Shown: piece by piece, positions 1 through 64,000 of the stretch | Layout: each line of letters opens with the position of its first letter | How positions within the stretch are numbered: the stretch's first letter is position 1 | NCBI RefSeq assembly: GCF_003583725.1 | Contig: NZ_QXTF01000001.1 | Span: 124,001-188,000 of the forward strand | Direction of reading: 5' to 3' | Source of the DNA: Sphingomonas edaphi | Lineage (GTDB): Bacteria; Pseudomonadota; Alphaproteobacteria; Sphingomonadales; Sphingomonadaceae | Length of the DNA stretch: 64,000 nucleotides | Notes under the pieces: model-generated | Databases searched by the model: none | What the model saw: the letters and a program-made list of their open reading frames with translations, nothing else | What the model was told of the DNA's origin: nothing | Program-made: the position numbers and the translations under genes

Positions 1-1672
1 TGCGGACCTTCTCCAACGGCATGGAGAGGCGCTCGGCCAGTTCTTCCGGTGTCGGCTCGCGGCCGGTTTCGTGCAGGAACTGGCGGGACGTGCGGACCAG
101 CTTATTGATCGTTTCGATCATGTGGACCGGGATGCGGATGGTGCGCGCCTGGTCAGCGATCGAACGGGTGATCGCCTGCCGAATCCACCAGGTGGCATAG
201 GTGCTGAACTTGTAGCCGCGACGGTATTCGAACTTGTCGACCGCCTTCATCAGGCCGATGTTTCCTTCCTGAATCAAGTCTAGGAACTGCAGGCCGCGGT
301 TGGTGTATTTCTTGGCGATGGAGATCACGAGGCGCAGGTTGGCCTCGACCATTTCCTTCTTCGCGATTCGGGCCTCGCGCTCGCCCTTCTGCACCTGGTT
401 GACGATGCGGCGGAACTCGCTGAGTGCCATGCCGGTCGACTGGGCGATCTCGGCGATTTCGCCACGGATGCGCTCGACGCTGTCGGCTTCAGCGACAGCA
501 AAAGCGGCAAACTTCTTGTCGATCTTCGCCGCGCGTTCCAGCCAGCTGTCGTCCAGCTCGCTGCCCATGTAGCTGTCCAGAAACGCTTTGCGCGGGACGC
601 GGTGACGCTCCGCCAGGCGAAGCATCTGCCCGCCGAGCGCCGTCAGACGGCGGTTATAGGCGTAAAGCTGGTCGACCAGATATTCGATCTTGGCCGCGTG
701 GAATTGCACGCTCTCCACTTCCGCGGTGAGCTGCTCACTGAGCTTCTGATACTTTTTCTCGTCAGCCGCGGCCAATTCCTGGCCGATGCCCATCGCGTCC
801 ATGCGGGCGTGCTGGAGCTTGGAAAATTTCTTGTAGAGCGCGGTGATGCCGGCGAACTTCTCAAGCGCCATCGGCTTGAGCGTCTCTTCCATCTGGGCGA
901 GCGAGAGGGTGTTGTCCTCGTCTTCCTCTTCCGTCGGGCGCGGAGTGCGGCGTTCGGTGAGTTCGTCCTCCTCGTCAGCGGACGCCTCTTCCTCGATATC
1001 CTCTTCTTCCTTGATCGACGGTCCAGCGGTCTTTTCACTGATCTCGCCGTCGCCCTCTTCGCCGCCTTCCTCGCTCTCGCTGATCTGTTCGGCGGTCGGG
1101 CCCTTCGACAGCATGGCTTCGAGGTCCAGGATCTCGCGCAGCTGCATCGTGCCCTCGTTGAGGGCGTTCGACCATTCGATGATGGCGTTGAAGGTGATCG
1201 GGCTTTCGCACAGACCCCAGATCATCGTGTCGCGGCCCGCCTCGATGCGCTTGGCGATGGCGATTTCGCCTTCGCGCGACAGCAACTCGACTGCGCCCAT
1301 TTCGCGCAGGTACATGCGCACCGGATCGTCAGTGCGGTCGACCGCTTCCTTCTTGGTCGCGACCGCGGGGCGGGGTGAGCCGCCGTCGTCGATCGGATCG
1401 ACCTCTTCCTCGGGCTCGGCTTCCTTGTCCTCGTCGTCCGAATCGTCGTTCTCGACGATGTTGACGCCCATTTCGCTGATCGCGGACATGATGTCCTCAA
1501 TCTGCTCGGAGCTCATCTGGTCCTGGGGCAGCGCCTCGTTAAGTTCGTCATAGGTGATGACGCCCTTCTTTTTGGCACGCGCGATCAGCTTCTTGATCGC
1601 CACATCGTTGAGATCGATCAGCGGGGCATCGCCAGCTTCCGTCTCGGTTTCGGGAGTTTCAGTTTTCGCCAT
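1..1672 (-). CDS. rpoD: RNA polymerase primary sigma factor RpoD (partial, 3' end outside window)
   Basis: Housekeeping sigma-70 factor directing RNA polymerase to most promoters. About 557 codons are visible from the ATG at 1672. Residues 1-70 are a region 1.1-like helical domain, followed by a very acidic stretch (about 76-92). Region 1.2 follows with [11 protein letters not shown] near residue 117, then a long non-conserved acidic insert. Region 2 is complete, including [14 protein letters not shown] and [14 protein letters not shown]. The reading frame runs off the left edge inside region 3, so region 4 (the -35 reader) is not seen. The gene starts 11 bp after dnaG and is probably co-transcribed with yqeY and dnaG, the macromolecular-synthesis operon order common in alphaproteobacteria. 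Confidence 0.97.
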
Positions 1673-1683
1673 TGTGCGCCCGC

Positions 1684-3540
1684 TTACTCATTGCCGGCGA
1701 GAGACGCCAGCCTATCGTTGTACCTAGCCTGTGCCGCCTTCAGCCGTTGTTGCTCGGCAAAGGCGGTTTCGGTGAATTCCTGCTGCAGCCGCTTCGTCGC
1801 ATCCGCCAGCGCCGCCTCGATTTCAGCCTTCGCTACCAACGTCTCGACCGCCAGCCCCAAGTCGCGTCGCGCAAGCTCGGGGTCGCTTCGGATTTTGGTG
1901 AAGGTGAAACCAATGTCGCCGCCTTTGGACACGTCACGCCAGGCAGCTGCCGTATCCTCGCCCGCTAATATGGTAACGATGCCTTCCCGATCAAGCGTTT
2001 GGCCGGACATGATGAGATCGACCATCCGGTCGCGTAAGGAGGCGGCAGCGCGGTCGGCGATCGGCAGGTGCGCAAAGGTCTCAACATGGTCGCCAATCGC
2101 GTCGGGATAAAGCGCATGGCCAAGCACCAGGGCTCGGGCAGTTGAATGATCAATTCCGCCGACCCCGATGGCGCGCGCGGCGGCGCTAGTGGGTGGTTGA
2201 GGAGGCTGGAAACGGCCATTCTTTCCCTTTTTCCACTCGCGCCGAGGGTAGAGGGAGCGGGCGCCCTGCTGCTGCTCTGGCCGGACCAGTTCGTTGAACT
2301 TTCGCGACCATTCCTCGCGGTACAGTTGCCGCACCGTCGGATCGGCGATCGCCTGGGTATGGTCCATCAGCCGCTGTTTCAGCCCCGCGCGTGCCTCGGG
2401 TGTATCCAACGCGCCCGCCTCGACCTCGTGCCGCCACAGTCGCTCAACCAGCGGTTCCGGCTTGTCGAGAATGGCCTCCATTGCTTCACGATTGCCTTCC
2501 CGGATGACGTCATCCGGATCCTGCCCTGCCGGCAGCGCGACGAAGCGCAACGTGTGGTCCGGGCCAAGGTGGGGGAGGGCTCGCAGGGCCGCGCGAACAG
2601 CCGCCTTCTGCCCCGCGGCGTCGCCATCGAAGCAGCAGATCGGCGCCCGGTCGAGCCGCCACATGCGCTGCAATTGGTCCTCGGTCACCGCAGTGCCGTT
2701 GGGCGCTACCGCCTCCGCGATCCCGGCTCGGTCAAGGGCGATGACATCCATATAACCTTCGACAACAATCAGCCGCTTCGCCTGCCGCGATGCCGGCCCG
2801 GCGCGATCGATGTTGTAGAGGGTGCGCCCTTTGTCGAAGAGGACCGTGTCGGGGGAGTTCAGGTACTTCGGCTCGCCGGAACCCAGGATACGGCCGCCGA
2901 ACGCGATGATCCGTCCGCGCTGGTCGCGAATCGGGATCATGATGCGGCCGCGGAATCGGTCGTAACTTTCCTTCTTCGGCTCCTCGGGCTGGATCAGCAT
3001 GCCGGTGTCGACCAGCTTCTCCTCGCCAAGATCCTTCAGCGCCGCCTTGAGCTTGCCCCGCGCGTCGGGCGCGAAGCCAATTCCGAAGCGCTTGATGACG
3101 GCGGCATCAATTCCCCGCCTCGCGAGGTAAGCGCGCGCCTCGCCGCCATCGACGCCGTTCAACTGCTCCGTGAACCAAGTCTGCGCGGCGGCCATGACGT
3201 CGTGAAGTCCGGCGGACCGTTCCTGTCGCTCGCGGGAGCGGGGGTCGGCAGCGGGGACATCCATCCCGGCCTTTCCTGCCAGCTCCTTCACCGCGTCCAT
3301 GAAGGGCAGGCCGCGAGCGTCGGTCAGGAAACGGATCGCATCGCCATGCGCTCCGCAACCGAAGCAATGGTAGAAGCCCTTCTCGTCGTTGACGGTGAAG
3401 CTGGGCGTCTTCTCGCTATGGAAGGGGCAGCAGGCTTTATATTCGCGACCTGCCTTGATGAGCTTTACCGACGGCGCGATCACCGCGGATAGGGTGATCC
3501 GCGCCCGGAGTTCATCGAGCCATTGCGGCGAAAGGCTCAC
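1684..3540 (-). CDS. dnaG: DNA primase DnaG
   Basis: Synthesises RNA primers for chromosome replication at the fork. The 618-aa product has an N-terminal CHC2 zinc ribbon (CCPFHSEK with Cys38/His41, then CFGCG with Cys59/Cys62). A central TOPRIM core follows, with the [11 protein letters not shown] glutamate motif and the [12 protein letters not shown] acidic motif, and then a helicase-interacting C-terminal part. The start is GTG at 3540, inside a 4-bp GTGA overlap with the stop of the upstream yqeY-like gene, which indicates translational coupling. Length is normal for the family. The large open frame on the opposite strand is only a GC-rich shadow. Confidence 0.97.
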
Positions 3541-3995
3541 GCGCCGGAGAGCAGCGCCTTGACCAGCGCGCTGGCGCGGGCAGGTTCAATGCTGGAAGCA
3601 TGGCGGGCCTTCACTTCGGACATGACCTTGCCCATGTCCTTCATGGACGATGCGCCGGTTTCCGCGATGACGGCGGAAATCGCGACTTTTGCTTCCTCTT
3701 CACTCATCTGCGCGGGCAGGAAGCGTTCGATTACTGCGATCTCCGCCTCTTCCTTGGCAGCAAGCTCCTCGCGGTCGCCCTTGCGATACAGATCGACCGA
3801 TTCACGGCGCTGCTTGATCATCTTTTGTAGCACTTCGGTGACCAGCAAGTCGTCGTCGGGCGCCTGCGAGGCGGTCCGAAGCTCGATGTCGCGGTTCTTG
3901 ATGGCCGACTGGATCAGGCGGATCGTCGCCGTCGATTCCTTGTCGCCGCCCTTCATGGCGGTCACCAGTGCATCCTTGATCGTGTCGCGAATCAT
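3537..3995 (-). CDS. GatB/YqeY domain protein
   Basis: A 152-aa protein of the YqeY family, related to the tRNA-binding tail domain of the GatB amidotransferase subunit. It starts MIRDTIKDALVTAMK and contains the typical RLIQSAIKNRDIELR and FLPAQMSEEE segments. The family's exact biochemical role is unsettled, with tRNA-dependent amidotransfer or tRNA binding proposed. It is first in the yqeY-dnaG-rpoD unit and overlaps dnaG by 4 bp. The position upstream of dnaG is the one rpsU occupies in enterobacteria; the yqeY arrangement is usual in alphaproteobacteria. Confidence 0.9.
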   Translation of the reverse strand: MIRDTIKDALVTAMKGGDKESTATIRLIQSAIKNRDIELRTASQAPDDDLLVTEVLQKMIKQRRESVDLYRKGDREELAAKEEAEIAVIERFLPAQMSEEEAKVAISAVIAETGASSMKDMGKVMSEVKARHASSIEPARASALVKALLSGA

Positions 3996-4060
3996 CGCCT
4001 GCCCGTCTCGCTTCAGCGGAAAAGTCCAGTCCTAGCTGTGAAATCGCCGCTTTCCCAGCG

Positions 4061-4089
4061 TTGACCTGCCATCGATTCGCGCGTAGCGG
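4061..4089 (+). promoter_or_regulatory. Possible sigma-70 promoter for carA
   Basis: TTGACC at 4061-4066, a 17-bp spacer and TAGCGG at 4084-4089 lie 55 bp upstream of the carA start in the yqeY/carA divergent gap. The -35 is good and the -10 is weak. This is a pattern match only. Confidence 0.3.
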
Positions 4090-4143
4090 CCATCGCTTAG
4101 CGACATTGCTGCAACACCTTGTAACGGAAGGCTCCTCCCGCCG

Positions 4144-5313
4144 ATGGCCGACGCTCGACCCGTGCCCACGAAACAACCGGAAGGCGCGACGGGAGTCATC
4201 GTTTTCGCCGATGGCCGGACCGCCTGGGGAAGGGGCTTCGGCGCCGAGGGAAGCGCTGTTGGTGAGCTGTGCTTCAACACCGCCATGACCGGCTACCAGG
4301 AGGTGATGACCGATCCTTCCTATGCGAAGCAGATCGTCTCCTTCACCTTTCCACATATCGGGAATGTCGGGGCCAACGAGGAGGACGTCGAGGCGGGCGA
4401 GGCGCATGCCCTTGGCTGCCTGGTGCGGGAGGCGGTGACGTCACCGTCCAACTTCCGCAGCCAACAGGATTTCCCGGCGTGGATGGCCGCCACCGGCCGC
4501 ATCGGCATTTCCGGCGTCGATACGCGAGCGCTGACCCGGCTTGTGCGGCGCGAAGGCCCGCCGACGATCGCAATTGCGCATAATGCGAGGGGCGAGTTCG
4601 ACCTCGACGCGCTCCAACGACTAGCTGCACAGTGGCCGGGCCTGGAAGGAATGGATCTTGCCCGGGAAGTGTCCCGGGATCAGTTGGAAGCTTGGACGGG
4701 CGGCCGTTGGGAGCTTGGCAATGGCTATCGCATGGGCGGCGACGACCCTTCGCTGCCCCATGTCGTCGCCATCGACTATGGCGCCAAGCGCAACATCTTT
4801 CGCAACCTGGTCGAGGCCGGGGCACGCGTGACGGTCCTTCCGGCTACTGCCACGTTCGAGGACGTCATTGCCCAGCAACCCGACGGCTTCTTCCTGTCCA
4901 ACGGTCCGGGCGACCCGGCCGCTACAGGAGAGTATGCAATCCCCGTCATCCGCCAGATGCTGGAGACTGGAAAGCCGCTGTTCGGCATCTGCCTTGGCCA
5001 TCAACTGCTGGCGCTGGCCGTCGGCGGCAAGACCGCCAAGATGTTCCAGGGACACCGCGGCGCCAACCACCCGGTCAAGCGGCTCGAGGATGGAAAGGTC
5101 GAGATCACTAGCATGAACCATGGCTTTGCGGTCGAGCGTGACAGCCTGCCGCCGAACGCCCGTGAAACTCATGTTAGCCTGTTCGACGGCAGCAATTGCG
5201 GACTTGAGCTGACCGATCGCCCGGCTTTCAGCGTCCAGTACCACCCCGAGGCAAGCCCGGGCCCGCAAGACAGCTTCTATCTGTTCGAAAAATTCGTTGG
5301 GATGATGCGGTGA
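4144..5313 (+). CDS. carA: Carbamoyl-phosphate synthase small (glutaminase) subunit CarA
   Basis: Hydrolyses glutamine and channels ammonia to CarB for carbamoyl phosphate, the precursor of pyrimidines and arginine. The 389-aa product has an N-terminal CPSase small-chain domain (VIVFADGRTAWGRGFG) and a C-terminal class I glutamine amidotransferase domain. The nucleophile Cys sits in FGICLGHQLLA (about residue 283) and the His-Glu pair in YHPEASPGP. Residue order and length are normal. Translation of the next gene starts inside the CarA stop (GTGA at 5310-5313), so carA, the lipoprotein gene and carB form one tightly packed unit. Confidence 0.97.
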   Translation: MADARPVPTKQPEGATGVIVFADGRTAWGRGFGAEGSAVGELCFNTAMTGYQEVMTDPSYAKQIVSFTFPHIGNVGANEEDVEAGEAHALGCLVREAVTSPSNFRSQQDFPAWMAATGRIGISGVDTRALTRLVRREGPPTIAIAHNARGEFDLDALQRLAAQWPGLEGMDLAREVSRDQLEAWTGGRWELGNGYRMGGDDPSLPHVVAIDYGAKRNIFRNLVEAGARVTVLPATATFEDVIAQQPDGFFLSNGPGDPAATGEYAIPVIRQMLETGKPLFGICLGHQLLALAVGGKTAKMFQGHRGANHPVKRLEDGKVEITSMNHGFAVERDSLPPNARETHVSLFDGSNCGLELTDRPAFSVQYHPEASPGPQDSFYLFEKFVGMMR

Positions 5314-5594
5314 GCCGCCGGGCCCGCCAGACCGTTATCGCCTTAACCGCCGTTTCGTTTCTGTCCGGCTGCGCCACGCCCCGTCTTCATAGCCAGTCGG
5401 AGCTCAATAGCGCCGGTCTTAGCTGTGGCCTTACTTACGGCGAGCTGATCCAGGACGAGGAGGCGAAGAAGCTGCTTATCCTGTTCCGCGAAAAGCCGAG
5501 TCCGTCCGAACGCCGCTGCGTCTACGACTGGGCGCGCAGGAACCATCTCAAACTGGTCGTCATCGACGGCATCCAATTTTCCGAAGGACCATAA
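5310..5594 (+). CDS. Small putative lipoprotein encoded between carA and carB
   Basis: A 94-aa product with a GTG start overlapping the carA stop by 4 bp. Its stop (TAA, 5592-5594) overlaps the carB ATG by 1 bp. The N-terminus is basic (MSRRARQ), then hydrophobic, ending in a lipobox LSGC with the lipidated Cys at about residue 21. The mature part is about 70 residues with two further Cys, one in [10 protein letters not shown] and one in [10 protein letters not shown], which could form a disulfide in the periplasm. I do not recognise the family. The tight overlaps force co-translation with carbamoyl-phosphate synthase, although an envelope lipoprotein has no obvious part in that reaction. Confidence 0.8.
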
Positions 5595-8500
5595 TGCCCC
5601 GCCGCACTGATATCAGCTCCATCCTCATCATCGGCGCCGGCCCGATTGTCATCGGGCAGGCGGCGGAGTTCGACTATTCGGGCAGCCAGGCGGTCAAGGC
5701 GCTGAAGGCCGAGGGTTACCGGGTCATTGTCGTCAATTCGAACCCGGCGACGATCATGACCGACCCCGAGCTGGCAGATGCGACCTATATCGAGCCGATC
5801 ACGCCCGAAATCGTCGCCAAGATCATTGAAAAGGAGCGCCCAGATGCGCTGCTGCCGACGATGGGCGGGCAGACGGCGCTCAACACGGCCTTGTCGCTCA
5901 ATAAGAATGGCACACTGGAGAAATATGGCGTCCAGCTGATCGGCGCGCAGGCCGAGGCCATCGACAAGGCGGAGGATCGCGAGAAATTCAAGGCGGCGAT
6001 GGACAAGATCGGGCTGGAAAGCGCTCGGTCCGGGATCGCACATAGTCTTGAAGACGCGCTCAAAGTCCTTGAACGGACGGGACTTCCTTCGATCATCCGG
6101 CCCAGCTTCACCTTGGGCGGAACTGGCGGCGGCGTCGCTTATAATCGCGAGGAATTCGAGGCGATCGTAAAGTCCGGCCTGGATGCAAGCCCGACTAACG
6201 AGGTGCTTATCGAGGAAAGCCTGCTTGGATGGAAAGAATATGAGATGGAGGTCGTCCGGGACCGGAACGATAACGCCATCATCATTTGCTCGATCGAGAA
6301 TGTGGACCCGATGGGTGTCCATACGGGCGACAGCATCACCGTAGCGCCCGCTCTCACGCTCACGGACAAGGAATATCAGCGGATGCGGTCGGCATCCATC
6401 GCGGTGCTCCGGGAAATCGGCGTCGAAACCGGCGGTTCTAACGTCCAGTTTGCGGTCAATCCCAAGGATGGCCGGATGATCGTGATCGAGATGAACCCGC
6501 GCGTTTCACGATCATCGGCATTGGCATCGAAGGCCACCGGCTTTCCCATCGCCAAGGTCGCCGCGCGCCTGGCAGTGGGCTACACGCTCGACGAAATCGC
6601 CAACGACATAACGGGCGGCGCAACACCGGCCAGCTTCGAGCCGACCATCGATTACGTTGTTACCAAGATCCCAAGGTTTGCCTTCGAAAAGTTCAAGGGC
6701 AGCAGCCCGTTGCTGTCGACCGCGATGAAGTCCGTTGGCGAAGTCATGGCGATCGGGCGAAATTTTGCAGAGAGCCTGCAGAAAGCGTTGCGCGGGCTGG
6801 AGACGGGCCTGTGCGGACTCGACCGGGTACGCGAACTGGAGAATGCGTCGCCCGAGGAAATTGAGAACGCGCTTGCCCGAGCAACTCCTGACCGCTTGCT
6901 GGTCGCAGCTGAGGCGCTGCGTCACGGCTTCACCATCCAGCGTATCCACGAGATTGCCGGTTTCGATCCTTGGTTTCTCGAGCGGCTAGCCGAGATCGTC
7001 GGTGCCGAAGAGCAGATCCGGGCGGAGGGCATTCCCCAGGACGCGGCGGGAATGCGGCGCCTGAAGGCCATGGGCTTTTCCGATGGGCGTATGGCGCAGC
7101 TGGCCCTGCGCTCTGCCCATGTCGAGCGGGAAATGTCCGAGGCGGCGGCCTATGGGTCGGGCATCGTTCACGACGCGCTTCGCGGAATGACCGGCGGCGT
7201 GACCGCCGAAGAAGTACGCAAGGCACGGCTCAAGCTTGGAGTCCGGCCGGTGTTCAAGCGCATCGACAGTTGCGCGGCAGAGTTCGATGCGGCCACGCCC
7301 TACCTCTATTCAACCTACGAGGCCCCGCTGTTCGGCGAGCCGGAAGACGAGGCGGACATCAGTGACCGCCGTAAGGTCGTCATCCTGGGCGGGGGGCCGA
7401 ACCGGATCGGGCAAGGCATCGAATTCGACTATTGCTGCTGTCACGCATCCTTCGCGCTGAAGGAAGCCGGCTTTGAGACCATCATGGTCAACTGCAATCC
7501 GGAGACGGTGTCGACCGACCCGGAAACGTCGGACCGCCTCTATTTCGAACCGTTGACCGGCGAAGACGTGCTCGAGATCCTCCACCGAGAGGCGGAGAAG
7601 GGCGCGCTGGAAGGCGTGATCGTCCAGCTGGGCGGGCAAACCCCGCTGAAGTTGGCGGCGGAAATCCAGGCTGCGGGCATTCCCATTCTCGGCACCTCGC
7701 CTGACAGCATCGACCTTGCCGAAGACCGCGAGCGGTTCGCCAAGCTGGTCGACAAGCTGGGCCTCAAGCAGCCTTCCAACGGGTTGGCACGAAGCCGGGA
7801 CGAAGCGATCGCGGTTGCCGAGCGCATCGGTTATCCCGTCCTGCTGCGACCCAGCTACGTTCTGGGCGGGCGAGCGATGGAAGTTGTCGACGGGCCGGAG
7901 CAACTCGACAATTACATCGCGACGGCGGTCCAGGTGTCGGGCAATTCCCCTGTGCTGATCGACCGTTATCTTCGCGACGCGACTGAAGTTGATGTCGATG
8001 CGATCTGCGACGGGACGGACGTCGCAGTTGCCGGCATCCTTGAGCATATCGAAGAGGCAGGGGTGCATAGCGGCGACAGCGCCTGCTCGATCCCGCCTTA
8101 CAGCCTCTCGGCCGACCTCATTGCCGAGATCGAACGGCAGACGAAGGCGTTGGCCCTGGCGCTGAACGTCAAGGGACTGATGAACGTCCAATACGCGGTG
8201 AAGGACGGCGAGGTGTACCTGATCGAGGTCAATCCGCGCGCCAGCCGCACGGTGCCGTTCGTCGCCAAGGCCATCGGCCGCCCGGTAGCCAAGATCGCAG
8301 CGCGCGTCATGGCCGGAGAGGCGCTCGCGTCGTTCGATCCTATCGACCGCGACATCGACCATATCGCGATCAAGGAGTCGGTCTTCCCGTTCGCGCGCTT
8401 CCCGGGCACCGATCCTGTTTTGTCACCGGAAATGAAGAGCACCGGTGAAGTCATGGGCATCGATACGAATTTCGATATAGCCTTCGCCAAGTCGCAGATT

Positions 8501-8923
8501 GGCGGGGGCGTCAAGTTGCCCGACTCGGGGACGGTTTTCGTGTCTGTCAAAGACACCGATAAAGACCATATCCTGCCGGCCGCGGCCAAGATGGTCGAAT
8601 TGGGGTTCAAGCTGATCGCAACCAGCGGCACCGCCGCGCACCTTGAGGCGGAGGGTCTTCCGGTCGAGCGGGTGAACAAGGTGGCGCAGGGCCGGCCGCA
8701 CATCGTCGACCGCATCGTCGACGGGGATGTCCAGTTGGTCTTCAACACGACGGAGGGCTGGCAATCGCTGAAAGACAGCCAAGCGATCCGCGAGGCCGCG
8801 CTGAAGAACAAGGTGCCTTACTTCACAACCGCCGCGGCGAGCGTCGCGACGGCGCGATCGATCGAGGCGCTCCGGGGCCATGCGCTTGAAGTAAAGTCGC
8901 TGCAGTCCTATTATTCGGCCTGA
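5594..8923 (+). CDS. carB: Carbamoyl-phosphate synthase large subunit CarB
   Basis: Makes carbamoyl phosphate from bicarbonate, two ATP and ammonia supplied by CarA. The 1109-aa product contains the usual duplicated ATP-grasp halves. Each starts with a phosphate loop ([20 protein letters not shown]-like near residue 8; [18 protein letters not shown] near 595) and contains an [12 protein letters not shown] or [12 protein letters not shown] metal-binding motif. A C-terminal MGS-like regulatory domain follows ([19 protein letters not shown]). Slightly longer than the E. coli enzyme, as is common in alphaproteobacteria. The ATG overlaps the preceding lipoprotein stop (TAATG). Confidence 0.98.
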
Positions 8924-9013
8924 AACCGATATTTTTCTGACAATCCGTCCGACGATGCGCCGAATCAACTGACCGGCGCCGGGGCGGATTTTGGCAAAGG
9001 GGTGAGTGAGGAC

Positions 9014-9487
9014 ATGGCAAGCGACAAGGTGCCGATGCTGGCGGAAGGGCATCGCCAGCTGAGCGAGGAAGTGAAGCGCCTGAAGCTCGAGCGGCCGCAT
9101 ATCATCGATGCGATCGAGGAGGCTCGTGCGCACGGCGATCTCAGCGAAAACGCCGAGTATCACGCCGCAAAGGAGCGGCAGGGCCAGGTCGAGGCGATGA
9201 TCGCCGAGCTTGAGGACCGCCTCAGCCGCGCTCTGGTGATCGATCCGACCACGCTGTCGGGCGACAAGGTCGTGTTCGGCGCGACTGTTTCGCTGCTGGA
9301 TGAAAACGACAAGGAAATTCGCTACCAACTGGTCGGGCAGACCGAGGCGGACGCTAAGGTCGGGCGGATCAGCTACAACTCGCCGCTCGGCCGTGCGCTG
9401 ATCGGCCGTCAAGTGGGCGAGGAGGTCGAAGTGTCGACCCCAGCGGGCGACCGCTACTACGAGATCGCGAAGATCGAATTCATCTGA
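9014..9487 (+). CDS. greA: Transcription elongation factor GreA
   Basis: Binds the RNA polymerase secondary channel and promotes cleavage of backtracked RNA. The 157-aa product has an N-terminal antiparallel coiled coil carrying the acidic tip ([15 protein letters not shown], with the D and E residues that coordinate Mg) and a C-terminal FKBP-like domain ([14 protein letters not shown]). I chose the ATG at 9014 because family members begin with a short segment before LPMLAEG; an in-frame GTG at 9002 would add four residues. The stop overlaps the rhomboid start (TGATG). Confidence 0.95.
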
Positions 9488-10110
9488 TGCTTCGCCTCAG
9501 GAGCGCCACCGCGATCATCGCCTTGGTTACGGTGGCGATCTCGGCGCTCGCGATCCTGTCGGGGCTCGACCGCTTCGTCATGATGGGGGGGTTCATTCCC
9601 GCCAGACTGAGCGGAATCATCACGTTTTCGGGCGCGTTGCCGGGGTGGCTGACGCCCTGGACTTCCGCAGTCCTGCACGGAAGCTGGCTTCACCTCATCA
9701 TAAACATGGTGATGCTCGCCATTGCCGGCAGTCAGGTCGAACGGGTTGTCGGTGGGTCGGGTCTCGTCTTGGCCTACATCATCGGCGCCGGAGCAGCAGC
9801 CGCGGCGCAATTCGCAACCGATCCCGGCAGCCCCGTGCCCATGGTAGGCGCGAGCGGTGCGATCAGCGCCCTGTTCGGTCTGTACGCGGTGTTCTTTGGC
9901 CGCCCGAAGCAAATCACGCAGAACCAGAAGGTCAATCGCTGGATCCACATCGGCTGGCTGTTGGTGGCCTGGGTTGCGCTTCAGTGGATGAGCGAGTTTC
10001 TGGCTGGCGGGCAGGGTGTCATGCTGGCGACGCCCGCCCATATTGGTGGTTTCGTTGCCGGGCTGGCTCTCCACCGCCCGCTGCTACTTTGGCGTTACCG
10101 GAAAGCTTAA
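9487..10110 (+). CDS. Rhomboid family intramembrane serine protease
   Basis: A 207-aa multi-pass membrane protein with about six hydrophobic segments. It carries the rhomboid catalytic dyad: Ser123 in VGASGAISALFG and His185 in AHIGGFVAG. His69 and Asn73 of HLIINM match the family's oxyanion-side residues in TM2. It should cleave membrane-anchored substrates within the bilayer; the substrate is unknown. The start codon overlaps the greA stop (TGATG), so the two are co-translated. The stop codon overlaps that of the convergent DUF4170 gene in a shared TTAA. Confidence 0.9.
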   Translation: MLRLRSATAIIALVTVAISALAILSGLDRFVMMGGFIPARLSGIITFSGALPGWLTPWTSAVLHGSWLHLIINMVMLAIAGSQVERVVGGSGLVLAYIIGAGAAAAAQFATDPGSPVPMVGASGAISALFGLYAVFFGRPKQITQNQKVNRWIHIGWLLVAWVALQWMSEFLAGGQGVMLATPAHIGGFVAGLALHRPLLLWRYRKA

Positions 10111-10349
10111 GCGTTCGACTTGGGACGGGCGATGCCGTCCGCGTCGGGCTCCAGCAGCCGGTGCAGGTGTACGACCACGTATTTCATTTCAGCATCGTCG
10201 ACCGTGCGCTGCGCGGCGCCCCGCCACGCCTCTTCGGCGGCAGCGTAGCTGTCGAACAGGCCGACGAGGTCGATGGCGCTTAGGTCGACGAAGTCCAGGC
10301 CGCGCGGATCCTTGACGCGGCCACCGAATACCAGGTGAAGCTTGCTCAT
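10107..10349 (-). CDS. DUF4170 family small protein
   Basis: An 80-aa soluble protein (MSKLHLVFGGRV...) of the DUF4170 family found mainly in alphaproteobacteria. It has no known enzymatic motif. The segment SYAAAEEAWRGAAQRTVDDAEMKY is the recognisable core, in two pieces: a helical Ala/Glu part and the VDDAEMKYVVVHLH strand. It ends tail-to-tail with the rhomboid gene. A 12-bp perfect inverted repeat lies just upstream (10362-10399). The family call comes from memory of the sequence pattern. Confidence 0.75.
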   Translation of the reverse strand: MSKLHLVFGGRVKDPRGLDFVDLSAIDLVGLFDSYAAAEEAWRGAAQRTVDDAEMKYVVVHLHRLLEPDADGIARPKSNA

Positions 10350-10361
10350 GCGCGCCCGCTA

Positions 10362-10399
10362 GCATCAATTGGCCGGAATGCGAACCAGCCAATTGATGC
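10362..10399. terminator. Perfect 12-bp inverted repeat downstream of the envelope-stress gene cluster
   Basis: GCATCAATTGGC (10362-10373) and GCCAATTGATGC (10388-10399) form a perfect 12-bp stem with a 14-nt loop between the last gene of the 10407-12104 cluster and the DUF4170 gene. No U-tract follows on either strand. It may be a factor-dependent terminator, an RNA-stabilising hairpin or a protein-binding palindrome. Confidence 0.5.
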
Positions 10400-10406
10400 A
10401 AGGCGG

Positions 10407-10868
10407 TCAATCCTTCTTGCGAACTGCGCCGATGGCGGCCTGTCCGGAACTCTTGGCCGCCTCGCTAAGTCCTTGAACCAGCGACTGGACGGCGCTTGTG
10501 CCCGCGTCACGGGTTATATTCAGCTCGGAAAGCTTTTCCCGACCAGCTTCCTTGGCGGCGTCGGCGGCAGCCTTTGCGCCCCCAGTGATGCGTTCACCCA
10601 CGGGCCCCAGTAGCTTGTCCTCGGCCTTGGTGCGGGGAAGGAGGGCAGCGAGCAGAGCTCCAAGCGCCAAGCCACCACCCAGCGCGAGCAGCGGAGCCTC
10701 ACCAATCCCGTCCTTTGCTTTAACACGAGCTTCAGAAGCGCGCTCCCGGGCGCTGTCGTAGGCTTCGATCGCCCGTTCGCGCGCGCCTTCGTAAGCGTCT
10801 TCCGCCCGATCTCGGAAGCTGGGTGATGCGGCCTTGCTCGTATCGTTGCGGGTGGAATTGGCTGTCAT
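10407..10868 (-). CDS. Alanine-rich membrane-associated protein, last gene of a stress-type cluster
   Basis: A 153-aa protein with no family I can name. Residues 1-52 are a charged, Ala/Arg/Glu-rich amphipathic helix (DRAEDAYEGARERAIEAYD). Residues 58-78 form a glycine-rich hydrophobic segment (LLALGGGLALGALLAALLP). The C-terminal half is again Ala/Lys-rich and helical. This layout resembles DUF883/ElaB-like and other small stress-induced inner-membrane proteins. It overlaps the upstream DUF3618-like gene by 4 bp and is probably the last gene of that operon. Confidence 0.75.
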   Translation of the reverse strand: MTANSTRNDTSKAASPSFRDRAEDAYEGARERAIEAYDSARERASEARVKAKDGIGEAPLLALGGGLALGALLAALLPRTKAEDKLLGPVGERITGGAKAAADAAKEAGREKLSELNITRDAGTSAVQSLVQGLSEAAKSSGQAAIGAVRKKD

Positions 10869-11278
10869 GTTGCTTTCTCCGTCTTCCTGGCCGGCGCGGG
10901 CGATTTGCGAACGCGCCCCCGCACCGTCGGTTTTGGCACTGGTTTCTCTCGGGTTTCCAACGCAGCGGGTGGGGGCTTGGGTTCATCCGATGACGTCATG
11001 GCGTCGTATAATTTGACCGCCGCATCTTTGATCGGCTCCCGCGCAAGAAACATCGTCAGGGCCGCGACTACGCCGCCCACGGCGACCGGTCGCTTGCGAA
11101 CCGCGTCGACAGCATCTTCGGCAAGGTCAGCGCCCTTTTCCTTGGCCTTCTCCCAGGCTTCGTTGGCCAACGTTTTTGGCTGAAGGCGTAATTGCAGTTC
11201 GCGCGCGGTTTCGATCAGAGCGGCGCGGGTCCTGGCGACTTCGATGCGCGCCGCGGCAACCTTTGGCGTATCGGTCAT
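10865..11278 (-). CDS. DUF3618-like membrane protein
   Basis: A 137-aa protein. The N-terminal helix (KVAAARIEVARTRAALIETA) matches the DUF3618 pattern, in which a short charged helix precedes a single membrane segment, here around RPVAVGGVVAALTMFLA. The C-terminal tail is Pro/Lys/Arg-rich (EKPVPKPTVRGRVRKS) and probably cytoplasmic. It overlaps the genes on both sides by 4 bp, so the cluster is translated as a unit. Function unknown. In alphaproteobacteria the family often sits beside holin-X-type genes, as here. Confidence 0.75.
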   Translation of the reverse strand: MTDTPKVAAARIEVARTRAALIETARELQLRLQPKTLANEAWEKAKEKGADLAEDAVDAVRKRPVAVGGVVAALTMFLAREPIKDAAVKLYDAMTSSDEPKPPPAALETREKPVPKPTVRGRVRKSPAPARKTEKAT

Positions 11279-11610
11279 TGGCCGCTCTCCAGCGCTTTCT
11301 TCGCCATCAGGCCAAGGCCGGCTGCAATGCCGAGTGCGACGATGGTGGCAATCAGTCCACCCGCCAGGGGCCCGATGAGGGTCGCCAGGGCGAGAGCGAG
11401 GGTGATGCAGAGAACGACTACCGCCGCCTGAAGAAACAGGAAGGCGGCGATTCCCAGCAACGCGGGCTTCTTCGCCGCCTGCGCCTTTGCCTCCGCGGTG
11501 ACCTTGGCCAAGCCAAGCTCCGCCTTGGCATAAGCCTTGCTCTCGTCGATCAGACGACCGAACAGCTCGCCGACCGGCTTCTCATCTTCGTCCACGCCCC
11601 CGTCCGCCAT
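11275..11610 (-). CDS. Phage-holin-family (Actinobacterial holin-X type) membrane protein
   Basis: A 111-aa protein. A cytoplasmic helix (ELFGRLIDESKAYAKAELGL) is followed by two transmembrane segments, about 52-75 (GIAAFLFLQAAVVVLC) and 80-102. This is the holin-X/DUF1469 layout. Despite the name, chromosomal members are generally not lysis proteins. The gene is second in a four-gene stress-type set and has no phage neighbours, so a membrane-homeostasis role is more likely; that is inference. Confidence 0.8.
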   Translation of the reverse strand: MADGGVDEDEKPVGELFGRLIDESKAYAKAELGLAKVTAEAKAQAAKKPALLGIAAFLFLQAAVVVLCITLALALATLIGPLAGGLIATIVALGIAAGLGLMAKKALESGQ

Positions 11611-11612
11611 TA

Positions 11613-12104
11613 TCAGCTCTTGTCTGACTTGCCCTGGTCGAGGCCCGATTTTACGAGACGGACCAGAGCGAACCCGAGCACCGCCGCGCCGGCCAGGGCA
11701 ACGCCGGGGCTCTTGCGGACGAATTCGCGCGTGTCTTCGATAAGTTCGTCGGCATCCTTCGATGCGATCTTGTTTGCCGTTTCCTCGATCGCGCTTGCGG
11801 CCTTGCGAGCGTAATCGCCATATTCCTGACCAAGCCGCTCATCCAGGCCGGCGGCCGTGTCTCCGACCAGTTTGGACACATTAGCCAACGCCTCGCTCGA
11901 TCGTTCAAGACCCTGTCCGACGAAACCGCGCGCCTTGTCAGCGGCTTGCCCGGACAGCTTTTCACTGCCGGTCTTCAACTTTTCGATCGCCTTGTCGCGG
12001 GCGGTGGGCTCTTTCACGATGAGGGCCTCCTCGTTCTCGGTGACCGATGCACCGGCGACGATGCTGTCAGTACCTTCGGGCAATTTGTTATCCTGGTCGG
12101 CCAT
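11613..12104 (-). CDS. DUF883/ElaB-like membrane-anchored protein, first gene of stress-type operon
   Basis: A 163-aa protein. I place the start at the ATG at 12104 because AAGGAGA precedes it at the right distance; an in-frame ATG 24 bp upstream lacks a ribosome site. The N-terminal ~30 residues are acidic. A long amphipathic helical region follows (KAIEKLKTGSEKLSGQAADK), then a C-terminal segment EFVRKSPGVALAGAAVLGFA that matches the DUF883-type glycine-rich membrane anchor. A candidate EcfG-type promoter lies 27-52 bp upstream of the start. Confidence 0.78.
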   Translation of the reverse strand: MADQDNKLPEGTDSIVAGASVTENEEALIVKEPTARDKAIEKLKTGSEKLSGQAADKARGFVGQGLERSSEALANVSKLVGDTAAGLDERLGQEYGDYARKAASAIEETANKIASKDADELIEDTREFVRKSPGVALAGAAVLGFALVRLVKSGLDQGKSDKS

Positions 12105-12130
12105 ATCTGTGTCTCCTTCTTGGTCCAATC

Positions 12131-12156
12131 AACCCGGCAGACCGGGCCATCGTTCC
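12131..12156 (-). promoter_or_regulatory. Candidate EcfG (general stress) promoter for the 12104-10407 operon
   Basis: On the minus strand GGAAC (12156-12152), a 17-nt spacer and GGTT (12134-12131) match the alphaproteobacterial EcfG consensus GGAAC-N16/17-CGTT at 8 of 9 positions. The site is correctly placed upstream of the first gene of the envelope-stress cluster. Confidence 0.5.
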
Positions 12157-12186
12157 GGTGACGACTAGCAAAGTTGCACGCTTTGA

Positions 12187-13536
<1,350 letters not shown>

Positions 13537-13612
13537 GTTCCGGAAAAGTTTATTTGAATCAGTTGCCTGAAAGCACTTGCCTTCATGGCGTCTTTCTGAT
13601 TCTTTGGACCCT

Positions 13613-13927
13613 ATGAGGGGGAAGCCCAAGAGTATCGGATTGATCCGCCGCGCGCTGTGGCCCGCGGTGGCATTGCTTGTTGTCGGCACCTTCGCCGGCC
13701 ATGCGATTGCCGGTCCGAACGGGCTGTTCGCCTGGCGGGGATATTCGCAACAGCTCGAAGTGCGCAAGGCGGAGTTGGCCGCGCTGCAAGGGGAGCGCGA
13801 CCGGCTTCGGCATCGCTCGACTCTGCTCGATCCGCGCCGCGCGGACCCGGACCTGGCCGACGAAATGGTCCGCAAGGAACTCGGATTGGTCCGGGCTGAT
13901 GAGGTCGTAGTCCCGCTCGAAGACTAG
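13613..13927 (+). CDS. Septum formation initiator family protein (FtsB-like)
   Basis: A small bitopic protein (104 aa from the ATG at 13613). It has a short cytoplasmic tail, one transmembrane segment (about residues 13-32, LWPAVALLVVGTFAGHAIAG) and a coiled coil (about 44-75). The C-terminal part carries the DEMVRKELGLV motif typical of the DivIC/FtsB family. The predicted role is in the FtsQLB divisome scaffold. A TTG 36 bp upstream would extend the frame, but it gives a polar tail with no support. The eno-ftsB-pdhA order supports the assignment. Confidence 0.85.
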   Translation: MRGKPKSIGLIRRALWPAVALLVVGTFAGHAIAGPNGLFAWRGYSQQLEVRKAELAALQGERDRLRHRSTLLDPRRADPDLADEMVRKELGLVRADEVVVPLED

Positions 13928-14014
13928 AATCACGTCGGTCCGACGCTACGGCATTGCCCTTTGCGGCCTGCCGCTCCTATAGCGCGCCCAAGCAACGATA
14001 AAGTGGAGAGCTAC

Positions 14015-15070
14015 GTGGCGAAAACCGCCCGCAAATCCGCTGCGACGACTGCAGCGCCCGCGACACCCAACAGGGAGCGGCCCAAGGAACCGGCGCGCTA
14101 CAACGCGTCGAAGGAAGAACTGCTCGACTTCTACAAGCAGATGCTTCTGATCCGCCGCTTCGAGGAGCGAGCAGGGCAGCTCTATGGACTTGGGCTGATC
14201 GGTGGTTTCTGTCACCTGTACATCGGTCAGGAAGCGGTCGCCGTTGGCCTGCAGTCGGCGATGAAGGTGGGGCGCGACAGCGTCATTACCGGTTATCGCG
14301 ATCACGGTCACATGCTCGCTTATGGCATCGACCCGAAAGTCATCATGGCCGAACTGACGGGCCGTGAAGCCGGTATCTCCCGCGGCAAAGGCGGTTCGAT
14401 GCATATGTTCAGCGTCGAACATGGCTTCTACGGCGGCCACGGCATTGTCGGTGCGCAGGTGGCGCTCGGCACCGGCTTGGCCTTCAAGCACCAGTATTCG
14501 AACGATGGCGGCACCTGCCTCGCCTATTTCGGCGACGGCGCTGCCAACCAGGGCCAAGTTTACGAAAGCTTCAACATGGCGAAGCTCTGGAACCTCCCGG
14601 TCATCTACGCCATCGAGAATAACCAGTACGCCATGGGGACCAGCGTCGAGCGGTCAGCGTCGGAACCTGATTTCTACAAACGCGGGGAGAGCTTCCAGAT
14701 TCCCGGTCTGCAAGTAGACGGCATGGACGTGCTGGCGGTTCGCGGGGCGGCCGAGGTCGCGATGGAATGGACGCAATCCGGCAAGGGCCCGATAATCCTC
14801 GAACTCAAGACCTATCGCTATCGCGGCCATTCGATGAGCGATCCGGCAAAGTATCGGACGCGCGAGGAGGTGCAGAGCTATCGCGAGGGCAACGACCCCA
14901 TCGATCATGCCGCCACGGAACTGACCAAGCTCGGCGTCGGCGAAGACGAACTCAAGGCAATCGACAAGGAAATCAAGGACATCGTGGTGGAAGCCGCGAA
15001 GTTCGCTGAAGAAGCGCCTGAGCCGGATGCTTCCGAACTCTATACCGACGTACTGGTGGAGACCTACTAA
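14015..15070 (+). CDS. pdhA: Pyruvate dehydrogenase E1 component, alpha subunit
   Basis: Thiamine-diphosphate enzyme subunit decarboxylating pyruvate. I place the start at GTG 14015 (351 aa), preceded by GGAGAG four bases upstream; an ATG at 13961 would add 18 unlikely residues. The N-terminus is Ala/Thr-rich. The core contains [17 protein letters not shown], the [11 protein letters not shown] loop and the ThDP motif [12 protein letters not shown]...ENN. The phosphorylation-loop-like [11 protein letters not shown] is also present. The stop overlaps the pdhB start (TAATG). Confidence 0.96.
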
Positions 15071-16458
15071 TGGGCGTCGAACTGAAGATGCCGGCGCTGT
15101 CGCCGACGATGGAAGAGGGCACGCTCGCCAAGTGGTTGGTCAAGGAAGGCGATACCGTGTCGTCCGGCGACATCCTGGCCGAGATCGAGACCGACAAGGC
15201 GACGATGGAATTCGAAGCCGTTGATGAAGGAACGATCTCGAAAATCCTCGTTCCTGAAGGCACCGACGGCGTGAAGGTCGGCACGGTCATCGCGATGATG
15301 GGGGGAGAGGGGGAGGCCGCCGCGCCAGCACCTGCCGCTACTACTCCTGCCCCTGCAGAACAGGCCACAGAACCGACTGCGGCGCCCGTAAAGGCAGACA
15401 GCGGAACGAGCCAGCTGGTCGCACCAAAGCGCGACACCAGCACGATGGCCGACCCGGCGATCCCCGAAGGCACGGCGATGACGCCAACAACCGTCCGCGA
15501 AGCACTGCGCGACGCGATGGCGGAGGAAATGCGTCGCGATGAGCGCGTCTTCGTGATGGGCGAGGAAGTCGCCCAGTACCAGGGCGCGTACAAGGTCACG
15601 CAAGGACTGCTCGACGAATTCGGCCCCAAGCGTGTCATCGACACGCCGATCACCGAATATGGTTTTGCGGGCTTGGGGTCGGGCGCGGCGATGGGCGGCC
15701 TGAAGCCGGTCATCGAGTTCATGACCTTCAACTTCGCCATGCAGGCGATCGACCACATCATCAATTCGGCTGCCAAAACCAATTACATGTCTGGCGGCCA
15801 GATGCGCTGCCCAATCGTGTTCCGCGGCCCCAACGGCGCGGCGAGCCGCGTTGGCGCGCAGCACAGCCAAAATTACGGACCGTGGTATGCTAGTGTGCCG
15901 GGCCTCGTCGTCATCGCGCCCTATGACAGCGCCGATGCCAAGGGGCTTCTCAAGGCCGCAATCCGCAGCGAAGATCCGGTCGTCTTCCTAGAGAATGAGC
16001 TTCTCTACGGCCAGAATTTCGACGTACCACAAGTCGACGACTATGTTCTTCCGATCGGCAAAGCGCGGATCATGCGGGAGGGCAATGACGTCACTCTGGT
16101 CAGCTATTCCATCGGCGTCGGAGTGGCACTCGAAGCGGCGGACAAGCTAGCCGCCGAGGGCATCGAGGCGGAAGTGATCGACCTTCGCACGCTTCGCCCG
16201 CTCGACAAGCAGGCCGTGCTGACGTCACTCGCCAAGACCAATCGGGTTGTCGTGGTCGAGGAAGGCTGGCCCACCTGCTCAATCGCCAGCGAGATCATGG
16301 CGATTTGCATGGAAGAAGGTTTCGACGACCTCGATGCACCGGTCCTGCGTGTTACCGACCAAGATGTGCCGCTTCCCTATGCGGCAAACCTCGAAAAGCT
16401 GGCGCTGATCAAGGCGGACGATGTGGTGAAAGCGGTAAAGGCCGTCACCTATCGCTAA
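15070..16458 (+). CDS. pdhB: Pyruvate dehydrogenase E1 beta subunit with fused N-terminal lipoyl domain
   Basis: A 462-aa product. Residues 1-78 are a biotinyl/lipoyl domain with the modified lysine at Lys43 in ETDKATMEF. Residues 79-130 are a flexible Ala/Pro-rich linker. From about 137 it is a transketolase-type E1 beta subunit ([19 protein letters not shown]...). The lipoyl fusion on E1 beta is characteristic of many alphaproteobacteria. LipA, encoded at 56347 in this window, would make the cofactor. E2 (pdhC) and E3 genes are not seen here; the next gene is an unrelated squalene-synthase-fold protein. Confidence 0.97.
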
Positions 16459-16462
16459 GGCG

Positions 16463-17074
16463 TTGCGGGACCGCGACCTCGTCCGGCTTTATTGGCCGGT
16501 CGAGCTGCGGCCGGCTTTCGATGCACTGTTCGCGATCGATGATGCCATGGCCGATATCGTGGCGTCGTCCACGCAGGCCGCGCTCGGCGCGATCCGCCTC
16601 GCCTGGTGGCGGGACGCGCTGGTCCGGCTCGATTCTGGCTCGCCGCCGCCTGAGCCGCGCTTGCAGGCGGCCGTCGCGGAGTTGCTGGTGCAAGGAGTTA
16701 CCGGGCAAGACCTGGCAGCGCTGGAGGAGGGCTGGGCACACTTACTCGACGAGGACGCCGACACGGAAGCAGCCCTCGTTAGGGGTGAGCGACTGTTCGC
16801 TATGGGTGCCAAGCTGCTGAGAACCCCGAATGCAAACGTTGCCGAAGCAGGCAGGCTTTTCGCACGGGCCGACTATGCCCGCAGAGGTTTGGCGCCATTG
16901 GGCGCGTGCCAGCCAATCACAGCGACTTTCGAACGAAGACTGCGCCCGCTGACCTGTCTTGCTGCCCTCGCTGCGCGCGATATGCGTCAAGGCGGATCAC
17001 CATTCGAACCGGAAGCAACACCTGGCCGCGCAGCCCGCCTGCTTTCACACAAGCTATTTGGAGGATTGTCTTAG
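16463..17074 (+). CDS. Squalene/phytoene synthase-fold protein (NDUFAF6-like)
   Basis: A 203-aa protein from a TTG start four bases after pdhB. The segments FAIDDAMADIV and QAALGAIRLAWWRDAL match the short squalene/phytoene synthase-like family related to the complex I assembly factor NDUFAF6. True synthases carry two DxxxD-type metal motifs that bind the diphosphates. I see no complete pair here, so catalysis is doubtful. It is probably co-transcribed with pdhAB. A role in complex I assembly or membrane metabolism is family-based inference. Confidence 0.72.
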   Translation: MRDRDLVRLYWPVELRPAFDALFAIDDAMADIVASSTQAALGAIRLAWWRDALVRLDSGSPPPEPRLQAAVAELLVQGVTGQDLAALEEGWAHLLDEDADTEAALVRGERLFAMGAKLLRTPNANVAEAGRLFARADYARRGLAPLGACQPITATFERRLRPLTCLAALAARDMRQGGSPFEPEATPGRAARLLSHKLFGGLS

Positions 17075-17169
17075 CGAAAATGTAGTCAGCGCGGTCCGCC
17101 TTGGGCATCGGGACGGCGGAATATGCAGCGACGACCAAAACGAAATACGAGGCCAGCCTGCAGCTGTGG

Positions 17170-18501
17170 CTAGGCGGGAACAGCCTCGGCTTCCGGCAGC
17201 CAACCCTTCAGCGCATCTCGAGCCCGGTCAGTGTAAATTCGCTTGCGATCGGCCTTCTTGGTTTTCGGGCCAGTAATCGGCGGCATCAGCCCGAAGTTGA
17301 TGTTCATCGGCTGATAGGTCTCGGCGTTCGCTCCACCAGTGATGTGACCGAGCAGCGCACCGAGCGCGGTTTCCGGCGGCGGTGCGGGAAGTTCGCGTTC
17401 CTTTGTCTCCGCGGCGGCGAATCTTGCCGCCAGCAGTCCGATTGCCGCGCTTTCCACATATCCCTCGCAGCCGGTAATCTGGCCGGCAAAACGGACGTGG
17501 GGTAGGGCCTTCAGCCGCAACTGCCCGTCGAGAAGTTCCGGCGACCGGATAAAGCTGTTGCGGTGGATGCCGCCAAGCCGCGCAAACTCTGCATTCTCAA
17601 GGCCCGGGATGGTGCGGAAAATCCGCACCTGTTCGCCATGCTTCAGCTTGGTCTGGAAGCCGACCATGTTCCACAAGGTGCCCAGCGCATTGTCCTGGCG
17701 AAGCTGGACACAGGCATGGGGCCATCGGCCGGTGCGCGGATCATCTAGGCCGACGCCCTTCATTGGACCATAGCGTAACGTTTCGACGCCGCGGGACGCC
17801 ATCACTTCGATTGGCATGCAGCCTTCGAAATACGGCGTGTCCTTCTCCCATTCCTTGAACTCGGTCTTCTCGCCCTCGTTCAAAGCCGCGACGAACGCCT
17901 CGTATTGCTCCTTGTTCATCGGACAGTTGATGTAGTCCTTGCCGCCCTTGTCCCAGCGCGCGGCCATCCAGCACACGTCCATGTCGATGCTGTCCCGGTG
18001 AATGATCGGGGCAATCGCATCGAAAAAGGCGAGGGCGTCGCTCCCGGTCACTCGCGCAATCGCCTGTGCCAGGCCGGGCGCCGTCAAGGGTCCCGTGGCG
18101 ATGATCGTTTGTCCCGCAGCAGGTAGCTCGTCGATCCGCTCCCGAACGACGTCGATATTGGGGTGGCCTGTGATGCGACCGGTAACCGCTCCGGCAAATC
18201 CCTCGCGGTCTACCGCAAGGGCTGACCCGGCGGGAACTCGATGCTCGTCGGCGCAGGCCATGATGAGCGATCCCAGCGTCCTCATTTCCTGGTGCAACAA
18301 GCCGACCGCATTATTCTCGGCGTCATCGGACCGGAAGCTGTTTGAACATACTAATTCTGCAAGAAAATCAGTGTCATGCGCGGGTGTCATGTCGAGGCCG
18401 CGCATCTCGGATAAACGCACGGAAACTCCCATATTTGCGAGTTGCCACGCTGCTTCAGACCCGGCCAGTCCGCCGCCGATGATGTGAACTTGATATGTCA
18501 T
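17170..18501 (-). CDS. trmFO: Methylenetetrahydrofolate-tRNA-(uracil-54-C5)-methyltransferase TrmFO, chimeric 5' end
   Basis: Folate- and FAD-dependent enzyme forming m5U54 in the tRNA T-loop. The 443-aa product has the N-terminal FAD motif [14 protein letters not shown], the conserved [24 protein letters not shown] block, and C-terminal [18 protein letters not shown]. The first ~55 codons (18501-18346) use AT-richer codons than the rest. A second, GC-rich copy of the same 5' end exists at 20370-20546. The simplest reading is that the 5' end and upstream region were supplied by an element inserted at 18335-20387, restoring a full-length gene. The start at 18501 follows the family; an ATG at 18513 would add four residues. 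Confidence 0.95.
18335..18345. repeat. Predicted left attachment core (attL)
   Basis: AAGCTGTTTGA, identical to 20377-20387. The flank below 18335 is the GC-rich trmFO body and the flank above is the element-borne 5' end. Read on the trmFO strand the core is TCAAACAGCTT, encoding Ser-Asn-Ser. Confidence 0.7.
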
Positions 18502-18527
18502 TTGAGGGGGCATTTAGGCGCTTTTTG

Positions 18528-18566
18528 GGACTCTGGGGACCCTAAATCCCCACAAAATCCCCACAC
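18528..18566 (+). repeat. Left copy of arm-type-like double-box repeat
   Basis: Within this stretch, 18544-18566 contains AAATCCCCACA followed by AAA and TCCCCACAC. The copy at 20284-20306 is identical at 20 of 23 positions, with TTT replacing the central AAA. Both copies are preceded by GGGACT plus a G-run that can pair with the first C-run. Repeated CCCCACA boxes near both ends fit arm sites bound by a tyrosine integrase, which is inference. The copy lies in the divergent gap between the new trmFO start and the first cargo gene. Confidence 0.65.
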
Positions 18567-18636
18567 TGAACGTGCCGCTCTAGCCAATGTCGCCGCGCGC
18601 TCGACTCTTTCGGAAGCGAAATATAACGTCTCACCC

Positions 18637-19173
18637 GTGTCGGACATACAAGTTTCCAGCGTAGATACTTTCATCGAGGGATATAAAACCTGCGATGGTT
18701 TCATGCCGCCGTGGGTGAAAGCGAGTGGCAGAGGCCGCGATTGGCAGAGTCGTTGGCCTATTATTGACGCAATGCACATCGCTTGTGGCATGTTATGCTT
18801 CGAGTGCGATGGCAGCTTCACGCAGTTAAGTATCAGCGTGATTTACAATCAGAGGCCCATCTTCAGGCTCGATGTCGTCCCGGACAATGAGCGAAAGGAA
18901 AACCCGTTCGCGGTCCGGCGCTATGCGCCAAGCTTGCCGCGGGAAGTCTGTGGCCCGCATACTCACCCTTGGGTGGAACATAGGGAATGGGTTCGGGCGC
19001 AGGGGTTGGGCGAGTTACCATTCCGGAAACCGTTGGTCGGATCGGTAACCAGTTTTGAACACGCTTTGGACATAGTGGCAGATGCTGTAAATTTGACACT
19101 GGCTGCGGGCCAGCGAAGTGTGGCACTGCCCGCTCAGGCTGGCTTATTTGCAAGGGAAGGGGGAGTCAGATGA
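18637..19173 (+). CDS. Element cargo gene A, unknown function
   Basis: A 178-aa protein from GTG 18637 (MSDIQVSSVDTFIEGYKTC...). The frame is open further upstream, but that part crosses the arm-like repeat and the divergent trmFO start, so it is unlikely to be coding. A TATAAC at 18622-18627 could make the message nearly leaderless. Notable segments are FDGSFTQLS-like strands, HTHPWVEHREWV and LPFRKPL. I cannot assign a family with certainty. It overlaps gene B by 4 bp (ATGA), so the two are translationally coupled and probably act together, for example as a defence or toxin-antitoxin pair. Codon use is AT-richer than the chromosome. Confidence 0.7.
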   Translation: MSDIQVSSVDTFIEGYKTCDGFMPPWVKASGRGRDWQSRWPIIDAMHIACGMLCFECDGSFTQLSISVIYNQRPIFRLDVVPDNERKENPFAVRRYAPSLPREVCGPHTHPWVEHREWVRAQGLGELPFRKPLVGSVTSFEHALDIVADAVNLTLAAGQRSVALPAQAGLFAREGGVR

Positions 19174-19904
19174 ACTGTGACGAACTCCGCAATCTCTTCG
19201 CAAAGAATGACCTTTGCCAGACGACAGAATACGGAGTGCGCTTCGAGACGCACTGCTATTATCCGTCATTCGATCGCGTTGCTGTGCATATCTCAAAATA
19301 CGGTGATGGATTTCGCGTAACCGACGCGGGCGACGCGGCTAGATCGGCGTTCATCCATGGCCGCGACGAGGCGGCATTCGAAACTAGCCTAAAGAAGGCC
19401 TGCAACAGATTTGGCCTGATGGCCAATGAGAGTAGTCTCGTTGCGGACGTTCCTGACAAAGAATGGCTCTTTTCAGCCATATTGGCTGTGGCAAATGGGG
19501 CTGCGCAAGCTTCAGCTGAGACTTCGGCGCGCGTCTTGCATCGAAAAGTATCTGAACTCCGGAAGCGTATTCATGACACTCTCGCGGAAATTGTTCCGGA
19601 GCATACGATCGCAAGCGAGTATGAATATCGCGGTGAAAGCGGGCGTCTCTGGCCGATTGATTTCGCGGTCGTCGAGGTTAAGTCGCCTCTGCTCCTGAAG
19701 GCAGTCACTCCTGACGCAAATTCTATCAACTCAAATTACACCGCCTTTGGCGACATCGCTGCTGCCGAGCGGGATCGGATCAAGCGCTTCTCGGTACATG
19801 ACTCACCCCTCCGGAACGAAGACGTGGCCCTGATGCTTCAGGTGGCGCAACTAGTGCCTTTGGCATCACTTAGTGGAGGAGCGCGGAAAGCCTTGGGCCG
19901 TTAA
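19170..19904 (+). CDS. Element cargo gene B, DUF1828-like N-terminus
   Basis: A 244-aa protein. Residues ~20-85 (YPSFDRVAVHISKYGDGFRV, TDAGDAARSAF) follow the DUF1828 pattern of paired strands ending in a TD-x-G turn. The C-terminal part (SGRLWPIDFAVVEVKSPLLL, then a Tyr-x-x-Phe-Gly-Asp motif) looks like the partner domain often described as DUF1829. It includes a D...E-x-K arrangement that could be nuclease-like, but the spacing is short for a PD-(D/E)xK enzyme. Such proteins are frequent in prophages and islands. The ATG overlaps gene A's stop. Assignments are from pattern memory. Confidence 0.72.
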   Translation: MNCDELRNLFAKNDLCQTTEYGVRFETHCYYPSFDRVAVHISKYGDGFRVTDAGDAARSAFIHGRDEAAFETSLKKACNRFGLMANESSLVADVPDKEWLFSAILAVANGAAQASAETSARVLHRKVSELRKRIHDTLAEIVPEHTIASEYEYRGESGRLWPIDFAVVEVKSPLLLKAVTPDANSINSNYTAFGDIAAAERDRIKRFSVHDSPLRNEDVALMLQVAQLVPLASLSGGARKALGR

Positions 19905-19925
19905 GTTCATTTTGCGGTTGGCGCG

Positions 19926-20192
19926 CTATTTAATTACCCGCAGCCCCCCATCGCTGCGCGTTGGGGCGCCGACAAAATCGGCTTCCCACCAAACCATGAA
20001 TCTCTCGTAGGCACTGGCATAGTCGCCGCAATAGAAATGCTCTCGCAGCGGTTCCAAGTTATCTACGGTTCCCTCGACGAGCCAGTAGCGCCCGAAGGAA
20101 TCGGGCCATATGCCCACCCACCGATCGTCATTGAGAACCATCACGGCCAAACACTTGCGCTCTAATGCCGCTACAAAATCCCTGTTCTGCAT
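19926..20192 (-). CDS. Element cargo gene C, small hypothetical protein
   Basis: An 88-aa protein (ATG 20192; an adjacent GTG at 20195 is equally possible) convergent with gene B. It is rich in Trp and acidic residues (DDRWVGIWPDSFGRYWLVEG, FMVWWEADF), has no signal peptide or membrane segment, and matches nothing I recognise. It lies in the AT-rich part of the element before the right-hand repeat. A single-copy short ORF, so moderate confidence that it is expressed. Confidence 0.5.
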   Translation of the reverse strand: MQNRDFVAALERKCLAVMVLNDDRWVGIWPDSFGRYWLVEGTVDNLEPLREHFYCGDYASAYERFMVWWEADFVGAPTRSDGGLRVIK

Positions 20193-20269
20193 CACTCAAC
20201 TTCTCAGATACGCGGTAACATAGCAGACCATCTCGATCGCATAAAAAGTAGCAAAAACAATAGCTTGAC

Positions 20270-20306
20270 GGGACTGTGGGTCAAAATCCCCACATTTTCC
20301 CCACAC
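20270..20306 (+). repeat. Right copy of arm-type-like double-box repeat
   Basis: 20284-20306 holds AAATCCCCACA, TTT, TCCCCACAC. It is the direct-repeat partner of 18544-18566 (20 of 23 identical) and is likewise preceded by GGGACT and a G-run. It lies 71 bp from the right core. Confidence 0.65.
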
Positions 20307-20362
20307 CAGTTCATTTTCATTCTGAAGGAAAAACGCCAACAAATTGAATCACTTGGTCAGCT

Positions 20363-20394
20363 GGTCTGCTTAATGAAAGCTGTTTGAGCAGACC
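20363..20394. repeat. Predicted right attachment region (attR) with inverted arms
   Basis: GGTCTGCT (20363-20370) and AGCAGACC (20387-20394) are perfect 8-bp inverted repeats around the core AAGCTGTTTGA (20377-20387). One arm lies on the element side and the other in the old trmFO coding sequence. Confidence 0.55.
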
Positions 20395-20546
20395 ATTTCG
20401 GCGAGCCGGTCGCTCTCGTGCGCGGGCGTCATGTCGCCACCGCCGCGCATTTCGCTGAGGCGGACCTTGAGACCGGCTTCGGCCAACTGCCATGCAGCTT
20501 CGGAACCGGCGAGCCCGCCACCGATGATATGGACGTCATGGGACAT
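20370..20546 (-). pseudogene. Truncated original 5' end of trmFO (58 codons)
   Basis: Starts at ATG 20546 and reads [20 protein letters not shown] and so on to VCSNSFH, then TAA. It is homologous to residues 1-55 of the intact TrmFO with about three quarters of residues identical and one extra glycine. It stops exactly where the 11-bp core and the element begin. The GC-rich codons match the downstream body of the intact gene, so this is the native 5' end displaced by the insertion. It lacks everything beyond the first FAD strand and cannot be functional. Confidence 0.88.
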
Positions 20547-20580
20547 GGCGATCCCCTAGGCGTATCACTACATATGGTCC

Positions 20581-21012
20581 ATGCGCATCTTCACCATCGG
20601 CTACGAAGCCGCGACCATGGACGAATTCCTTCGCGCCTTAACCGAGGCGGGCGTCGAACGCGTCATCGATGTCCGCGCGTTGCCACTTTCGCGCCGTCCA
20701 AGCTTTTCAAAGACCCCGCTACGCAATGCGCTCGCGGAAGCAGGCATCGACTACGTCCACTTCAAGGCGCTAGGCACGCCCGCCGAGGGGCGCGAGGCCG
20801 CACGAAAGGGACGCCATTCGGATCTTAAGCGCATCTACGCTGGCCAGCTCGACTTGCCGGAAGCGGTCGTCGCGGCAGCGCAAATGCGCGAGCTCGCAGC
20901 GGAGAAGCCAAGCGCATTGCTCTGCTTCGAACGCGAACCTGCCGGCTGCCATCGCTCGCTACTGCTAAAAGCCGTGGCGAGCGATGCCGAGCGGGTGGAC
21001 CTATTCGCCTAG
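20581..21012 (+). CDS. DUF488 family protein
   Basis: A 143-aa soluble protein starting MRIFTIGYEAATMDEFL, with the family's IDVRALPLSRRPSFSK segment and the C-terminal LLCFEREPAGCHRSLL motif. The conserved Cys/Glu and Cys-His-Arg residues are thought to form an active or nucleic-acid-binding site; the reaction is unknown. The ATG lies 35 bp from the stub of trmFO and is divergent from it, so this was the neighbour of trmFO before the insertion. The stop overlaps the convergent gene's stop (CTAG). Confidence 0.88.
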   Translation: MRIFTIGYEAATMDEFLRALTEAGVERVIDVRALPLSRRPSFSKTPLRNALAEAGIDYVHFKALGTPAEGREAARKGRHSDLKRIYAGQLDLPEAVVAAAQMRELAAEKPSALLCFEREPAGCHRSLLLKAVASDAERVDLFA

Positions 21013-21479
21013 ACGGCGGCCGGGGCTTCCGGCGCGGTATGGCCGACGATGAGCGCTTCGATGTCGGGGATCGGGCGGCCCGTCATCTCCTTGGGAATTT
21101 CACACACCACCCGCTTTTCCGCTTCCTTGTGGAGCTTCTTGCGGAGTTCGCCCAGTGTCTTGGGCGGTGCGATGATCGCGAGAGCATCGAAATCGTTCGC
21201 TAGCGCCCGACGGTTCACTTCCTCCGCCGCGGAATGCGCCCAGCGATCTTCTTCGAGCTGCTTGAAGTCCGTTTCCTCATAGGTCGAATGACCATAACCC
21301 GCCGACTGTTGAACCGTGCCGGGCGCATCGGTCCTCAGGTCCTTGTTTTCCAGTGCCTCGCGCTCGTCATGCGCTTCCGTTCGAAGGTCGATCTGGTTGA
21401 TGTCACCTTCGTTGCGGAAATAGAGCGTCTTGCGACCATCGGTAACAAGAACGAGGGCGTTGTTGGCGAGCGGCATCAT
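21009..21479 (-). CDS. Host-attachment protein family (baeRF-like)
   Basis: A 156-aa protein matching the family annotated as required for attachment to host cells, a baeRF/eRF1-domain-like fold. It has an N-terminal strand (NNALVLVTDGRKTLYFRNEG), an acidic loop and a C-terminal segment FDALAIIAPPKTLGELRKKL. GAAGGAGA precedes two adjacent ATGs at 21479 and 21476, and the second is slightly better spaced. The family is widespread in free-living alphaproteobacteria, so the name should not be taken literally. It lies downstream of gyrA on the same strand with a 54-bp gap. Confidence 0.8.
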   Translation of the reverse strand: MMPLANNALVLVTDGRKTLYFRNEGDINQIDLRTEAHDEREALENKDLRTDAPGTVQQSAGYGHSTYEETDFKQLEEDRWAHSAAEEVNRRALANDFDALAIIAPPKTLGELRKKLHKEAEKRVVCEIPKEMTGRPIPDIEALIVGHTAPEAPAAV

Positions 21480-21533
21480 GGTCTCCTTCTATGGTTTCCA
21501 TTTCAACGCGCCCGCCGACGTCCCCGTTCCTCT

Positions 21534-24311
<2,778 letters not shown>

Positions 24312-24635
24312 GGAAAAATCCTGTCGTTTCTATTTCTGTCGGTACGCGGAAGAATCGCCAGCACATCGCCGGCTTAACCCCCATGTTTTCCGCTGCTAGC
24401 CGATAGGCAGTCGCGGCGCCACCCCGCGTACGCGCATGTACGCGCGCGAAGGAACGCGGAATGCATCATCGGTCTAGCACCGGTTTCGCGTGGGTTTTCA
24501 AGTGGTTCAATCGCGGTTCATGGGATTGCCGCCATTCGCGCTTCCCGCAATCGGGCAAGCCGTTTATGGGGGCTGCCACTGGATTTTCTAATGCCGGGCG
24601 ACGCTGGTTGATGCCCGGAACGAAAGGAGAGAAAT
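24312..24635. other. Intergenic region between gyrA and the TPR gene (324 bp)
   Basis: No convincing gene. It must hold divergent promoters for gyrA (-) and the TPR gene (+), but I see no clear -35/-10 pair. It contains a GC palindrome at 24425-24444. A short plus-strand frame starting near 24461 lacks coding character and overlaps the TPR start. Confidence 0.6.
24425..24445. repeat. GC-rich palindrome with overlapping direct repeat
   Basis: CGCGTAC (24425-24431) and GTACGCG (24438-24444) form 7-bp inverted arms around GCGCAT. GTACGCGC also occurs twice in direct orientation (24428-24435, 24438-24445). Possible operator in the gyrA/TPR divergent gap. Confidence 0.4.
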
Positions 24636-25871
24636 ATGAAGCTCAATCGAGGCGTGCTGGCTGTCTTGCTGGCCTCTGCATCTGTTGCGGTCGCAGCGCC
24701 GGCTCTTGCCCAGGACAAGCCCGCAGCAGCGGCCCCAGAGCGTAAGTTCAATATTTCGAGCCAGGCACGTAAGGAAATCGTCGCGCTTCAGGAAGCGGTG
24801 AACGCCAATAACACGGCCGCCATTCCTGCTGCCATCGCGGCCGCCAAGGCAAAGGCCAAGACGAACGACGACAAATATGTCGTCGGCCAGCTTGAGCTGA
24901 AGGCCGCCGTTGCGTCGAAGAACGACGCCGCGGTCGCGGCGGCGATCGAATCTGTCCTCGCTTCCGGCGTGGTGGACTCCGCCCAAAGCATCGATCTGTA
25001 CAATAATCTGGGCAGCCTCCGGTCGAATGCCAAACAGTACGACCAGGCAGCTGCTGCGTACGAAAATGCGCTCAAGCTGGACGCGAACAACGTCAATGCG
25101 ATGATCATGCTCGGCGAAGTCCGCAACTCACAGGGCCGTCCGGCGGACGCCGTCGCCTTGTTCCAGAAGGCGATCGGGGCACGCGTTGCCGCCGGCCAGA
25201 AGCCGGAAGAGCTTTGGTACAAGCGCGCCGTTGCGCTCGCCTACAAGGCGAAGAGCCCGGCCGCCGTCACGCTTAGCCGTGATTGGGTCAAGGCTTACCC
25301 GACGCCGAAGAACTGGCGCGACACGATCGTCATTTACCAGACCAACAGCCAGCTGGAAGACAGTGCGCTCATCGACTCGATGCGCCTCGCTCATGCGGCT
25401 GGAGCGCTTTCCGGCGAAAACGATTATTATCGCTTCGCCAATGCGCTGATGCTGAAGGGCTATCCGGGCGAGGCCAAGGCCGTCCTGGAACAGGGCTTTG
25501 CGGCCAAGGCGATCGACAAGTCGAAGGCGACCTTCTCGCAAATGTATGCGTCGGCAACGACCAAGTCGCAGGGCGACCGCGCGTCGCTGGCTGCTTCGGC
25601 CAGCACCGCGAAGGCTGGCGGCGACGCAAAGAAGGTAATGGTGATCGCCGACGCATATTACGGCTACGGTGACTATGCTCAGGCAGCTGACCTCTACCGC
25701 GCCGCGCTCGGGAAGGCCGGCGCAGACAAGGATCTCGTGAACCTGCGGCTCGGCATGGCGCTTGCTCGCTCCGGCGATAAGGCTGGTGCGACCGCCGCGC
25801 TGAATGCTGCCGGTGGCGCGCAGGCCGAGGTTGCGAAACTCTGGCTGACCTACCTCAGCACCAAGGCCTGA
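24636..25871 (+). CDS. Exported tetratricopeptide-repeat protein
   Basis: A 411-aa product with a clear signal peptide (MKLNRGVLAVLLASASVAVA, cleavage after ALA-Q near residue 26) and a strong AAAGGAG ribosome site. The mature protein is helical. TPR-like repeats are visible at about 118-185 (SIDLYNNLGSLRSNAKQYDQ, then NVNAMIMLGEVRNSQGRPAD) and again near the C-terminus (ADAYYGYGDYAQAADLYRAA). It is presumably a periplasmic scaffold; the partners are unknown. The gene is monocistronic and ends at a strong intrinsic terminator. Confidence 0.88.
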   Translation: MKLNRGVLAVLLASASVAVAAPALAQDKPAAAAPERKFNISSQARKEIVALQEAVNANNTAAIPAAIAAAKAKAKTNDDKYVVGQLELKAAVASKNDAAVAAAIESVLASGVVDSAQSIDLYNNLGSLRSNAKQYDQAAAAYENALKLDANNVNAMIMLGEVRNSQGRPADAVALFQKAIGARVAAGQKPEELWYKRAVALAYKAKSPAAVTLSRDWVKAYPTPKNWRDTIVIYQTNSQLEDSALIDSMRLAHAAGALSGENDYYRFANALMLKGYPGEAKAVLEQGFAAKAIDKSKATFSQMYASATTKSQGDRASLAASASTAKAGGDAKKVMVIADAYYGYGDYAQAADLYRAALGKAGADKDLVNLRLGMALARSGDKAGATAALNAAGGAQAEVAKLWLTYLSTKA

Positions 25872-25904
25872 CGACGCCCACGCGTCCTATCGCGAAATGA
25901 TTGG

Positions 25905-25937
25905 GGGCGGCGGGCCGATGGGTCCGCCGCCCTTTTT
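25905..25937 (+). terminator. Intrinsic terminator after the TPR gene
   Basis: GGGCGGCGG (25905-25913) pairs perfectly with CCGCCGCCC (25924-25932) around a 10-nt loop and is followed by TTTTT (25933-25937). It lies 33 bp after the TPR stop. Confidence 0.9.
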
Positions 25938-26034
25938 CATTGTCCCGAAACGGGATGGTTAATCGTCACCCCCTGTCGCCAAGTGCCGGGTGACCCCACA
26001 TCTGGCTCGTAAACGCGAAGGACATTCAACAAAC

Positions 26035-27606
26035 GTGCGCTTCGACGACCGCCTCAAGACCGTGATGACCCAACCGGTGGCGGATGCGCACGACCGGACC
26101 GTCCGGTGGCGTCAGCTCGTGGACCTGCTTTCCCGGCCGCACGACAGTATCGATCCTGCCTTGCTGGACGCCGCGCTGACGATGGTACGCGCGGGCCTTC
26201 GGACCGTGGCCCGGCCGATCCGTGCCGCGACCGCCAGGAGCATTGCGGGCCGGGCAAGCGAGCCGCGCCTGATTGCGATATTTGCTGCCGACCGGCTGGA
26301 GGTCGCGGCTCCGCTACTTTCGTCGGCGAAAATGGACGATAGCGGCTGGGCCGAGGTGACAGCCGCGGCAAGCCCGGAGGTAAGAGCATTTATCCGTTCG
26401 CTGCGCGGCGAGCAGGTGGATTTACCGGTGTCAGGCTCGGGTACCGCGCCAATTCCGGATGAGTCGGAAGAACACGTCCCTTCTATCAGCGAACTGGTGG
26501 CTCGCATCGAACGGCTCAAGGCACGGCGCGAGGAACTTGCGCCGCTCGTCGAGAAGTTCGCGGAAGGCCCTACAGAACAGGCGGTGCCGGCGGTGCAGGT
26601 TCGCGCGCCCGGTGACCCAATGCTGTTCAGTTGGGAATGCGACGCATCGGGTCAGATCGGCTGGGTTGAAGGCGCGCCGCGTGGGGCTTTAATCGGGCGC
26701 AGCCTGCCCGGTGACGAGGGGGCGGACAGGAAACTCGTTCGCGCCTTTTCAGATCGGCTCCCGTTCGATGCGGCGTCGCTCACCATTGCCACCCCGGCGA
26801 TAGAAGGGGAGTGGCGGCTTAGCGGGATTCCAGCCTTTTCGCCGGTTGACGGCCGCTTCTTGGGTTATCGCGGTATCGCGCGGCGACAGGGCGAAGAGGA
26901 GCCAGAGCTACCCGCGCCCAGGCGTCAAATGGCGCTGGCCAATGACGCGGAATCTCTTCGCGAAACCATTCACGAGATCAAGACCCCGCTCAACGCCATC
27001 ATCGGCTTCGCCGAAATCATCGATGGCCAATATCTGGGACCTGCCCATCGCAGCTACCGCCATCGCGCAGCCGAGATCGTGTTGCAGGCGCGGATCTTGT
27101 TAGCGGCGATCGAGGATCTCGATTTTGCAGCACAGGTGCAGACAGGCACGGCGGCAAGGAGGCCGCCCGAGCCGCTTCGGGATTTCCTGCCTGCGACGAT
27201 TGAGGCACTAGCGGCAAAGGCGCTGGAACGTGGCGTACACCTGCGCGTCGCGCCGGTTTCGGAAGATCATCGCTACCTGCTCGACCGCGATCTGACGGAG
27301 CGGCTGTTGCGCCGGTTGCTTGGCGCGATGCTCGATGCGTCGGCTGCCGATGAAACGATCAAGGTCGATGTTCGAGAAGATCGAGGCAAATGCCACTTCG
27401 CCGTTACCCGCCCACAGGCGACCCATCACCTGACAGACCGGCAGATGCTCGACCCGTCGCACCAATTGGCGGGTGAGGATGCCTCGTCGAAGCTTGGCCT
27501 GGGATTCGCGCTACGGCTCGTACGTGGTCTCGTTCGGCTCGCGGGCGGAACGTTGCGCTTTACAGCCGAGCAGGTTGTCTTGGCCATTCCAGCCACCAAG
27601 GCGTGA
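26035..27606 (+). CDS. Histidine-kinase-like protein with degenerate ATP-binding domain
   Basis: A 523-aa soluble protein from GTG 26035 (AAGGA 11 bases upstream; GTG 25990 and ATG 26065 are alternatives). Residues ~200-290 look PAS-like (LFSWECDASGQIGWVEG). An H-box lies at His313 (IHEIKTPLNAIIGFAEII), followed by a second dimerisation helix. In the catalytic domain the N-box reads LLGAMLDASAADE without the usual Asn, and the D-x-G-x-G motif is missing. Only a G2-like GLGFALRLVRGLV remains. It therefore probably does not autophosphorylate and may act as a phosphotransfer or phosphatase protein, as ChpT-type proteins do. No response regulator is adjacent. Confidence 0.8.
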   Translation: MRFDDRLKTVMTQPVADAHDRTVRWRQLVDLLSRPHDSIDPALLDAALTMVRAGLRTVARPIRAATARSIAGRASEPRLIAIFAADRLEVAAPLLSSAKMDDSGWAEVTAAASPEVRAFIRSLRGEQVDLPVSGSGTAPIPDESEEHVPSISELVARIERLKARREELAPLVEKFAEGPTEQAVPAVQVRAPGDPMLFSWECDASGQIGWVEGAPRGALIGRSLPGDEGADRKLVRAFSDRLPFDAASLTIATPAIEGEWRLSGIPAFSPVDGRFLGYRGIARRQGEEEPELPAPRRQMALANDAESLRETIHEIKTPLNAIIGFAEIIDGQYLGPAHRSYRHRAAEIVLQARILLAAIEDLDFAAQVQTGTAARRPPEPLRDFLPATIEALAAKALERGVHLRVAPVSEDHRYLLDRDLTERLLRRLLGAMLDASAADETIKVDVREDRGKCHFAVTRPQATHHLTDRQMLDPSHQLAGEDASSKLGLGFALRLVRGLVRLAGGTLRFTAEQVVLAIPATKA

Positions 27607-27612
27607 CGCGCC

Positions 27613-27689
27613 TGGTGGGCCCGGCAGGACTCGAACCCGCAACCAAGCCGTTATGAGCGGCCAGCTCTAACCAATTGAGCTACAGGCCC
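27613..27689 (-). tRNA. tRNA with CAU anticodon, assigned tRNA-Ile2
   Basis: 77 nt with CCA encoded. The acceptor arms GGGCCTG and CGGGCCC pair, and D-stem GCTC/GAGC and T-stem GCGGG/CCTGC are intact. The anticodon loop is CTCATAA, giving CAU. The anticodon stem plus following CTTGG match the minor isoleucine tRNA (lysidine-modified by TilS, reading AUA) better than elongator or initiator Met. The 3' end lies 6 bp after the kinase-like gene's stop, on the opposite strand. Confidence 0.85.
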
Positions 27690-27762
27690 CACCGTGCGCT
27701 TCGGACACCGAGCGTCGTAGGAGCCGCGTGGTGGCCGCCCCCGGACGATTCGTCGCGGAGGT

Positions 27763-27839
<77 letters not shown>

Positions 27840-27880
27840 ACTTGGGAGCCGCCTAGCAGCGCACTGCGGAGGCGAAAAGT

Positions 27881-28150
27881 CTAATTCGCGTTGGCGGTCG
27901 CAGTATCGCCGTTTGTTTTGACGTCGACGTCGACATCTACATTGTCGACCTTGTTTTCAACCTTGTCTGCCGTGGCCTGCACGTCATTGCTAACCTTGCC
28001 GGCAAGGTCCTCGGCAGTATTGGCGGCATCTGCAATGCCGTTTTCCGCGACATCCTGATTGTACTGTACCGTGACCTGGTCGTTCTGGTCATCGGTCGTC
28101 ACCTGGCACGCGCCGAGCGCGAGGAGGGGAAGGGCAATGAAAAGACGCAT
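27881..28150 (-). CDS. Small acidic putative lipoprotein
   Basis: An 89-aa protein from ATG 28150 (GGAGA upstream). A short signal peptide [15 protein letters not shown] ends in a lipobox LGAC with Cys15. The mature part is Asp/Asn/Val-rich with heptad-like acidic repeats ([20 protein letters not shown]) and is probably helical or disordered. It lies 32 bp downstream of the M28 peptidase gene on the same strand. Function unknown. Confidence 0.75.
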
Positions 28151-28182
28151 GATCGTTCTCCGGAAATGGCAGTCCGGAAGGG

Positions 28183-29562
28183 TCAACGCCGCTTGGACCG
28201 TTTCGGCTCCTCAATGCCGCCAGAAAGCACCGCGAGGACCGCAGTCCACGCCGCGACATTCTGACGAAGTTGAGCCGGATCGACCTTGTCGAGAGTGTCG
28301 TTCGCCGTGTGATGGATGTCGAAATAGCGGGTGCCGTCCTGGCTCAGCCCGACACCGGGCATTCCATCTGCCAGCATCGGGCCGATATCCGATCCTTCAG
28401 CTTGTTCGAACGATCCCGTGACGATTCCCAACGGGGCTAGCGCTTTGCCAATCGCTTCCGCTTCGGCGCGACGCGCCGTGCCCAGCTTGGAGTTGACGCG
28501 ATAGATGCGGTCGGCGCCGAAATCGCTTTCCATCAGCGCGTGGTGCGGCTCCTTGCCGTGGCGGGCGCGATAGTCGAGGCCGCCGAACAGGCCGACTTCC
28601 TCCGCGCCGAACCAGACGATCCGAATCGTACGAAGCGGCCGGCCGGCGTCCATAATGCGCTTGGCGGCTGCTGCGGCGATTGCGACACCCGACGCATCAT
28701 CGATTGCGCCGGTACCCTGGTCCCAACTATCGAGGTGGCCGCTCACCAGGATCGGCGGCAACGAGGGGTCCCGCCCGGGAACCTCGGCGATGACATTGCC
28801 TGACTGGCGCGTGCCAACACTCTTGCTGACAAGCACCAGGCGCATGGTCACCGGTTTGCCCCGCTTGATGATCCGCATCATCTGCTCGGCGTCGGGAACG
28901 GATAGCGCGCCGGCGGGAATGGGCTTAGCGCCGTTGTCGAACGACATGACGCCAGTGTGCGGCAGTCGATCATGGTCCGTGCCGACCGACCGGATGACAA
29001 TGGCGATCGCGCCTTTCTGCGACGCAAGGGTCGGTCCCTGGCGACGGGGTGCACCGAACTGACCGTATCCCGATCCGTCCTGGTTCGCCATCATCCGGTG
29101 GTCGATGAAAACAATCTTGCCCCGGACCGCGCTATCCGGCGCTGCGCGCAGCGCATCAACGCTGTCGAAGGCCACCACTTCGCCGCTGACACCCTGTGGC
29201 CCGGTCGACGCGCTGTTGCCCAGTGCGGCCACGACCATCTTCTGGGGGAAGGGTTCGATGATTTCAGCGCTTTCCTCCCCGCGAGTCCAGACCGGCATGT
29301 CAAACGGCTCGATGCGGGCATTCGCAAAACCCATGGCGGTCAGCTTTCGGACCGCCCAGTCTCGTGCCCGCGCCTCTGCCTCCGTACCGGCGAGCCGAGG
29401 CCCGACTTCCGTCGTTAGCCCTTCCGTGATGTCCCAGGCATATTGGTCGCTTTCCAGCGCGGCGTCGCGCAGTAAACCAATGCGCTCTGGGCTCGGGATC
29501 GTTTGGGCGGGGAGGGCGGAAGCGGTGGACAGCAGAGCGGCTGCAACAAGCGTGCGGATCAT
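28183..29562 (-). CDS. Exported M28 family zinc aminopeptidase
   Basis: A 459-aa product from ATG 29562, with signal peptide MIRTLVAAALLSTASALPAQ. A protease-associated-type insert lies at about 125-230. The M28 zinc ligands are present: His and Asp in SGHLDSWDQGTGAIDDASG, the catalytic/ligand Glu pair in FGAEEVGLFGG, Asp in ESDFGAD and the last His in FDIHHTANDT. It is predicted to trim peptides or dipeptides in the periplasm. The family also includes glutamate carboxypeptidase-type enzymes, so exact specificity is unknown. Confidence 0.92.
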   Translation of the reverse strand: MIRTLVAAALLSTASALPAQTIPSPERIGLLRDAALESDQYAWDITEGLTTEVGPRLAGTEAEARARDWAVRKLTAMGFANARIEPFDMPVWTRGEESAEIIEPFPQKMVVAALGNSASTGPQGVSGEVVAFDSVDALRAAPDSAVRGKIVFIDHRMMANQDGSGYGQFGAPRRQGPTLASQKGAIAIVIRSVGTDHDRLPHTGVMSFDNGAKPIPAGALSVPDAEQMMRIIKRGKPVTMRLVLVSKSVGTRQSGNVIAEVPGRDPSLPPILVSGHLDSWDQGTGAIDDASGVAIAAAAAKRIMDAGRPLRTIRIVWFGAEEVGLFGGLDYRARHGKEPHHALMESDFGADRIYRVNSKLGTARRAEAEAIGKALAPLGIVTGSFEQAEGSDIGPMLADGMPGVGLSQDGTRYFDIHHTANDTLDKVDPAQLRQNVAAWTAVLAVLSGGIEEPKRSKRR

Positions 29563-29619
29563 GATGCATGGGCTAGCCAGCGTTGACCCCGCTGTCACCG
29601 CCGTTTGTCGAAAAAGTCG

Positions 29620-30690
29620 TCACAATAATCGTAACTGATCGCCCTGCGGTGGTTCGAAACGGTCGCGGCGAAGGGCGAAGCGCGCCTGTGGCAAACCGTA
29701 TCGCTTCGTAGCTTTTTCGAAACGAGTGCGGAGGAGGTCGGCCCACACGCCTTGGCCACGCATCCGGCTGAAGAAATTCGGATCGTTGTCCCGCCCGCCG
29801 CGGATCGAATTAATCGTGGCCATCACCTTTCCAGCTCGATCGGGGTAATGCTCGTCCAGCCACGCTCGAAAGAGCGGGGCCACCTCGTGCGGCAGTCGAA
29901 CCGGCAACCAGAATGCGCCGCGCGCTCCAGCCTCTGCCGCCGCGGCGACGATGCTTTCCATCTCATGATCGGTGATTTGCGGAACCACCGGCGCGATCGA
30001 CACGAACGCGGGGACGCCAGCTTCAATCAGAGTCCGAATGGCGGCAAGGCGCTTGCGGGGCGCGGGAGCCCGTGGCTCTAACGTCTTATGGATTTTCGGG
30101 TCGAGCGTCGTCACCGAAATGGCCACGGATGCAATGCCCAGTTTGGCCGCAGGTGCAATGATGTCCAGATCGCGAAGAACTCGGTCGGATTTGGTCGTGA
30201 TCGTGAAGGGATGCTTCGTTTCCAGCAGCAGTTCGAGGACCGATCTCGTTACTTGCCAATGCTCCTCGATGGGTTGGTAGGGATCGGTGTTGGTGCCGAG
30301 CGCTATCGGCGCGGCCTCATAGCCTGGACGCGACAGCGCCGCGTGAAGAAGCTTGGCTGCATCAGGCTTAACGAACAGCCGGCTTTCAAAGTCCAAACCG
30401 GGCGACAAGTCGTGATAGGCGTGGGTTGGCCGCGCGAAGCAGTAGATGCATCCATGCTCGCACCCTCGATACGGATTGACCGACCTGTCGAACCCGATGT
30501 CCGGCGAGCTGTTCCTGGTCAAAATCGACCTGGGCTTCTCCACTGTCACGGTCGTCCGGCGCGGGACGATTCCGTCGAGGCTCTCGACACTATCCAGCCA
30601 GTCGCCCTCGACCAGCCGCTCTTTCAGGTTGAAGCGGGTGGGAGTGGCGTTGCGCGGCGCTCCGCGCCCCTGAATCGACTCGACCGGCAT
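29620..30690 (-). CDS. PA0069-type radical SAM protein
   Basis: A 356-aa protein from ATG 30690 (MPVESIQGRGAPRN), where family members begin. The frame is open far upstream, but that part overlaps the transglycosylase gene. The radical SAM cluster motif is GCEHGCIYCFARPTH (Cys-x3-Cys-x2-Cys). This family of SplB-related radical SAM proteins starts with a typical GRGAxxNxxxRF motif and lacks a known reaction; DNA-lesion repair has been suggested for relatives. It lies third in a minus-strand run with a UDG-like and a transglycosylase gene. Confidence 0.9.
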   Translation of the reverse strand: MPVESIQGRGAPRNATPTRFNLKERLVEGDWLDSVESLDGIVPRRTTVTVEKPRSILTRNSSPDIGFDRSVNPYRGCEHGCIYCFARPTHAYHDLSPGLDFESRLFVKPDAAKLLHAALSRPGYEAAPIALGTNTDPYQPIEEHWQVTRSVLELLLETKHPFTITTKSDRVLRDLDIIAPAAKLGIASVAISVTTLDPKIHKTLEPRAPAPRKRLAAIRTLIEAGVPAFVSIAPVVPQITDHEMESIVAAAAEAGARGAFWLPVRLPHEVAPLFRAWLDEHYPDRAGKVMATINSIRGGRDNDPNFFSRMRGQGVWADLLRTRFEKATKRYGLPQARFALRRDRFEPPQGDQLRLL

Positions 30691-30734
30691 CTCGCGAGGA
30701 TGCCCCAGTACGTAGAACAAAACAAGAACATCAA

Positions 30735-32495
30735 TTAGCGGTTGGGGAATTCCGGCCATTTGTGTTGTGCAAGCGCGTCCAGCGTCGGTGTCGCTTCGCC
30801 TTCCAGTCCCTGGATCACCCACATGTTGCGAAGGACCGCCGGGACATAAAATCGGGTTTCCCAGTAAGGAATGCTCTCGATCCAAAGAAGCGGATCGCCG
30901 CGGTCGTAATAGGCCCAGCGCGCCACGGGCACCGGTCCCGCATTGTAAGCAGCGATGACCTTCGGCAACTGGCCCTGGGTCGCACCGTTGCGGCGAATGA
31001 GCTCGATGAACGCCTGCCCGTAATCGATATTCGCCAATGGGTCCTGGAGAGCAGCGGTGCCGACGCTGGCGCCCGTTCCGCGAGCCCGCGCGGTGTCGCC
31101 GGCCGTTCCGGGTCGCACCTGCATCAGACCGACCGCGCCTGCGGGACTGACCGCCTCAGCACGGAAATTCGATTCCTGGATGACGTGGGCATAGGCGAGT
31201 GCTGGATCGACCCGCCAGCCATTGTAGGGCGTCCAGTTTGGCCTCGGATAGCGATCGGCCGGGTCGGATGACGCGCCTACGGGCCCGAAGTGCGCCAGCC
31301 AGAACTGCGCGCCCGGCAAGTTCATCTTGGCCGCGATCCTGATCAGCGCGCGGTGATGCACCGGATTGCCGATCTTCGCCTGATGCCGGAGTAGCTCTTC
31401 CGCGTCCGCCCGGCGCCCCACGCCAACTAGCGCCGCAGCACGCAACACATTTGGAAGGCTTTCGACATGATCGACGTCACGCGCCGCTGCGGACTGGGGC
31501 AATCTCTTGTCCATCCCAAGCGCCTCGCGCGCTAACAGGCCGTAAAAGCTTTCTGGCGAGCGTGCTGCGGCCCTCAACAGCGGCGACACCTCACGCGGCC
31601 GGCGACAGGCTTGGGCGGCGCGCGCAGTCCAGTAATTCGCCGCCGCATTGAACTCGGCATCGCGGCCGAGCCGTGCCGCCTCACGGAACCCGTCATAAGC
31701 TGCGACGCAGTCGTTCAGGCGCCAGGACGCCAACCCGGCAATCCACGCGGTCTGGGCCGCCCATTCGCCGGTAGCGCCGACGCGGCCCTCGGTCGCGATC
31801 CGCCGCGCATCCGCATCCCGTCCAGCAACGAAATAAATCCAAGCGACGCGATGGGCGGCTTCTGCCCGTGCTTCGTAGGAGAGGGTAGGGACTGCCTGCA
31901 GGTAAAGCGCCTCGGCACCCGGCCCGTCATCTACCTTCACGAACGGCTCCAGCGCGATCCGCAAGGCGTCCGCCGCCGGCTCGCCCTGTACCGGCCGCGT
32001 ACGCCCGCGCCGTGGCGCCTGGCCTAGCGGAATCGTCGGGCGAGGCAGGTAGACCGCCGGCGCCTGCGTCGCGCCGCGAGTCACGGCCAGCCGGGACAGC
32101 TGCTCCGCCTGCGGTAGTTCCGGCGCTTGGGCCAGCAGCGCGGTAATGTCCGGTAGCGCCACCACTGGCGATCCCCGGGCGGCGAACAGTTTTGCCGTCG
32201 CATAAGGCTTCAGCGGCCCGGCCGGCATGGCGGCAATGCCCAACCGGGCGCCTTCCCAGTCACCGGCATCGATCGCCGCGAAAACGCCCCGCCAGTCGCG
32301 CGGTATCACGCGGGGCGGTGGTGCGGGTGCCGGCGTCGGCGCTGGGGTCGGCGCTGGGGTCGGCGTTGTGACGGGGGGTGATACCGTCTGCGGGGCGGGC
32401 ACAGGATCCAGGGGTGCGAGCGGATCATCCGCTTGCTGGGCGGCAGCGGGCAACGAAAACAGGCCCGCGCAGGCCAACACTGCAACCGACTTCAT
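30735..32495 (-). CDS. Lytic transglycosylase (soluble SLT type)
   Basis: A 586-aa exported protein. A signal peptide (MKSVAVLACAGLFSLPAAAQ) is followed by a Pro/Thr/Ala-rich linker of PTPAP repeats (about residues 40-62). A long helical superhelix domain precedes the C-terminal SLT domain, where the catalytic Glu sits in HVIQESNFRAEAVSPAGAVG, followed by GLMQV and AYNAGPVPV. It cleaves peptidoglycan with formation of 1,6-anhydromuramic ends. The start directly abuts the UDG-like gene's stop, so the two are co-transcribed. Confidence 0.93.
   Translation of the reverse strand: MKSVAVLACAGLFSLPAAAQQADDPLAPLDPVPAPQTVSPPVTTPTPAPTPAPTPAPAPPPRVIPRDWRGVFAAIDAGDWEGARLGIAAMPAGPLKPYATAKLFAARGSPVVALPDITALLAQAPELPQAEQLSRLAVTRGATQAPAVYLPRPTIPLGQAPRRGRTRPVQGEPAADALRIALEPFVKVDDGPGAEALYLQAVPTLSYEARAEAAHRVAWIYFVAGRDADARRIATEGRVGATGEWAAQTAWIAGLASWRLNDCVAAYDGFREAARLGRDAEFNAAANYWTARAAQACRRPREVSPLLRAAARSPESFYGLLAREALGMDKRLPQSAAARDVDHVESLPNVLRAAALVGVGRRADAEELLRHQAKIGNPVHHRALIRIAAKMNLPGAQFWLAHFGPVGASSDPADRYPRPNWTPYNGWRVDPALAYAHVIQESNFRAEAVSPAGAVGLMQVRPGTAGDTARARGTGASVGTAALQDPLANIDYGQAFIELIRRNGATQGQLPKVIAAYNAGPVPVARWAYYDRGDPLLWIESIPYWETRFYVPAVLRNMWVIQGLEGEATPTLDALAQHKWPEFPNR
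32326..32366. repeat. Short tandem repeat encoding PTPAP linker
   Basis: The 12-bp unit GGCGCTGGGGTC occurs at 32338-32349 and 32350-32361 with degenerate copies on both sides. It encodes the Pro-Thr-Pro-Ala linker of the transglycosylase and may vary in copy number between strains. Confidence 0.7.
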
Positions 32496-33200
32496 CTACT
32501 GTTCCTCGCTCATCAATAGCAGCAGGTCGCGCCAGGCAAGTGCCTTGTCAGACGGCCGCTGCAGCAGCCAGCGCGGATGAAAGGTAGCGATGGTCCGTAC
32601 ACCCTCGACCTTGTGAACGCGACCTCGCGCTCGGGCCAGCGGTTCGCCCAGCAGCGCTCTCGACGGCGCATCTCCGAACAGAATCAGCCGCTGCGGCTTC
32701 GCCAGTCGCACATGATCGCGAGCGATGGCGGCGCATTGGTCCAGTTCTGCCCGTCCGATCTTGGCGCCCGGCGCGTGGAAGCAGGCCAGCGACGCGCTGT
32801 AGACATCGTTGGCAGACATGCCGATCGCAGCCAGCATCTTGCCCGTGAGAGCCCACGCCTCGCCGCCGATCGGCCTTCCATCAGCCGCATCCTCCCGCCC
32901 TGGAAGGTCGGAAATGAGCATGACCGGCGCATTTTCATCGCCGTGAGGAGCGATGCGGATCGCACCCGGACCGTCGAGCGGAAGGCCACTGCCGATCGAC
33001 AGCCACTCGCGGAAGCCTCCGAGGTCGGACGGCTTCGGCGTATCGGCCTCTGCCGCCGTGATGGGCGCAATCGCCGCTGGCTTGCGACCCAGCCAGTCGC
33101 GCGCCTCTTCGCTCACCGCAACATCGACGCCAGCATCCAGCCACCAGTCCAAAAGGCTGGCCGCTGCGCGCTGGCCTTGTGTTGATGGTTCGGCGTTCAT
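32496..33200 (-). CDS. Uracil-DNA glycosylase superfamily protein lacking part of the Fe-S site
   Basis: A 234-aa protein with the family-4-like fold signature. ISDLPGREDAADGRPIGGEA is in the motif 1 position, and FHPRWLLQRP matches the C-terminal HPxxLL motif. Family 4 enzymes bind a 4Fe-4S cluster through four Cys. Only two are present here (LACFHAPG and LDQCAA), and the N-terminal pair is absent, so cluster binding is doubtful and activity uncertain. It is first in the run with the transglycosylase and radical SAM genes and divergent from ETF-QO. Confidence 0.8.
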   Translation of the reverse strand: MNAEPSTQGQRAAASLLDWWLDAGVDVAVSEEARDWLGRKPAAIAPITAAEADTPKPSDLGGFREWLSIGSGLPLDGPGAIRIAPHGDENAPVMLISDLPGREDAADGRPIGGEAWALTGKMLAAIGMSANDVYSASLACFHAPGAKIGRAELDQCAAIARDHVRLAKPQRLILFGDAPSRALLGEPLARARGRVHKVEGVRTIATFHPRWLLQRPSDKALAWRDLLLLMSEEQ

Positions 33201-33295
33201 CGGGCTTGTTGTCGTCCAAGGTTGACGGCGCGGTCAAGGAATTGGCAGGGCTGCATATGCCGGTACGCCCGGCGGCGCACGACGGAAAGGGTCAT

Positions 33296-34942
33296 ATGAG
33301 CCAGCGCGAATCGATGGAATATGATGTTGTCATCGTTGGCGCCGGCCCTGCGGGCCTGGCTGCGGCGATCCGGCTGAAGCAACTGGCTGAAGAAAAAGGC
33401 CAGGACCTCAGCGTCTGCATCCTCGAAAAGGGTGGGGAAGTCGGCGCCCATATCCTGTCCGGCGCCGTGATCGATCCCAAAGCGCTGGACGAACTCATTC
33501 CGGACTGGCGGGAAAAGGACAGCCCGCTCACCGTCCCGGTTTCCGAAAACCTGCACTGGGTCCTGACCCGCAAGGGCAAATATTCGCTCCCAGCGCTCTT
33601 CATGCCGCCCTTCATGCATAACGAGGGCACCTACACCGCGAGCCTCGGCAACCTTGCCCGCTGGCTCGCCGGACAGGCGGAATCGCTCGGGGTCGAGATT
33701 TTTCCCGGCTTCGCGGCGGCGGAAGTGCTGTTCAACGACGACGGCTCGGTCAAGGGCGTCGCAACCGGCGACATGGGCGTCGCCCGCGACGGGACGCACC
33801 GCGACGATTACCAACCGGGAATGGAATTGCACGCCCGCTACACCTTCTTCGCGGAAGGCGCGCGCGGACACCTCACTAAGGAGCTGACCCGCATCTTCGA
33901 CCTGCGCAAGGATTCCGGACCGCAAGTTTATGGCCTAGGTATCAAGGAGTTGTGGGACGTTCCTGCGGACAAACATCAACCAGGCCGAGTTATTCATACG
34001 CAAGGCTGGCCGCTAGACGACGCTTGGGGCGGGGGCTTCCTATACCACCAAGCCAACGGCCAGGTCGCGCTCGGCTTCGTCACGGCGCTCGACTACAAGA
34101 ATCCGTACCTCTCGCCATTCGAAGAATTCCAGCGTTGGAAGACCCATCCTGCCATCCGGGCCGAGATCGAGGGCGGTAAGCGCGTCAGCTATGGCGCTCG
34201 GGCGATCAACGAGGGCGGTTGGCAGGCGGTCCCGCAACTGGCCTTTCCGGGCGGGGCGCTAATCGGCTGCGCTGCCGGCTTCGTGAACGTTCCGCGCATT
34301 AAAGGCACACACACTGCAATGAAGTCCGGCATGCTGGCGGCCGAGGCTGCCTTCGCGGCGGTCGAGGCCGATCGCCGCTCGGACGTGCTCGACAGCTATG
34401 AACCGGCGGTGCGTTCTAGCTGGATTGCTGACGAATTGAAGGTCGTGCGCAATGCACAGCCAGCTGTGGCACGCTGGGGCGGCACGATCGGAACGGTCTT
34501 TGCCGGCATCGACATGTGGCTTAATTTCCTGAAGCTGAAGACGCCTTGGACGCTGAAGCACCATGCCGATCACACGCAGATCGGCCGGAAAGACCATTAC
34601 CAGCCAATTGCCTATCCAAAGCCGGACGGAAAGCTGACCTTCGACCGCCTGTCGTCGGTGTTCATCAGCAACTCCAATCACGAGGAAGATCAGCCGATCC
34701 ACCTGACCCTGAAGGACGCGGAAGTTCCGATTAAGGTCAACCTCGCCCTTTATGACGCGCCAGAGCAGCGTTACTGTCCGGCCGGCGTTTACGAGATCGT
34801 GGAAGAAGGCGGGCAGCCCAGGCTGCAGATCAACGCCCAAAATTGCGTGCACTGCAAGACGTGCGACATCAAGGACCCGACGCAGAACATCAACTGGGTC
34901 GTGCCCGAAGGCGGCGGAGGACCCAATTATCCGAACATGTAA
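33296..34942 (+). CDS. Electron-transfer flavoprotein-ubiquinone oxidoreductase
   Basis: Inner-membrane-associated enzyme passing electrons from ETF (fatty-acid and amino-acid dehydrogenases) to ubiquinone. The 548-aa product starts at ATG 33296 (GGAAAGGG upstream). FAD motif VVIVGAGPAGLAAAIRL lies at the N-terminus and GEVGAHILSGAVIDP follows. The C-terminal 4Fe-4S ferredoxin domain has Cys in YCPAGVYE and NCVHCKTCDIKDP. It ends with the family's GGGGPNYPNM. The etfAB genes are not in the window. Confidence 0.96.
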   Translation: MSQRESMEYDVVIVGAGPAGLAAAIRLKQLAEEKGQDLSVCILEKGGEVGAHILSGAVIDPKALDELIPDWREKDSPLTVPVSENLHWVLTRKGKYSLPALFMPPFMHNEGTYTASLGNLARWLAGQAESLGVEIFPGFAAAEVLFNDDGSVKGVATGDMGVARDGTHRDDYQPGMELHARYTFFAEGARGHLTKELTRIFDLRKDSGPQVYGLGIKELWDVPADKHQPGRVIHTQGWPLDDAWGGGFLYHQANGQVALGFVTALDYKNPYLSPFEEFQRWKTHPAIRAEIEGGKRVSYGARAINEGGWQAVPQLAFPGGALIGCAAGFVNVPRIKGTHTAMKSGMLAAEAAFAAVEADRRSDVLDSYEPAVRSSWIADELKVVRNAQPAVARWGGTIGTVFAGIDMWLNFLKLKTPWTLKHHADHTQIGRKDHYQPIAYPKPDGKLTFDRLSSVFISNSNHEEDQPIHLTLKDAEVPIKVNLALYDAPEQRYCPAGVYEIVEEGGQPRLQINAQNCVHCKTCDIKDPTQNINWVVPEGGGGPNYPNM

Positions 34943-36575
34943 TCGCCTTGCCGGCCTGCTCTTCGCCTCGGCGCTAACGACGACACCTCTAGCCGCCGCT
35001 GCGCCGCTGTCGACCTATGTGCAGGCTCGGGCCGCGCAGATGCAGGGGGACGAGGCGCGCTCGGCCCAGCTGTTCGCAGCAATGGCCGCAGCGGATCCGG
35101 CGGACCGCACCATCGCGCGCAGGGCTATCGCGACGGCCATTCAGTCCGGACAAGCCGAGTTGGCGATTTCCTTGGCGCGAAAATTGCCGGCTGAGCAATT
35201 GCCGATCGACGCTCGGCTCATGCTGGCCGCGGATTCGCTTCGTAAGGGCAAGGCGAAACAGGCCGTGACGGACCTTGAAAAAGGCGTCACGACGACTGAG
35301 GTCGACCTGTTCGCTCCTTTGGTGAGGGCGTGGGAGCAGACATCGCGTCGCAAGGAGAGCGGACCGGCTTCACTCCTCACATTGCCGGAAACCAGTCCGC
35401 TTCGGCCGATCGCGGACGAACAGCGCGCTGCGATGCTTTTTGCCATGGGCAAAGCCGACGAGGCGCTGCCGATCGCTCGGCAGGTCGTCGAGCGGGGCGG
35501 TGGGCGCGGCGCTCGCCTTCGGCTGGCCTATGCGGACGCTCTGGTGCGCTTGAAACGGCCGCAGGATGCACTGGGAATGCTGCAGGGCGGGGACCAGGCC
35601 TTGGCCGCAGGGCGCGCCAGACTCTCGGCCGGACAATCGCTCGACATGGCGATTCGCACACCCGCGGAGGGCTATGCGGAAATGTTGATCGCGCTAGCGA
35701 TCGAGCTGAGTCGCGACGACAACAAGGCCCTGCCGATCGCGCTCACACAGGTCGCGCGGCACGCCAATCCTTCGAACAGCGAAGCAACGATCCTCCTCGC
35801 GCTGCTGCTGGACGGCGCCGACCGGGACGAAGACGCGCTCGCGGTCCTCAAGACCGTTCCGGCCAACGATTTGCTTGCCGGCGAGGCGCTCGACGTCGAG
35901 GTGCGCCTGCTAAGTGATCGCAAACAGTATCCGGCGGCGCTAGCGCGGGCCAATGCGGCGGTAGCCTTGCCCTCGGCGGGCTCCCACGATTTCGCGCGCC
36001 TGGGCAATGTGCTTGGCGACATGGACCGGCACGCCGAAGCGGCCGCCGCCTACCAGCAGGCTATTTCGCGCTCAAGAGTCCAACCTGGCGAAGACAGCCT
36101 GTGGACCTTGTACCTGCTTCGGGCCGCCAGCCTCGAACAGGCCAATCGCTGGGCGGAAGCTAAGGCCGACCTCGCAGAAGCGATGAGGATCGAGCCGGAC
36201 AACGCCATCGTCCTCAATTTCCTGGGCTATGGGAAGCTGGAACGCGGCGAAGACCTGGAGTCCGCCGAGGCGATGATCCGGAAGGCCAGCGCGCTAAAGC
36301 CAGACGATGCCTCGATCACGGATTCGCTTGGCTGGGCCCTGTTCAAGCGTGGCCAGCTTGCCGAAGCCATCGAGACCCTCGGCAAGGCAGCCGCCGGCGA
36401 CCCGTCGCAGGCCGAAATCCATGAACATCTCGGCGATGCCCTATATACGTCAGGCCGCCGCATCGAGGCGCGTTTCTCCTGGCGCGCGGCGCTGGTGAAC
36501 GCCGATGACGCGACCAAGACGCGGCTGGAATCGAAACTCGAAACGGGGCTCACGCCGGCGACCGCGGCGCCCTGA
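34926..36575 (+). CDS. Exported TPR protein, start codon not canonical
   Basis: A roughly 549-aa tetratricopeptide protein. A signal-peptide-like segment (LAGLLFASALTTTPLAAAAP) follows the ETF-QO stop, and TPR repeats fill the rest, clearest at the C-terminus (SLGWALFKRGQLAEAIETLG). In this frame there is no ATG, GTG or TTG between 34752 and a GTG after the signal segment (about 35019). The ATG at 34752 would give a nonsense extension inside ETF-QO. ATT 34926 or ATC 34929 would give a good signal peptide and couple translation to ETF-QO, so the start given is tentative. The stop overlaps ispE (TGATG). Confidence 0.75.
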   Translation: MIRTCNRLAGLLFASALTTTPLAAAAPLSTYVQARAAQMQGDEARSAQLFAAMAAADPADRTIARRAIATAIQSGQAELAISLARKLPAEQLPIDARLMLAADSLRKGKAKQAVTDLEKGVTTTEVDLFAPLVRAWEQTSRRKESGPASLLTLPETSPLRPIADEQRAAMLFAMGKADEALPIARQVVERGGGRGARLRLAYADALVRLKRPQDALGMLQGGDQALAAGRARLSAGQSLDMAIRTPAEGYAEMLIALAIELSRDDNKALPIALTQVARHANPSNSEATILLALLLDGADRDEDALAVLKTVPANDLLAGEALDVEVRLLSDRKQYPAALARANAAVALPSAGSHDFARLGNVLGDMDRHAEAAAAYQQAISRSRVQPGEDSLWTLYLLRAASLEQANRWAEAKADLAEAMRIEPDNAIVLNFLGYGKLERGEDLESAEAMIRKASALKPDDASITDSLGWALFKRGQLAEAIETLGKAAAGDPSQAEIHEHLGDALYTSGRRIEARFSWRAALVNADDATKTRLESKLETGLTPATAAP

Positions 36576-37378
36576 TGCGGATTTCGGAGCCGGCTCCGGC
36601 CAAGGTCAATCTTGCTCTGCATGTGCGCGGAAAGCTGCCGGACGGCCGTCATGCGCTGGAAACCCTGTTCGCTTTTTGCGTCGATGGCGACAAGATCGAA
36701 GCCGAACCCGCCGACGGAATCAGCCTTGCAGTCAAGGGACCCTTCTCGGCAGAATTATCGACTTCGAACAATCTGGTACTCGATGCCGCGCAGCATCTGG
36801 CTGACGCTGCCGGCATCGATAACGGCGCATCGCTGACACTGACCAAGAATCTCCCCGTTGCTTCCGGCATCGGCGGGGGATCTGCCGACGCGGGCGCGAC
36901 GCTGCGACTGTTGACCCGCCTTTGGAACATCGACCCGGCGCTTGCTTCTGCGGTAGCTCCACGGCTCGGCTCAGACGTCCCGGCCTGCCTGCTCAGCATG
37001 ACGGCGCGGGGGGTGGGAGCGGGCGACCGGCTGGACCTTGTGCAGGATCCGTCGATTCCAGGTTCGCCAATCCTGCTGGTCAATCCGCTCATCGCTTTAT
37101 CGACGAGGGACGTGTTCGCGCGATGGGATGGAGTGGATCGCGGCGCGCTCGGCGATTGGCGCAATGGACGAAACGATCTCGAGCCGCCCGCGCGGGCGCT
37201 CGTTCCCGAAATTGGCGAGTTGCTCAACTGGCTGTCCTCGCGAGATGGCGTCACCGTCGCCCGAATGTCGGGCAGCGGCGCGACCTGCTTTGCCCTGTTC
37301 GAGAGTGAGGCAGCGCGCGCCCGCGCAGCCGATGAATGCCCGTCTAACTGGTGGCGCCTGGCAAGCATTCTGCGCTAG
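36575..37378 (+). CDS. ispE: 4-diphosphocytidyl-2-C-methyl-D-erythritol kinase
   Basis: GHMP kinase phosphorylating CDP-methylerythritol in the MEP isoprenoid pathway. The 267-aa product has substrate motif PAPAKVNLALHVRG, ATP loop LPVASGIGGGSADAGATL and C-terminal MSGSGATCFALFE. The start overlaps the TPR gene's stop. IspD-IspF are encoded as a fusion at 58201 in the same window. Confidence 0.96.
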   Translation: MRISEPAPAKVNLALHVRGKLPDGRHALETLFAFCVDGDKIEAEPADGISLAVKGPFSAELSTSNNLVLDAAQHLADAAGIDNGASLTLTKNLPVASGIGGGSADAGATLRLLTRLWNIDPALASAVAPRLGSDVPACLLSMTARGVGAGDRLDLVQDPSIPGSPILLVNPLIALSTRDVFARWDGVDRGALGDWRNGRNDLEPPARALVPEIGELLNWLSSRDGVTVARMSGSGATCFALFESEAARARAADECPSNWWRLASILR

Positions 37379-37388
37379 GGGCGCGCTC

Positions 37389-38711
37389 ATGAATCGCCCG
37401 ATCCTGACCGCCGATCAAATGCGCTCCGCCGAGGCGGCTTCGGGCGTACCGGAAACCGAACTGATGGAACGCGCGGGCAAAGCTCTTGCGGAGGCCATCC
37501 ACCTTTTCATCGGCCCGCGCCCCACGCTGGTCCTTGCCGGACCCGGCAACAATGGCGGCGACGGCTATGTCGCGGCCCGTCACCTCGCGGCGAGAGGCTA
37601 TGACGTCAGGGTTGCGGCCCTTGCCGAGCCAGCCTCGGACACCGCGCGATGGGCGGCGTCGCAATGGGCCGGACCGGTCGAACCCTTTGTCGAAGCGCGA
37701 CCGGCCGAAATCCTGGTTGATTGCCTGTTCGGTACCGGCCTGACGCGAGGCCTCGAAACGGAGATTGCCGGCCGGTTGACCGAACTGGTCGACGGCTCAG
37801 TCGTAGCGGTGGCCTGCGACCTTCCCAGCGGCATCGCGTCCGATGACGGCTCGACCCTTTCTACGGTCAGCGATTACGACCTGACCGTCACCTTCGGCGC
37901 GTTGAAGCCATCACACTGCCTGATGCCGGCGAAACAGCATCTCGGCCGATTGGTCCTCGCCGACATTGGCATAGCGGCCGAAAGCAATTGGTTTGAAATT
38001 GGTGCTCCGCAGATTCCGCCGCTCGATCCGGCGGGCCACAAGTACGACCGCGGCCTGGTGCATTGCCTTGCGGGCAAAATGCCGGGCGCCATCGCCTTGG
38101 CAGCTAGGGCGGCAGCGCGCGCCGGTGCCGGCTATGTTCGAGTTAGCACGTCGCGTGCCATCGACGGACTTCCGGCAGCCATCGTCCAGACGGACACGGC
38201 CGTCCTCAATGATCCGCGCGTCGGCTGCCTTCTTGTCGGACCCGGTCTTGGCGACATTCCGCAGGTCCTGACCCTCGCGCTGACGGCGCCGCGACCGATC
38301 GTTATCGACGCCGACGCCATCGGCCTGGTCGGCGAGCCGGAGCGATTGCACGGTCATGACGTCATCCTTACCCCGCACGAAGGCGAGTTCGTGAAGCTGT
38401 TCGGAGAACTTGAAGGCAGCAAGCCCGAGCGCGCGCTCGCCGCGGCCAGTCGCTCGCAGTCGGTGGTCGTCTACAAGGGCCCGGATACATTGGTAGCCTC
38501 ACCTGACGGCCGCCTCGGCTTCGCGCCGCCGGCGCCCGCATGGCTAGCCAGCGCAGGCACGGGCGACGTGCTTGCCGGGATCATCGCGACGATGCGCGCG
38601 CGCGGCCTCCCTCCATTTGAGGCTGCTTGCGCGGGTGTCTGGTTGCACGGCAGCGCCGCGGAACGTGCCGGGCCTCGCATGATTGCCGACGATCTGATCG
38701 CGGCCATATGA
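37389..38711 (+). CDS. nnr: Bifunctional NAD(P)H-hydrate epimerase / ADP-dependent dehydratase
   Basis: Repairs hydrated NAD(P)H. The 440-aa product starts at ATG 37389. The N-terminal YjeF epimerase domain (about 1-200) holds LAGPGNNGGDGYVAARHL and the CLFGTGLTRGL loop. The C-terminal ribokinase-like dehydratase domain (about 215-440) holds LTPHEGEFVKLFG, VYKGPDTLVASPDG and ASAGTGDVLAGIIATM. The dehydratase C-terminus overlaps the next gene by 4 bp (ATGA). Confidence 0.95.
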   Translation: MNRPILTADQMRSAEAASGVPETELMERAGKALAEAIHLFIGPRPTLVLAGPGNNGGDGYVAARHLAARGYDVRVAALAEPASDTARWAASQWAGPVEPFVEARPAEILVDCLFGTGLTRGLETEIAGRLTELVDGSVVAVACDLPSGIASDDGSTLSTVSDYDLTVTFGALKPSHCLMPAKQHLGRLVLADIGIAAESNWFEIGAPQIPPLDPAGHKYDRGLVHCLAGKMPGAIALAARAAARAGAGYVRVSTSRAIDGLPAAIVQTDTAVLNDPRVGCLLVGPGLGDIPQVLTLALTAPRPIVIDADAIGLVGEPERLHGHDVILTPHEGEFVKLFGELEGSKPERALAAASRSQSVVVYKGPDTLVASPDGRLGFAPPAPAWLASAGTGDVLAGIIATMRARGLPPFEAACAGVWLHGSAAERAGPRMIADDLIAAI

Positions 38712-39892
38712 GCGATCCTATCGTTCGCATTGCCGCCCGGGGGGACGGGGTCACTGCAGGCGGACAGCACGTAGCGTTTGGCGTTCCGGGCGACATGCTT
38801 CTCGACGACGGCACGCTCCAACAGGGACCCGGCCATCAGCAGCCGCCTTGCCGCCATTTTCCAGCCTGCGGGGGCTGCCAGCTCCAGCACCTGACCGATG
38901 CCGCCTATGCCGATTATTGCCGGTCCCGGGTGGCCGGCGCCCTCGCTCAGCATGGCCTGGAAACAGAAATCGCTGAACCGCATCTCTCGCCGCCGCGGAC
39001 CCGCCGCCGCACCTCGCTGCGCGCCTTGCGGGCGGGTGGGCGTGTCCTTATCGGTTTCAACGAAGCCGGGTCGAACCGCTTGGTCGACATGGCCGAATGC
39101 CATGTGCTCCATCCCGCGCTGTTCGAACTTGTAGCGCCGCTGCGCCGCCTGCTTGACGTCATCCTGCCGGCTCGCCGATCGGGTGAAATGCAAATGAGCT
39201 TGGTCGATCAAGGCGTTGACGTCTCGCTGAAGGGTGTGGAGGTGACCGGCCTCGAAAGTGTCGAGCGCCTGACCGACTTTTGCGAGCAGCATGGTCTGGC
39301 CCGGCTGAGCGTTGACGAAGGCTATGGCCCCGAAACCCGGTTTGAGCCGCAGCCCGCCACTGTAACGCTCGGTGGCACGCCGGTGAATTTTCCTTCGGGA
39401 GCCTTTCTCCAGGCGACCTCCGATGGCGAAGCCGCGCTCGTCCAGGAAGTCCGCAGCGCCTGCGCCGGGGCCGCCCGCATTGGCGACCTATTCTCCGGTC
39501 TTGGTACCTTCGCGCTTTCGCTGGAGGGCCAAATAACCGCAGCGGAGGCCGCTCGCGACGCCGTGCTGTCACTGAAGCTGGCAGCCTCGCGCGCGAGCAG
39601 GACCTTGGTAGTCGAGCATCGGGATCTCTATCGCCGACCGTACGACCCAAAGGAATTGGCGGCATTCGATGCAATCGTGCTCGACCCACCCCGGGCCGGC
39701 GCACTGGAGCAGGTGCGTGAGTTGGCAAAATCCGAGGTGCCGCGCATCGCCTACGTCAGCTGCAACCCCGCGACCTTTGCGCGCGATGCAGAAATGCTGG
39801 TTGCCGGCGGTTACCGCCTCGACCGGGTGCGGCCGGTCGGGCAATTCCGATGGTCGACCCACGTCGAGCTGGCGGCTGCCTTCAGCCGTTAG
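38708..39892 (+). CDS. Class I SAM-dependent RNA methyltransferase, RumA/TrmA (RlmD-like) family
   Basis: A 394-aa enzyme methylating a uracil C5 in RNA. The 4Fe-4S cysteines CRHFPACGGCQLQH lie near residue 50. The SAM site is GDLFSGLGTFALSL. The family motif LDPPRAGALEQV is followed by the catalytic Cys in YVSCNPATFARD. RlmD (23S U1939) and RlmC/TrmA are alternatives; the Fe-S motif favours the RlmD/RlmC branch. The window also holds TrmFO, which makes m5U54 in tRNA, so an rRNA target is more likely here. Confidence 0.9.
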   Translation: MSDPIVRIAARGDGVTAGGQHVAFGVPGDMLLDDGTLQQGPGHQQPPCRHFPACGGCQLQHLTDAAYADYCRSRVAGALAQHGLETEIAEPHLSPPRTRRRTSLRALRAGGRVLIGFNEAGSNRLVDMAECHVLHPALFELVAPLRRLLDVILPARRSGEMQMSLVDQGVDVSLKGVEVTGLESVERLTDFCEQHGLARLSVDEGYGPETRFEPQPATVTLGGTPVNFPSGAFLQATSDGEAALVQEVRSACAGAARIGDLFSGLGTFALSLEGQITAAEAARDAVLSLKLAASRASRTLVVEHRDLYRRPYDPKELAAFDAIVLDPPRAGALEQVRELAKSEVPRIAYVSCNPATFARDAEMLVAGGYRLDRVRPVGQFRWSTHVELAAAFSR

Positions 39893-39895
39893 GGG

Positions 39896-40345
39896 CTACC
39901 AGCCGAGACAATCGTGCAGGATCCGCAGTCCCGCATGCAGCGTCAGGCCAAACAGGCACAGCGAAGCCAGCGCGAATACCGGCAGTCGGAAACGGACAAT
40001 GTTGGACGTGCACTGGATCAGGCTGTGGATCACCCGGAAAGCGACATAGCCCCAGGCGAGCCAGAGGTTGATCGGCTGGTCCATGCCCATGAGCGCGAGC
40101 GAGATGACGATCGCATAAAAGATCGTCGGCTGTTCCATGAGATGATTGTAGTTGTGGGACTTCCACTGAGCCTTGGGGTCGGCCCGGCCTTCCAGGTCAA
40201 CGCCGCGGCCACCGGCAGGAATGTTTGAAAAGTTGATGCCGAGCCGGCGAAATTCCCGCCCACGCGATACCAGCATCCACAACATGACGACGAGTGTCCA
40301 ACCGACCAGCGCAACGACCGGCGCGAGCAGCGGGCTGTAACTCAT
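39896..40345 (-). CDS. MAPEG family membrane protein
   Basis: A 149-aa protein with four predicted transmembrane helices (about 6-28, 65-85, 88-107, 120-143) and the MAPEG-like cytosolic segment EQPTIFYAIVISLALMG. Eukaryotic members handle eicosanoids and glutathione; bacterial roles are mostly unknown. It starts at ATG 40345. Its ribosome site GGGAGGG is the 3' arm of a hairpin (40352-40380). The stop is tail-to-tail with the RNA methyltransferase gene. Confidence 0.82.
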   Translation of the reverse strand: MSYSPLLAPVVALVGWTLVVMLWMLVSRGREFRRLGINFSNIPAGGRGVDLEGRADPKAQWKSHNYNHLMEQPTIFYAIVISLALMGMDQPINLWLAWGYVAFRVIHSLIQCTSNIVRFRLPVFALASLCLFGLTLHAGLRILHDCLGW

Positions 40346-40351
40346 GAAAAT

Positions 40352-40380
40352 CCCTCCCCCTGGATAAACCAAGGGGAGGG
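40352..40380 (-). terminator. Hairpin between the DHS-like and MAPEG genes, overlapping the MAPEG ribosome site
   Basis: CCCTCCCC (40352-40359) pairs with GGGGAGGG (40373-40380). On the minus strand the hairpin follows the DHS-like gene's stop by 30 bp and is followed by ATTTTC. The 3' arm contains the MAPEG Shine-Dalgarno sequence. It may act as a weak terminator, a translational block, or both. Confidence 0.55.
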
Positions 40381-40410
40381 TGCGTCAGATCGTTTCGGTG
40401 TGCAACCGAA

Positions 40411-41493
40411 TTAGTCGAACATCTTCGCGAAGCGGCGCTTCTCGCGGTTCTTCCAAGCACCGCGATGATAAGCATCGCTGGCGATCAGAGGTAGAACCGA
40501 GGTGGCTTCTGCGAAGACCATCTGTTCGAGCGCCGTCGAAACCTTGCCCCACGAGGCAGCTTCCTGGAGCGTCGATGAGGAGCAGGCGCCGTCGCGAACG
40601 TCGGCTACGGTAATCTGGATCGCGTATTTGTGGACCTCGACATCGTCATGGCCGAGAATTTCCGCGCAGACGACCGTGTCCTGGGTGAAGTTCTTCGGAA
40701 CGCCACCGCCGATCATCAGCAGTCCGGTTGTGCCCGCCTTGATCTTGATGTCGGTCAGTTCGCGGAAGTCGGCGATGGCATCGAGGACCATGTAGTGGCC
40801 GCCGCGCTTCATCGCATCGACCTGATGCTTGACCAGGCCGAAGCCCGCCGAGCTATCGACAAATGCCGGACAGAAGATCGGCACATCGTGCTCATAGGCC
40901 GTCTGCACCAGGCTGTTGGCCTTCTTGGCATTGCCCGCGGCCAGCCACTTGCCCATTTCCTTGATAAACTCGCGGCTCGAATAGGGACGCGGCTCCAGGC
41001 TGTCGGCGATCTTGCCGATCGTGTGGTCGCAATCTTGAAGCGCAACTTCGTCGATATAGGTGTCGTAGATGCGGTCGATGTAAAGCGAGCGCAGCGTATC
41101 GTCGTCGGGGATTTCGTTCGCCTGATAATGCTTGTGACCAAGCGCTTCGAAGAAATCCATATCGACGATCGTCGCGCCGGTGGCGACGATGGCGTCGACC
41201 ATATTGTTCTTCACCAGCTCGGTGTAGAGGTCCATGCAGCCACCCGCCGAGGTCGACCCTGCAACGACCAAGATAACCGAGCATGCCGGATCATTGAGCA
41301 TCTGGTTGTAGAGACCCGCGGCGCGCGAAGTATCGCGGCTGGTGAAGCTCATCTTGCCCATGGCATCGATGATCGGACGCGCGTCGAACGAAGTGATGTC
41401 GATATGCTCGACTTCGGTCTTGAGCAGCTCAGCCTTGCGGGTGTCGTTGATCTGGCTCTCGTCCTGGACCTTGTGGAGGGTGTCGATGCTCAT
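40411..41493 (-). CDS. Deoxyhypusine-synthase-like protein, probable homospermidine synthase
   Basis: A 360-aa member of the deoxyhypusine synthase family. NAD site segments include VVAGSTSAGG-like and MIGGGVPKNFTQD. The catalytic lysine is conserved in LQEAASWGKVSTA. Bacteria lack eIF5A, and bacterial homologues in this family are known to make sym-homospermidine by aminobutyl transfer. The gene is downstream of an ornithine-type decarboxylase that would supply putrescine. sym-Homospermidine is the typical major polyamine of Sphingomonas, which fits. The exact substrate is inferred. Confidence 0.88.
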   Translation of the reverse strand: MSIDTLHKVQDESQINDTRKAELLKTEVEHIDITSFDARPIIDAMGKMSFTSRDTSRAAGLYNQMLNDPACSVILVVAGSTSAGGCMDLYTELVKNNMVDAIVATGATIVDMDFFEALGHKHYQANEIPDDDTLRSLYIDRIYDTYIDEVALQDCDHTIGKIADSLEPRPYSSREFIKEMGKWLAAGNAKKANSLVQTAYEHDVPIFCPAFVDSSAGFGLVKHQVDAMKRGGHYMVLDAIADFRELTDIKIKAGTTGLLMIGGGVPKNFTQDTVVCAEILGHDDVEVHKYAIQITVADVRDGACSSSTLQEAASWGKVSTALEQMVFAEATSVLPLIASDAYHRGAWKNREKRRFAKMFD

Positions 41494-41516
41494 TCAAATC
41501 TCCAATGCAGGCCGGC

Positions 41517-41574
41517 CCCCGGCAGATGCCGGGGACCGGTCCAACTTTTCCACTAGTCTCCGGCCCTGCCGGAG
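41517..41574 (-). promoter_or_regulatory. Two GC-rich hairpins between decarboxylase and DHS-like genes
   Basis: CTCCGGC/GCCGGAG (41558-41564/41568-41574, loop CCT) and CCCCGGC/GCCGGGG (41517-41523/41528-41534, loop AGAT) form two compact 7-bp stems in the 91-bp gap. Neither has a U-tract. They may set the ratio of the two proteins by partial termination or mRNA processing. Confidence 0.5.
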
Positions 41575-41584
41575 CACAACGCCG

Positions 41585-42784
41585 CTACAGCGTGATGACG
41601 TTCGAAGCGGCCACGCGTTCCAAATGGGGCGCGTAAAGCGAGGCCATGGGTTCGTCGTCAACGATAACCCGATCCTCTACGCCGAAGCCGTTGAAGCCGG
41701 TGCGCATGGCACAGCCGTAGGCACCGAGCATTCCGACTTCGATATAATCGCCAGCCTGGACATCGGCGGGCAGTTCGAACGGCCCAGCCATGTGGTCGAG
41801 GTCGTCGCACGTCGGTCCATAGAAGCTGAAAGGCATCTCACGGGTGTCCGATCCACCTTCGCGGATCAGCTTGACCGGATAACGCCAACCGATGTGCGCC
41901 GCATCAAACAGAGCGCCATAGGCGCCGTCGTTGATGTACAGTTCGCTGCCGCGACGCTTTTCGACGCGTACCAGCACGCTCGCATATTCTGCGCACAGCG
42001 CTCGGCCCGGCTCGCACCACAGTTCGGCCGAATAGCTGATCGGCAGCGCTTCGAACGAACGGTGGATGACCTCGAAATAGGCTTCCAGGGCAGGGGGCTC
42101 CATGCCCGGATACCAGCTGGGGAAACCGCCGCCAACATCGACGATGTCGACGGTGACAGCTGCTTCGACGATCGCGTCGCGGACCCGGCCCATTGCTTCA
42201 CCATAAGCAGACGGGCTCATCGCCTGACTGCCGACATGGAAGCAGAGACCCAGCGCGTCGGACGCCTGGCGCGCAGCCATCAGCAGAGGCTTGATGTCCC
42301 CGGGCTCGGCGCCAAACTTGGAAGCAAGGCTAAGCTTGGAGTGATCCGACGAAACCCGCAGGCGCACCAGCAGGTTAAGATCGGTCGCGGGCACGCCATC
42401 GGTCGAGGTCGCGCGGACGATTTTGTCCAGCTCCTCAAGCGTATCTAAGCTGAAGGTTTTCACGCCGTAGGTGAAATAGGCTTCCGCGATTGCTTCCTCG
42501 GCCTTCACCGGGTGCATGAAGCACAAGGTCGCACCGGGCAGCGTCGCCGCTACAAGGCGCACTTCGCCGAGCGAAGCGACGTCGTAGTGTGTGACGCCTG
42601 CGTCCCAAAGGATCTTCAGCAGATCCGGCGACGGGTTGGCTTTGACCGCATAAAGCGACTTACCCGGAAACTTCTCCACGAAGAAGCGGGCAGCACGCTT
42701 GGCGGCATGCGGACGAAGAAGCGTGACCGGCTGAACCGGTCGGAGGGCAGTCGCTAGCCCCAGCGCGCTATGGTGCTTGAACAA
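41585..42784 (-). CDS. Type III PLP-dependent decarboxylase (ornithine/lysine type)
   Basis: A 399-aa alanine-racemase-fold decarboxylase. The start is TTG at 42784 with GGAGG nine bases upstream; the frame continues upstream only as non-coding leader. The PLP lysine is in SLYAVKANPSPDLL. The His of HVGSQ, the WCEPGRALCAEYA motif and the catalytic Cys in FYGPTCDDLDHM are all present. Making putrescine from ornithine is most likely given the downstream homospermidine-synthase-like gene; lysine or diaminopimelate decarboxylation is less likely. The leader holds a promoter, an SD-covering hairpin and a short upstream ORF. Confidence 0.92.
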   Translation of the reverse strand: MFKHHSALGLATALRPVQPVTLLRPHAAKRAARFFVEKFPGKSLYAVKANPSPDLLKILWDAGVTHYDVASLGEVRLVAATLPGATLCFMHPVKAEEAIAEAYFTYGVKTFSLDTLEELDKIVRATSTDGVPATDLNLLVRLRVSSDHSKLSLASKFGAEPGDIKPLLMAARQASDALGLCFHVGSQAMSPSAYGEAMGRVRDAIVEAAVTVDIVDVGGGFPSWYPGMEPPALEAYFEVIHRSFEALPISYSAELWCEPGRALCAEYASVLVRVEKRRGSELYINDGAYGALFDAAHIGWRYPVKLIREGGSDTREMPFSFYGPTCDDLDHMAGPFELPADVQAGDYIEVGMLGAYGCAMRTGFNGFGVEDRVIVDDEPMASLYAPHLERVAASNVITL

Positions 42785-42785
42785 T

Positions 42786-42815
42786 TCAAGGGACCTCCAA
42801 CGGGTAGTTCGACAT
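42786..42815 (-). CDS. Candidate leader peptide uORF (9 codons) of the decarboxylase
   Basis: ATG 42815 encodes MSNYPLEVP and ends at TGA 42788-42786, one base before the decarboxylase TTG start at 42784. AAGG lies seven bases upstream of the ATG. The uORF starts in the loop and is read through the 3' arm of the SD-covering hairpin. Its translation would melt the stem. It is short, so coding is inferred from position only. Confidence 0.45.
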   Translation of the reverse strand: MSNYPLEVP

Positions 42816-42840
42816 AAAGCTGCCTTGCGGTTGGAAGTCC
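42791..42840 (-). promoter_or_regulatory. Shine-Dalgarno-sequestering hairpin in the decarboxylase leader
   Basis: On the minus strand GGACTTCCAAC (42840-42830) pairs with GTTGGAGGTCC (42801-42791), 11 bp with one G-U, closing a 28-nt loop. The 3' arm contains GGAGG, the decarboxylase ribosome site. The predicted transcript start is about 13 nt before the hairpin. Confidence 0.65.
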
Positions 42841-42859
42841 CATGGGGCAGCGGAGGCGC

Positions 42860-42888
42860 GATATATGGTTGGCGGACCCCCATGTAAA
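42860..42888 (-). promoter_or_regulatory. Sigma-70-type promoter of the decarboxylase operon
   Basis: TTTACA (42888-42883), a 17-bp spacer and TATATC (42865-42860) on the minus strand. Predicted start near 42853, giving a leader of about 69 nt. Confidence 0.6.
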
Positions 42889-42911
42889 GATTTTTTGGAC
42901 CCCCAATAAAG
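42874..42911. repeat. Tandem imperfect repeat over the decarboxylase promoter
   Basis: GGACCCCCATGTAAAG (42874-42889) and GGACCCCCAATAAAG (42897-42911) are direct repeats starting 23 bp apart, about two helical turns. The first covers the -35 box. Candidate operator for a repressor or activator. Confidence 0.5.
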
Positions 42912-42975
42912 TCGTCGGCCCTCGTGCAGTCCTCTACATGGCTCGCTTCATCGAATATCTAAGGAGTACAATAGC

Positions 42976-43935
42976 TTGGCTGAAAGTCTGACGGTGACAC
43001 GCGATGATGTTCTGGCAGCGGCCGGGCGAATTTCCCGCTGGGTGGAGCGGACCCCGCTAATCGAAGCGCAGATTCGCGGTCACAGGCTGTGGCTTAAATG
43101 CGAATCTCTGCAGACCGGCGGCTCGTTCAAGCTGCGCGGGGCGACCAACCGGCTGTTGCAGTTGAACGATGAAGAGCGGCGGCGGGGTGTCGTCGCCTTT
43201 TCTTCGGGCAATCATGCACAGGGCGTAGCGATCGCGGCCAAGAGGCTGGGCATGCCTGCAACCATCGTCATGCCGGCGGACGCGCCCGAACTGAAGATTG
43301 AGAACACCAAGTCGCATGGCGCCGAAGTCTTGCTTTACGACCGGCGGACTGAAGACAGGGTCGCGATCGCGGAGCGGCTTGCGGAATCGACTGGGGCAAC
43401 GGTCGTACCGAGTTTCGACGATCCGCACATTGTTGCTGGGCAAGGTACGGTCGGCCTCGAGCTCGCCGAGCAGTTGAGCATTAGCGGCGCGGGCCAGTTG
43501 TCCCGAGTTGTCGTCAATTGCGGCGGGGGCGGCCTCGCAGCCGGGATTGCGCTGGCATGCCCGGACGCTGACGTAGTTCCGATCGAACCGGACGGGTGGG
43601 ACGACATGCTTCAGTCGCTCGCTCTTGGTTCAATCGTCCCTGTTGGCAAGGACGCGCCGGCGACGATGTGCGACGCTATTCAGACGCCGCAGGTTTCGCC
43701 GATCACGTTCGGAATTCTCGCCGCGAGGAACGCGCGAGGCGCCGCAGTCAGCGATGCCGAAGTGGCAGCAGCGGTGCGTTGGGCGTGGCACGAGCATGGT
43801 CTGACCGTGGAGCCGGGCGGGGCGGCGTCGCTTGCCGCAATTCTCTCCGAAAAGGTCGCGGTTGTCCCGGAAACGGTGATTGTCTTGTCAGGCGGTAATA
43901 TCGACCCGGCGCTTCACGCCAGGCTGGTCGCTTAG
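42976..43935 (+). CDS. Threonine/serine dehydratase (PLP fold type II)
   Basis: A 319-aa enzyme from TTG 42976 with AAGGAG nine bases upstream. The PLP lysine is in TGGSFKLRGATNR. FSSGNHAQGVAIAAKRLG and the phosphate-binding NCGGGGLAAGIAL loop follow. There is no C-terminal ACT regulatory domain, so it is a short catabolic-type dehydratase or a serine racemase-like enzyme rather than full-length IlvA. It is divergent from the polyamine operon and shares its promoter region. Confidence 0.92.
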   Translation: MAESLTVTRDDVLAAAGRISRWVERTPLIEAQIRGHRLWLKCESLQTGGSFKLRGATNRLLQLNDEERRRGVVAFSSGNHAQGVAIAAKRLGMPATIVMPADAPELKIENTKSHGAEVLLYDRRTEDRVAIAERLAESTGATVVPSFDDPHIVAGQGTVGLELAEQLSISGAGQLSRVVVNCGGGGLAAGIALACPDADVVPIEPDGWDDMLQSLALGSIVPVGKDAPATMCDAIQTPQVSPITFGILAARNARGAAVSDAEVAAAVRWAWHEHGLTVEPGGAASLAAILSEKVAVVPETVIVLSGGNIDPALHARLVA

Positions 43936-44198
43936 CCGTTGGCGATCCGATATTCGCCAGGTTCGACGTGCGCCGGGGAGTTTCGCTCAACCGCGCGCGT
44001 TAGTTCTTCCAGTTCTGCGGCCAGCGTCTGGAGTTCGGCAATCAACACCTTGGGGTCGATTTCCGCAAGGTTTGCCGACGCGTCGAGCAACGTATCCAGC
44101 ATCATTGCGATGCAGGGGAGGATGGTTTCTTCGATGCGCTCGAACGCTTCCTCGAGACGAACCTGTTGTTGCTGGACTTCCGGCATGGCGCGCAGCAT
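43932..44198 (-). CDS. Small helical protein, unknown
   Basis: An 88-aa protein (ATG 44198; ATG 44186 is an alternative). The whole length looks helical with heptads (VRLEEAFERIEETILPCIAM, LIAELQTLAAELEELTRAVE), suggesting a coiled-coil dimer. No motif is recognised. It is convergent with the dehydratase, overlapping its end by 4 bp, and divergent from the small membrane protein gene at 44221. Confidence 0.65.
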   Translation of the reverse strand: MLRAMPEVQQQQVRLEEAFERIEETILPCIAMMLDTLLDASANLAEIDPKVLIAELQTLAAELEELTRAVERNSPAHVEPGEYRIANG

Positions 44199-44220
44199 GG
44201 CGGATTCGGGTTAAGAAGCC

Positions 44221-44403
44221 GTGAAGGGAACCGAATTGGGGACGACCGCATCCGCCGCATTGGCCATCACGATGATCGCGGCCGTCCTGCTCATCATATT
44301 TGGCATCCGGAGCCTTCGCCTGCCCAACGGAAAGCAGCGCGGATTCCTGATGATCGCGTGCGGAATCGTCTTCGTCGTCAACGTCCTGATCTGGACCCTT
44401 TAA
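44221..44403 (+). CDS. Small two-TM membrane protein
   Basis: A 60-aa product from GTG 44221. It has two hydrophobic segments (about 11-28 and 43-59) joined by a basic loop RSLRLPNGKQRG, an inner-membrane hairpin. No family recognised. It fits exactly between the divergent gene at 44198 and the convergent hydrolase stop at 44405, which supports it being real. Confidence 0.6.
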   Translation: MKGTELGTTASAALAITMIAAVLLIIFGIRSLRLPNGKQRGFLMIACGIVFVVNVLIWTL

Positions 44404-44404
44404 C

Positions 44405-45061
44405 TCAGCGGATCGGGCAGCTCGGATCGAGGCGGAAGTCGAGGTAATCATCCACGCTCTTCATGAGCAGGTCGAGCTCGTTCGCGAAGAAGTGGTTCGC
44501 GCCCGGGATCGTGTCATGGGCGATCGTGATGTGGCGCTGGGTGCGCAGCTTATCGACCAGCTTCTGGACCGCGCCCGGCGTCACTACCTCGTCGGCTTCG
44601 CCCTGGATGATGATGCCCGATGCGGGACAGGGCGCGAGGAAGCTGAAATCATACATGTTTGCCGGCGGTGCGATTGAGATGAATCCGCGGATTTCCGGGC
44701 GGCGCATCAAAAGCTGCATGCCGATCCACGCGCCGAAGCTGACGCCAGCAACCCAAGTGACCTCGGCCTCAGGATGGATCTGCTGGACCCAGTCAAGCGC
44801 CGACGCGGCGTCGCTCAGCTCGCCGATGCCGTTGTCGAACGTGCCCTGGCTCTTGCCAACGCCGCGAAAGTTGAAGCGCAATGTCGCAAAACCACGGCGG
44901 ACAAAGTCCTTGTGGAGGAGCTGCACGATCTTGTTGTTCATCGTCCCGCCGGCCTGCGGATGGCTGTGCAGGATCAACGCAACTGGCGCACGCGGGCGCG
45001 GGCCGGGGGTGAAGCGGCCTTCCAGACGGCCTTCGGGTCCGGGAAAAATCACTTCTGGCAT
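44405..45061 (-). CDS. Alpha/beta hydrolase
   Basis: A 218-aa protein from ATG 45061 (MPEVIFPGPEGRLEGRF). The nucleophile elbow is AGVSFGAWIG (G-x-S-x-G), the oxyanion region ILHSHPQAGGTMNN, the acid in GEADEVV and the His in GANHFF. It resembles the short dienelactone-hydrolase/KANL3-like alpha/beta hydrolases. Substrate unknown. It is divergent from the tandem cysteine desulfurases, which may share its promoter region. Confidence 0.88.
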   Translation of the reverse strand: MPEVIFPGPEGRLEGRFTPGPRPRAPVALILHSHPQAGGTMNNKIVQLLHKDFVRRGFATLRFNFRGVGKSQGTFDNGIGELSDAASALDWVQQIHPEAEVTWVAGVSFGAWIGMQLLMRRPEIRGFISIAPPANMYDFSFLAPCPASGIIIQGEADEVVTPGAVQKLVDKLRTQRHITIAHDTIPGANHFFANELDLLMKSVDDYLDFRLDPSCPIR

Positions 45062-45172
45062 GGGCGCTCGCTTTACGGTGTGAAACTTTTGACCGCGATA
45101 GGGTGCACCGCGGCGGCGGCTCCTATATAGGGCTGGCCCGAGCTCTGGCAACGGCAGGATTCCTCAGCTTTC

Positions 45173-46234
45173 ATGACCCGCATTTTCCTCGATCACGCCG
45201 CAACGACCGATGTCCTCCCCGAAGCCCGCGCCGCGCTGCTTAACGGCTTCGATGCTTGGGCCAATCCCAGTTCGCCGCATGCTGAAGGCCGCGCCTCGCG
45301 CGCCTTGCTTGAGAAAGCTCGCGATACGATCCGCGAAGTGCTGGGTTGGCGTCATGACGTCATCTTCACGAGCGGGGCGAGCGAATCCGTGGAAATCGCT
45401 GCAAAGCGCGCCAAGATTGCTGGCCGGGCTCACGGCGCGACCGAGCATGCGATCGTACCCTTCGCCATGGGTCCTGAATCGAAGGTCATTCCGGTCATGT
45501 CTAACGGCCTGATCGACGAAGCGGTGCTTGATAGCGTGCTGGCGGAAGGGCCATCGCTCGTAGCAATCCAGCAAGTTAATAATGAGACGGGCATCATCCA
45601 GCCGCTGGATCGGATCGCTTCAAAAGTGCGTAACACCGGCTCGCTGCTGCTTGCCGATTGCGCGCAGGGCGCAAGCAAGATGCCGCTGCCCGATGCCGAC
45701 TTCATCGCCGCCTGCGCCCACAAGCTCGGCGGACCGCCGGGCATTGGCGTGCTGCTCGTCAAGGACCTAGCCACGCTCGAAGCGATCGGCGGGCAGGAAA
45801 AAGGCTATCGCCGCGGCACGCAGGATACGCCCAACGCCATGTCGTTCGCGGCTGCGCTGGCTGCCCGGCCTTATGACATGGAGCGTCTATCCGCACTCCG
45901 TTCGCGCCTCGAGGAGGGCGTAAAGGCCAATGGGGGCATCGTGATCGGCGAAGAATCGCCACGTGTCGCGACGATCGGAGCAATCTCGCTACCCGGCGCG
46001 TCCAGCGCCTCGCTCCTCGTCCAGTTCGATCTCGCGGGTATCGCCGTTTCCGCCGGTAGTGCCTGTTCGTCGGGGGCAATGAAAGGAAGCTCGGTACTCG
46101 CAGCAATGGGCATTGAGCCCGAGGTGGCCGCCGGCTTCCTCCGCATTAGTTTTGGACCGGAAACGTCCGAATCCGACGTCGACGCATTCCTCGCCGAGTG
46201 GCAGCGCATCGCGTCCCGTTCCAAAGCGGCATGA
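45173..46234 (+). CDS. Cysteine desulfurase-family aminotransferase (first of a tandem pair)
   Basis: A 353-aa class V PLP enzyme of the NifS/IscS group. It starts IFLDHAATTDVLPEARAAL. The PLP lysine is in CAHKLGGPPGIG, and the persulfide-carrying Cys is in VSAGSACSSGAMKGSSVL. It would mobilise sulfur from cysteine for Fe-S or tRNA thiolation. Its stop overlaps the second desulfurase gene by 4 bp. The two are only distantly similar, so this is an old duplication, possibly with division of labour. Confidence 0.92.
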   Translation: MTRIFLDHAATTDVLPEARAALLNGFDAWANPSSPHAEGRASRALLEKARDTIREVLGWRHDVIFTSGASESVEIAAKRAKIAGRAHGATEHAIVPFAMGPESKVIPVMSNGLIDEAVLDSVLAEGPSLVAIQQVNNETGIIQPLDRIASKVRNTGSLLLADCAQGASKMPLPDADFIAACAHKLGGPPGIGVLLVKDLATLEAIGGQEKGYRRGTQDTPNAMSFAAALAARPYDMERLSALRSRLEEGVKANGGIVIGEESPRVATIGAISLPGASSASLLVQFDLAGIAVSAGSACSSGAMKGSSVLAAMGIEPEVAAGFLRISFGPETSESDVDAFLAEWQRIASRSKAA

Positions 46235-47343
46235 TCTACCTCGACTACCAGGCGACCACACCAGTTGCGCCGGAAGTGCTGGCGGCCATGCGGCCCTGGA
46301 TCGAGGAAAAATTCGCTAATCCGCACAGCCCGTCGACTTGGGGACGGGAAGCGGCCGCCAATATAGAAATCGCTCGCGATCGTATCGAGGCGGCTGTCGG
46401 CCTCGATGGCGGCCGCTTTGCCTTCACCAGCGGCGCGACCGAAGCGCTCAATTGGGCGCTCAAAGGAACGATGGAACGGTCGAGCCGGCGAAAGCTGGTG
46501 ACGATCGCGACTGAGCATGCTGCGATTCTCGACAGTGTCGACTGGCTCGAGGAGCAAGGTGCCGAGGTGGTTCGACTGGGCGTAGGGCCGGACGGACTGG
46601 TCGACCTGAAGTCCGCGGAATTGGCTATCGACGACGACACGGCGCTGGTCTCGGCGATGCTGGTCAACAACGAGATCGGCGTTATCCAGCCCATCGCAGA
46701 TCTCGCCGCCATTGCGCACGACCGCGGCGCCCTGATGCTCTGCGACGCGGTCCAGGGCTTCGGACGAATGGCCATTCCGCCGGGTCCCGATCTCGTTGCC
46801 ATATCCGGTCACAAGATCCACGGTCCAAAGGCTATCGGCGGCCTGTGGATGCGGCGGGGCGCCGAGCCCGCCGTGGTGATGCACGGCGGCGGGCAGGAAC
46901 TGGGATTGCGCTCGGGCACCTTGTCCCCCGCACTATGCGTAGGCCTGGGTGAAGCGGCCCGGCTGGCTGCAGAGCGCCGCGACGCGGACACTGTGCATGT
47001 TCGAAAGCTATCGCAAATAGCGCGAGCAACCCTCGATGAAGGCTGGCTAATCAACGGAAGCCAAGAACAGCGTTATGCTGGCAATCTGAACATTCGACGA
47101 CCCGGCCTCGACGCGGCGCGGCTGATGGCAGACCTACGCAACGTGGCATTCTCACTCGGTTCCGCCTGTGCCAGCGGGTCGGGCCGCCCCAGCCACGTGT
47201 TGCGCGCCATCGGGCTTGGCGACCGGGATGCGCGTTCGTCCATCCGCCTTGGCTTTGGCCGCTACACCGGCGAAGAGGAATTGGCATCCGCGTGCCGCCG
47301 CATCGACGAGGCAGCACGCGAACAATTGGGTCTATCCGCATGA
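46231..47343 (+). CDS. Cysteine desulfurase (second of a tandem pair)
   Basis: A 370-aa NifS/IscS-type enzyme from ATG 46231. It starts IYLDYQATTPVAPEVLAAM. The PLP lysine is in ISGHKIHGPKAIG and the active Cys in SLGSACASGSGRPSHVL. It supplies persulfide sulfur for Fe-S cluster assembly. It is co-translated with the first desulfurase (ATGA at 46231) and with the ferredoxin (ATGA at 47340). The three-gene unit carries no scaffold (IscU/SufU) gene in the window. Confidence 0.94.
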   Translation: MIYLDYQATTPVAPEVLAAMRPWIEEKFANPHSPSTWGREAAANIEIARDRIEAAVGLDGGRFAFTSGATEALNWALKGTMERSSRRKLVTIATEHAAILDSVDWLEEQGAEVVRLGVGPDGLVDLKSAELAIDDDTALVSAMLVNNEIGVIQPIADLAAIAHDRGALMLCDAVQGFGRMAIPPGPDLVAISGHKIHGPKAIGGLWMRRGAEPAVVMHGGGQELGLRSGTLSPALCVGLGEAARLAAERRDADTVHVRKLSQIARATLDEGWLINGSQEQRYAGNLNIRRPGLDAARLMADLRNVAFSLGSACASGSGRPSHVLRAIGLGDRDARSSIRLGFGRYTGEEELASACRRIDEAAREQLGLSA

Positions 47344-47672
47344 TTCGAGTGCGCTTTCTCAAAGCTGACGGCACGCTCGACCATGAGGTTGACGCGACCG
47401 AAGGGACGAATCTGCTCGATCTGGCCCAGGCCGAGGGACAGCCGCTGGAAGGTGCTTGCGAGGGCCAGATGGCCTGCTCCACCTGCCACGTCATCATTGC
47501 GAAGGAAGACTTCGGCCGCCTTCCTCCGGCGAGCGAGGAGGAGGATGACTTGCTCGACCTGGCATGGCAGGTCCGTCCCACGTCCCGGCTCGCCTGCCAG
47601 ATCATGCTGACAAAAGATCTCGGGTCGTTGACGGTCCAGATGCCGGGCGGGGCTTATAATCTGGATCGCTAG
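47340..47672 (+). CDS. Adrenodoxin-type [2Fe-2S] ferredoxin
   Basis: A 110-aa electron carrier. Cluster cysteines lie in GACEGQMACSTCHV and the fourth in RLACQIML. DEVDATEGTNLL-like N-terminal strands and an acidic EEEDDLLDLA helix are typical of vertebrate-type ferredoxins. It probably donates electrons in Fe-S cluster assembly with the adjacent desulfurases. The start overlaps the desulfurase stop by 4 bp. Confidence 0.95.
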   Translation: MIRVRFLKADGTLDHEVDATEGTNLLDLAQAEGQPLEGACEGQMACSTCHVIIAKEDFGRLPPASEEEDDLLDLAWQVRPTSRLACQIMLTKDLGSLTVQMPGGAYNLDR

Positions 47673-47676
47673 GCGC

Positions 47677-47705
47677 TTGCGCTTGCTGACTTCCGTCGCC
47701 ATATG
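47677..47705 (+). promoter_or_regulatory. Possible promoter of the SRP RNA gene
   Basis: TTGCGC (47677-47682), a 17-bp spacer and CATATG (47700-47705) would start transcription at about 47712, exactly where the SRP RNA stem begins. Confidence 0.4.
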
Positions 47706-47711
47706 CCGCCG

Positions 47712-47800
47712 CGGAAGTCGGTGGGCGGGGCTGTCGCCAACCTGGTCAGATCCGGAAGGAAGCAGCCACAACGATTTCGTCCCGGGTCACCGGCTTCCAC
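47712..47800 (+). ncRNA. ffs: Signal recognition particle 4.5S-type RNA
   Basis: The universal SRP tetraloop domain core GGTCAGATCCGGAAGGAAGC followed by AGCC lies at 47744-47767. The flanks GGAAGTCGGTG (47713-47723) and CACCGGCTTCC (47788-47798) form an 11-bp closing stem. It is the small bacterial form, bound by Ffh for co-translational membrane targeting. One base in the core differs from the common GGTCAGGTCCGG. It lies directly upstream of dnaX, the usual linkage. Ends are approximate. Confidence 0.92.
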
Positions 47801-47849
47801 CTCCCAAAATGCCGTGACGGTTGTTCAGGTCGACCCTACAAAGGTCCCG

Positions 47850-49493
47850 ATGTCCGATTCACCCGACCAAAATGATGAGCCCGGCCTGGGCCTCGATCTT
47901 CCCGAACAGACCAAGCCGGCAGCGGATAGCCATTATCGCGTACTGGCTCGCAAATATCGTCCGCAGACCTTTTCCGAGCTGATCGGACAGGACGCAATGG
48001 TGACGACGCTCGGCAATGCGATCGAGCGCGGCCGGATCGCCCACGCGTTTTTGCTGACGGGCGTCCGCGGCGTCGGCAAGACCTCGACAGCGCGGCTCGT
48101 TGCCAAGGCATTGAACTGCATCGGTCCGGACGGGCAGGGAGGTCCAACGATCAATCCCTGCGGCGTCTGCGAACCCTGCCGGGCGATTGCCGATGGGCGT
48201 CACATCGACGTTATCGAAATGGATGCCGCCAGCCACACCGGCGTCGACGACGTACGCGAGATTATCGAGGCGGTTCGCTACGCGGCGGTTTCAGCCCGCT
48301 ACAAGATCTACATCATCGACGAAGTTCACATGTTGTCGAAAAGCGCGTTCAACGCGCTGCTGAAGACACTGGAGGAACCGCCCGCGCATGTGAAATTCCT
48401 GTTCGCAACCACCGAGGTTAACAAGGTTCCGGTCACGGTCCTCTCGCGTTGCCAGCGGTTCGACCTGCGCCGCATCCCTGCCGAGAAGCTGGCGGAGCAT
48501 TTTGCGCACGTCGCTAAAGCCGAAGGCGTTGAGGTGGAGGACGAGGCGCTGCAGGCTATTGCACGTGCTGCCGAAGGTTCCGCCCGCGACGGCCTTTCCA
48601 TCCTCGACCAGGCGATTGCTCATGGGGAGGGTAGCGTCACCGCGGCACAGGTGCGCGACATGCTCGGCCAGGCCGACCGAGGCCGGGTCCGCCGGCTGCT
48701 CGACACGCTGTTGGCCGGCGACCTGTCTGCAACCCTCGCCCAACTGGACCAGGCGCATGAGCTGGGCATCGATCCGGCCTCGCTCATCCGTGGCCTAATG
48801 GAATCGATGCATGCCGTGACCCGGTCCAAGGCGGGTGCCAAGGCAGACTTGCTTCAATCTGCCGAGGAACGGGATGCGGCCGCCGAACTTGCGCAGCGGA
48901 TGAGCTGGGCTAGCCTGCACCGTCTCTGGCAGTTGTTGTTAAAGGGGCTGCAGGACGTCAACATCGCTCCGGACCCGCATGAGGCAGCGACGATGGCGCT
49001 GCTTCGCATCATTCATGCGGCCGACATGCCCGACCCGTCGGCCTTGGCAGCGATCCTGGCCGGCGGCGTCGCACCCGCAAGCGCAGCGGTGCCTGCCACT
49101 GTCCCGCCACCTTCTGAAGCGCCGGTCAACGCGGTCACCGATTTTCCGGCACTTGTCGATGCGATTGAGCGGCAGGGCCGTCAGCTGCTCGGCCTTCAGC
49201 TACGCGACCACATCGGGTTGGTCAGTTTTGCGCCCGGCGAACTCGCGCTGAAGCCGCTGAAACCGCTTGGCCCCGATTTTCCACGGGAACTTGCCGCCGC
49301 GGCCAAGGAGGCGACCGGGACGGCGTGGCAGGTCCGCCTGACCGATGAGGGCGGGGCGCCTTCGCTCCATCAGCAGGAAGCGATGGCAGAGGAACGAATG
49401 CGCGCCGAAGTGCTTGAAGAACCGAATGTGCGGGCGCTACTCGACCAGTTTCCCGAAGCGACCCTTGAATCGATCGACCAGAAAGAGGCCTGA
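47850..49493 (+). CDS. dnaX: DNA polymerase III subunits gamma/tau
   Basis: Clamp-loader ATPase. The 547-aa product starts at ATG 47850; the open frame upstream is the SRP RNA. The first ~30 residues are acidic, then YRVLARKYRPQTFSELIGQD. Walker A is GVRGVGKTSTARL. The zinc-binding Cys lie in the INPCGVCEPC region, Walker B is IIDEVHMLSK and the sensor is FATTEVNKVP. The C-terminal tau-like part has an Ala/Pro linker (about 405-425). It is followed by ybaB after 1 bp. Confidence 0.96.
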   Translation: MSDSPDQNDEPGLGLDLPEQTKPAADSHYRVLARKYRPQTFSELIGQDAMVTTLGNAIERGRIAHAFLLTGVRGVGKTSTARLVAKALNCIGPDGQGGPTINPCGVCEPCRAIADGRHIDVIEMDAASHTGVDDVREIIEAVRYAAVSARYKIYIIDEVHMLSKSAFNALLKTLEEPPAHVKFLFATTEVNKVPVTVLSRCQRFDLRRIPAEKLAEHFAHVAKAEGVEVEDEALQAIARAAEGSARDGLSILDQAIAHGEGSVTAAQVRDMLGQADRGRVRRLLDTLLAGDLSATLAQLDQAHELGIDPASLIRGLMESMHAVTRSKAGAKADLLQSAEERDAAAELAQRMSWASLHRLWQLLLKGLQDVNIAPDPHEAATMALLRIIHAADMPDPSALAAILAGGVAPASAAVPATVPPPSEAPVNAVTDFPALVDAIERQGRQLLGLQLRDHIGLVSFAPGELALKPLKPLGPDFPRELAAAAKEATGTAWQVRLTDEGGAPSLHQQEAMAEERMRAEVLEEPNVRALLDQFPEATLESIDQKEA

Positions 49494-49494
49494 C

Positions 49495-49818
49495 ATGCCC
49501 AGTCTCGAAGAAATCATGAAAATGGCCGAAGCTGCCCAGGCGCAGCTGGCGCAGGCACAAGACAATCTCGACAAGGTCGAAGTGGAAGGTGCTTCGGGCG
49601 GCGGCCTGGTTAGGATCAAGGCGACGGCGAAGGGTCGCATACTGGGAGTCTCGATTGACGACAGCCTGATGGTGCCGTCGGAAAAATCGATGCTCGAGGA
49701 CCTAATTGCCGCCGCTTTGAACGATGCCCGCGCCAAGGCCGACGTGGCGGCGGGAGAGCAAATGAAATCGATGACCGATGGGCTGCAGCTGCCGCCCGGC
49801 TTCAAGATGCCGTTCTAA
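49495..49818 (+). CDS. YbaB/EbfC nucleoid-associated protein
   Basis: A 107-aa DNA-binding dimer. It starts MPSLEEIMKMAEAAQAQLAQ (coiled helix), followed by VEVEGASGGGLVRIKATAKG and PPGFKMPF at the C-terminus. Located just after dnaX, its conserved place. The recR gene that usually follows is missing; the next gene is an acyl-CoA ligase. Confidence 0.94.
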   Translation: MPSLEEIMKMAEAAQAQLAQAQDNLDKVEVEGASGGGLVRIKATAKGRILGVSIDDSLMVPSEKSMLEDLIAAALNDARAKADVAAGEQMKSMTDGLQLPPGFKMPF

Positions 49819-49913
49819 TCCCCGCATCCCTGTAGAAAATCCTGCTTGTATCCCCCGCGCAGTCCGTCAAGATTGCGTTTGCTCGGTTATGGTTAACGCT
49901 CGGGGGTGACGGC

Positions 49914-51545
49914 GTGGGAGAACTGGGAGCAATGCAGGACTGGTCGCTCCGTGTGATGCGGCTGGTGGATCATGCGGAACGCGAACATGCCGAAGGCGAA
50001 ATTGTGTCCGCCTGGGCCAACGGCACGATCACCCGGACAAACTGGAAGGAAGTTGGCCGCGACGCGCGCCGGATGGCGCAGGCGCTGGAAGCGTGGGGAA
50101 TAAAGCCGGGCGACCGGGTCGCCACGCTGGCCATGAACCATGCCCACCACCTGACTGCCTGGTACGGCGCGATCGGAATGGGAGGCATCCTCCACACCAT
50201 CAATCCGCGCCTGTTCGACGACCAGCTGGAATATATCGCCAACCACGCGGAAGACCGCGTGCTGCTCTACGACCATGCCTTCGCGCCGCTGGTCGAGAAG
50301 ATGAAGCCGCGCTGGACCAGCATCGAATATTATGTCTGTTTCGACCCGCCGGCTGACTGGCAGGGCGACATCAGCTTTACCGACTGGATTGCCGGTCAGG
50401 ACGGCATTTATGAATGGGTCGATGGCGACGAGCGCGATCCTTGCGCGCTTTGCTACACAAGCGGGACAACCGGAAATCCCAAAGGCGTACTGTACGAGCA
50501 TCGCTCGACGATGCTGCACACGCTCGCCGAAGCCGCCCCGGACGTGTTCAACCTTTCCGCGCGTGCTGTCGTCGTACCGATCGTTCCGATGTTCCATGCG
50601 AATGCCTGGGGCATCCCTTGGGCGGCGCCGCTAACGGGCTGCAAGCTGGTCTTGTCCGCCGATTACCGACCCGCGCAAATGTGCAAGCTGTTCCATGATG
50701 AAAAGGTCAGTCACTCGGCCGGCGTTCCGACCATCTGGCTGGGCATGATCGAACATATCGAGCGGACAGGCGAGGGCCTGGGCAGCCTGCAATATGTGAC
50801 GATCGGCGGTTCGGCCGCCCCGCGGGCGATGATCAAATGGTTCCGCGATCGCGGGGTTCAGGTAGGCCACGCGTGGGGCATGACAGAGACTTCGCCAATC
50901 GGCTCGATGGGCGCACCACCGCACGGGTGGGAAAGCCTCAGCGACGAACAACAGATGGGCTATATCTGCCGGCAAGGACGCGTTCCGTTTGGGATCGAAC
51001 ACCGCATCGTCGACGACGCGGGCAATGTGCTGGCTCGGGACGGTAAGGAGAGCGGGCGTCTGCAGGTGCGCGGTCCCTGGGTCGTGAAGCGCTACTTCAA
51101 GGAAGAACATGATTCGCTCACTCCCGACGGTTGGTTCGACACCGGGGATGTGGCCATCCTTCATGCCGACGGGACGATGCAGATCACGGATCGCAGCAAG
51201 GACGTAATCAAGTCCGGCGGCGAATGGATCAGTTCGATCGAACTCGAGAATGCGGCCGTGGGCTGCCCCGGCGTTGCCGAGGCCGCCGCGATCGGCATTC
51301 CGCATCCCAAATGGGACGAGCGGCCGCTACTAATCTGCGTAAAGGCGCCCGGCAGCGACGTCTGCGCCGACCGGATCCGCGACCATCTATCGGCCCACGT
51401 CGCTCGATGGTGGCTTCCCGACGCGATCGAGTTTGTGGACGAGCTTCCTCACACGGCCACGGGTAAGCTCAGCAAGAAGACGTTGCGGGAGACGTTTAGC
51501 GACTATCGCTTCGCTGATGCAGAGGACATGGTCGGGCGCGACTGA
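49914..51545 (+). CDS. Long-chain fatty-acid-CoA ligase (AMP-forming)
   Basis: A 543-aa ANL-superfamily enzyme activating fatty acids to acyl-CoA. The P-loop [16 protein letters not shown], the [12 protein letters not shown] motif, [15 protein letters not shown] and C-terminal lysine region [11 protein letters not shown] are present. The start is GTG 49914 with GGGGGTGA upstream; an ATG at 49932 is an alternative. It works with ETF-QO (33296) in beta-oxidation. Chain-length preference cannot be told. Confidence 0.93.
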
Positions 51546-51628
51546 CGGCGTTCTAGCACTGGATTTCACGCGCTCCTGCGACTACATGCGCGGGCAAATC
51601 CCCACTTGTTTCGGAGCATCGCGACCCC

Positions 51629-53308
51629 ATGGCCGCCCAATATTCCTACGTCATGAAGGGCCTGACTAAGACCTTCCCCGGCGCCCCCAAGCCCGTCCTC
51701 AACGGCATCCACCTGCAGTTCTATCCGGACGCCAAGATCGGCATCGTCGGTCCGAACGGTACCGGCAAGTCGACCCTGATGAAGATCATGGCCGGTCGCG
51801 ACACGGAATTCTCAGGGGAGGCCTGGGCAGGTGAAGGCATTACGGTCGGCTACCTTGAGCAGGAACCGGAGCTGGATCCCAACAAGACCGTCATGGAAAA
51901 CGTTCGCGAAGGAGTGAAGGAAGTGGCCCAGATGATGGACCGCTTCAACGAGATTTCCACGTTGATGGGCGATCCGCCCGCCGACGCGGATTTCGACGCG
52001 CTCATGGCCGAAATGGGCGAGCTCCAGGAGAAGATCGACGCCGTCGACGGGTGGACGCTCGACAACCAACTCGAGATCGCGATGGATGCGCTTCGCTGTC
52101 CTCCTGGCGACAGCCCAGTCACGAGCCTGTCGGGCGGCGAAAAGCGTCGGGTGGCGCTGACCCGCCTGCTGCTGGAGAAGCCCAGCATCCTCCTACTGGA
52201 CGAGCCGACCAACCACCTCGACGCCGAAAGCGTCCAGTGGCTCGAAAAGCACCTCGTCGATTATCCGGGCAACGTCATCCTCGTCACCCACGACCGCTAC
52301 TTCCTCGACAATGTCGTGAATTGGATCCTGGAGCTCGATCGCGGAAAATACTTCGTCTACGAGGGCAATTACTCGACCTACCTCGACAAGAAAGCGAAGC
52401 GCATCGAGCAGGAAGCGCGCGAGGATGAGGGTCGCCAGAAGGCGATCAAGGAAGAACTGGAGTGGATCCGGCAGTCGCCGAAGGCGCGCCAGACTAAGTC
52501 TAAGGCCCGTATCAAAGCATTCGATGCACTCGTCGAAGCATCGGAGAAGCGGTCGGTCGGCAAGGCCCAGATCGTCATCCAAGTGCCCGAACGCCTCGGC
52601 GGCAACGTCATTGAGGCGCAGGGCCTGACAAAGGCTTATGGCGACAAGCTGTTGTTCGAGGATTTGTCGTTCAATTTGCCGCCGGGCGGCATCGTCGGCG
52701 TCATCGGTCCCAACGGCGCCGGCAAATCGACGCTATTCAAGCTGATTACCGGCCAGGAACAGCCCGACGGCGGATCGATCAAGATCGGCGAGACGGTTCG
52801 CCTTGGCTATGTCGACCAGAGCCGCGATGCGCTCGATCCCAAGAAGAATGTCTGGGAAGAAGTGAGTGGCGGTCATGAGCTGATGACGATCGGCAAGCAG
52901 GAAATGCAGACCCGCGCCTATGTCGGCGCCTTCAATTTCAAGGGCGTCGATCAGCAGAAGAAGGTCGGCCAGCTGTCCGGCGGCGAACGCAACCGTGTTC
53001 ACCTCGCCAAGATGTTGAAGGAAGGCGGCAACGTCCTCCTGCTGGACGAACCGACCAACGACCTCGACGTCGAAACGCTGCGTGCGCTTGAAGACGCGCT
53101 CGAGAACTTTGCCGGCTGCGCCGTGGTCATCAGCCACGACCGCTTCTTCCTCGATCGTCTCGCGACGCACATCCTCGCGTTCGAAGGCGACAGTCATGTC
53201 GAATGGTTCGAAGGAAACTTCGAAGCCTATGAAGAAGACAAGCGGCGTCGCCTGGGTCCGGAAGCGGATCGACCGCACCGGATGACCTACAAGAAGCTCA
53301 CCCGCTAA
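51629..53308 (+). CDS. ettA: Energy-dependent translational throttle protein EttA (ABC-F)
   Basis: A 559-aa cytosolic ABC-F ATPase that binds the ribosomal E site and tunes elongation by energy state. Two ATPase cassettes have Walker A motifs GPNGTGKSTLMK and GPNGAGKSTLFK and signatures LSGGEKRRVAL and LSGGERNRVHL. The charged linker between them (about 255-315, EWIRQSPKARQTKSKARIKA) is the P-site tRNA interaction motif. Sequence and length match EttA rather than resistance-type ABC-F proteins. Confidence 0.95.
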   Translation: MAAQYSYVMKGLTKTFPGAPKPVLNGIHLQFYPDAKIGIVGPNGTGKSTLMKIMAGRDTEFSGEAWAGEGITVGYLEQEPELDPNKTVMENVREGVKEVAQMMDRFNEISTLMGDPPADADFDALMAEMGELQEKIDAVDGWTLDNQLEIAMDALRCPPGDSPVTSLSGGEKRRVALTRLLLEKPSILLLDEPTNHLDAESVQWLEKHLVDYPGNVILVTHDRYFLDNVVNWILELDRGKYFVYEGNYSTYLDKKAKRIEQEAREDEGRQKAIKEELEWIRQSPKARQTKSKARIKAFDALVEASEKRSVGKAQIVIQVPERLGGNVIEAQGLTKAYGDKLLFEDLSFNLPPGGIVGVIGPNGAGKSTLFKLITGQEQPDGGSIKIGETVRLGYVDQSRDALDPKKNVWEEVSGGHELMTIGKQEMQTRAYVGAFNFKGVDQQKKVGQLSGGERNRVHLAKMLKEGGNVLLLDEPTNDLDVETLRALEDALENFAGCAVVISHDRFFLDRLATHILAFEGDSHVEWFEGNFEAYEEDKRRRLGPEADRPHRMTYKKLTR

Positions 53309-53319
53309 ACCTTTGCTGC

Positions 53320-53351
53320 TGGCGAACTGCTCTTACGGGAGCGGTTCGCCA
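53320..53351. terminator. Hairpin between convergent ettA and doxX-like genes
   Basis: TGGCGAACTGCTC (53320-53332) pairs with GAGCGGTTCGCCA (53339-53351), 13 bp with one G-U and a 6-nt loop. No U-run on either side. It overlaps the last codons of the DoxX-like gene. Confidence 0.5.
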
Positions 53352-53770
53352 GTCGCATCCTCCGTGGCGATCACGGCGCGCTTGCGGCGGGATGCCGCAT
53401 CGAGGCTCCACGGACCGGGGCCTGCCGCCGCGATCAGCAGGAAGACGAAGCAGAAGAGGATGGCAGCATCGCCGCCGTTGACCGACGGGAACGTCGATTT
53501 GGGCGCGTGGAACATCCAGTAGGCGACCGCCATCTCACCCGAGAGCAGGAACGCAACCGGCCGCGAGAACAGACCAATGAGCAGCATTAGTCCGCCGACG
53601 AGTTCAAGTAAGCCCCCGATCCACATGAACGATCCAGCCGGGGGTAGCGGCATAGGGGAGGGCGGAAAGCCAACCAGCTTTGAACTGCCGTGGAGCAAAA
53701 AGATCAGCGCGGCGACAATGCGGAGCAGGCTCAAGGCTTCCGGGGCGAAACGGCCGTCGATCCGGGTCAT
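53333..53770 (-). CDS. DoxX family membrane protein
   Basis: A 145-aa inner-membrane protein with four predicted helices. Family segments are LLRIVAALIFLLHGSSKLVG, GGLLELVGGLMLLIGLFSRP and MAVAYWMFHAPKS. DoxX proteins are linked to redox or sulfur stress; the reaction is unclear. It lies 77 bp downstream of the PPOX stress gene with a terminator hairpin between. Confidence 0.88.
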   Translation of the reverse strand: MTRIDGRFAPEALSLLRIVAALIFLLHGSSKLVGFPPSPMPLPPAGSFMWIGGLLELVGGLMLLIGLFSRPVAFLLSGEMAVAYWMFHAPKSTFPSVNGGDAAILFCFVFLLIAAAGPGPWSLDAASRRKRAVIATEDATGEPLP

Positions 53771-53793
53771 GGCAATCCTTTGCTAAACGAGAA

Positions 53794-53826
53794 ACGGACG
53801 GAAACGATGCTGCGTTTCGCGTCCGT
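53794..53826 (-). terminator. Terminator after the PPOX-type stress gene
   Basis: ACGGACGGAAACG (53794-53806) and CGTTTCGCGTCCGT (53813-53826) pair with one bulge. On the minus strand the stem is followed by TTTCTCGTTT, 22 bp after the stop at 53848. Confidence 0.7.
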
Positions 53827-53847
53827 AACTGTCAATCGGCATCAAGC

Positions 53848-54378
53848 TTAGAGCGTGACCTTCGCCTGGTGCTCGTCCTGATGCTCTTTGCCCGGATCGA
53901 TGTCGAACAACATCTTCAGCGCGGCGGCCTTCATCGTCGCGCCTGGCGTGGCCTCCCAGATGTCCGCCCGGTCGGTGTCGAAGCGGATCAGCGCGAGGTC
54001 AGGATCGTCTTTGCCATCCTTGTACCAGCTGGCGATGATCGGATTCCACAAGCGCTCGATCACCTGGCGGTCATTGTCTAGCGCCAACGTCCCGTGGATA
54101 TGGGCGAACAGGCCGTGACCCTTGGAAGCGAAGGTCGCGATGGCGCGGTGCGACTGCCCCATGTCCTTGGCCAGATGCTCGCTTCGCGACGCAAAGAAAT
54201 AGATGGTCCCACCATCTTCCTTGTCGCCATCCTCCGGGCGATCGACCTGGGCGGTCATCGGGCGGGTCCGGCTATCTTCGACACCTTGAAGTCCAAGCAT
54301 GACGAAGGCGGAATCGTCTAGCTCTTTCCAGAACTTCTTGCGCAGTTCGTTTTCCGGCGCATCTTCGCGTCCAAACAT
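53848..54378 (-). CDS. Pyridoxamine 5'-phosphate oxidase-fold general stress protein
   Basis: A 176-aa flavin-binding split-barrel protein of the general stress protein 26 type. It starts with an acidic helix (NELRKKFWKELDDSAFVMLG), followed by PMTAQVDRPEDG and IYFFASRSEHLAKDM barrel strands and the C-terminal DIWEATPGATMKAAALKM segment. GGAG precedes the ATG. A perfect EcfG-type promoter lies 32-56 bp upstream. FMN, F420 or haem binding is possible; the function is unproven. Confidence 0.9.
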   Translation of the reverse strand: MFGREDAPENELRKKFWKELDDSAFVMLGLQGVEDSRTRPMTAQVDRPEDGDKEDGGTIYFFASRSEHLAKDMGQSHRAIATFASKGHGLFAHIHGTLALDNDRQVIERLWNPIIASWYKDGKDDPDLALIRFDTDRADIWEATPGATMKAAALKMLFDIDPGKEHQDEHQAKVTL

Positions 54379-54409
54379 CCGGGCTCTCCTCTAGAATCGT
54401 CGCACCCTA

Positions 54410-54434
54410 AACGGGTGAGGTGAGGGCGCGTTCC
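54410..54434 (-). promoter_or_regulatory. EcfG general-stress promoter, perfect consensus
   Basis: On the minus strand GGAAC (54434-54430), a 16-nt spacer and CGTT (54413-54410, followed by T) match GGAAC-N16-CGTT exactly. It is positioned to drive the PPOX-type stress gene. Confidence 0.75.
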
Positions 54435-54436
54435 TG

Positions 54437-55171
54437 TCAGCGAAGCCGTTTCACCATCATGCGCCCATCGGCCCCAACTTTGGTCCCGAAATTCGGAACG
54501 GCCTTGATGAGGTCGGACAGCCGCGTGAAACCGTAGTTGCGCACCGCAAAGCTCGACACGGCTTTGGCCCGCTGGCCCATCTCACTCAGGCTGGCATAAC
54601 CTTCCTCGTCGCGCTTCGACGTCTTGAAAGCGGCTCCCAGCACTTGGAGCAACTCATCGTCTACCCGGCGCTGGCCTTCCGCGGCCGGGGGAGCCTCGAG
54701 TTGTTCGTCATTGGCATTCACGAGGGCCGAGACGTCGAAGAAGCGGGTGCAGGCCTGTTGGAAACTCATCGGCGTCTTGGTCGTACCGAAACCATAAACC
54801 GGAAGTCCGTCTTCCCTGATCCGCTGGGCGAGGGGAAGAAAGTCCGAATCTGAGGACATGATCCCGAACCCATCGACATGGCCGCGATAGAGCAGGTCCA
54901 TCGCGTCAATGGTCATGCGCATATCAGTCGAGCTCTTGCCTTTGACGACGTCGAACTGCTGCATCGGGATGATCGAGTGAAGACCGGTGAGATTGCCCCA
55001 GCCTTTGAGGCTGGTCTTCGCCCAATTGCCATAGGCCCGGCGAATATTGATGGTTCCCAGTTCGCCCAGCACGAGCAGCACCTCGTCCAAGTGTTCCGGG
55101 GACGCATTGTCGGCATCGATTAGCAGCGCGATGTTTAGTTCGACTTCGGCGTAATCGCTACGGTCAGTCAT
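54437..55171 (-). CDS. NYN-domain protein with C-terminal OST-HTH/LOTUS domain
   Basis: A 244-aa LabA/DUF88-like protein. The N-terminal NYN (PIN-like) nuclease fold has acidic residues in ALLIDADNAS, STDMRMTIDAMDLL and IMSSDSDFLPLAQ. The C-terminal ~75 residues (LLQVLGAAFKTS, VRNYGFTRLSDLIKAVPNFG) form an OST-HTH/LOTUS RNA-binding domain. It is predicted to be a metal-dependent RNase acting on structured RNA. Targets unknown. Confidence 0.9.
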   Translation of the reverse strand: MTDRSDYAEVELNIALLIDADNASPEHLDEVLLVLGELGTINIRRAYGNWAKTSLKGWGNLTGLHSIIPMQQFDVVKGKSSTDMRMTIDAMDLLYRGHVDGFGIMSSDSDFLPLAQRIREDGLPVYGFGTTKTPMSFQQACTRFFDVSALVNANDEQLEAPPAAEGQRRVDDELLQVLGAAFKTSKRDEEGYASLSEMGQRAKAVSSFAVRNYGFTRLSDLIKAVPNFGTKVGADGRMMVKRLR

Positions 55172-55213
55172 TCAGTTCCTGCTCCCAACACCTGTTCTCA
55201 CCGCAACGGCAAC

Positions 55214-55238
55214 GGAACGAAACCGGCCTCTGCACGTC
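55214..55238 (+). promoter_or_regulatory. Possible EcfG-type promoter for the glycine-zipper lipoprotein
   Basis: GGAAC (55214-55218), a 16-nt spacer and CGTC (55235-55238) match the EcfG consensus at 8 of 9 positions, 53 bp before the ATG. Confidence 0.4.
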
Positions 55239-55290
55239 ATAGTCCCTGCAGGGGCGGGGACTAGTGCCTGTGTATCGGAGGAACAGAACC

Positions 55291-55620
55291 ATGAAACGAA
55301 TTCTTCTCGCATCGACTTTGGCGGTCTCGCTGTCGGCCTGCGCGACCAATCCTTACGGCTATAACGATCCGTATTACGGCAACAACAATCAGACAAATCG
55401 TGCCGTTACCGGCGCGGCCATCGGTGGCGCGGCTGGTGCGGCCATCGGCGCAGTCGTTCCCGGCGTGAACCCGATCGAAGGCGCAGTCGCTGGCGCTATC
55501 CTCGGCGGTGTTGCCGGTGCGGTTATCAAAGGTCGCCAATATTACCGCGATACGCGCGGCTATTGTTACTACGTCGATCAGTACGGTAACCCGATTTACG
55601 ACTATAACACGCGCTGTTAG
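55291..55620 (+). CDS. Glycine-zipper outer-membrane-type lipoprotein
   Basis: A 109-aa product from ATG 55291 (GGAGGAAC upstream). Signal peptide MKRILLASTLAVSLSAC ends in lipobox LSAC with Cys17. A Tyr/Asn-rich spacer follows, then a glycine-zipper segment (GAAIGGAAGAAIGAVVPG, GAILGGVAGAVI), as in Rick_17kDa/SlyB-like lipoproteins, and a Tyr-rich tail. Such proteins insert in or cross the outer membrane and often respond to envelope stress. Its terminator is inside the convergent carbonic anhydrase gene. Confidence 0.85.
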   Translation: MKRILLASTLAVSLSACATNPYGYNDPYYGNNNQTNRAVTGAAIGGAAGAAIGAVVPGVNPIEGAVAGAILGGVAGAVIKGRQYYRDTRGYCYYVDQYGNPIYDYNTRC

Positions 55621-55630
55621 TCGCAAATGT

Positions 55631-56263
55631 TCAGACGGGGCGGAAGCGATCTTCCGCTTCGTCGAGCATCCATAATTCGCCATCGCGAATGGAGAAATGG
55701 CACCCGACGAGCTTCAGGGTGCCATTTTTTTCGCGCTCGGCGACGAATGGAAAGGTGCGCAAGTTTTCGAGGCTCTGTCGGATTGCGACTTCCTCCAATA
55801 GGCGCTGGGCCTCCTCGCCGGTGCCATGAGCCTTGGAAATCTCCTCGGCGCGATCCTCGATTTGCGACATCCATGCGGCGACAAACCCGCCTTCGCCGAC
55901 CGGCGCCTCGTGGAAACAGCCGGTTAGCGCGGCGTAGATCCCACCGCACCGCTCATGGCCCATCACCATGACTTCGGGGACGTTGAGTTGGGTTACGGCA
56001 AATTCGAGGGCGGCGGATACGCCATGGCGTCCGCCACCGCGCTCGTAGGGAGGAACGAGGTTGGCGACGTTTCGTACGACGAAAATCTCTCCTGGATCGG
56101 TGTCGAAGATCGTCGCCGGATCGGCCCGGCTATCGCTACACGCAATGATGATGGCTCTGGGTGACTGGCCTTCCGCCAGTTCCTTCCAGCGCTCGCGCTC
56201 CGCTTCTACGCGGTTCGCGCGAAAGCGCCGATAGCCCGCCAGCAGGTTTCCGAAGCCTTCCAT
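55631..56263 (-). CDS. Beta-class carbonic anhydrase
   Basis: A 210-aa zinc enzyme interconverting CO2 and bicarbonate. Zinc ligands and the Asp/Arg dyad lie in [10 protein letters not shown], and His/Cys ligands in [26 protein letters not shown] is typical of the plant-type beta class. It can supply bicarbonate for CarB and carboxylases. It is convergent with the lipoprotein gene. Part of its coding sequence (55695-55731) doubles as a strong terminator on the plus strand. Confidence 0.95.
55695..55731 (+). terminator. Intrinsic terminator embedded in the carbonic anhydrase gene
   Basis: AAATGGCACCC (55695-55705) pairs perfectly with GGGTGCCATTT (55717-55727) around an 11-nt loop. The T-run continues to 55731. 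It lies 75 bp downstream of the plus-strand lipoprotein stop. Confidence 0.75.
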
Positions 56264-56346
56264 CCATGAACTCCCTTTTGGACACGCCGGTTAATGGGCG
56301 AGGGCGGGGGTGGCAAGGTCGGCTCCAAATCGCTATCTGGCCCGCC

Positions 56347-57276
56347 ATGAACGCTCCGCTTCCCATTCCTCCCAAACAGCGCAAGCCCGACTGGATCAGG
56401 GTCAAGGCGCCCGTCAGCGAAGGCTACGCCGAAACTCGGCGCTTGATGCGCTCGCTGAATCTTGCAACGGTCTGCGAGGAAGCGGCCTGCCCAAACATTG
56501 GTGAGTGCTGGACGAAAAAGCACGCGACCGTAATGATTCTGGGCGACACCTGCACCCGCGCCTGCGCCTTCTGCAACGTGAAGACAGGCATGCCTCGCGC
56601 GGTTGATCCGCTGGAGCCTGAGCATGTCGCCATCGCGGCGGCTAAGCTGGGGCTGGAGCATATCGTCATCACCTCGGTCGATCGCGACGACCTGCCGGAC
56701 GGCGGTGCATCGCAGTTCGTGAAGGTGATCGAGGCGCTGCGTCGCGAGACACCGGATACCACGATCGAGATTCTGACCCCGGATTTCCGCAACAAGCATG
56801 AGGCAGCGGTAGAGGCGATCGTTGCCGCGCGCCCGGACGTCTACAACCACAACCTCGAAACCGTTCCGAGGCTCTACCCCACCATCCGGCCTGGCGCTCG
56901 CTACTATGCTTCACTTCGCCTGCTCGAGCAGGTGAAAAAGCTCGATCCATCGATCTTCACTAAGTCGGGCATTATGGTCGGCCTGGGCGAGCAGCGGCTC
57001 GAAGTGCACCAGGTCATGGACGACATGCGCTCCGCCGGAATCGATTTCCTGACGATGGGCCAATATCTCCAGCCGACGCCGCGCCATGCGAATGTCGAAG
57101 AGTTCGTCACCCCGGATGCATTCAAGGCGTATGCCTCGATCGCTCGCGCCAAAGGCTTTCTGCTGGTCGCCGCGTCGCCGCTGACCCGCTCGAGCTATCA
57201 TGCCGGCGACGATTTCCGGAAGATGCAGGAAGCGCGGTCCGCGCAATTGGCCCGGGCAGGGGGCGTGACTGCCTGA
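56347..57276 (+). CDS. lipA: Lipoyl synthase
   Basis: Radical SAM enzyme inserting two sulfurs into octanoyl groups on lipoyl domains. The 309-aa product starts at ATG 56347. The auxiliary cluster Cys lie in [13 protein letters not shown] and the radical SAM Cys in [13 protein letters not shown]. The C-terminal [10 protein letters not shown] carries the conserved serine ligand. Targets include the lipoyl domain of PdhB (15070). The stop overlaps the next gene (TGATG). Confidence 0.97.
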
Positions 57277-57737
57277 TGCCAAGGCATAGCGAAACCAAGC
57301 ATCTTCCCTATACACCCGAGCAGCTCTTCGACCTCGTCGCCGATGTAGCGCGCTATGACGAGTTCCTGCCTTGGGTGTCCGCCGTCCGCATTCGGTCGTC
57401 CAGCGACACAGAAATCGTTGCGGACCTGATCGTCGGCTTCAATGCCTTCAAGGAACGGTTCACCAGCCGCGTTACCAAGGAACGGCCCAACCATATTGTT
57501 GTCGACTATGTCGAAGGCCCGCTCAAATATTTAAAGAACGAGTGGCGCTTTGATCCCTCGGCAGACGGCGGGACCGACGTCTATTTCTCGGTCGATTTCG
57601 CGTTCAAGTCCCGGATATTCGAGACACTTGCCGGCCAGATGTTCGATCGCGCCCTGCGGCGCATGACCGGCGCGTTCGAACAGCGCGCGGCCGCGCTTTA
57701 CGGCAACAGCAGTTCCAGCGCGCAAAGCGCCGCCTGA
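57276..57737 (+). CDS. COQ10/RatA-type START-domain protein
   Basis: A 153-aa polyketide-cyclase/START fold protein. Family segments are YTPEQLFDLVADVARYDEFL, PWVSAVRI and GPLKYLKNEWRF. Members act as ubiquinone-binding chaperones (COQ10); E. coli RatA was described as a toxin. In alphaproteobacteria with ubiquinone respiration the COQ10 role is more likely. Co-translated with lipA. Its 3' end overlaps the convergent cinA-like gene by 40 bp. Confidence 0.88.
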   Translation: MPRHSETKHLPYTPEQLFDLVADVARYDEFLPWVSAVRIRSSSDTEIVADLIVGFNAFKERFTSRVTKERPNHIVVDYVEGPLKYLKNEWRFDPSADGGTDVYFSVDFAFKSRIFETLAGQMFDRALRRMTGAFEQRAAALYGNSSSSAQSAA

Positions 57738-58204
57738 CGCCGCACGCCCGATCGGCCGCCGGTGGCATCGAATAGCTTTTGGTCGGCAACGACCTGGTCC
57801 GCCCCGGCACCCTTCTCCGCCCGCGCAAACACGACGGTACCGACGGGCTTTTGTTCAGTCCCTCCGTCCGGACCCGCAATGCCGGTCACAGCGACGGCAA
57901 CATCCGCACCAGAGGCTTCAAGGGCGCCCTGCGCCATAGCCCATGCCGTCGCGACGCTGACCGGGCCGAATGTCTCGACCACGTCCAGACAGACGTTGAG
58001 TTCTGCCATCTTGGCGTCATTGGAATAGGTGACGTAACCCGCTTCGAATACGTCGGAGGAACCCGGGATCTCGGTGATGGCTGCGCTGACCAACCCTCCG
58101 GTGCAGCTTTCCGCGACGGCGATCCGCCGGCCGGCCTTGCGGTTTGCTTCCACGACTTCCCGAGCCTTGTTGACCATATCCTCGGGCAGGATGAAGTCGT
58201 TCAT
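57698..58204 (-). CDS. CinA C-terminal domain protein (nicotinamide-nucleotide amidase type)
   Basis: A 168-aa protein from ATG 58204. Motifs VAESCTGGLVSAAITEIPGS and VAVTGIAGPDGGTEQKPVGT are those of PncC/CinA C-terminal amidohydrolases, which deamidate NMN in NAD recycling. There is no N-terminal competence-type domain, so it is the stand-alone form. The start overlaps the ispDF stop by 4 bp. The 3' end overlaps the convergent COQ10-like gene by 40 bp. Confidence 0.92.
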   Translation of the reverse strand: MNDFILPEDMVNKAREVVEANRKAGRRIAVAESCTGGLVSAAITEIPGSSDVFEAGYVTYSNDAKMAELNVCLDVVETFGPVSVATAWAMAQGALEASGADVAVAVTGIAGPDGGTEQKPVGTVVFARAEKGAGADQVVADQKLFDATGGRSGVRRQAALCALELLLP

Positions 58205-59343
58205 TGCTGACGTTCCATTCTGATTGTGGCGACCGCTTGTGCGGCCATACCTTCGCCGCGGCCGGCAAAACCGAGCTTTTCCGTCGTTGTCGCCTTTACG
58301 CTGACGCATGACAGGGAGATGTCGAGAATCTCCGCGATTCTGGAACGCATCACCTCGCGGTAAGGGTTCACCTTCGGTGCCTCGCAAATAATGGTGCAGT
58401 CGACACAGTCGATGATCCCGCCCTCGCGTCTGACCAAATCAGCCGCGTGTGCCAGGAATACCTCGCTCGCAGCGCCTTTCCATTGCGGATCGGATGGAGG
58501 AAAATGTGCCCCGATATCGCCAAGCGCCGCTGCGCCCAACAGGGCGTCAGTGATGGAATGAAGCGCGACGTCAGCATCACTGTGGCCCGCCAGGCCCTTG
58601 TCATGCGGAACCTCAATCCCGCCCAGCATGATCGGTCCTGGCCCGGCAAAAGCATGCACGTCGAAGCCCATTCCCGTCCGGCTGATCATCCTTGCCTCCT
58701 GAAAGAATTCGGCTCGCGCCCAGTCGGCAGCAGTCGTGAGCTTGTCGAGCATGACGTCACCTTCAACCGCAACAACGTCTATGCCCGACGCACGGGCGAC
58801 CGTGGCCTCATCCGTCGGTGCTTCGCCGGCCCAGCTCGCATACGCTCGGCGAAGCGCATCAAGGCGAAAGGCCTGCGGCGTCTGGACCCGTACGGCGTTC
58901 CTGCGGTCGATGGCTTCGCCCAGCTTGCCGTCCGATCGGGCCAGCGTATCCGCGACAGCAAGCACCGGGACAGCCGCATCATGCCCGGCAAACGCATCGA
59001 GCAACCGATCGATCACGTCGGGCGGGCAGAAAGGGCGGGCAGCGTCATGAACGAGGATGACGTCACCCTCGACAGCGGTCAGGCCGGCGCAAACGCTGTC
59101 GCTACGTTCGACTCCGCCGACGATCAATTCGCCAACTTCTCGCTGACCCAAGGCTTCGCGAGCCAAGGCTTCCTGGCCTTTGCCAATGACGACGCGAACC
59201 TGGTTCACTCTTGGGTGGGACGCCAGCGCGTCGACCGCATGGGCCAGTACCGACTTGGCGCCAATCCGTTGAAATTGTTTGGGGACGTCGCCTCCCAGCC
59301 GGCTTCCCGAGCCGGCAGCGACAATCAGTGCCGTGACGATCAT
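58201..59343 (-). CDS. ispDF: Bifunctional IspD/IspF (MEP cytidylyltransferase and cyclodiphosphate synthase)
   Basis: A 380-aa fusion of two MEP-pathway enzymes. IspD (about 1-215) has LIVAAGSGSRLGGDVPKQF and LVHDAARPFCPP. IspF (about 222-380) has GMGFDVHAF, HSDADVALHSITDALLGA and the metal-binding DxH. The intervening IspE is encoded separately at 36575. The DF fusion is common in alphaproteobacteria. Divergent from dusB with a 50-bp gap. Confidence 0.97.
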   Translation of the reverse strand: MIVTALIVAAGSGSRLGGDVPKQFQRIGAKSVLAHAVDALASHPRVNQVRVVIGKGQEALAREALGQREVGELIVGGVERSDSVCAGLTAVEGDVILVHDAARPFCPPDVIDRLLDAFAGHDAAVPVLAVADTLARSDGKLGEAIDRRNAVRVQTPQAFRLDALRRAYASWAGEAPTDEATVARASGIDVVAVEGDVMLDKLTTAADWARAEFFQEARMISRTGMGFDVHAFAGPGPIMLGGIEVPHDKGLAGHSDADVALHSITDALLGAAALGDIGAHFPPSDPQWKGAASEVFLAHAADLVRREGGIIDCVDCTIICEAPKVNPYREVMRSRIAEILDISLSCVSVKATTTEKLGFAGRGEGMAAQAVATIRMERQQ

Positions 59344-59393
59344 GGCGCGCGCCTTGCCCGCTCAATGGCCTTCATGTAAAGGCGCGCCTTCCC

Positions 59394-60392
59394 ATGAGCC
59401 TGACGAAGCCCATCTCGGTCGGACCCGTGACCATCGACGCGCCTGTCATTCTGGCGCCGATGACGGGCGTCACCGACCTGCCGTTCCGAAAGATCGTCAA
59501 GCGCTTCGGCGCCGGCCTGACGGTTAGCGAAATGATCGCCAGCCAGGCGATGATCCGCGAAACGCGCCAGTCGCTCCAAAAGGCGGCTTGGGACCCGAGC
59601 GAGGAGCCGGTTTCCCTTCAACTCGCAGGCTGCGCGCCCATCGAAATGGCGGAAGCGGCGAAGCTCAACGAGCAGCGCGGCGCGGCGATTATCGACATCA
59701 ACATGGGTTGCCCGGTCAAGAAGGTGGTCAACGGCGATGCCGGTTCTGCCTTGATGCGCGACCTGCCACTTGCGGCGTCAATTATCGAAGCAACGGTCAA
59801 GGCCGTCAAAGTCCCGGTAACGTTGAAAATGCGCATGGGCTGGTGCCACGACAGCCTAAACGCACCCGAGTTGGCCCGGATTGCCCAAGACCTTGGTATC
59901 CAGATGATCACGATCCACGGACGCACGCGCAACCAGATGTACAAGGGATCGGCTGACTGGATCTTTGTGCGCCGCGTAAAGGACGCGACGCGGCTGCCCG
60001 TCATCGTCAACGGCGACATCTGCAGCCGAGAAGACGCGCGCACCGCCCTCGAACAGTCGGGCGCGGACGGGGTAATGATCGGCCGCGGTACCTACGGTAA
60101 GCCTTGGCTGCTCGGACAGGTGATGGCCGACCTATCGGGCGACGGCGACAAGCCGGACCCGACGCTCGACGAACAGCTGGCAATCATCCTCGAGCAGTAT
60201 GACGCGATGCAGTCGCTCTACGGTCGCCAGACCGGCGTCAACTTGGCGCGCAAGCATATCGGCTGGTACACAAAGGGCCTCACCGGCTCTGCGGAATTTC
60301 GCAATCGGGTGAACACCCAGGACGATCCCGCCGTGGTCATCGGCATGCTGCGCGAATTCTATTTGCCGTGGCTCGAGAAGGCGGCGGCCTAA
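59394..60392 (+). CDS. dusB: tRNA-dihydrouridine synthase DusB (NifR3)
   Basis: FMN-dependent reductase making dihydrouridine in the tRNA D-loop. The 332-aa TIM-barrel protein has VILAPMTGVTDLPFRKIV, the catalytic Cys in NMGCPVKKVVNGDAGSALM, MRMGWCHDS and IHGRTRNQMYKGSADW. It lies upstream of ntrY, as nifR3 does in other alphaproteobacteria, but ntrB and ntrC are missing between them. Confidence 0.96.
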   Translation: MSLTKPISVGPVTIDAPVILAPMTGVTDLPFRKIVKRFGAGLTVSEMIASQAMIRETRQSLQKAAWDPSEEPVSLQLAGCAPIEMAEAAKLNEQRGAAIIDINMGCPVKKVVNGDAGSALMRDLPLAASIIEATVKAVKVPVTLKMRMGWCHDSLNAPELARIAQDLGIQMITIHGRTRNQMYKGSADWIFVRRVKDATRLPVIVNGDICSREDARTALEQSGADGVMIGRGTYGKPWLLGQVMADLSGDGDKPDPTLDEQLAIILEQYDAMQSLYGRQTGVNLARKHIGWYTKGLTGSAEFRNRVNTQDDPAVVIGMLREFYLPWLEKAAA

Positions 60393-60444
60393 TCCCACAA
60401 ACTGTGTTTTTTATGCAACGCGTCCATGCTACGCCCGGCGTTAG

Positions 60445-62718
60445 ATGGACGCACAAGTGGCCGATTCCGGGTTGATTGACGGGCGCGCAGCCAATTGGTT
60501 CGCGCGGGAGAAGGCCAGCGGGCGCATTTACAACTGGGCGACCATTGCCGTTGGCATCCTGCTCGCGGGAACGCTTGCGCTCAGCTATGTAGTCCTGACT
60601 CGCGAAGCAGCGCCCGGCGTCATGCTGTCGCCGCCGCAAATTGCATTGCTGCTCGTTGCAAACCTCATTCCGTCGATCGCTCTCATGGTCCTCCTGTCGC
60701 GCAAAATCGCGAACGCACGGGCCGCCAACCGCGCCATTGGAACGGGCCAACTGCACACTCGGCTGGTCGCTCTTTTCTCGGTCATCGCCGCCGTCCCGAC
60801 CGTAATCGTCTCGATTTTCGCCGCGCTGTTGCTGCAATCAGGCCTTGAGTTCTGGTTCTCCGACCGGGCGCGCGGAATGCTGGAAAACACGGTCGCGCTT
60901 GCCCAGTCTGCTTACGATAGTGAAGTGAACCGGGTCGGCGCCGAGGGCGTCACAATGGTAGAGGATTTCTACAAAGTCCTTGGCCCGAAGCCTTTGGAGA
61001 ACCCGCGCTTCAGAGAATTTCTGGCTTACCAGACCTACCAGCGCAGCCTCAACGAAGCTGCTGTAATTTCTATCGATGCCAGTGGACAACTCAACGTCGT
61101 TCACGAGATCAACTATTACGAGGGCCTGATCGACCCATCGCGGGTGGCTCAGGCGCTCACTCAACTCAAAGGCAAGACACAGGCGGCCGAGGTGCTCACA
61201 CGCGGTCGGATTGCGGTACTTGCGCCTGTCGGCAATGAGCCAGGAACCTACCTGTTCGTAGCGCGCCAGGTCAGTGACGACTTCCGCCAGCAGATCGAGC
61301 GGGCGAATGGCGTGCTGACTGACTATCGCACCCTGCTGGAACGGAGCCGCACCAACCAACTCCAGTTCAATGCCGCTTTGCTGGCTGGTGCACTCGTCAT
61401 CGTCGCCCTGTCCATCTTTGCAGCTCTGAAGCTTGCAGATCGATTGCTGCGGCCCGTCGAGGAGCTCGTTGATGCCACTGGCCGCGTCGAGGAAGGCGAT
61501 CTTACCGCGCGCGTAGCCGTCGGACGGCCGACCGACGAAATCGCCATGTTGGGCACGGCCTTCAACCGGATGACCGGCAGGCTTGAAGAGCAGACTGGCG
61601 CCTTGATGGCCGCCAACCAGCAACTCGACACCCGCCGCGCCTTCATCGAAGCGGTGCTTTCCAGCGTGACGGCGGGCGTGATCGCCGTCGACGGGGAGGG
61701 GATCGTCCAGTTGACCAATCGGTCAGCCGAGACGCTCCTTCAGCATGGCGAGGAAGGTATCGAAGGCAAGGACGTGCGTACCGTTTCACCGGAGTTGGAC
61801 GAATTTCTTTCCGGCGAAGCGCGGGAAGCGACGGTTCTCATCCATTCGGTTGAAGGCCAACGGACGCTCGCTGTGAAGCGGATGCGGTACGCCGACGGCT
61901 CGGTGCTGACGTTTGACGACATCACCGAACAGTTGAGCGACCAGCGTCGCGCGGCCTGGTCGGATATTGCCCGCCGCATTGCTCACGAAATCAAGAACCC
62001 GCTGACGCCAATCCAATTAGCCGCCGAACGGCTCCAGCGCCGCTACGGTAGCGAGATCGGCTCGGATCCCGAGACCTTCTCACGGCTGACCGACACGATC
62101 GTTCGGCAGGTGGGCGACCTACGGCGCATGGTCGATGAGTTCTCAAACTTCGCGAGGATGCCCAAGCCTGTTTTCCGTCAGGAGAATGTGCACGACATCG
62201 CCCGCGCGGCGCTCTTCCTGCATGAAGTTGCTCATCCAGGCATTTCTTTCTCACTAGACCCGGCAACCGGCCCAATTCCACTGGTTTGCGATCGCAGACA
62301 GTTGGGCCAGGCCTTGACCAATGTCGTCAAGAATGCGGTCGAAGCTATCGAAGCCCGACGCAAGTCCGGAGATGGTAATCCTGACGGGGATCGGATTGAT
62401 CTCGCGATCAGCCGCGACGACGAGCAGCTGGTGCTCGACATCACTGACACCGGCATTGGCCTGCCGCAGGACCGAGAGCGGCTGACCGAGCCGTATATGA
62501 CGACGCGCGTTCGCGGAACCGGGCTGGGCCTCGCAATCGTTAAGAAGATCGTCGAAGAACATCTCGGCGAAATAGCGTTTCTCGACCGGCCCGGGGGAGG
62601 AACGAGAGTGCGGATTGCCTTCGATGCCGACCGATTGGCGGCATTGGAAACTGAAGGCCCTGCGGCGCTCCGCACCAAGGGTGACGACGACGAATATGAT
62701 GAGGAGGAGCCAAGCTAA
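60445..62718 (+). CDS. ntrY: Sensor histidine kinase NtrY
   Basis: A 757-aa membrane kinase of the NtrYX nitrogen/redox two-component system. N-terminal transmembrane segments are visible (ATIAVGILLAGTLALSYVVL and the following helices), with another at about 310-330. HAMP follows (RLLRPVEELVDATGRVEEGD), then a PAS domain (about 400-490). The H-box is AHEIKNPLTPIQ, the N-box is NVVKNAVEAIEARR, and the G-boxes are DITDTGIGLPQD and GTGLGLAIVKKI. The kinase domain looks intact. The stop overlaps ntrX (TAATG). Confidence 0.95.
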   Translation: MDAQVADSGLIDGRAANWFAREKASGRIYNWATIAVGILLAGTLALSYVVLTREAAPGVMLSPPQIALLLVANLIPSIALMVLLSRKIANARAANRAIGTGQLHTRLVALFSVIAAVPTVIVSIFAALLLQSGLEFWFSDRARGMLENTVALAQSAYDSEVNRVGAEGVTMVEDFYKVLGPKPLENPRFREFLAYQTYQRSLNEAAVISIDASGQLNVVHEINYYEGLIDPSRVAQALTQLKGKTQAAEVLTRGRIAVLAPVGNEPGTYLFVARQVSDDFRQQIERANGVLTDYRTLLERSRTNQLQFNAALLAGALVIVALSIFAALKLADRLLRPVEELVDATGRVEEGDLTARVAVGRPTDEIAMLGTAFNRMTGRLEEQTGALMAANQQLDTRRAFIEAVLSSVTAGVIAVDGEGIVQLTNRSAETLLQHGEEGIEGKDVRTVSPELDEFLSGEAREATVLIHSVEGQRTLAVKRMRYADGSVLTFDDITEQLSDQRRAAWSDIARRIAHEIKNPLTPIQLAAERLQRRYGSEIGSDPETFSRLTDTIVRQVGDLRRMVDEFSNFARMPKPVFRQENVHDIARAALFLHEVAHPGISFSLDPATGPIPLVCDRRQLGQALTNVVKNAVEAIEARRKSGDGNPDGDRIDLAISRDDEQLVLDITDTGIGLPQDRERLTEPYMTTRVRGTGLGLAIVKKIVEEHLGEIAFLDRPGGGTRVRIAFDADRLAALETEGPAALRTKGDDDEYDEEEPS

Positions 62719-64000
62719 TGGCGCTCGAAGTGCTGGTAGTGGACGATGAAGCCGACATTCGGGAGCTCGTTGCAGGCGTCCTAGAAGATGAGGGCTACGC
62801 GGTCCGCTCAGCTGCAGATAGCACCAGCGCGCTTGATGCGATCGATGACCGGCGGCCCAGCCTAGTCCTGCTCGATGTCTGGCTTCAGGGCTCAAAGCTC
62901 GACGGGCTGCAACTGCTTGAACAGATCAAGGGTCGCGACCCGACACTGCCGGTGCTGATGATCAGCGGCCACGGAAATCTAGACACCGCCGTTGCCGCTA
63001 TCCGAGAGGGAGCCGTCGATTTCATTGAGAAGCCGTTCAAGGCAGACAGGCTGCTGCACCTGGTCGGGCGGGCAACCGAAACCGACCGGCTGCGCCGGGA
63101 AAATGCCAACCTTCGAATGCAGGTCGGCCCGGACGATCAGCTCGATGGCACGTCGGTTGCGATCAATACGGTCCGGGCGACCCTCAAACGCGTCGCCCCG
63201 ACGGGCAGCCGCGTAATGATCACCGGACCCGCGGGCGTCGGCAAGGAAATCGCTGCCCGGATGATCCATAACTGGAGTCCGCGGTCGGCAGCGCCGTTCA
63301 TCGTGCTCTCTGCCGCAATGATGACTCCGGAGCGGGTGGAAGAGGAGCTGTTCGGGATCGAACAGAACGGCGTTTCACGACCGGGGCTGCTGGAACAAGC
63401 CCACGGCGGAACGCTGTTCCTCGATGAAATCGCGGACATGCCGGCGACGACGCAAGCCAAGATCCTGCGGGTACTGACCGATCAAAGTTACACTCGCGTC
63501 GGCGGCCAAAGACCTGTGAAGGTTGATGTCCGCGTGCTGTCCGCAACATCCCGGAACTTAGCGGACGAAATCAGCGAGGGGCGGTTCCGCGAAGACCTAT
63601 ACTACCGGCTGAACGTCGTCCCCGTGCGAATTCCCCCGCTGCGCGAGCGCCGTGAGGACATTCCAGAGCTGGTCAACCACTTCCTGGCTCGCTTCGCTGC
63701 CGAACGGCGCATCCAGACACCGGAGCTCTCAAAGGATGCGATGGCCGCGTTGCAGGCGCATGATTGGCCGGGGAATGTCCGCCAGCTCCGGAATATTATC
63801 GAGCGCACCCTAATCCTCACGCCCGGGGATCGCGTTGGATGCATCGAGGTCGATCTACTGCCGCAAGAGATCATCGATTCACAAGGCTCTGCGGGCCTCG
63901 GGGGTGCATCGATGGCGATTATGGGCTCGCCTTTACGGGAAGCACGGGAGAGTTTCGAGCGGGAGTATCTGAAAATCCAGATCCGCCGCTTTTCCGGCAA
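62718..64000 (+). CDS. ntrX: Response regulator NtrX (partial, 3' end outside window)
   Basis: At least 427 codons. A receiver domain has the phosphorylated Asp in PSLVLLDVWLQGSKLDG and the Lys in FIEKPFKADR. The AAA+ domain has Walker A TGPAGVGKEIAARM and Walker B GGTLFLDEIADM. The GAFTGA loop that contacts sigma-54 is absent: ELFGIEQNGVSRPGLLEQAH runs straight across the position. So it is unlikely to activate sigma-54 promoters. The C-terminal Fis-type DNA-binding domain lies beyond the edge. Confidence 0.95.
   Translation, partial: MALEVLVVDDEADIRELVAGVLEDEGYAVRSAADSTSALDAIDDRRPSLVLLDVWLQGSKLDGLQLLEQIKGRDPTLPVLMISGHGNLDTAVAAIREGAVDFIEKPFKADRLLHLVGRATETDRLRRENANLRMQVGPDDQLDGTSVAINTVRATLKRVAPTGSRVMITGPAGVGKEIAARMIHNWSPRSAAPFIVLSAAMMTPERVEEELFGIEQNGVSRPGLLEQAHGGTLFLDEIADMPATTQAKILRVLTDQSYTRVGGQRPVKVDVRVLSATSRNLADEISEGRFREDLYYRLNVVPVRIPPLRERREDIPELVNHFLARFAAERRIQTPELSKDAMAALQAHDWPGNVRQLRNIIERTLILTPGDRVGCIEVDLLPQEIIDSQGSAGLGGASMAIMGSPLREARESFEREYLKIQIRRFSG

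Follow-up and report, generated by a model that had tools for sequence, protein, structure and literature searches.

A 2,042-bp element sits in the 5' end of trmFO in Sphingomonas edaphi, within the 64,000-nucleotide stretch analyzed here (the window), and supplies the gene with its own start. With a probability of about 0.7, we read it as an att-flanked, CIME-like element that lacks an integrase and retains a complete attP, to be used by a tyrosine integrase of the lambda type that another element would provide. Direct repeats lie just inside both of its ends, and these end signals recur in a second segment, found in another genus, whose target and cargo are different.

Attachment cores and empty sites

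Repeat comparison in the window identified two 11-bp cores, AAGCTGTTTGA, at positions 18335-18345 (attL) and 20377-20387 (attR), separated by 2,042 bp. The left core encodes part of the TrmFO CSNSF motif. The cores open a 67-nt direct repeat (73% identity) with a 59-nt repeat next to it (76%); these repeats are the two trmFO 5' ends. Inverted half-sites, TGGTCTGCTTAA and TTGAGCAGACCA, 92% complementary over 12 nt, flank the crossover (20362-20395) and are proposed to be core-type integrase sites. The half-site on the host side recurs as AGCAGACCATCTCG on the positive strand at 20222-20235, identical to 20387-20400 at 13 of 14 positions, possibly by chance.

In relatives, trmFO is uninterrupted, and in six loci it is directly divergent from a DUF488 gene, as expected of an empty site; in the window this neighbor lies at 20581-21012 on the positive strand. 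When the flanks of the element were joined, their alignment to relatives ran gap-free through the predicted empty site for 104 nt, at 78-88% identity, in 9 of 29 loci (L006-L034). The cores, the displaced 5' end described below, and the empty sites together show that attL and attR are both retained, as in a CIME.

Restoration of trmFO

The chromosomal part of trmFO (17170-18334, negative strand) continues in frame into an element-borne 5' end (18346-18501, negative strand; alternative in-frame start at 18513). The fused gene is uninterrupted over 17170-18513 and encodes 447 amino acids from the first ATG or 443 from 18501; the 443-amino-acid form scores 681.8 bits against the TrmFO model NF003739 (cut-off, 262). 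The native 5' end persists on the same strand as a displaced 58-codon stub (20370-20546), which crosses the attR core and ends just past it. The target's 5' coding end has been replaced and restored, as in dusA-type insertions.

The fused 5' end has 50.0% guanine plus cytosine at third codon positions (GC3), compared with 77.4% for the stub and 74.0% for the remainder of trmFO. Over 56 compared codons, the element-borne and host ends differ at 55 bases, 13, 6, and 36 of them at codon positions 1, 2, and 3, and 27 of the 39 changed codons are synonymous; this codon-position pattern is as expected if the element-borne end kept working. The stub outscored the fused end in alignments to 40 of 43 trmFO loci (the exceptions being L052, L055, and L057), which indicates that the inherited copy is the stub rather than the fused end. 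An earlier note on this DNA had proposed a site-specific element of about 2,042 bp that restores trmFO, with the 11-bp core, the predicted empty site, and an AT-richer fused end opposite a GC-rich stub, and had suggested aligning the trmFO loci of relatives. The core spacing, the nine gap-free loci, the uninterrupted trmFO-DUF488 loci, and the GC3 values agree with all of these points.

Besides the window genome, a second trmFO 5'-end match was found in 3 of 332 family genomes (G826, G894, and G926); among the listed genomes with several weak 5'-end matches, 80 of 108 were rechecked. A candidate second stub in G884 (open frame 61) was rejected because the contig terminates there. The sequence shortly upstream of the restored start contains no promoter-like match; the region has two such matches versus 1.3 expected.

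Cargo genes

The element contains three open reading frames. ORF1 (18637-19173, positive strand; 178 amino acids, from a GTG start chosen by eye) matched no family. ORF2 (19170-19904, positive strand; 244 amino acids) has a weak match to the defense candidate PDC-M24B (PDLC04540; E = 1e-9, 36.4 bits), by which it counts as an M24B protein, and a match to a phage family of unassigned function (phrog_1960; E = 3.3e-6); it had no Pfam or NCBIfam match. ORF3 (19926-20195, negative strand; 89 amino acids) gave no significant family match, the best being phrog_19055 (E = 0.073). The predicted structures of ORF1 and ORF2 have mean pLDDT values of 36.5 and 35.4, too low to be usable.

We read the letter B in the model's name as a sign that the PDC-M24 system may include a partner protein; neither ORF1 nor a 172-amino-acid ORF beside the ORF2 homologue in G224 matched a PADLOC model. 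The PDC-M24B model matched in 2 of 296 genomes of the order, the window's own and G224, and only the window's own genome had an ORF2 homologue among 100 relatives. None was confirmed in genome_contigs or viral_contigs by a search that requires exact short peptides. Elsewhere, homologues were found in one plasmid (33.7% identity) and in an algal virus with two records, where the match covers 44% of the query. The copy on a Sulfitobacter plasmid lies near an annotated IS1595 transposase, and that in G224 is close to an ORF read as IS1595-transposase-like. Thus, the cargo is not tied to the present type of element.

Search for an integrase or helper

Family-profile searches of the three ORFs found no recombinase or integrase and no other integration or transfer gene, and no conjugation, phage structural, or integrase remnant was recognized in the element. 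No helper integrase element was found in the window genome, no trmFO-specific helper in the searches made, and no intermediate or parent element at trmFO in the relatives' genomes searched. Of the 385 genomes of the class in the trmFO search, 131 had no match at the strict limit and are hence uninformative. Arm-plus-core patterns were absent from both viral_contigs and genome_contigs; in viral_contigs, the repeat preceded by AAA was likewise absent, and neither the stub nor the aligned 5' ends had a confirmed relative. The search for such an element in phage records gave nine matches (six Listeria, two Enterococcus, and one unassigned), all below 60% identity and taken to be host DNA. Twenty-eight plasmid records also matched, and the 20 listed span 0.85-4.6 Mb.

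Paired end repeats and a second segment

Each end of the element contains a paired direct repeat, AATCCCCACANNNTCCCCACA. Repeat searches placed the left pair, AAATCCCCACAAAATCCCCACAC, at 18544-18566 and the right pair, AAATCCCCACATTTTCCCCACAC, at 20284-20306, both on the positive strand; we propose that they are arm-type integrase sites. Allowing up to three mismatches, the 2.37 Mb of the window genome contain two copies of it, one at each element end and in the same orientation. Their end-to-end match of 20 of 23 was reached in none of 60 first-order Markov shuffles. Among 328 family genomes, one other genome (G907) has the paired repeat with at most one mismatch, at two sites, the right one identical to that of the trmFO element at 23 of 23 nt; the backwards control at two mismatches matched once in G907 and once in G284. 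A looser pattern found one pair in G438, with no integrase recognized nearby by eye. In BLAST searches with the repeat region, the plasmid matches were all weak and short, and phages had none.

In G907, which belongs to another genus, the two sites share one orientation and are separated by 1,207 bp; they lie within a repeat-flanked segment of 1,446 bp that has no integrase, is located at a tRNA-Lys-like sequence, and carries different cargo. It and the trmFO element are the two such segments found in the 328 family genomes. After circularization, the two pairs would by arithmetic be 302 bp apart in the trmFO element and 239 bp apart in the G907 segment. An integrase-bearing element lies in tandem beside the latter and shares its att sequence; since this neighbor has no CCCCACA pair, its role as the helper is doubtful. 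That identical end signals accompany different targets and different cargo suggests small passengers that borrow the integrases of other elements.

The earlier note had been right about the element itself and had missed the absence of an integrase, the paired end repeats, and the second segment; its comparison with SXT- and dusA-type elements, which implies an integrase of the element's own, was not supported by the ORFs found. Given the paired repeats and the second segment at another target, the element looks non-autonomous and att-flanked rather than like a small ordinary island.

Repeats beside integrases in viral contigs

Of 44 viral-contig loci with the pattern TCCCCACANNNTCCCCACA, 22 have it no more than 400 bp from an integrase-type ORF, compared with 7.8 expected at random positions there. 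Octamer pairs of the reversed pattern were near an integrase in 4 of 19 loci (one-sided Fisher P = 0.029); after look-alike loci were merged, the counts were 17 of 32 and 2 of 11 (P = 0.046). A second arm 150-350 bp away had the same orientation in 10 and the opposite orientation in 3 of 24 integrase-near loci; two of the 24, L076 and L086, are 519 and 1,261 bp from the integrase and do not belong to the 22 within 400 bp. The corresponding numbers for the 20 other viral loci were 2 and 3, and 8 of 18 merged integrase-near groups had a second arm in the same orientation. Among the 22 loci within 400 bp, 11 have a pair that overlaps the integrase stop-to-stop frame near one frame end. The enrichment is modest, and many of the 44 loci are near-copies. 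Similar pairs in phage contigs are often neighbors of tyrosine integrases and are arranged like an attP.

Discussion

From the sequence features described above, we infer that the trmFO element was probably mobilized in trans by the integrase of another element. The integrase of some phage or island then present would have bound the paired TGTGGGGA sites as arms, the inverted half-sites would act as core sites for this borrowed two-domain integrase, and the circle would recombine with the CSNSF codons of trmFO. The trmFO 5' end would sit inside attP, between core and arm, so that every integration would give the gene a new start. The ORF1-ORF2 cargo would pay for carriage, perhaps through phage defense. 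As no helper was found in the window genome, this copy is probably stranded until one enters. Several observations speak against this reading: no integrase-bearing element at trmFO turned up in the searches made, the neighbor in G907 has no CCCCACA pair, the viral enrichment is modest and half of the close loci have the pair overlapping an integrase frame, the backwards control also matched, such segments number only two, and a promoter-like match near the restored start is missing. The attP of P2-type phages has two short same-orientation sites per arm around the core, and its arm sites are, we presume, pairs of TGTGGACA, a string not found in our literature search among the matches listed. 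The trmFO element may resemble this attP in layout; its own arm sequence is TGTGGGGA.

It is also conceivable, if rather unlikely, that the element is a fossil: an originally larger island or prophage, whose own integrase was specific for trmFO, would have integrated here and later shed that integrase and most other genes through internal deletion, and its resemblance to the G907 segment would reflect only a shared class of integrase arm sites. Decay is the published origin of integrase-less att-flanked elements in the definition of CIMEs, which are flanked by attL and attR and have neither integration nor transfer genes (PMC5704250), and an integrase element does lie in tandem in G907. However, both segments are very short, their paired repeats are similarly placed inside both ends, and the trmFO element holds no recognizable integrase, phage structural, or conjugation remnant. 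Less probable still is that the repeats are some other feature of a small circle, for example iterons for replication or the operators of a regulator, and that a recombinase with no need of them made the insertion. The neighboring integrase element in G907, which shares att without the repeats, would fit this explanation; the position, direct orientation, and spacing of the repeats instead match those beside the integrases of phage contigs. Tandem duplication, which the earlier note had named as a way to refute its proposal, or gene conversion in this lineage would account for the homologous 5' ends on either side of inserted DNA, yet it is very improbable: the stub is the inherited copy and the closer one at 40 of 43 loci, codon use differs in the fused end, and the matched repeats just inside both ends would go unexplained.

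The borrowed-integrase reading finds partial parallels in known systems. The trmFO element resembles a CIME in being flanked by attL and attR without integration or transfer genes, as the G907 segment does in lying in tandem with an integrase-bearing element; it differs in its very small size, in paired repeats that recur in a segment with another target, and in att sites within the trmFO 5' end, and no ICE or IME ancestry is apparent. Islands at dusA also insert at the 5' end of a gene for tRNA modification and substitute their own sequence for its 5' coding end; as described by Farrugia et al. (2015, PMC4482086), the integrase is the sole gene common to all 94, and the smallest is 4,758 bp. 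Here, the integrase is absent, the element has 2,042 bp, and the target is trmFO. A precedent for integrase borrowing is the CR2-sul2 unit, associated with an ISCR element and with a resistance gene, which the GIsul2 integrase excises and integrates through att core sites, with attB downstream of guaA in Shigella and Escherichia coli (PMC9376610); that case rests on experiment and ours on sequence. CALINs and MITEs are likewise helper-dependent units that keep recognition sites without a recombinase (PMC11389934), but they use integron integrases or transposases, whereas the trmFO element has a lambda-type attP-like site and a single-gene target.

More tentatively, we suggest that the two segments may belong to a family of integrase-less cassettes within this bacterial family, with conserved arm-type pairs at each end and differing cores, targets, and cargo, which would hijack any tyrosine integrase that reads TGTGGGGA arms. 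Some members would have a replacement gene start inside attP and defense-like cargo. Such cassettes would be for lambda-type integrases what MITEs are for transposases.

trmFO may be new as a landing gene restored at its 5' end. A literature search that covered few subscription papers found none linking trmFO with integrative elements or attB, and a broader one did not mention trmFO among the matches listed; PMC5726172 describes a secondary trmFO insertion by a staphylococcal phage. The surprising part is that the end signals are shared despite different targets and cargo, and the paired repeat offers a searchable signature for further elements. Genomic islands are commonly detected through their integrase, and integrase-less units of 1.4-2 kb would escape such detection. 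These units can carry one or two genes, possibly for phage defense, and land in housekeeping genes.

Anatomy of the element and origin of the two trmFO 5′ ends

The core AAGCTGTTTGA occurs at 18335-18345 and 20377-20387, a spacing of 2,042 bp, and a trmFO 5′ end starts at each copy. The right one is a 58-codon stub (20370-20546) adjoining the divergent DUF488 gene; the left one (18346-18501) is fused in frame with the remainder of trmFO, and the resulting protein reaches 681.8 bits with the TrmFO model. The site-specific, gene-restoring element proposed in the earlier note is real and was correctly delimited there. The core codes for part of a CSNSF motif that was the same in 8/8 aligned 5′ ends, and this conservation may be the reason for the core being a stable target. 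Inverted half-sites of 12 bp lie near the right core, and an extra internal copy of the core half-site is found at 20222-20235.

Across family, weak-match and class samples, which share genomes, the stub peptide was matched in 323 of 332 family genomes (E ≤1e-9), twice in four of them (the window genome, G826, G894 and G926); a single match was obtained in each of 80/80 genomes (E ≤1e-10; 80 of the 108 handles from genomes with several weak matches); and the fused 5′ peptide was matched in 254 of 385 class genomes (E ≤1e-12), with two matches in the window genome only. In genome G884, one contig terminates a few bases from the trmFO core (L129, 3828-4003), which may reflect chance or a branching of the assembly at an att site.

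Among the relatives' loci first fetched (L006-L034, n = 29, about 3.2 kb each; tblastn, E 1e-5), all 29 contained a single trmFO 5′ end. DUF488 directly adjoined it in six, the arrangement predicted earlier for the empty site, and the joined window flanks aligned ungapped across the core to nine, at 78-88% identity. We also considered whether both 5′ ends arose by tandem duplication, the case named as refuting the element. The stub outscored the fused end in 40 of 43 trmFO loci (exceptions, L052, L055 and L057). GC3 was 50.0% in the fused end, 77.4% in the stub and 74.0% in the remaining trmFO. The two ends differ at 13, 6 and 36 bases in codon positions 1, 2 and 3, respectively, and the change is synonymous in 27 of the 39 codons affected. 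Because the stub is closer to relatives, and given the GC3 and codon-position pattern, the fused end most likely arrived with the element and was maintained as a functional protein sequence, and the duplication case is disfavoured.

End repeats shared with a second segment

The repeat AAATCCCCACANNNTCCCCACAC lies inward of each core, by 198 bp on the left (18544-18566) and by 70 bp on the right (20284-20306), with both copies oriented alike. Elsewhere in the genome, no match to its 21-nt centre was found at ≤3 mismatches, and 0/60 Markov shuffles gave an end-to-end match this good. Among 328 family genomes (≤1 mismatch), one further genome, G907, carries it, in two copies of the same orientation.

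In G907, each copy lies within one end of a 1,446-bp segment, and the right copy is identical to the right repeat of the window element (23/23 nt). The ORFs of this segment differ from those of the window element and have no significant family match. Repeats of 63 nt (89% identity), which by eye resemble a portion of a tRNA-Lys gene, border the segment on both sides; with ARAGORN, no tRNA was detected in the surrounding 55 kb. Next to the segment, and bounded by a third att copy, is a 4,350-bp element whose tyrosine integrase has an arm-binding domain; the CCCCACA pair is absent from this neighbour. The integrase-less segment and the integrase-bearing element stand in tandem with a common tRNA-Lys-like att (L063, 6403-12260). 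Extra core half-site copies occur within the tandem at L063 7650-7680, 7743-7755, 7947 and 8060; such copies, in the tandem and the window element each of its own half-site, include direct and inverted ones.

In viral contigs, the pair TCCCCACANNNTCCCCACA was found at 44 loci. It lay ≤400 bp from an ORF detected by a profile built from integrases in 22 of them (7.8 expected if positions within these loci were random), overlapping the stop-to-stop frame of that ORF near one end in 11 of the 22. The reversed pattern was near such ORFs in 4/19 loci (Fisher one-sided P = 0.029); with look-alike loci merged, the counts were 17/32 versus 2/11 (P = 0.046). All nine viral ORFs submitted to Pfam, out of 31 profile hits, were phage integrases. 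At the 24 loci counted for this comparison as integrase-near, a second arm 150-350 bp away had the same orientation in 10 and the opposite in 3; the corresponding numbers for the 20 remaining loci were 2 and 3. By arithmetic, the pair-to-pair distance in a circular form would be 302 bp for the window element and 239 bp for the G907 segment. Judged from sequence, the arrangement is that of an attP, with putative arm sites flanking the core on both sides.

Cargo

ORF1 (178 aa), ORF2 (244 aa) and ORF3 (89 aa) include no recognisable gene for a recombinase, a phage structural protein or conjugation. ORF2 has a weak PDC-M24B match and matches phrog_1960 at 3.3e-6. A homologue in G224, adjoined by a small ORF, matches PDC-M24B and DUF1828, and one in Sulfitobacter matches DUF1829 below the cut-off. 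One paper (PMC13092281) reports DUF1829 as part of a defence system of two proteins that has been validated. Defence is a plausible but weak assignment for the cargo. Both distant homologues (L035, 6468-8729, on a Sulfitobacter plasmid; L047, 6427-8820, in G224) lie near an IS1595-like transposase gene, annotated at L035 and read by eye at L047.

Proposed mode of movement and relation to known elements

We consider it probable, at roughly 70%, that the element combines a complete attP with cargo and relies for movement on an integrase provided in trans: an integrase from elsewhere would act on its attP, binding the putative arms. The anatomy, the empty site, the restoration of the gene and the signals common to both segments are seen directly in the sequence; the function of the arms, the helper and the movement are inferred. 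Integrase borrowing has experimental precedent (PMC9376610). Six matches to integrase families occur in the window genome, of which five exceed the cut-off and one falls short of it; no helper was seen among them, and the pair was present in the surrounding stretch read for 0/6. Another integrase of this genome (L040, G000 C1 near 466000) lies, by eye, beside a tRNA-like stretch and near a gene whose protein has a DGQHR motif.

The element resembles CIMEs and other hitchers as these are described in PMC5704250 and PMC11389934. The likeness to dusA-type elements drawn in the earlier note holds in part: a 5′-restoring site is common to both, but no integrase was recognised in the element, which for that reason falls outside the dusA islands as outlined in PMC4482086. 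One secondary phage insertion in trmFO is reported in PMC5726172; the literature searched, mostly outside subscription papers, yielded no named element family landing in this gene. The element is real and not ordinary, though a variant of kinds already known. Most worth following is the second segment, in G907, which has these ends in common with it but sits at a different target.
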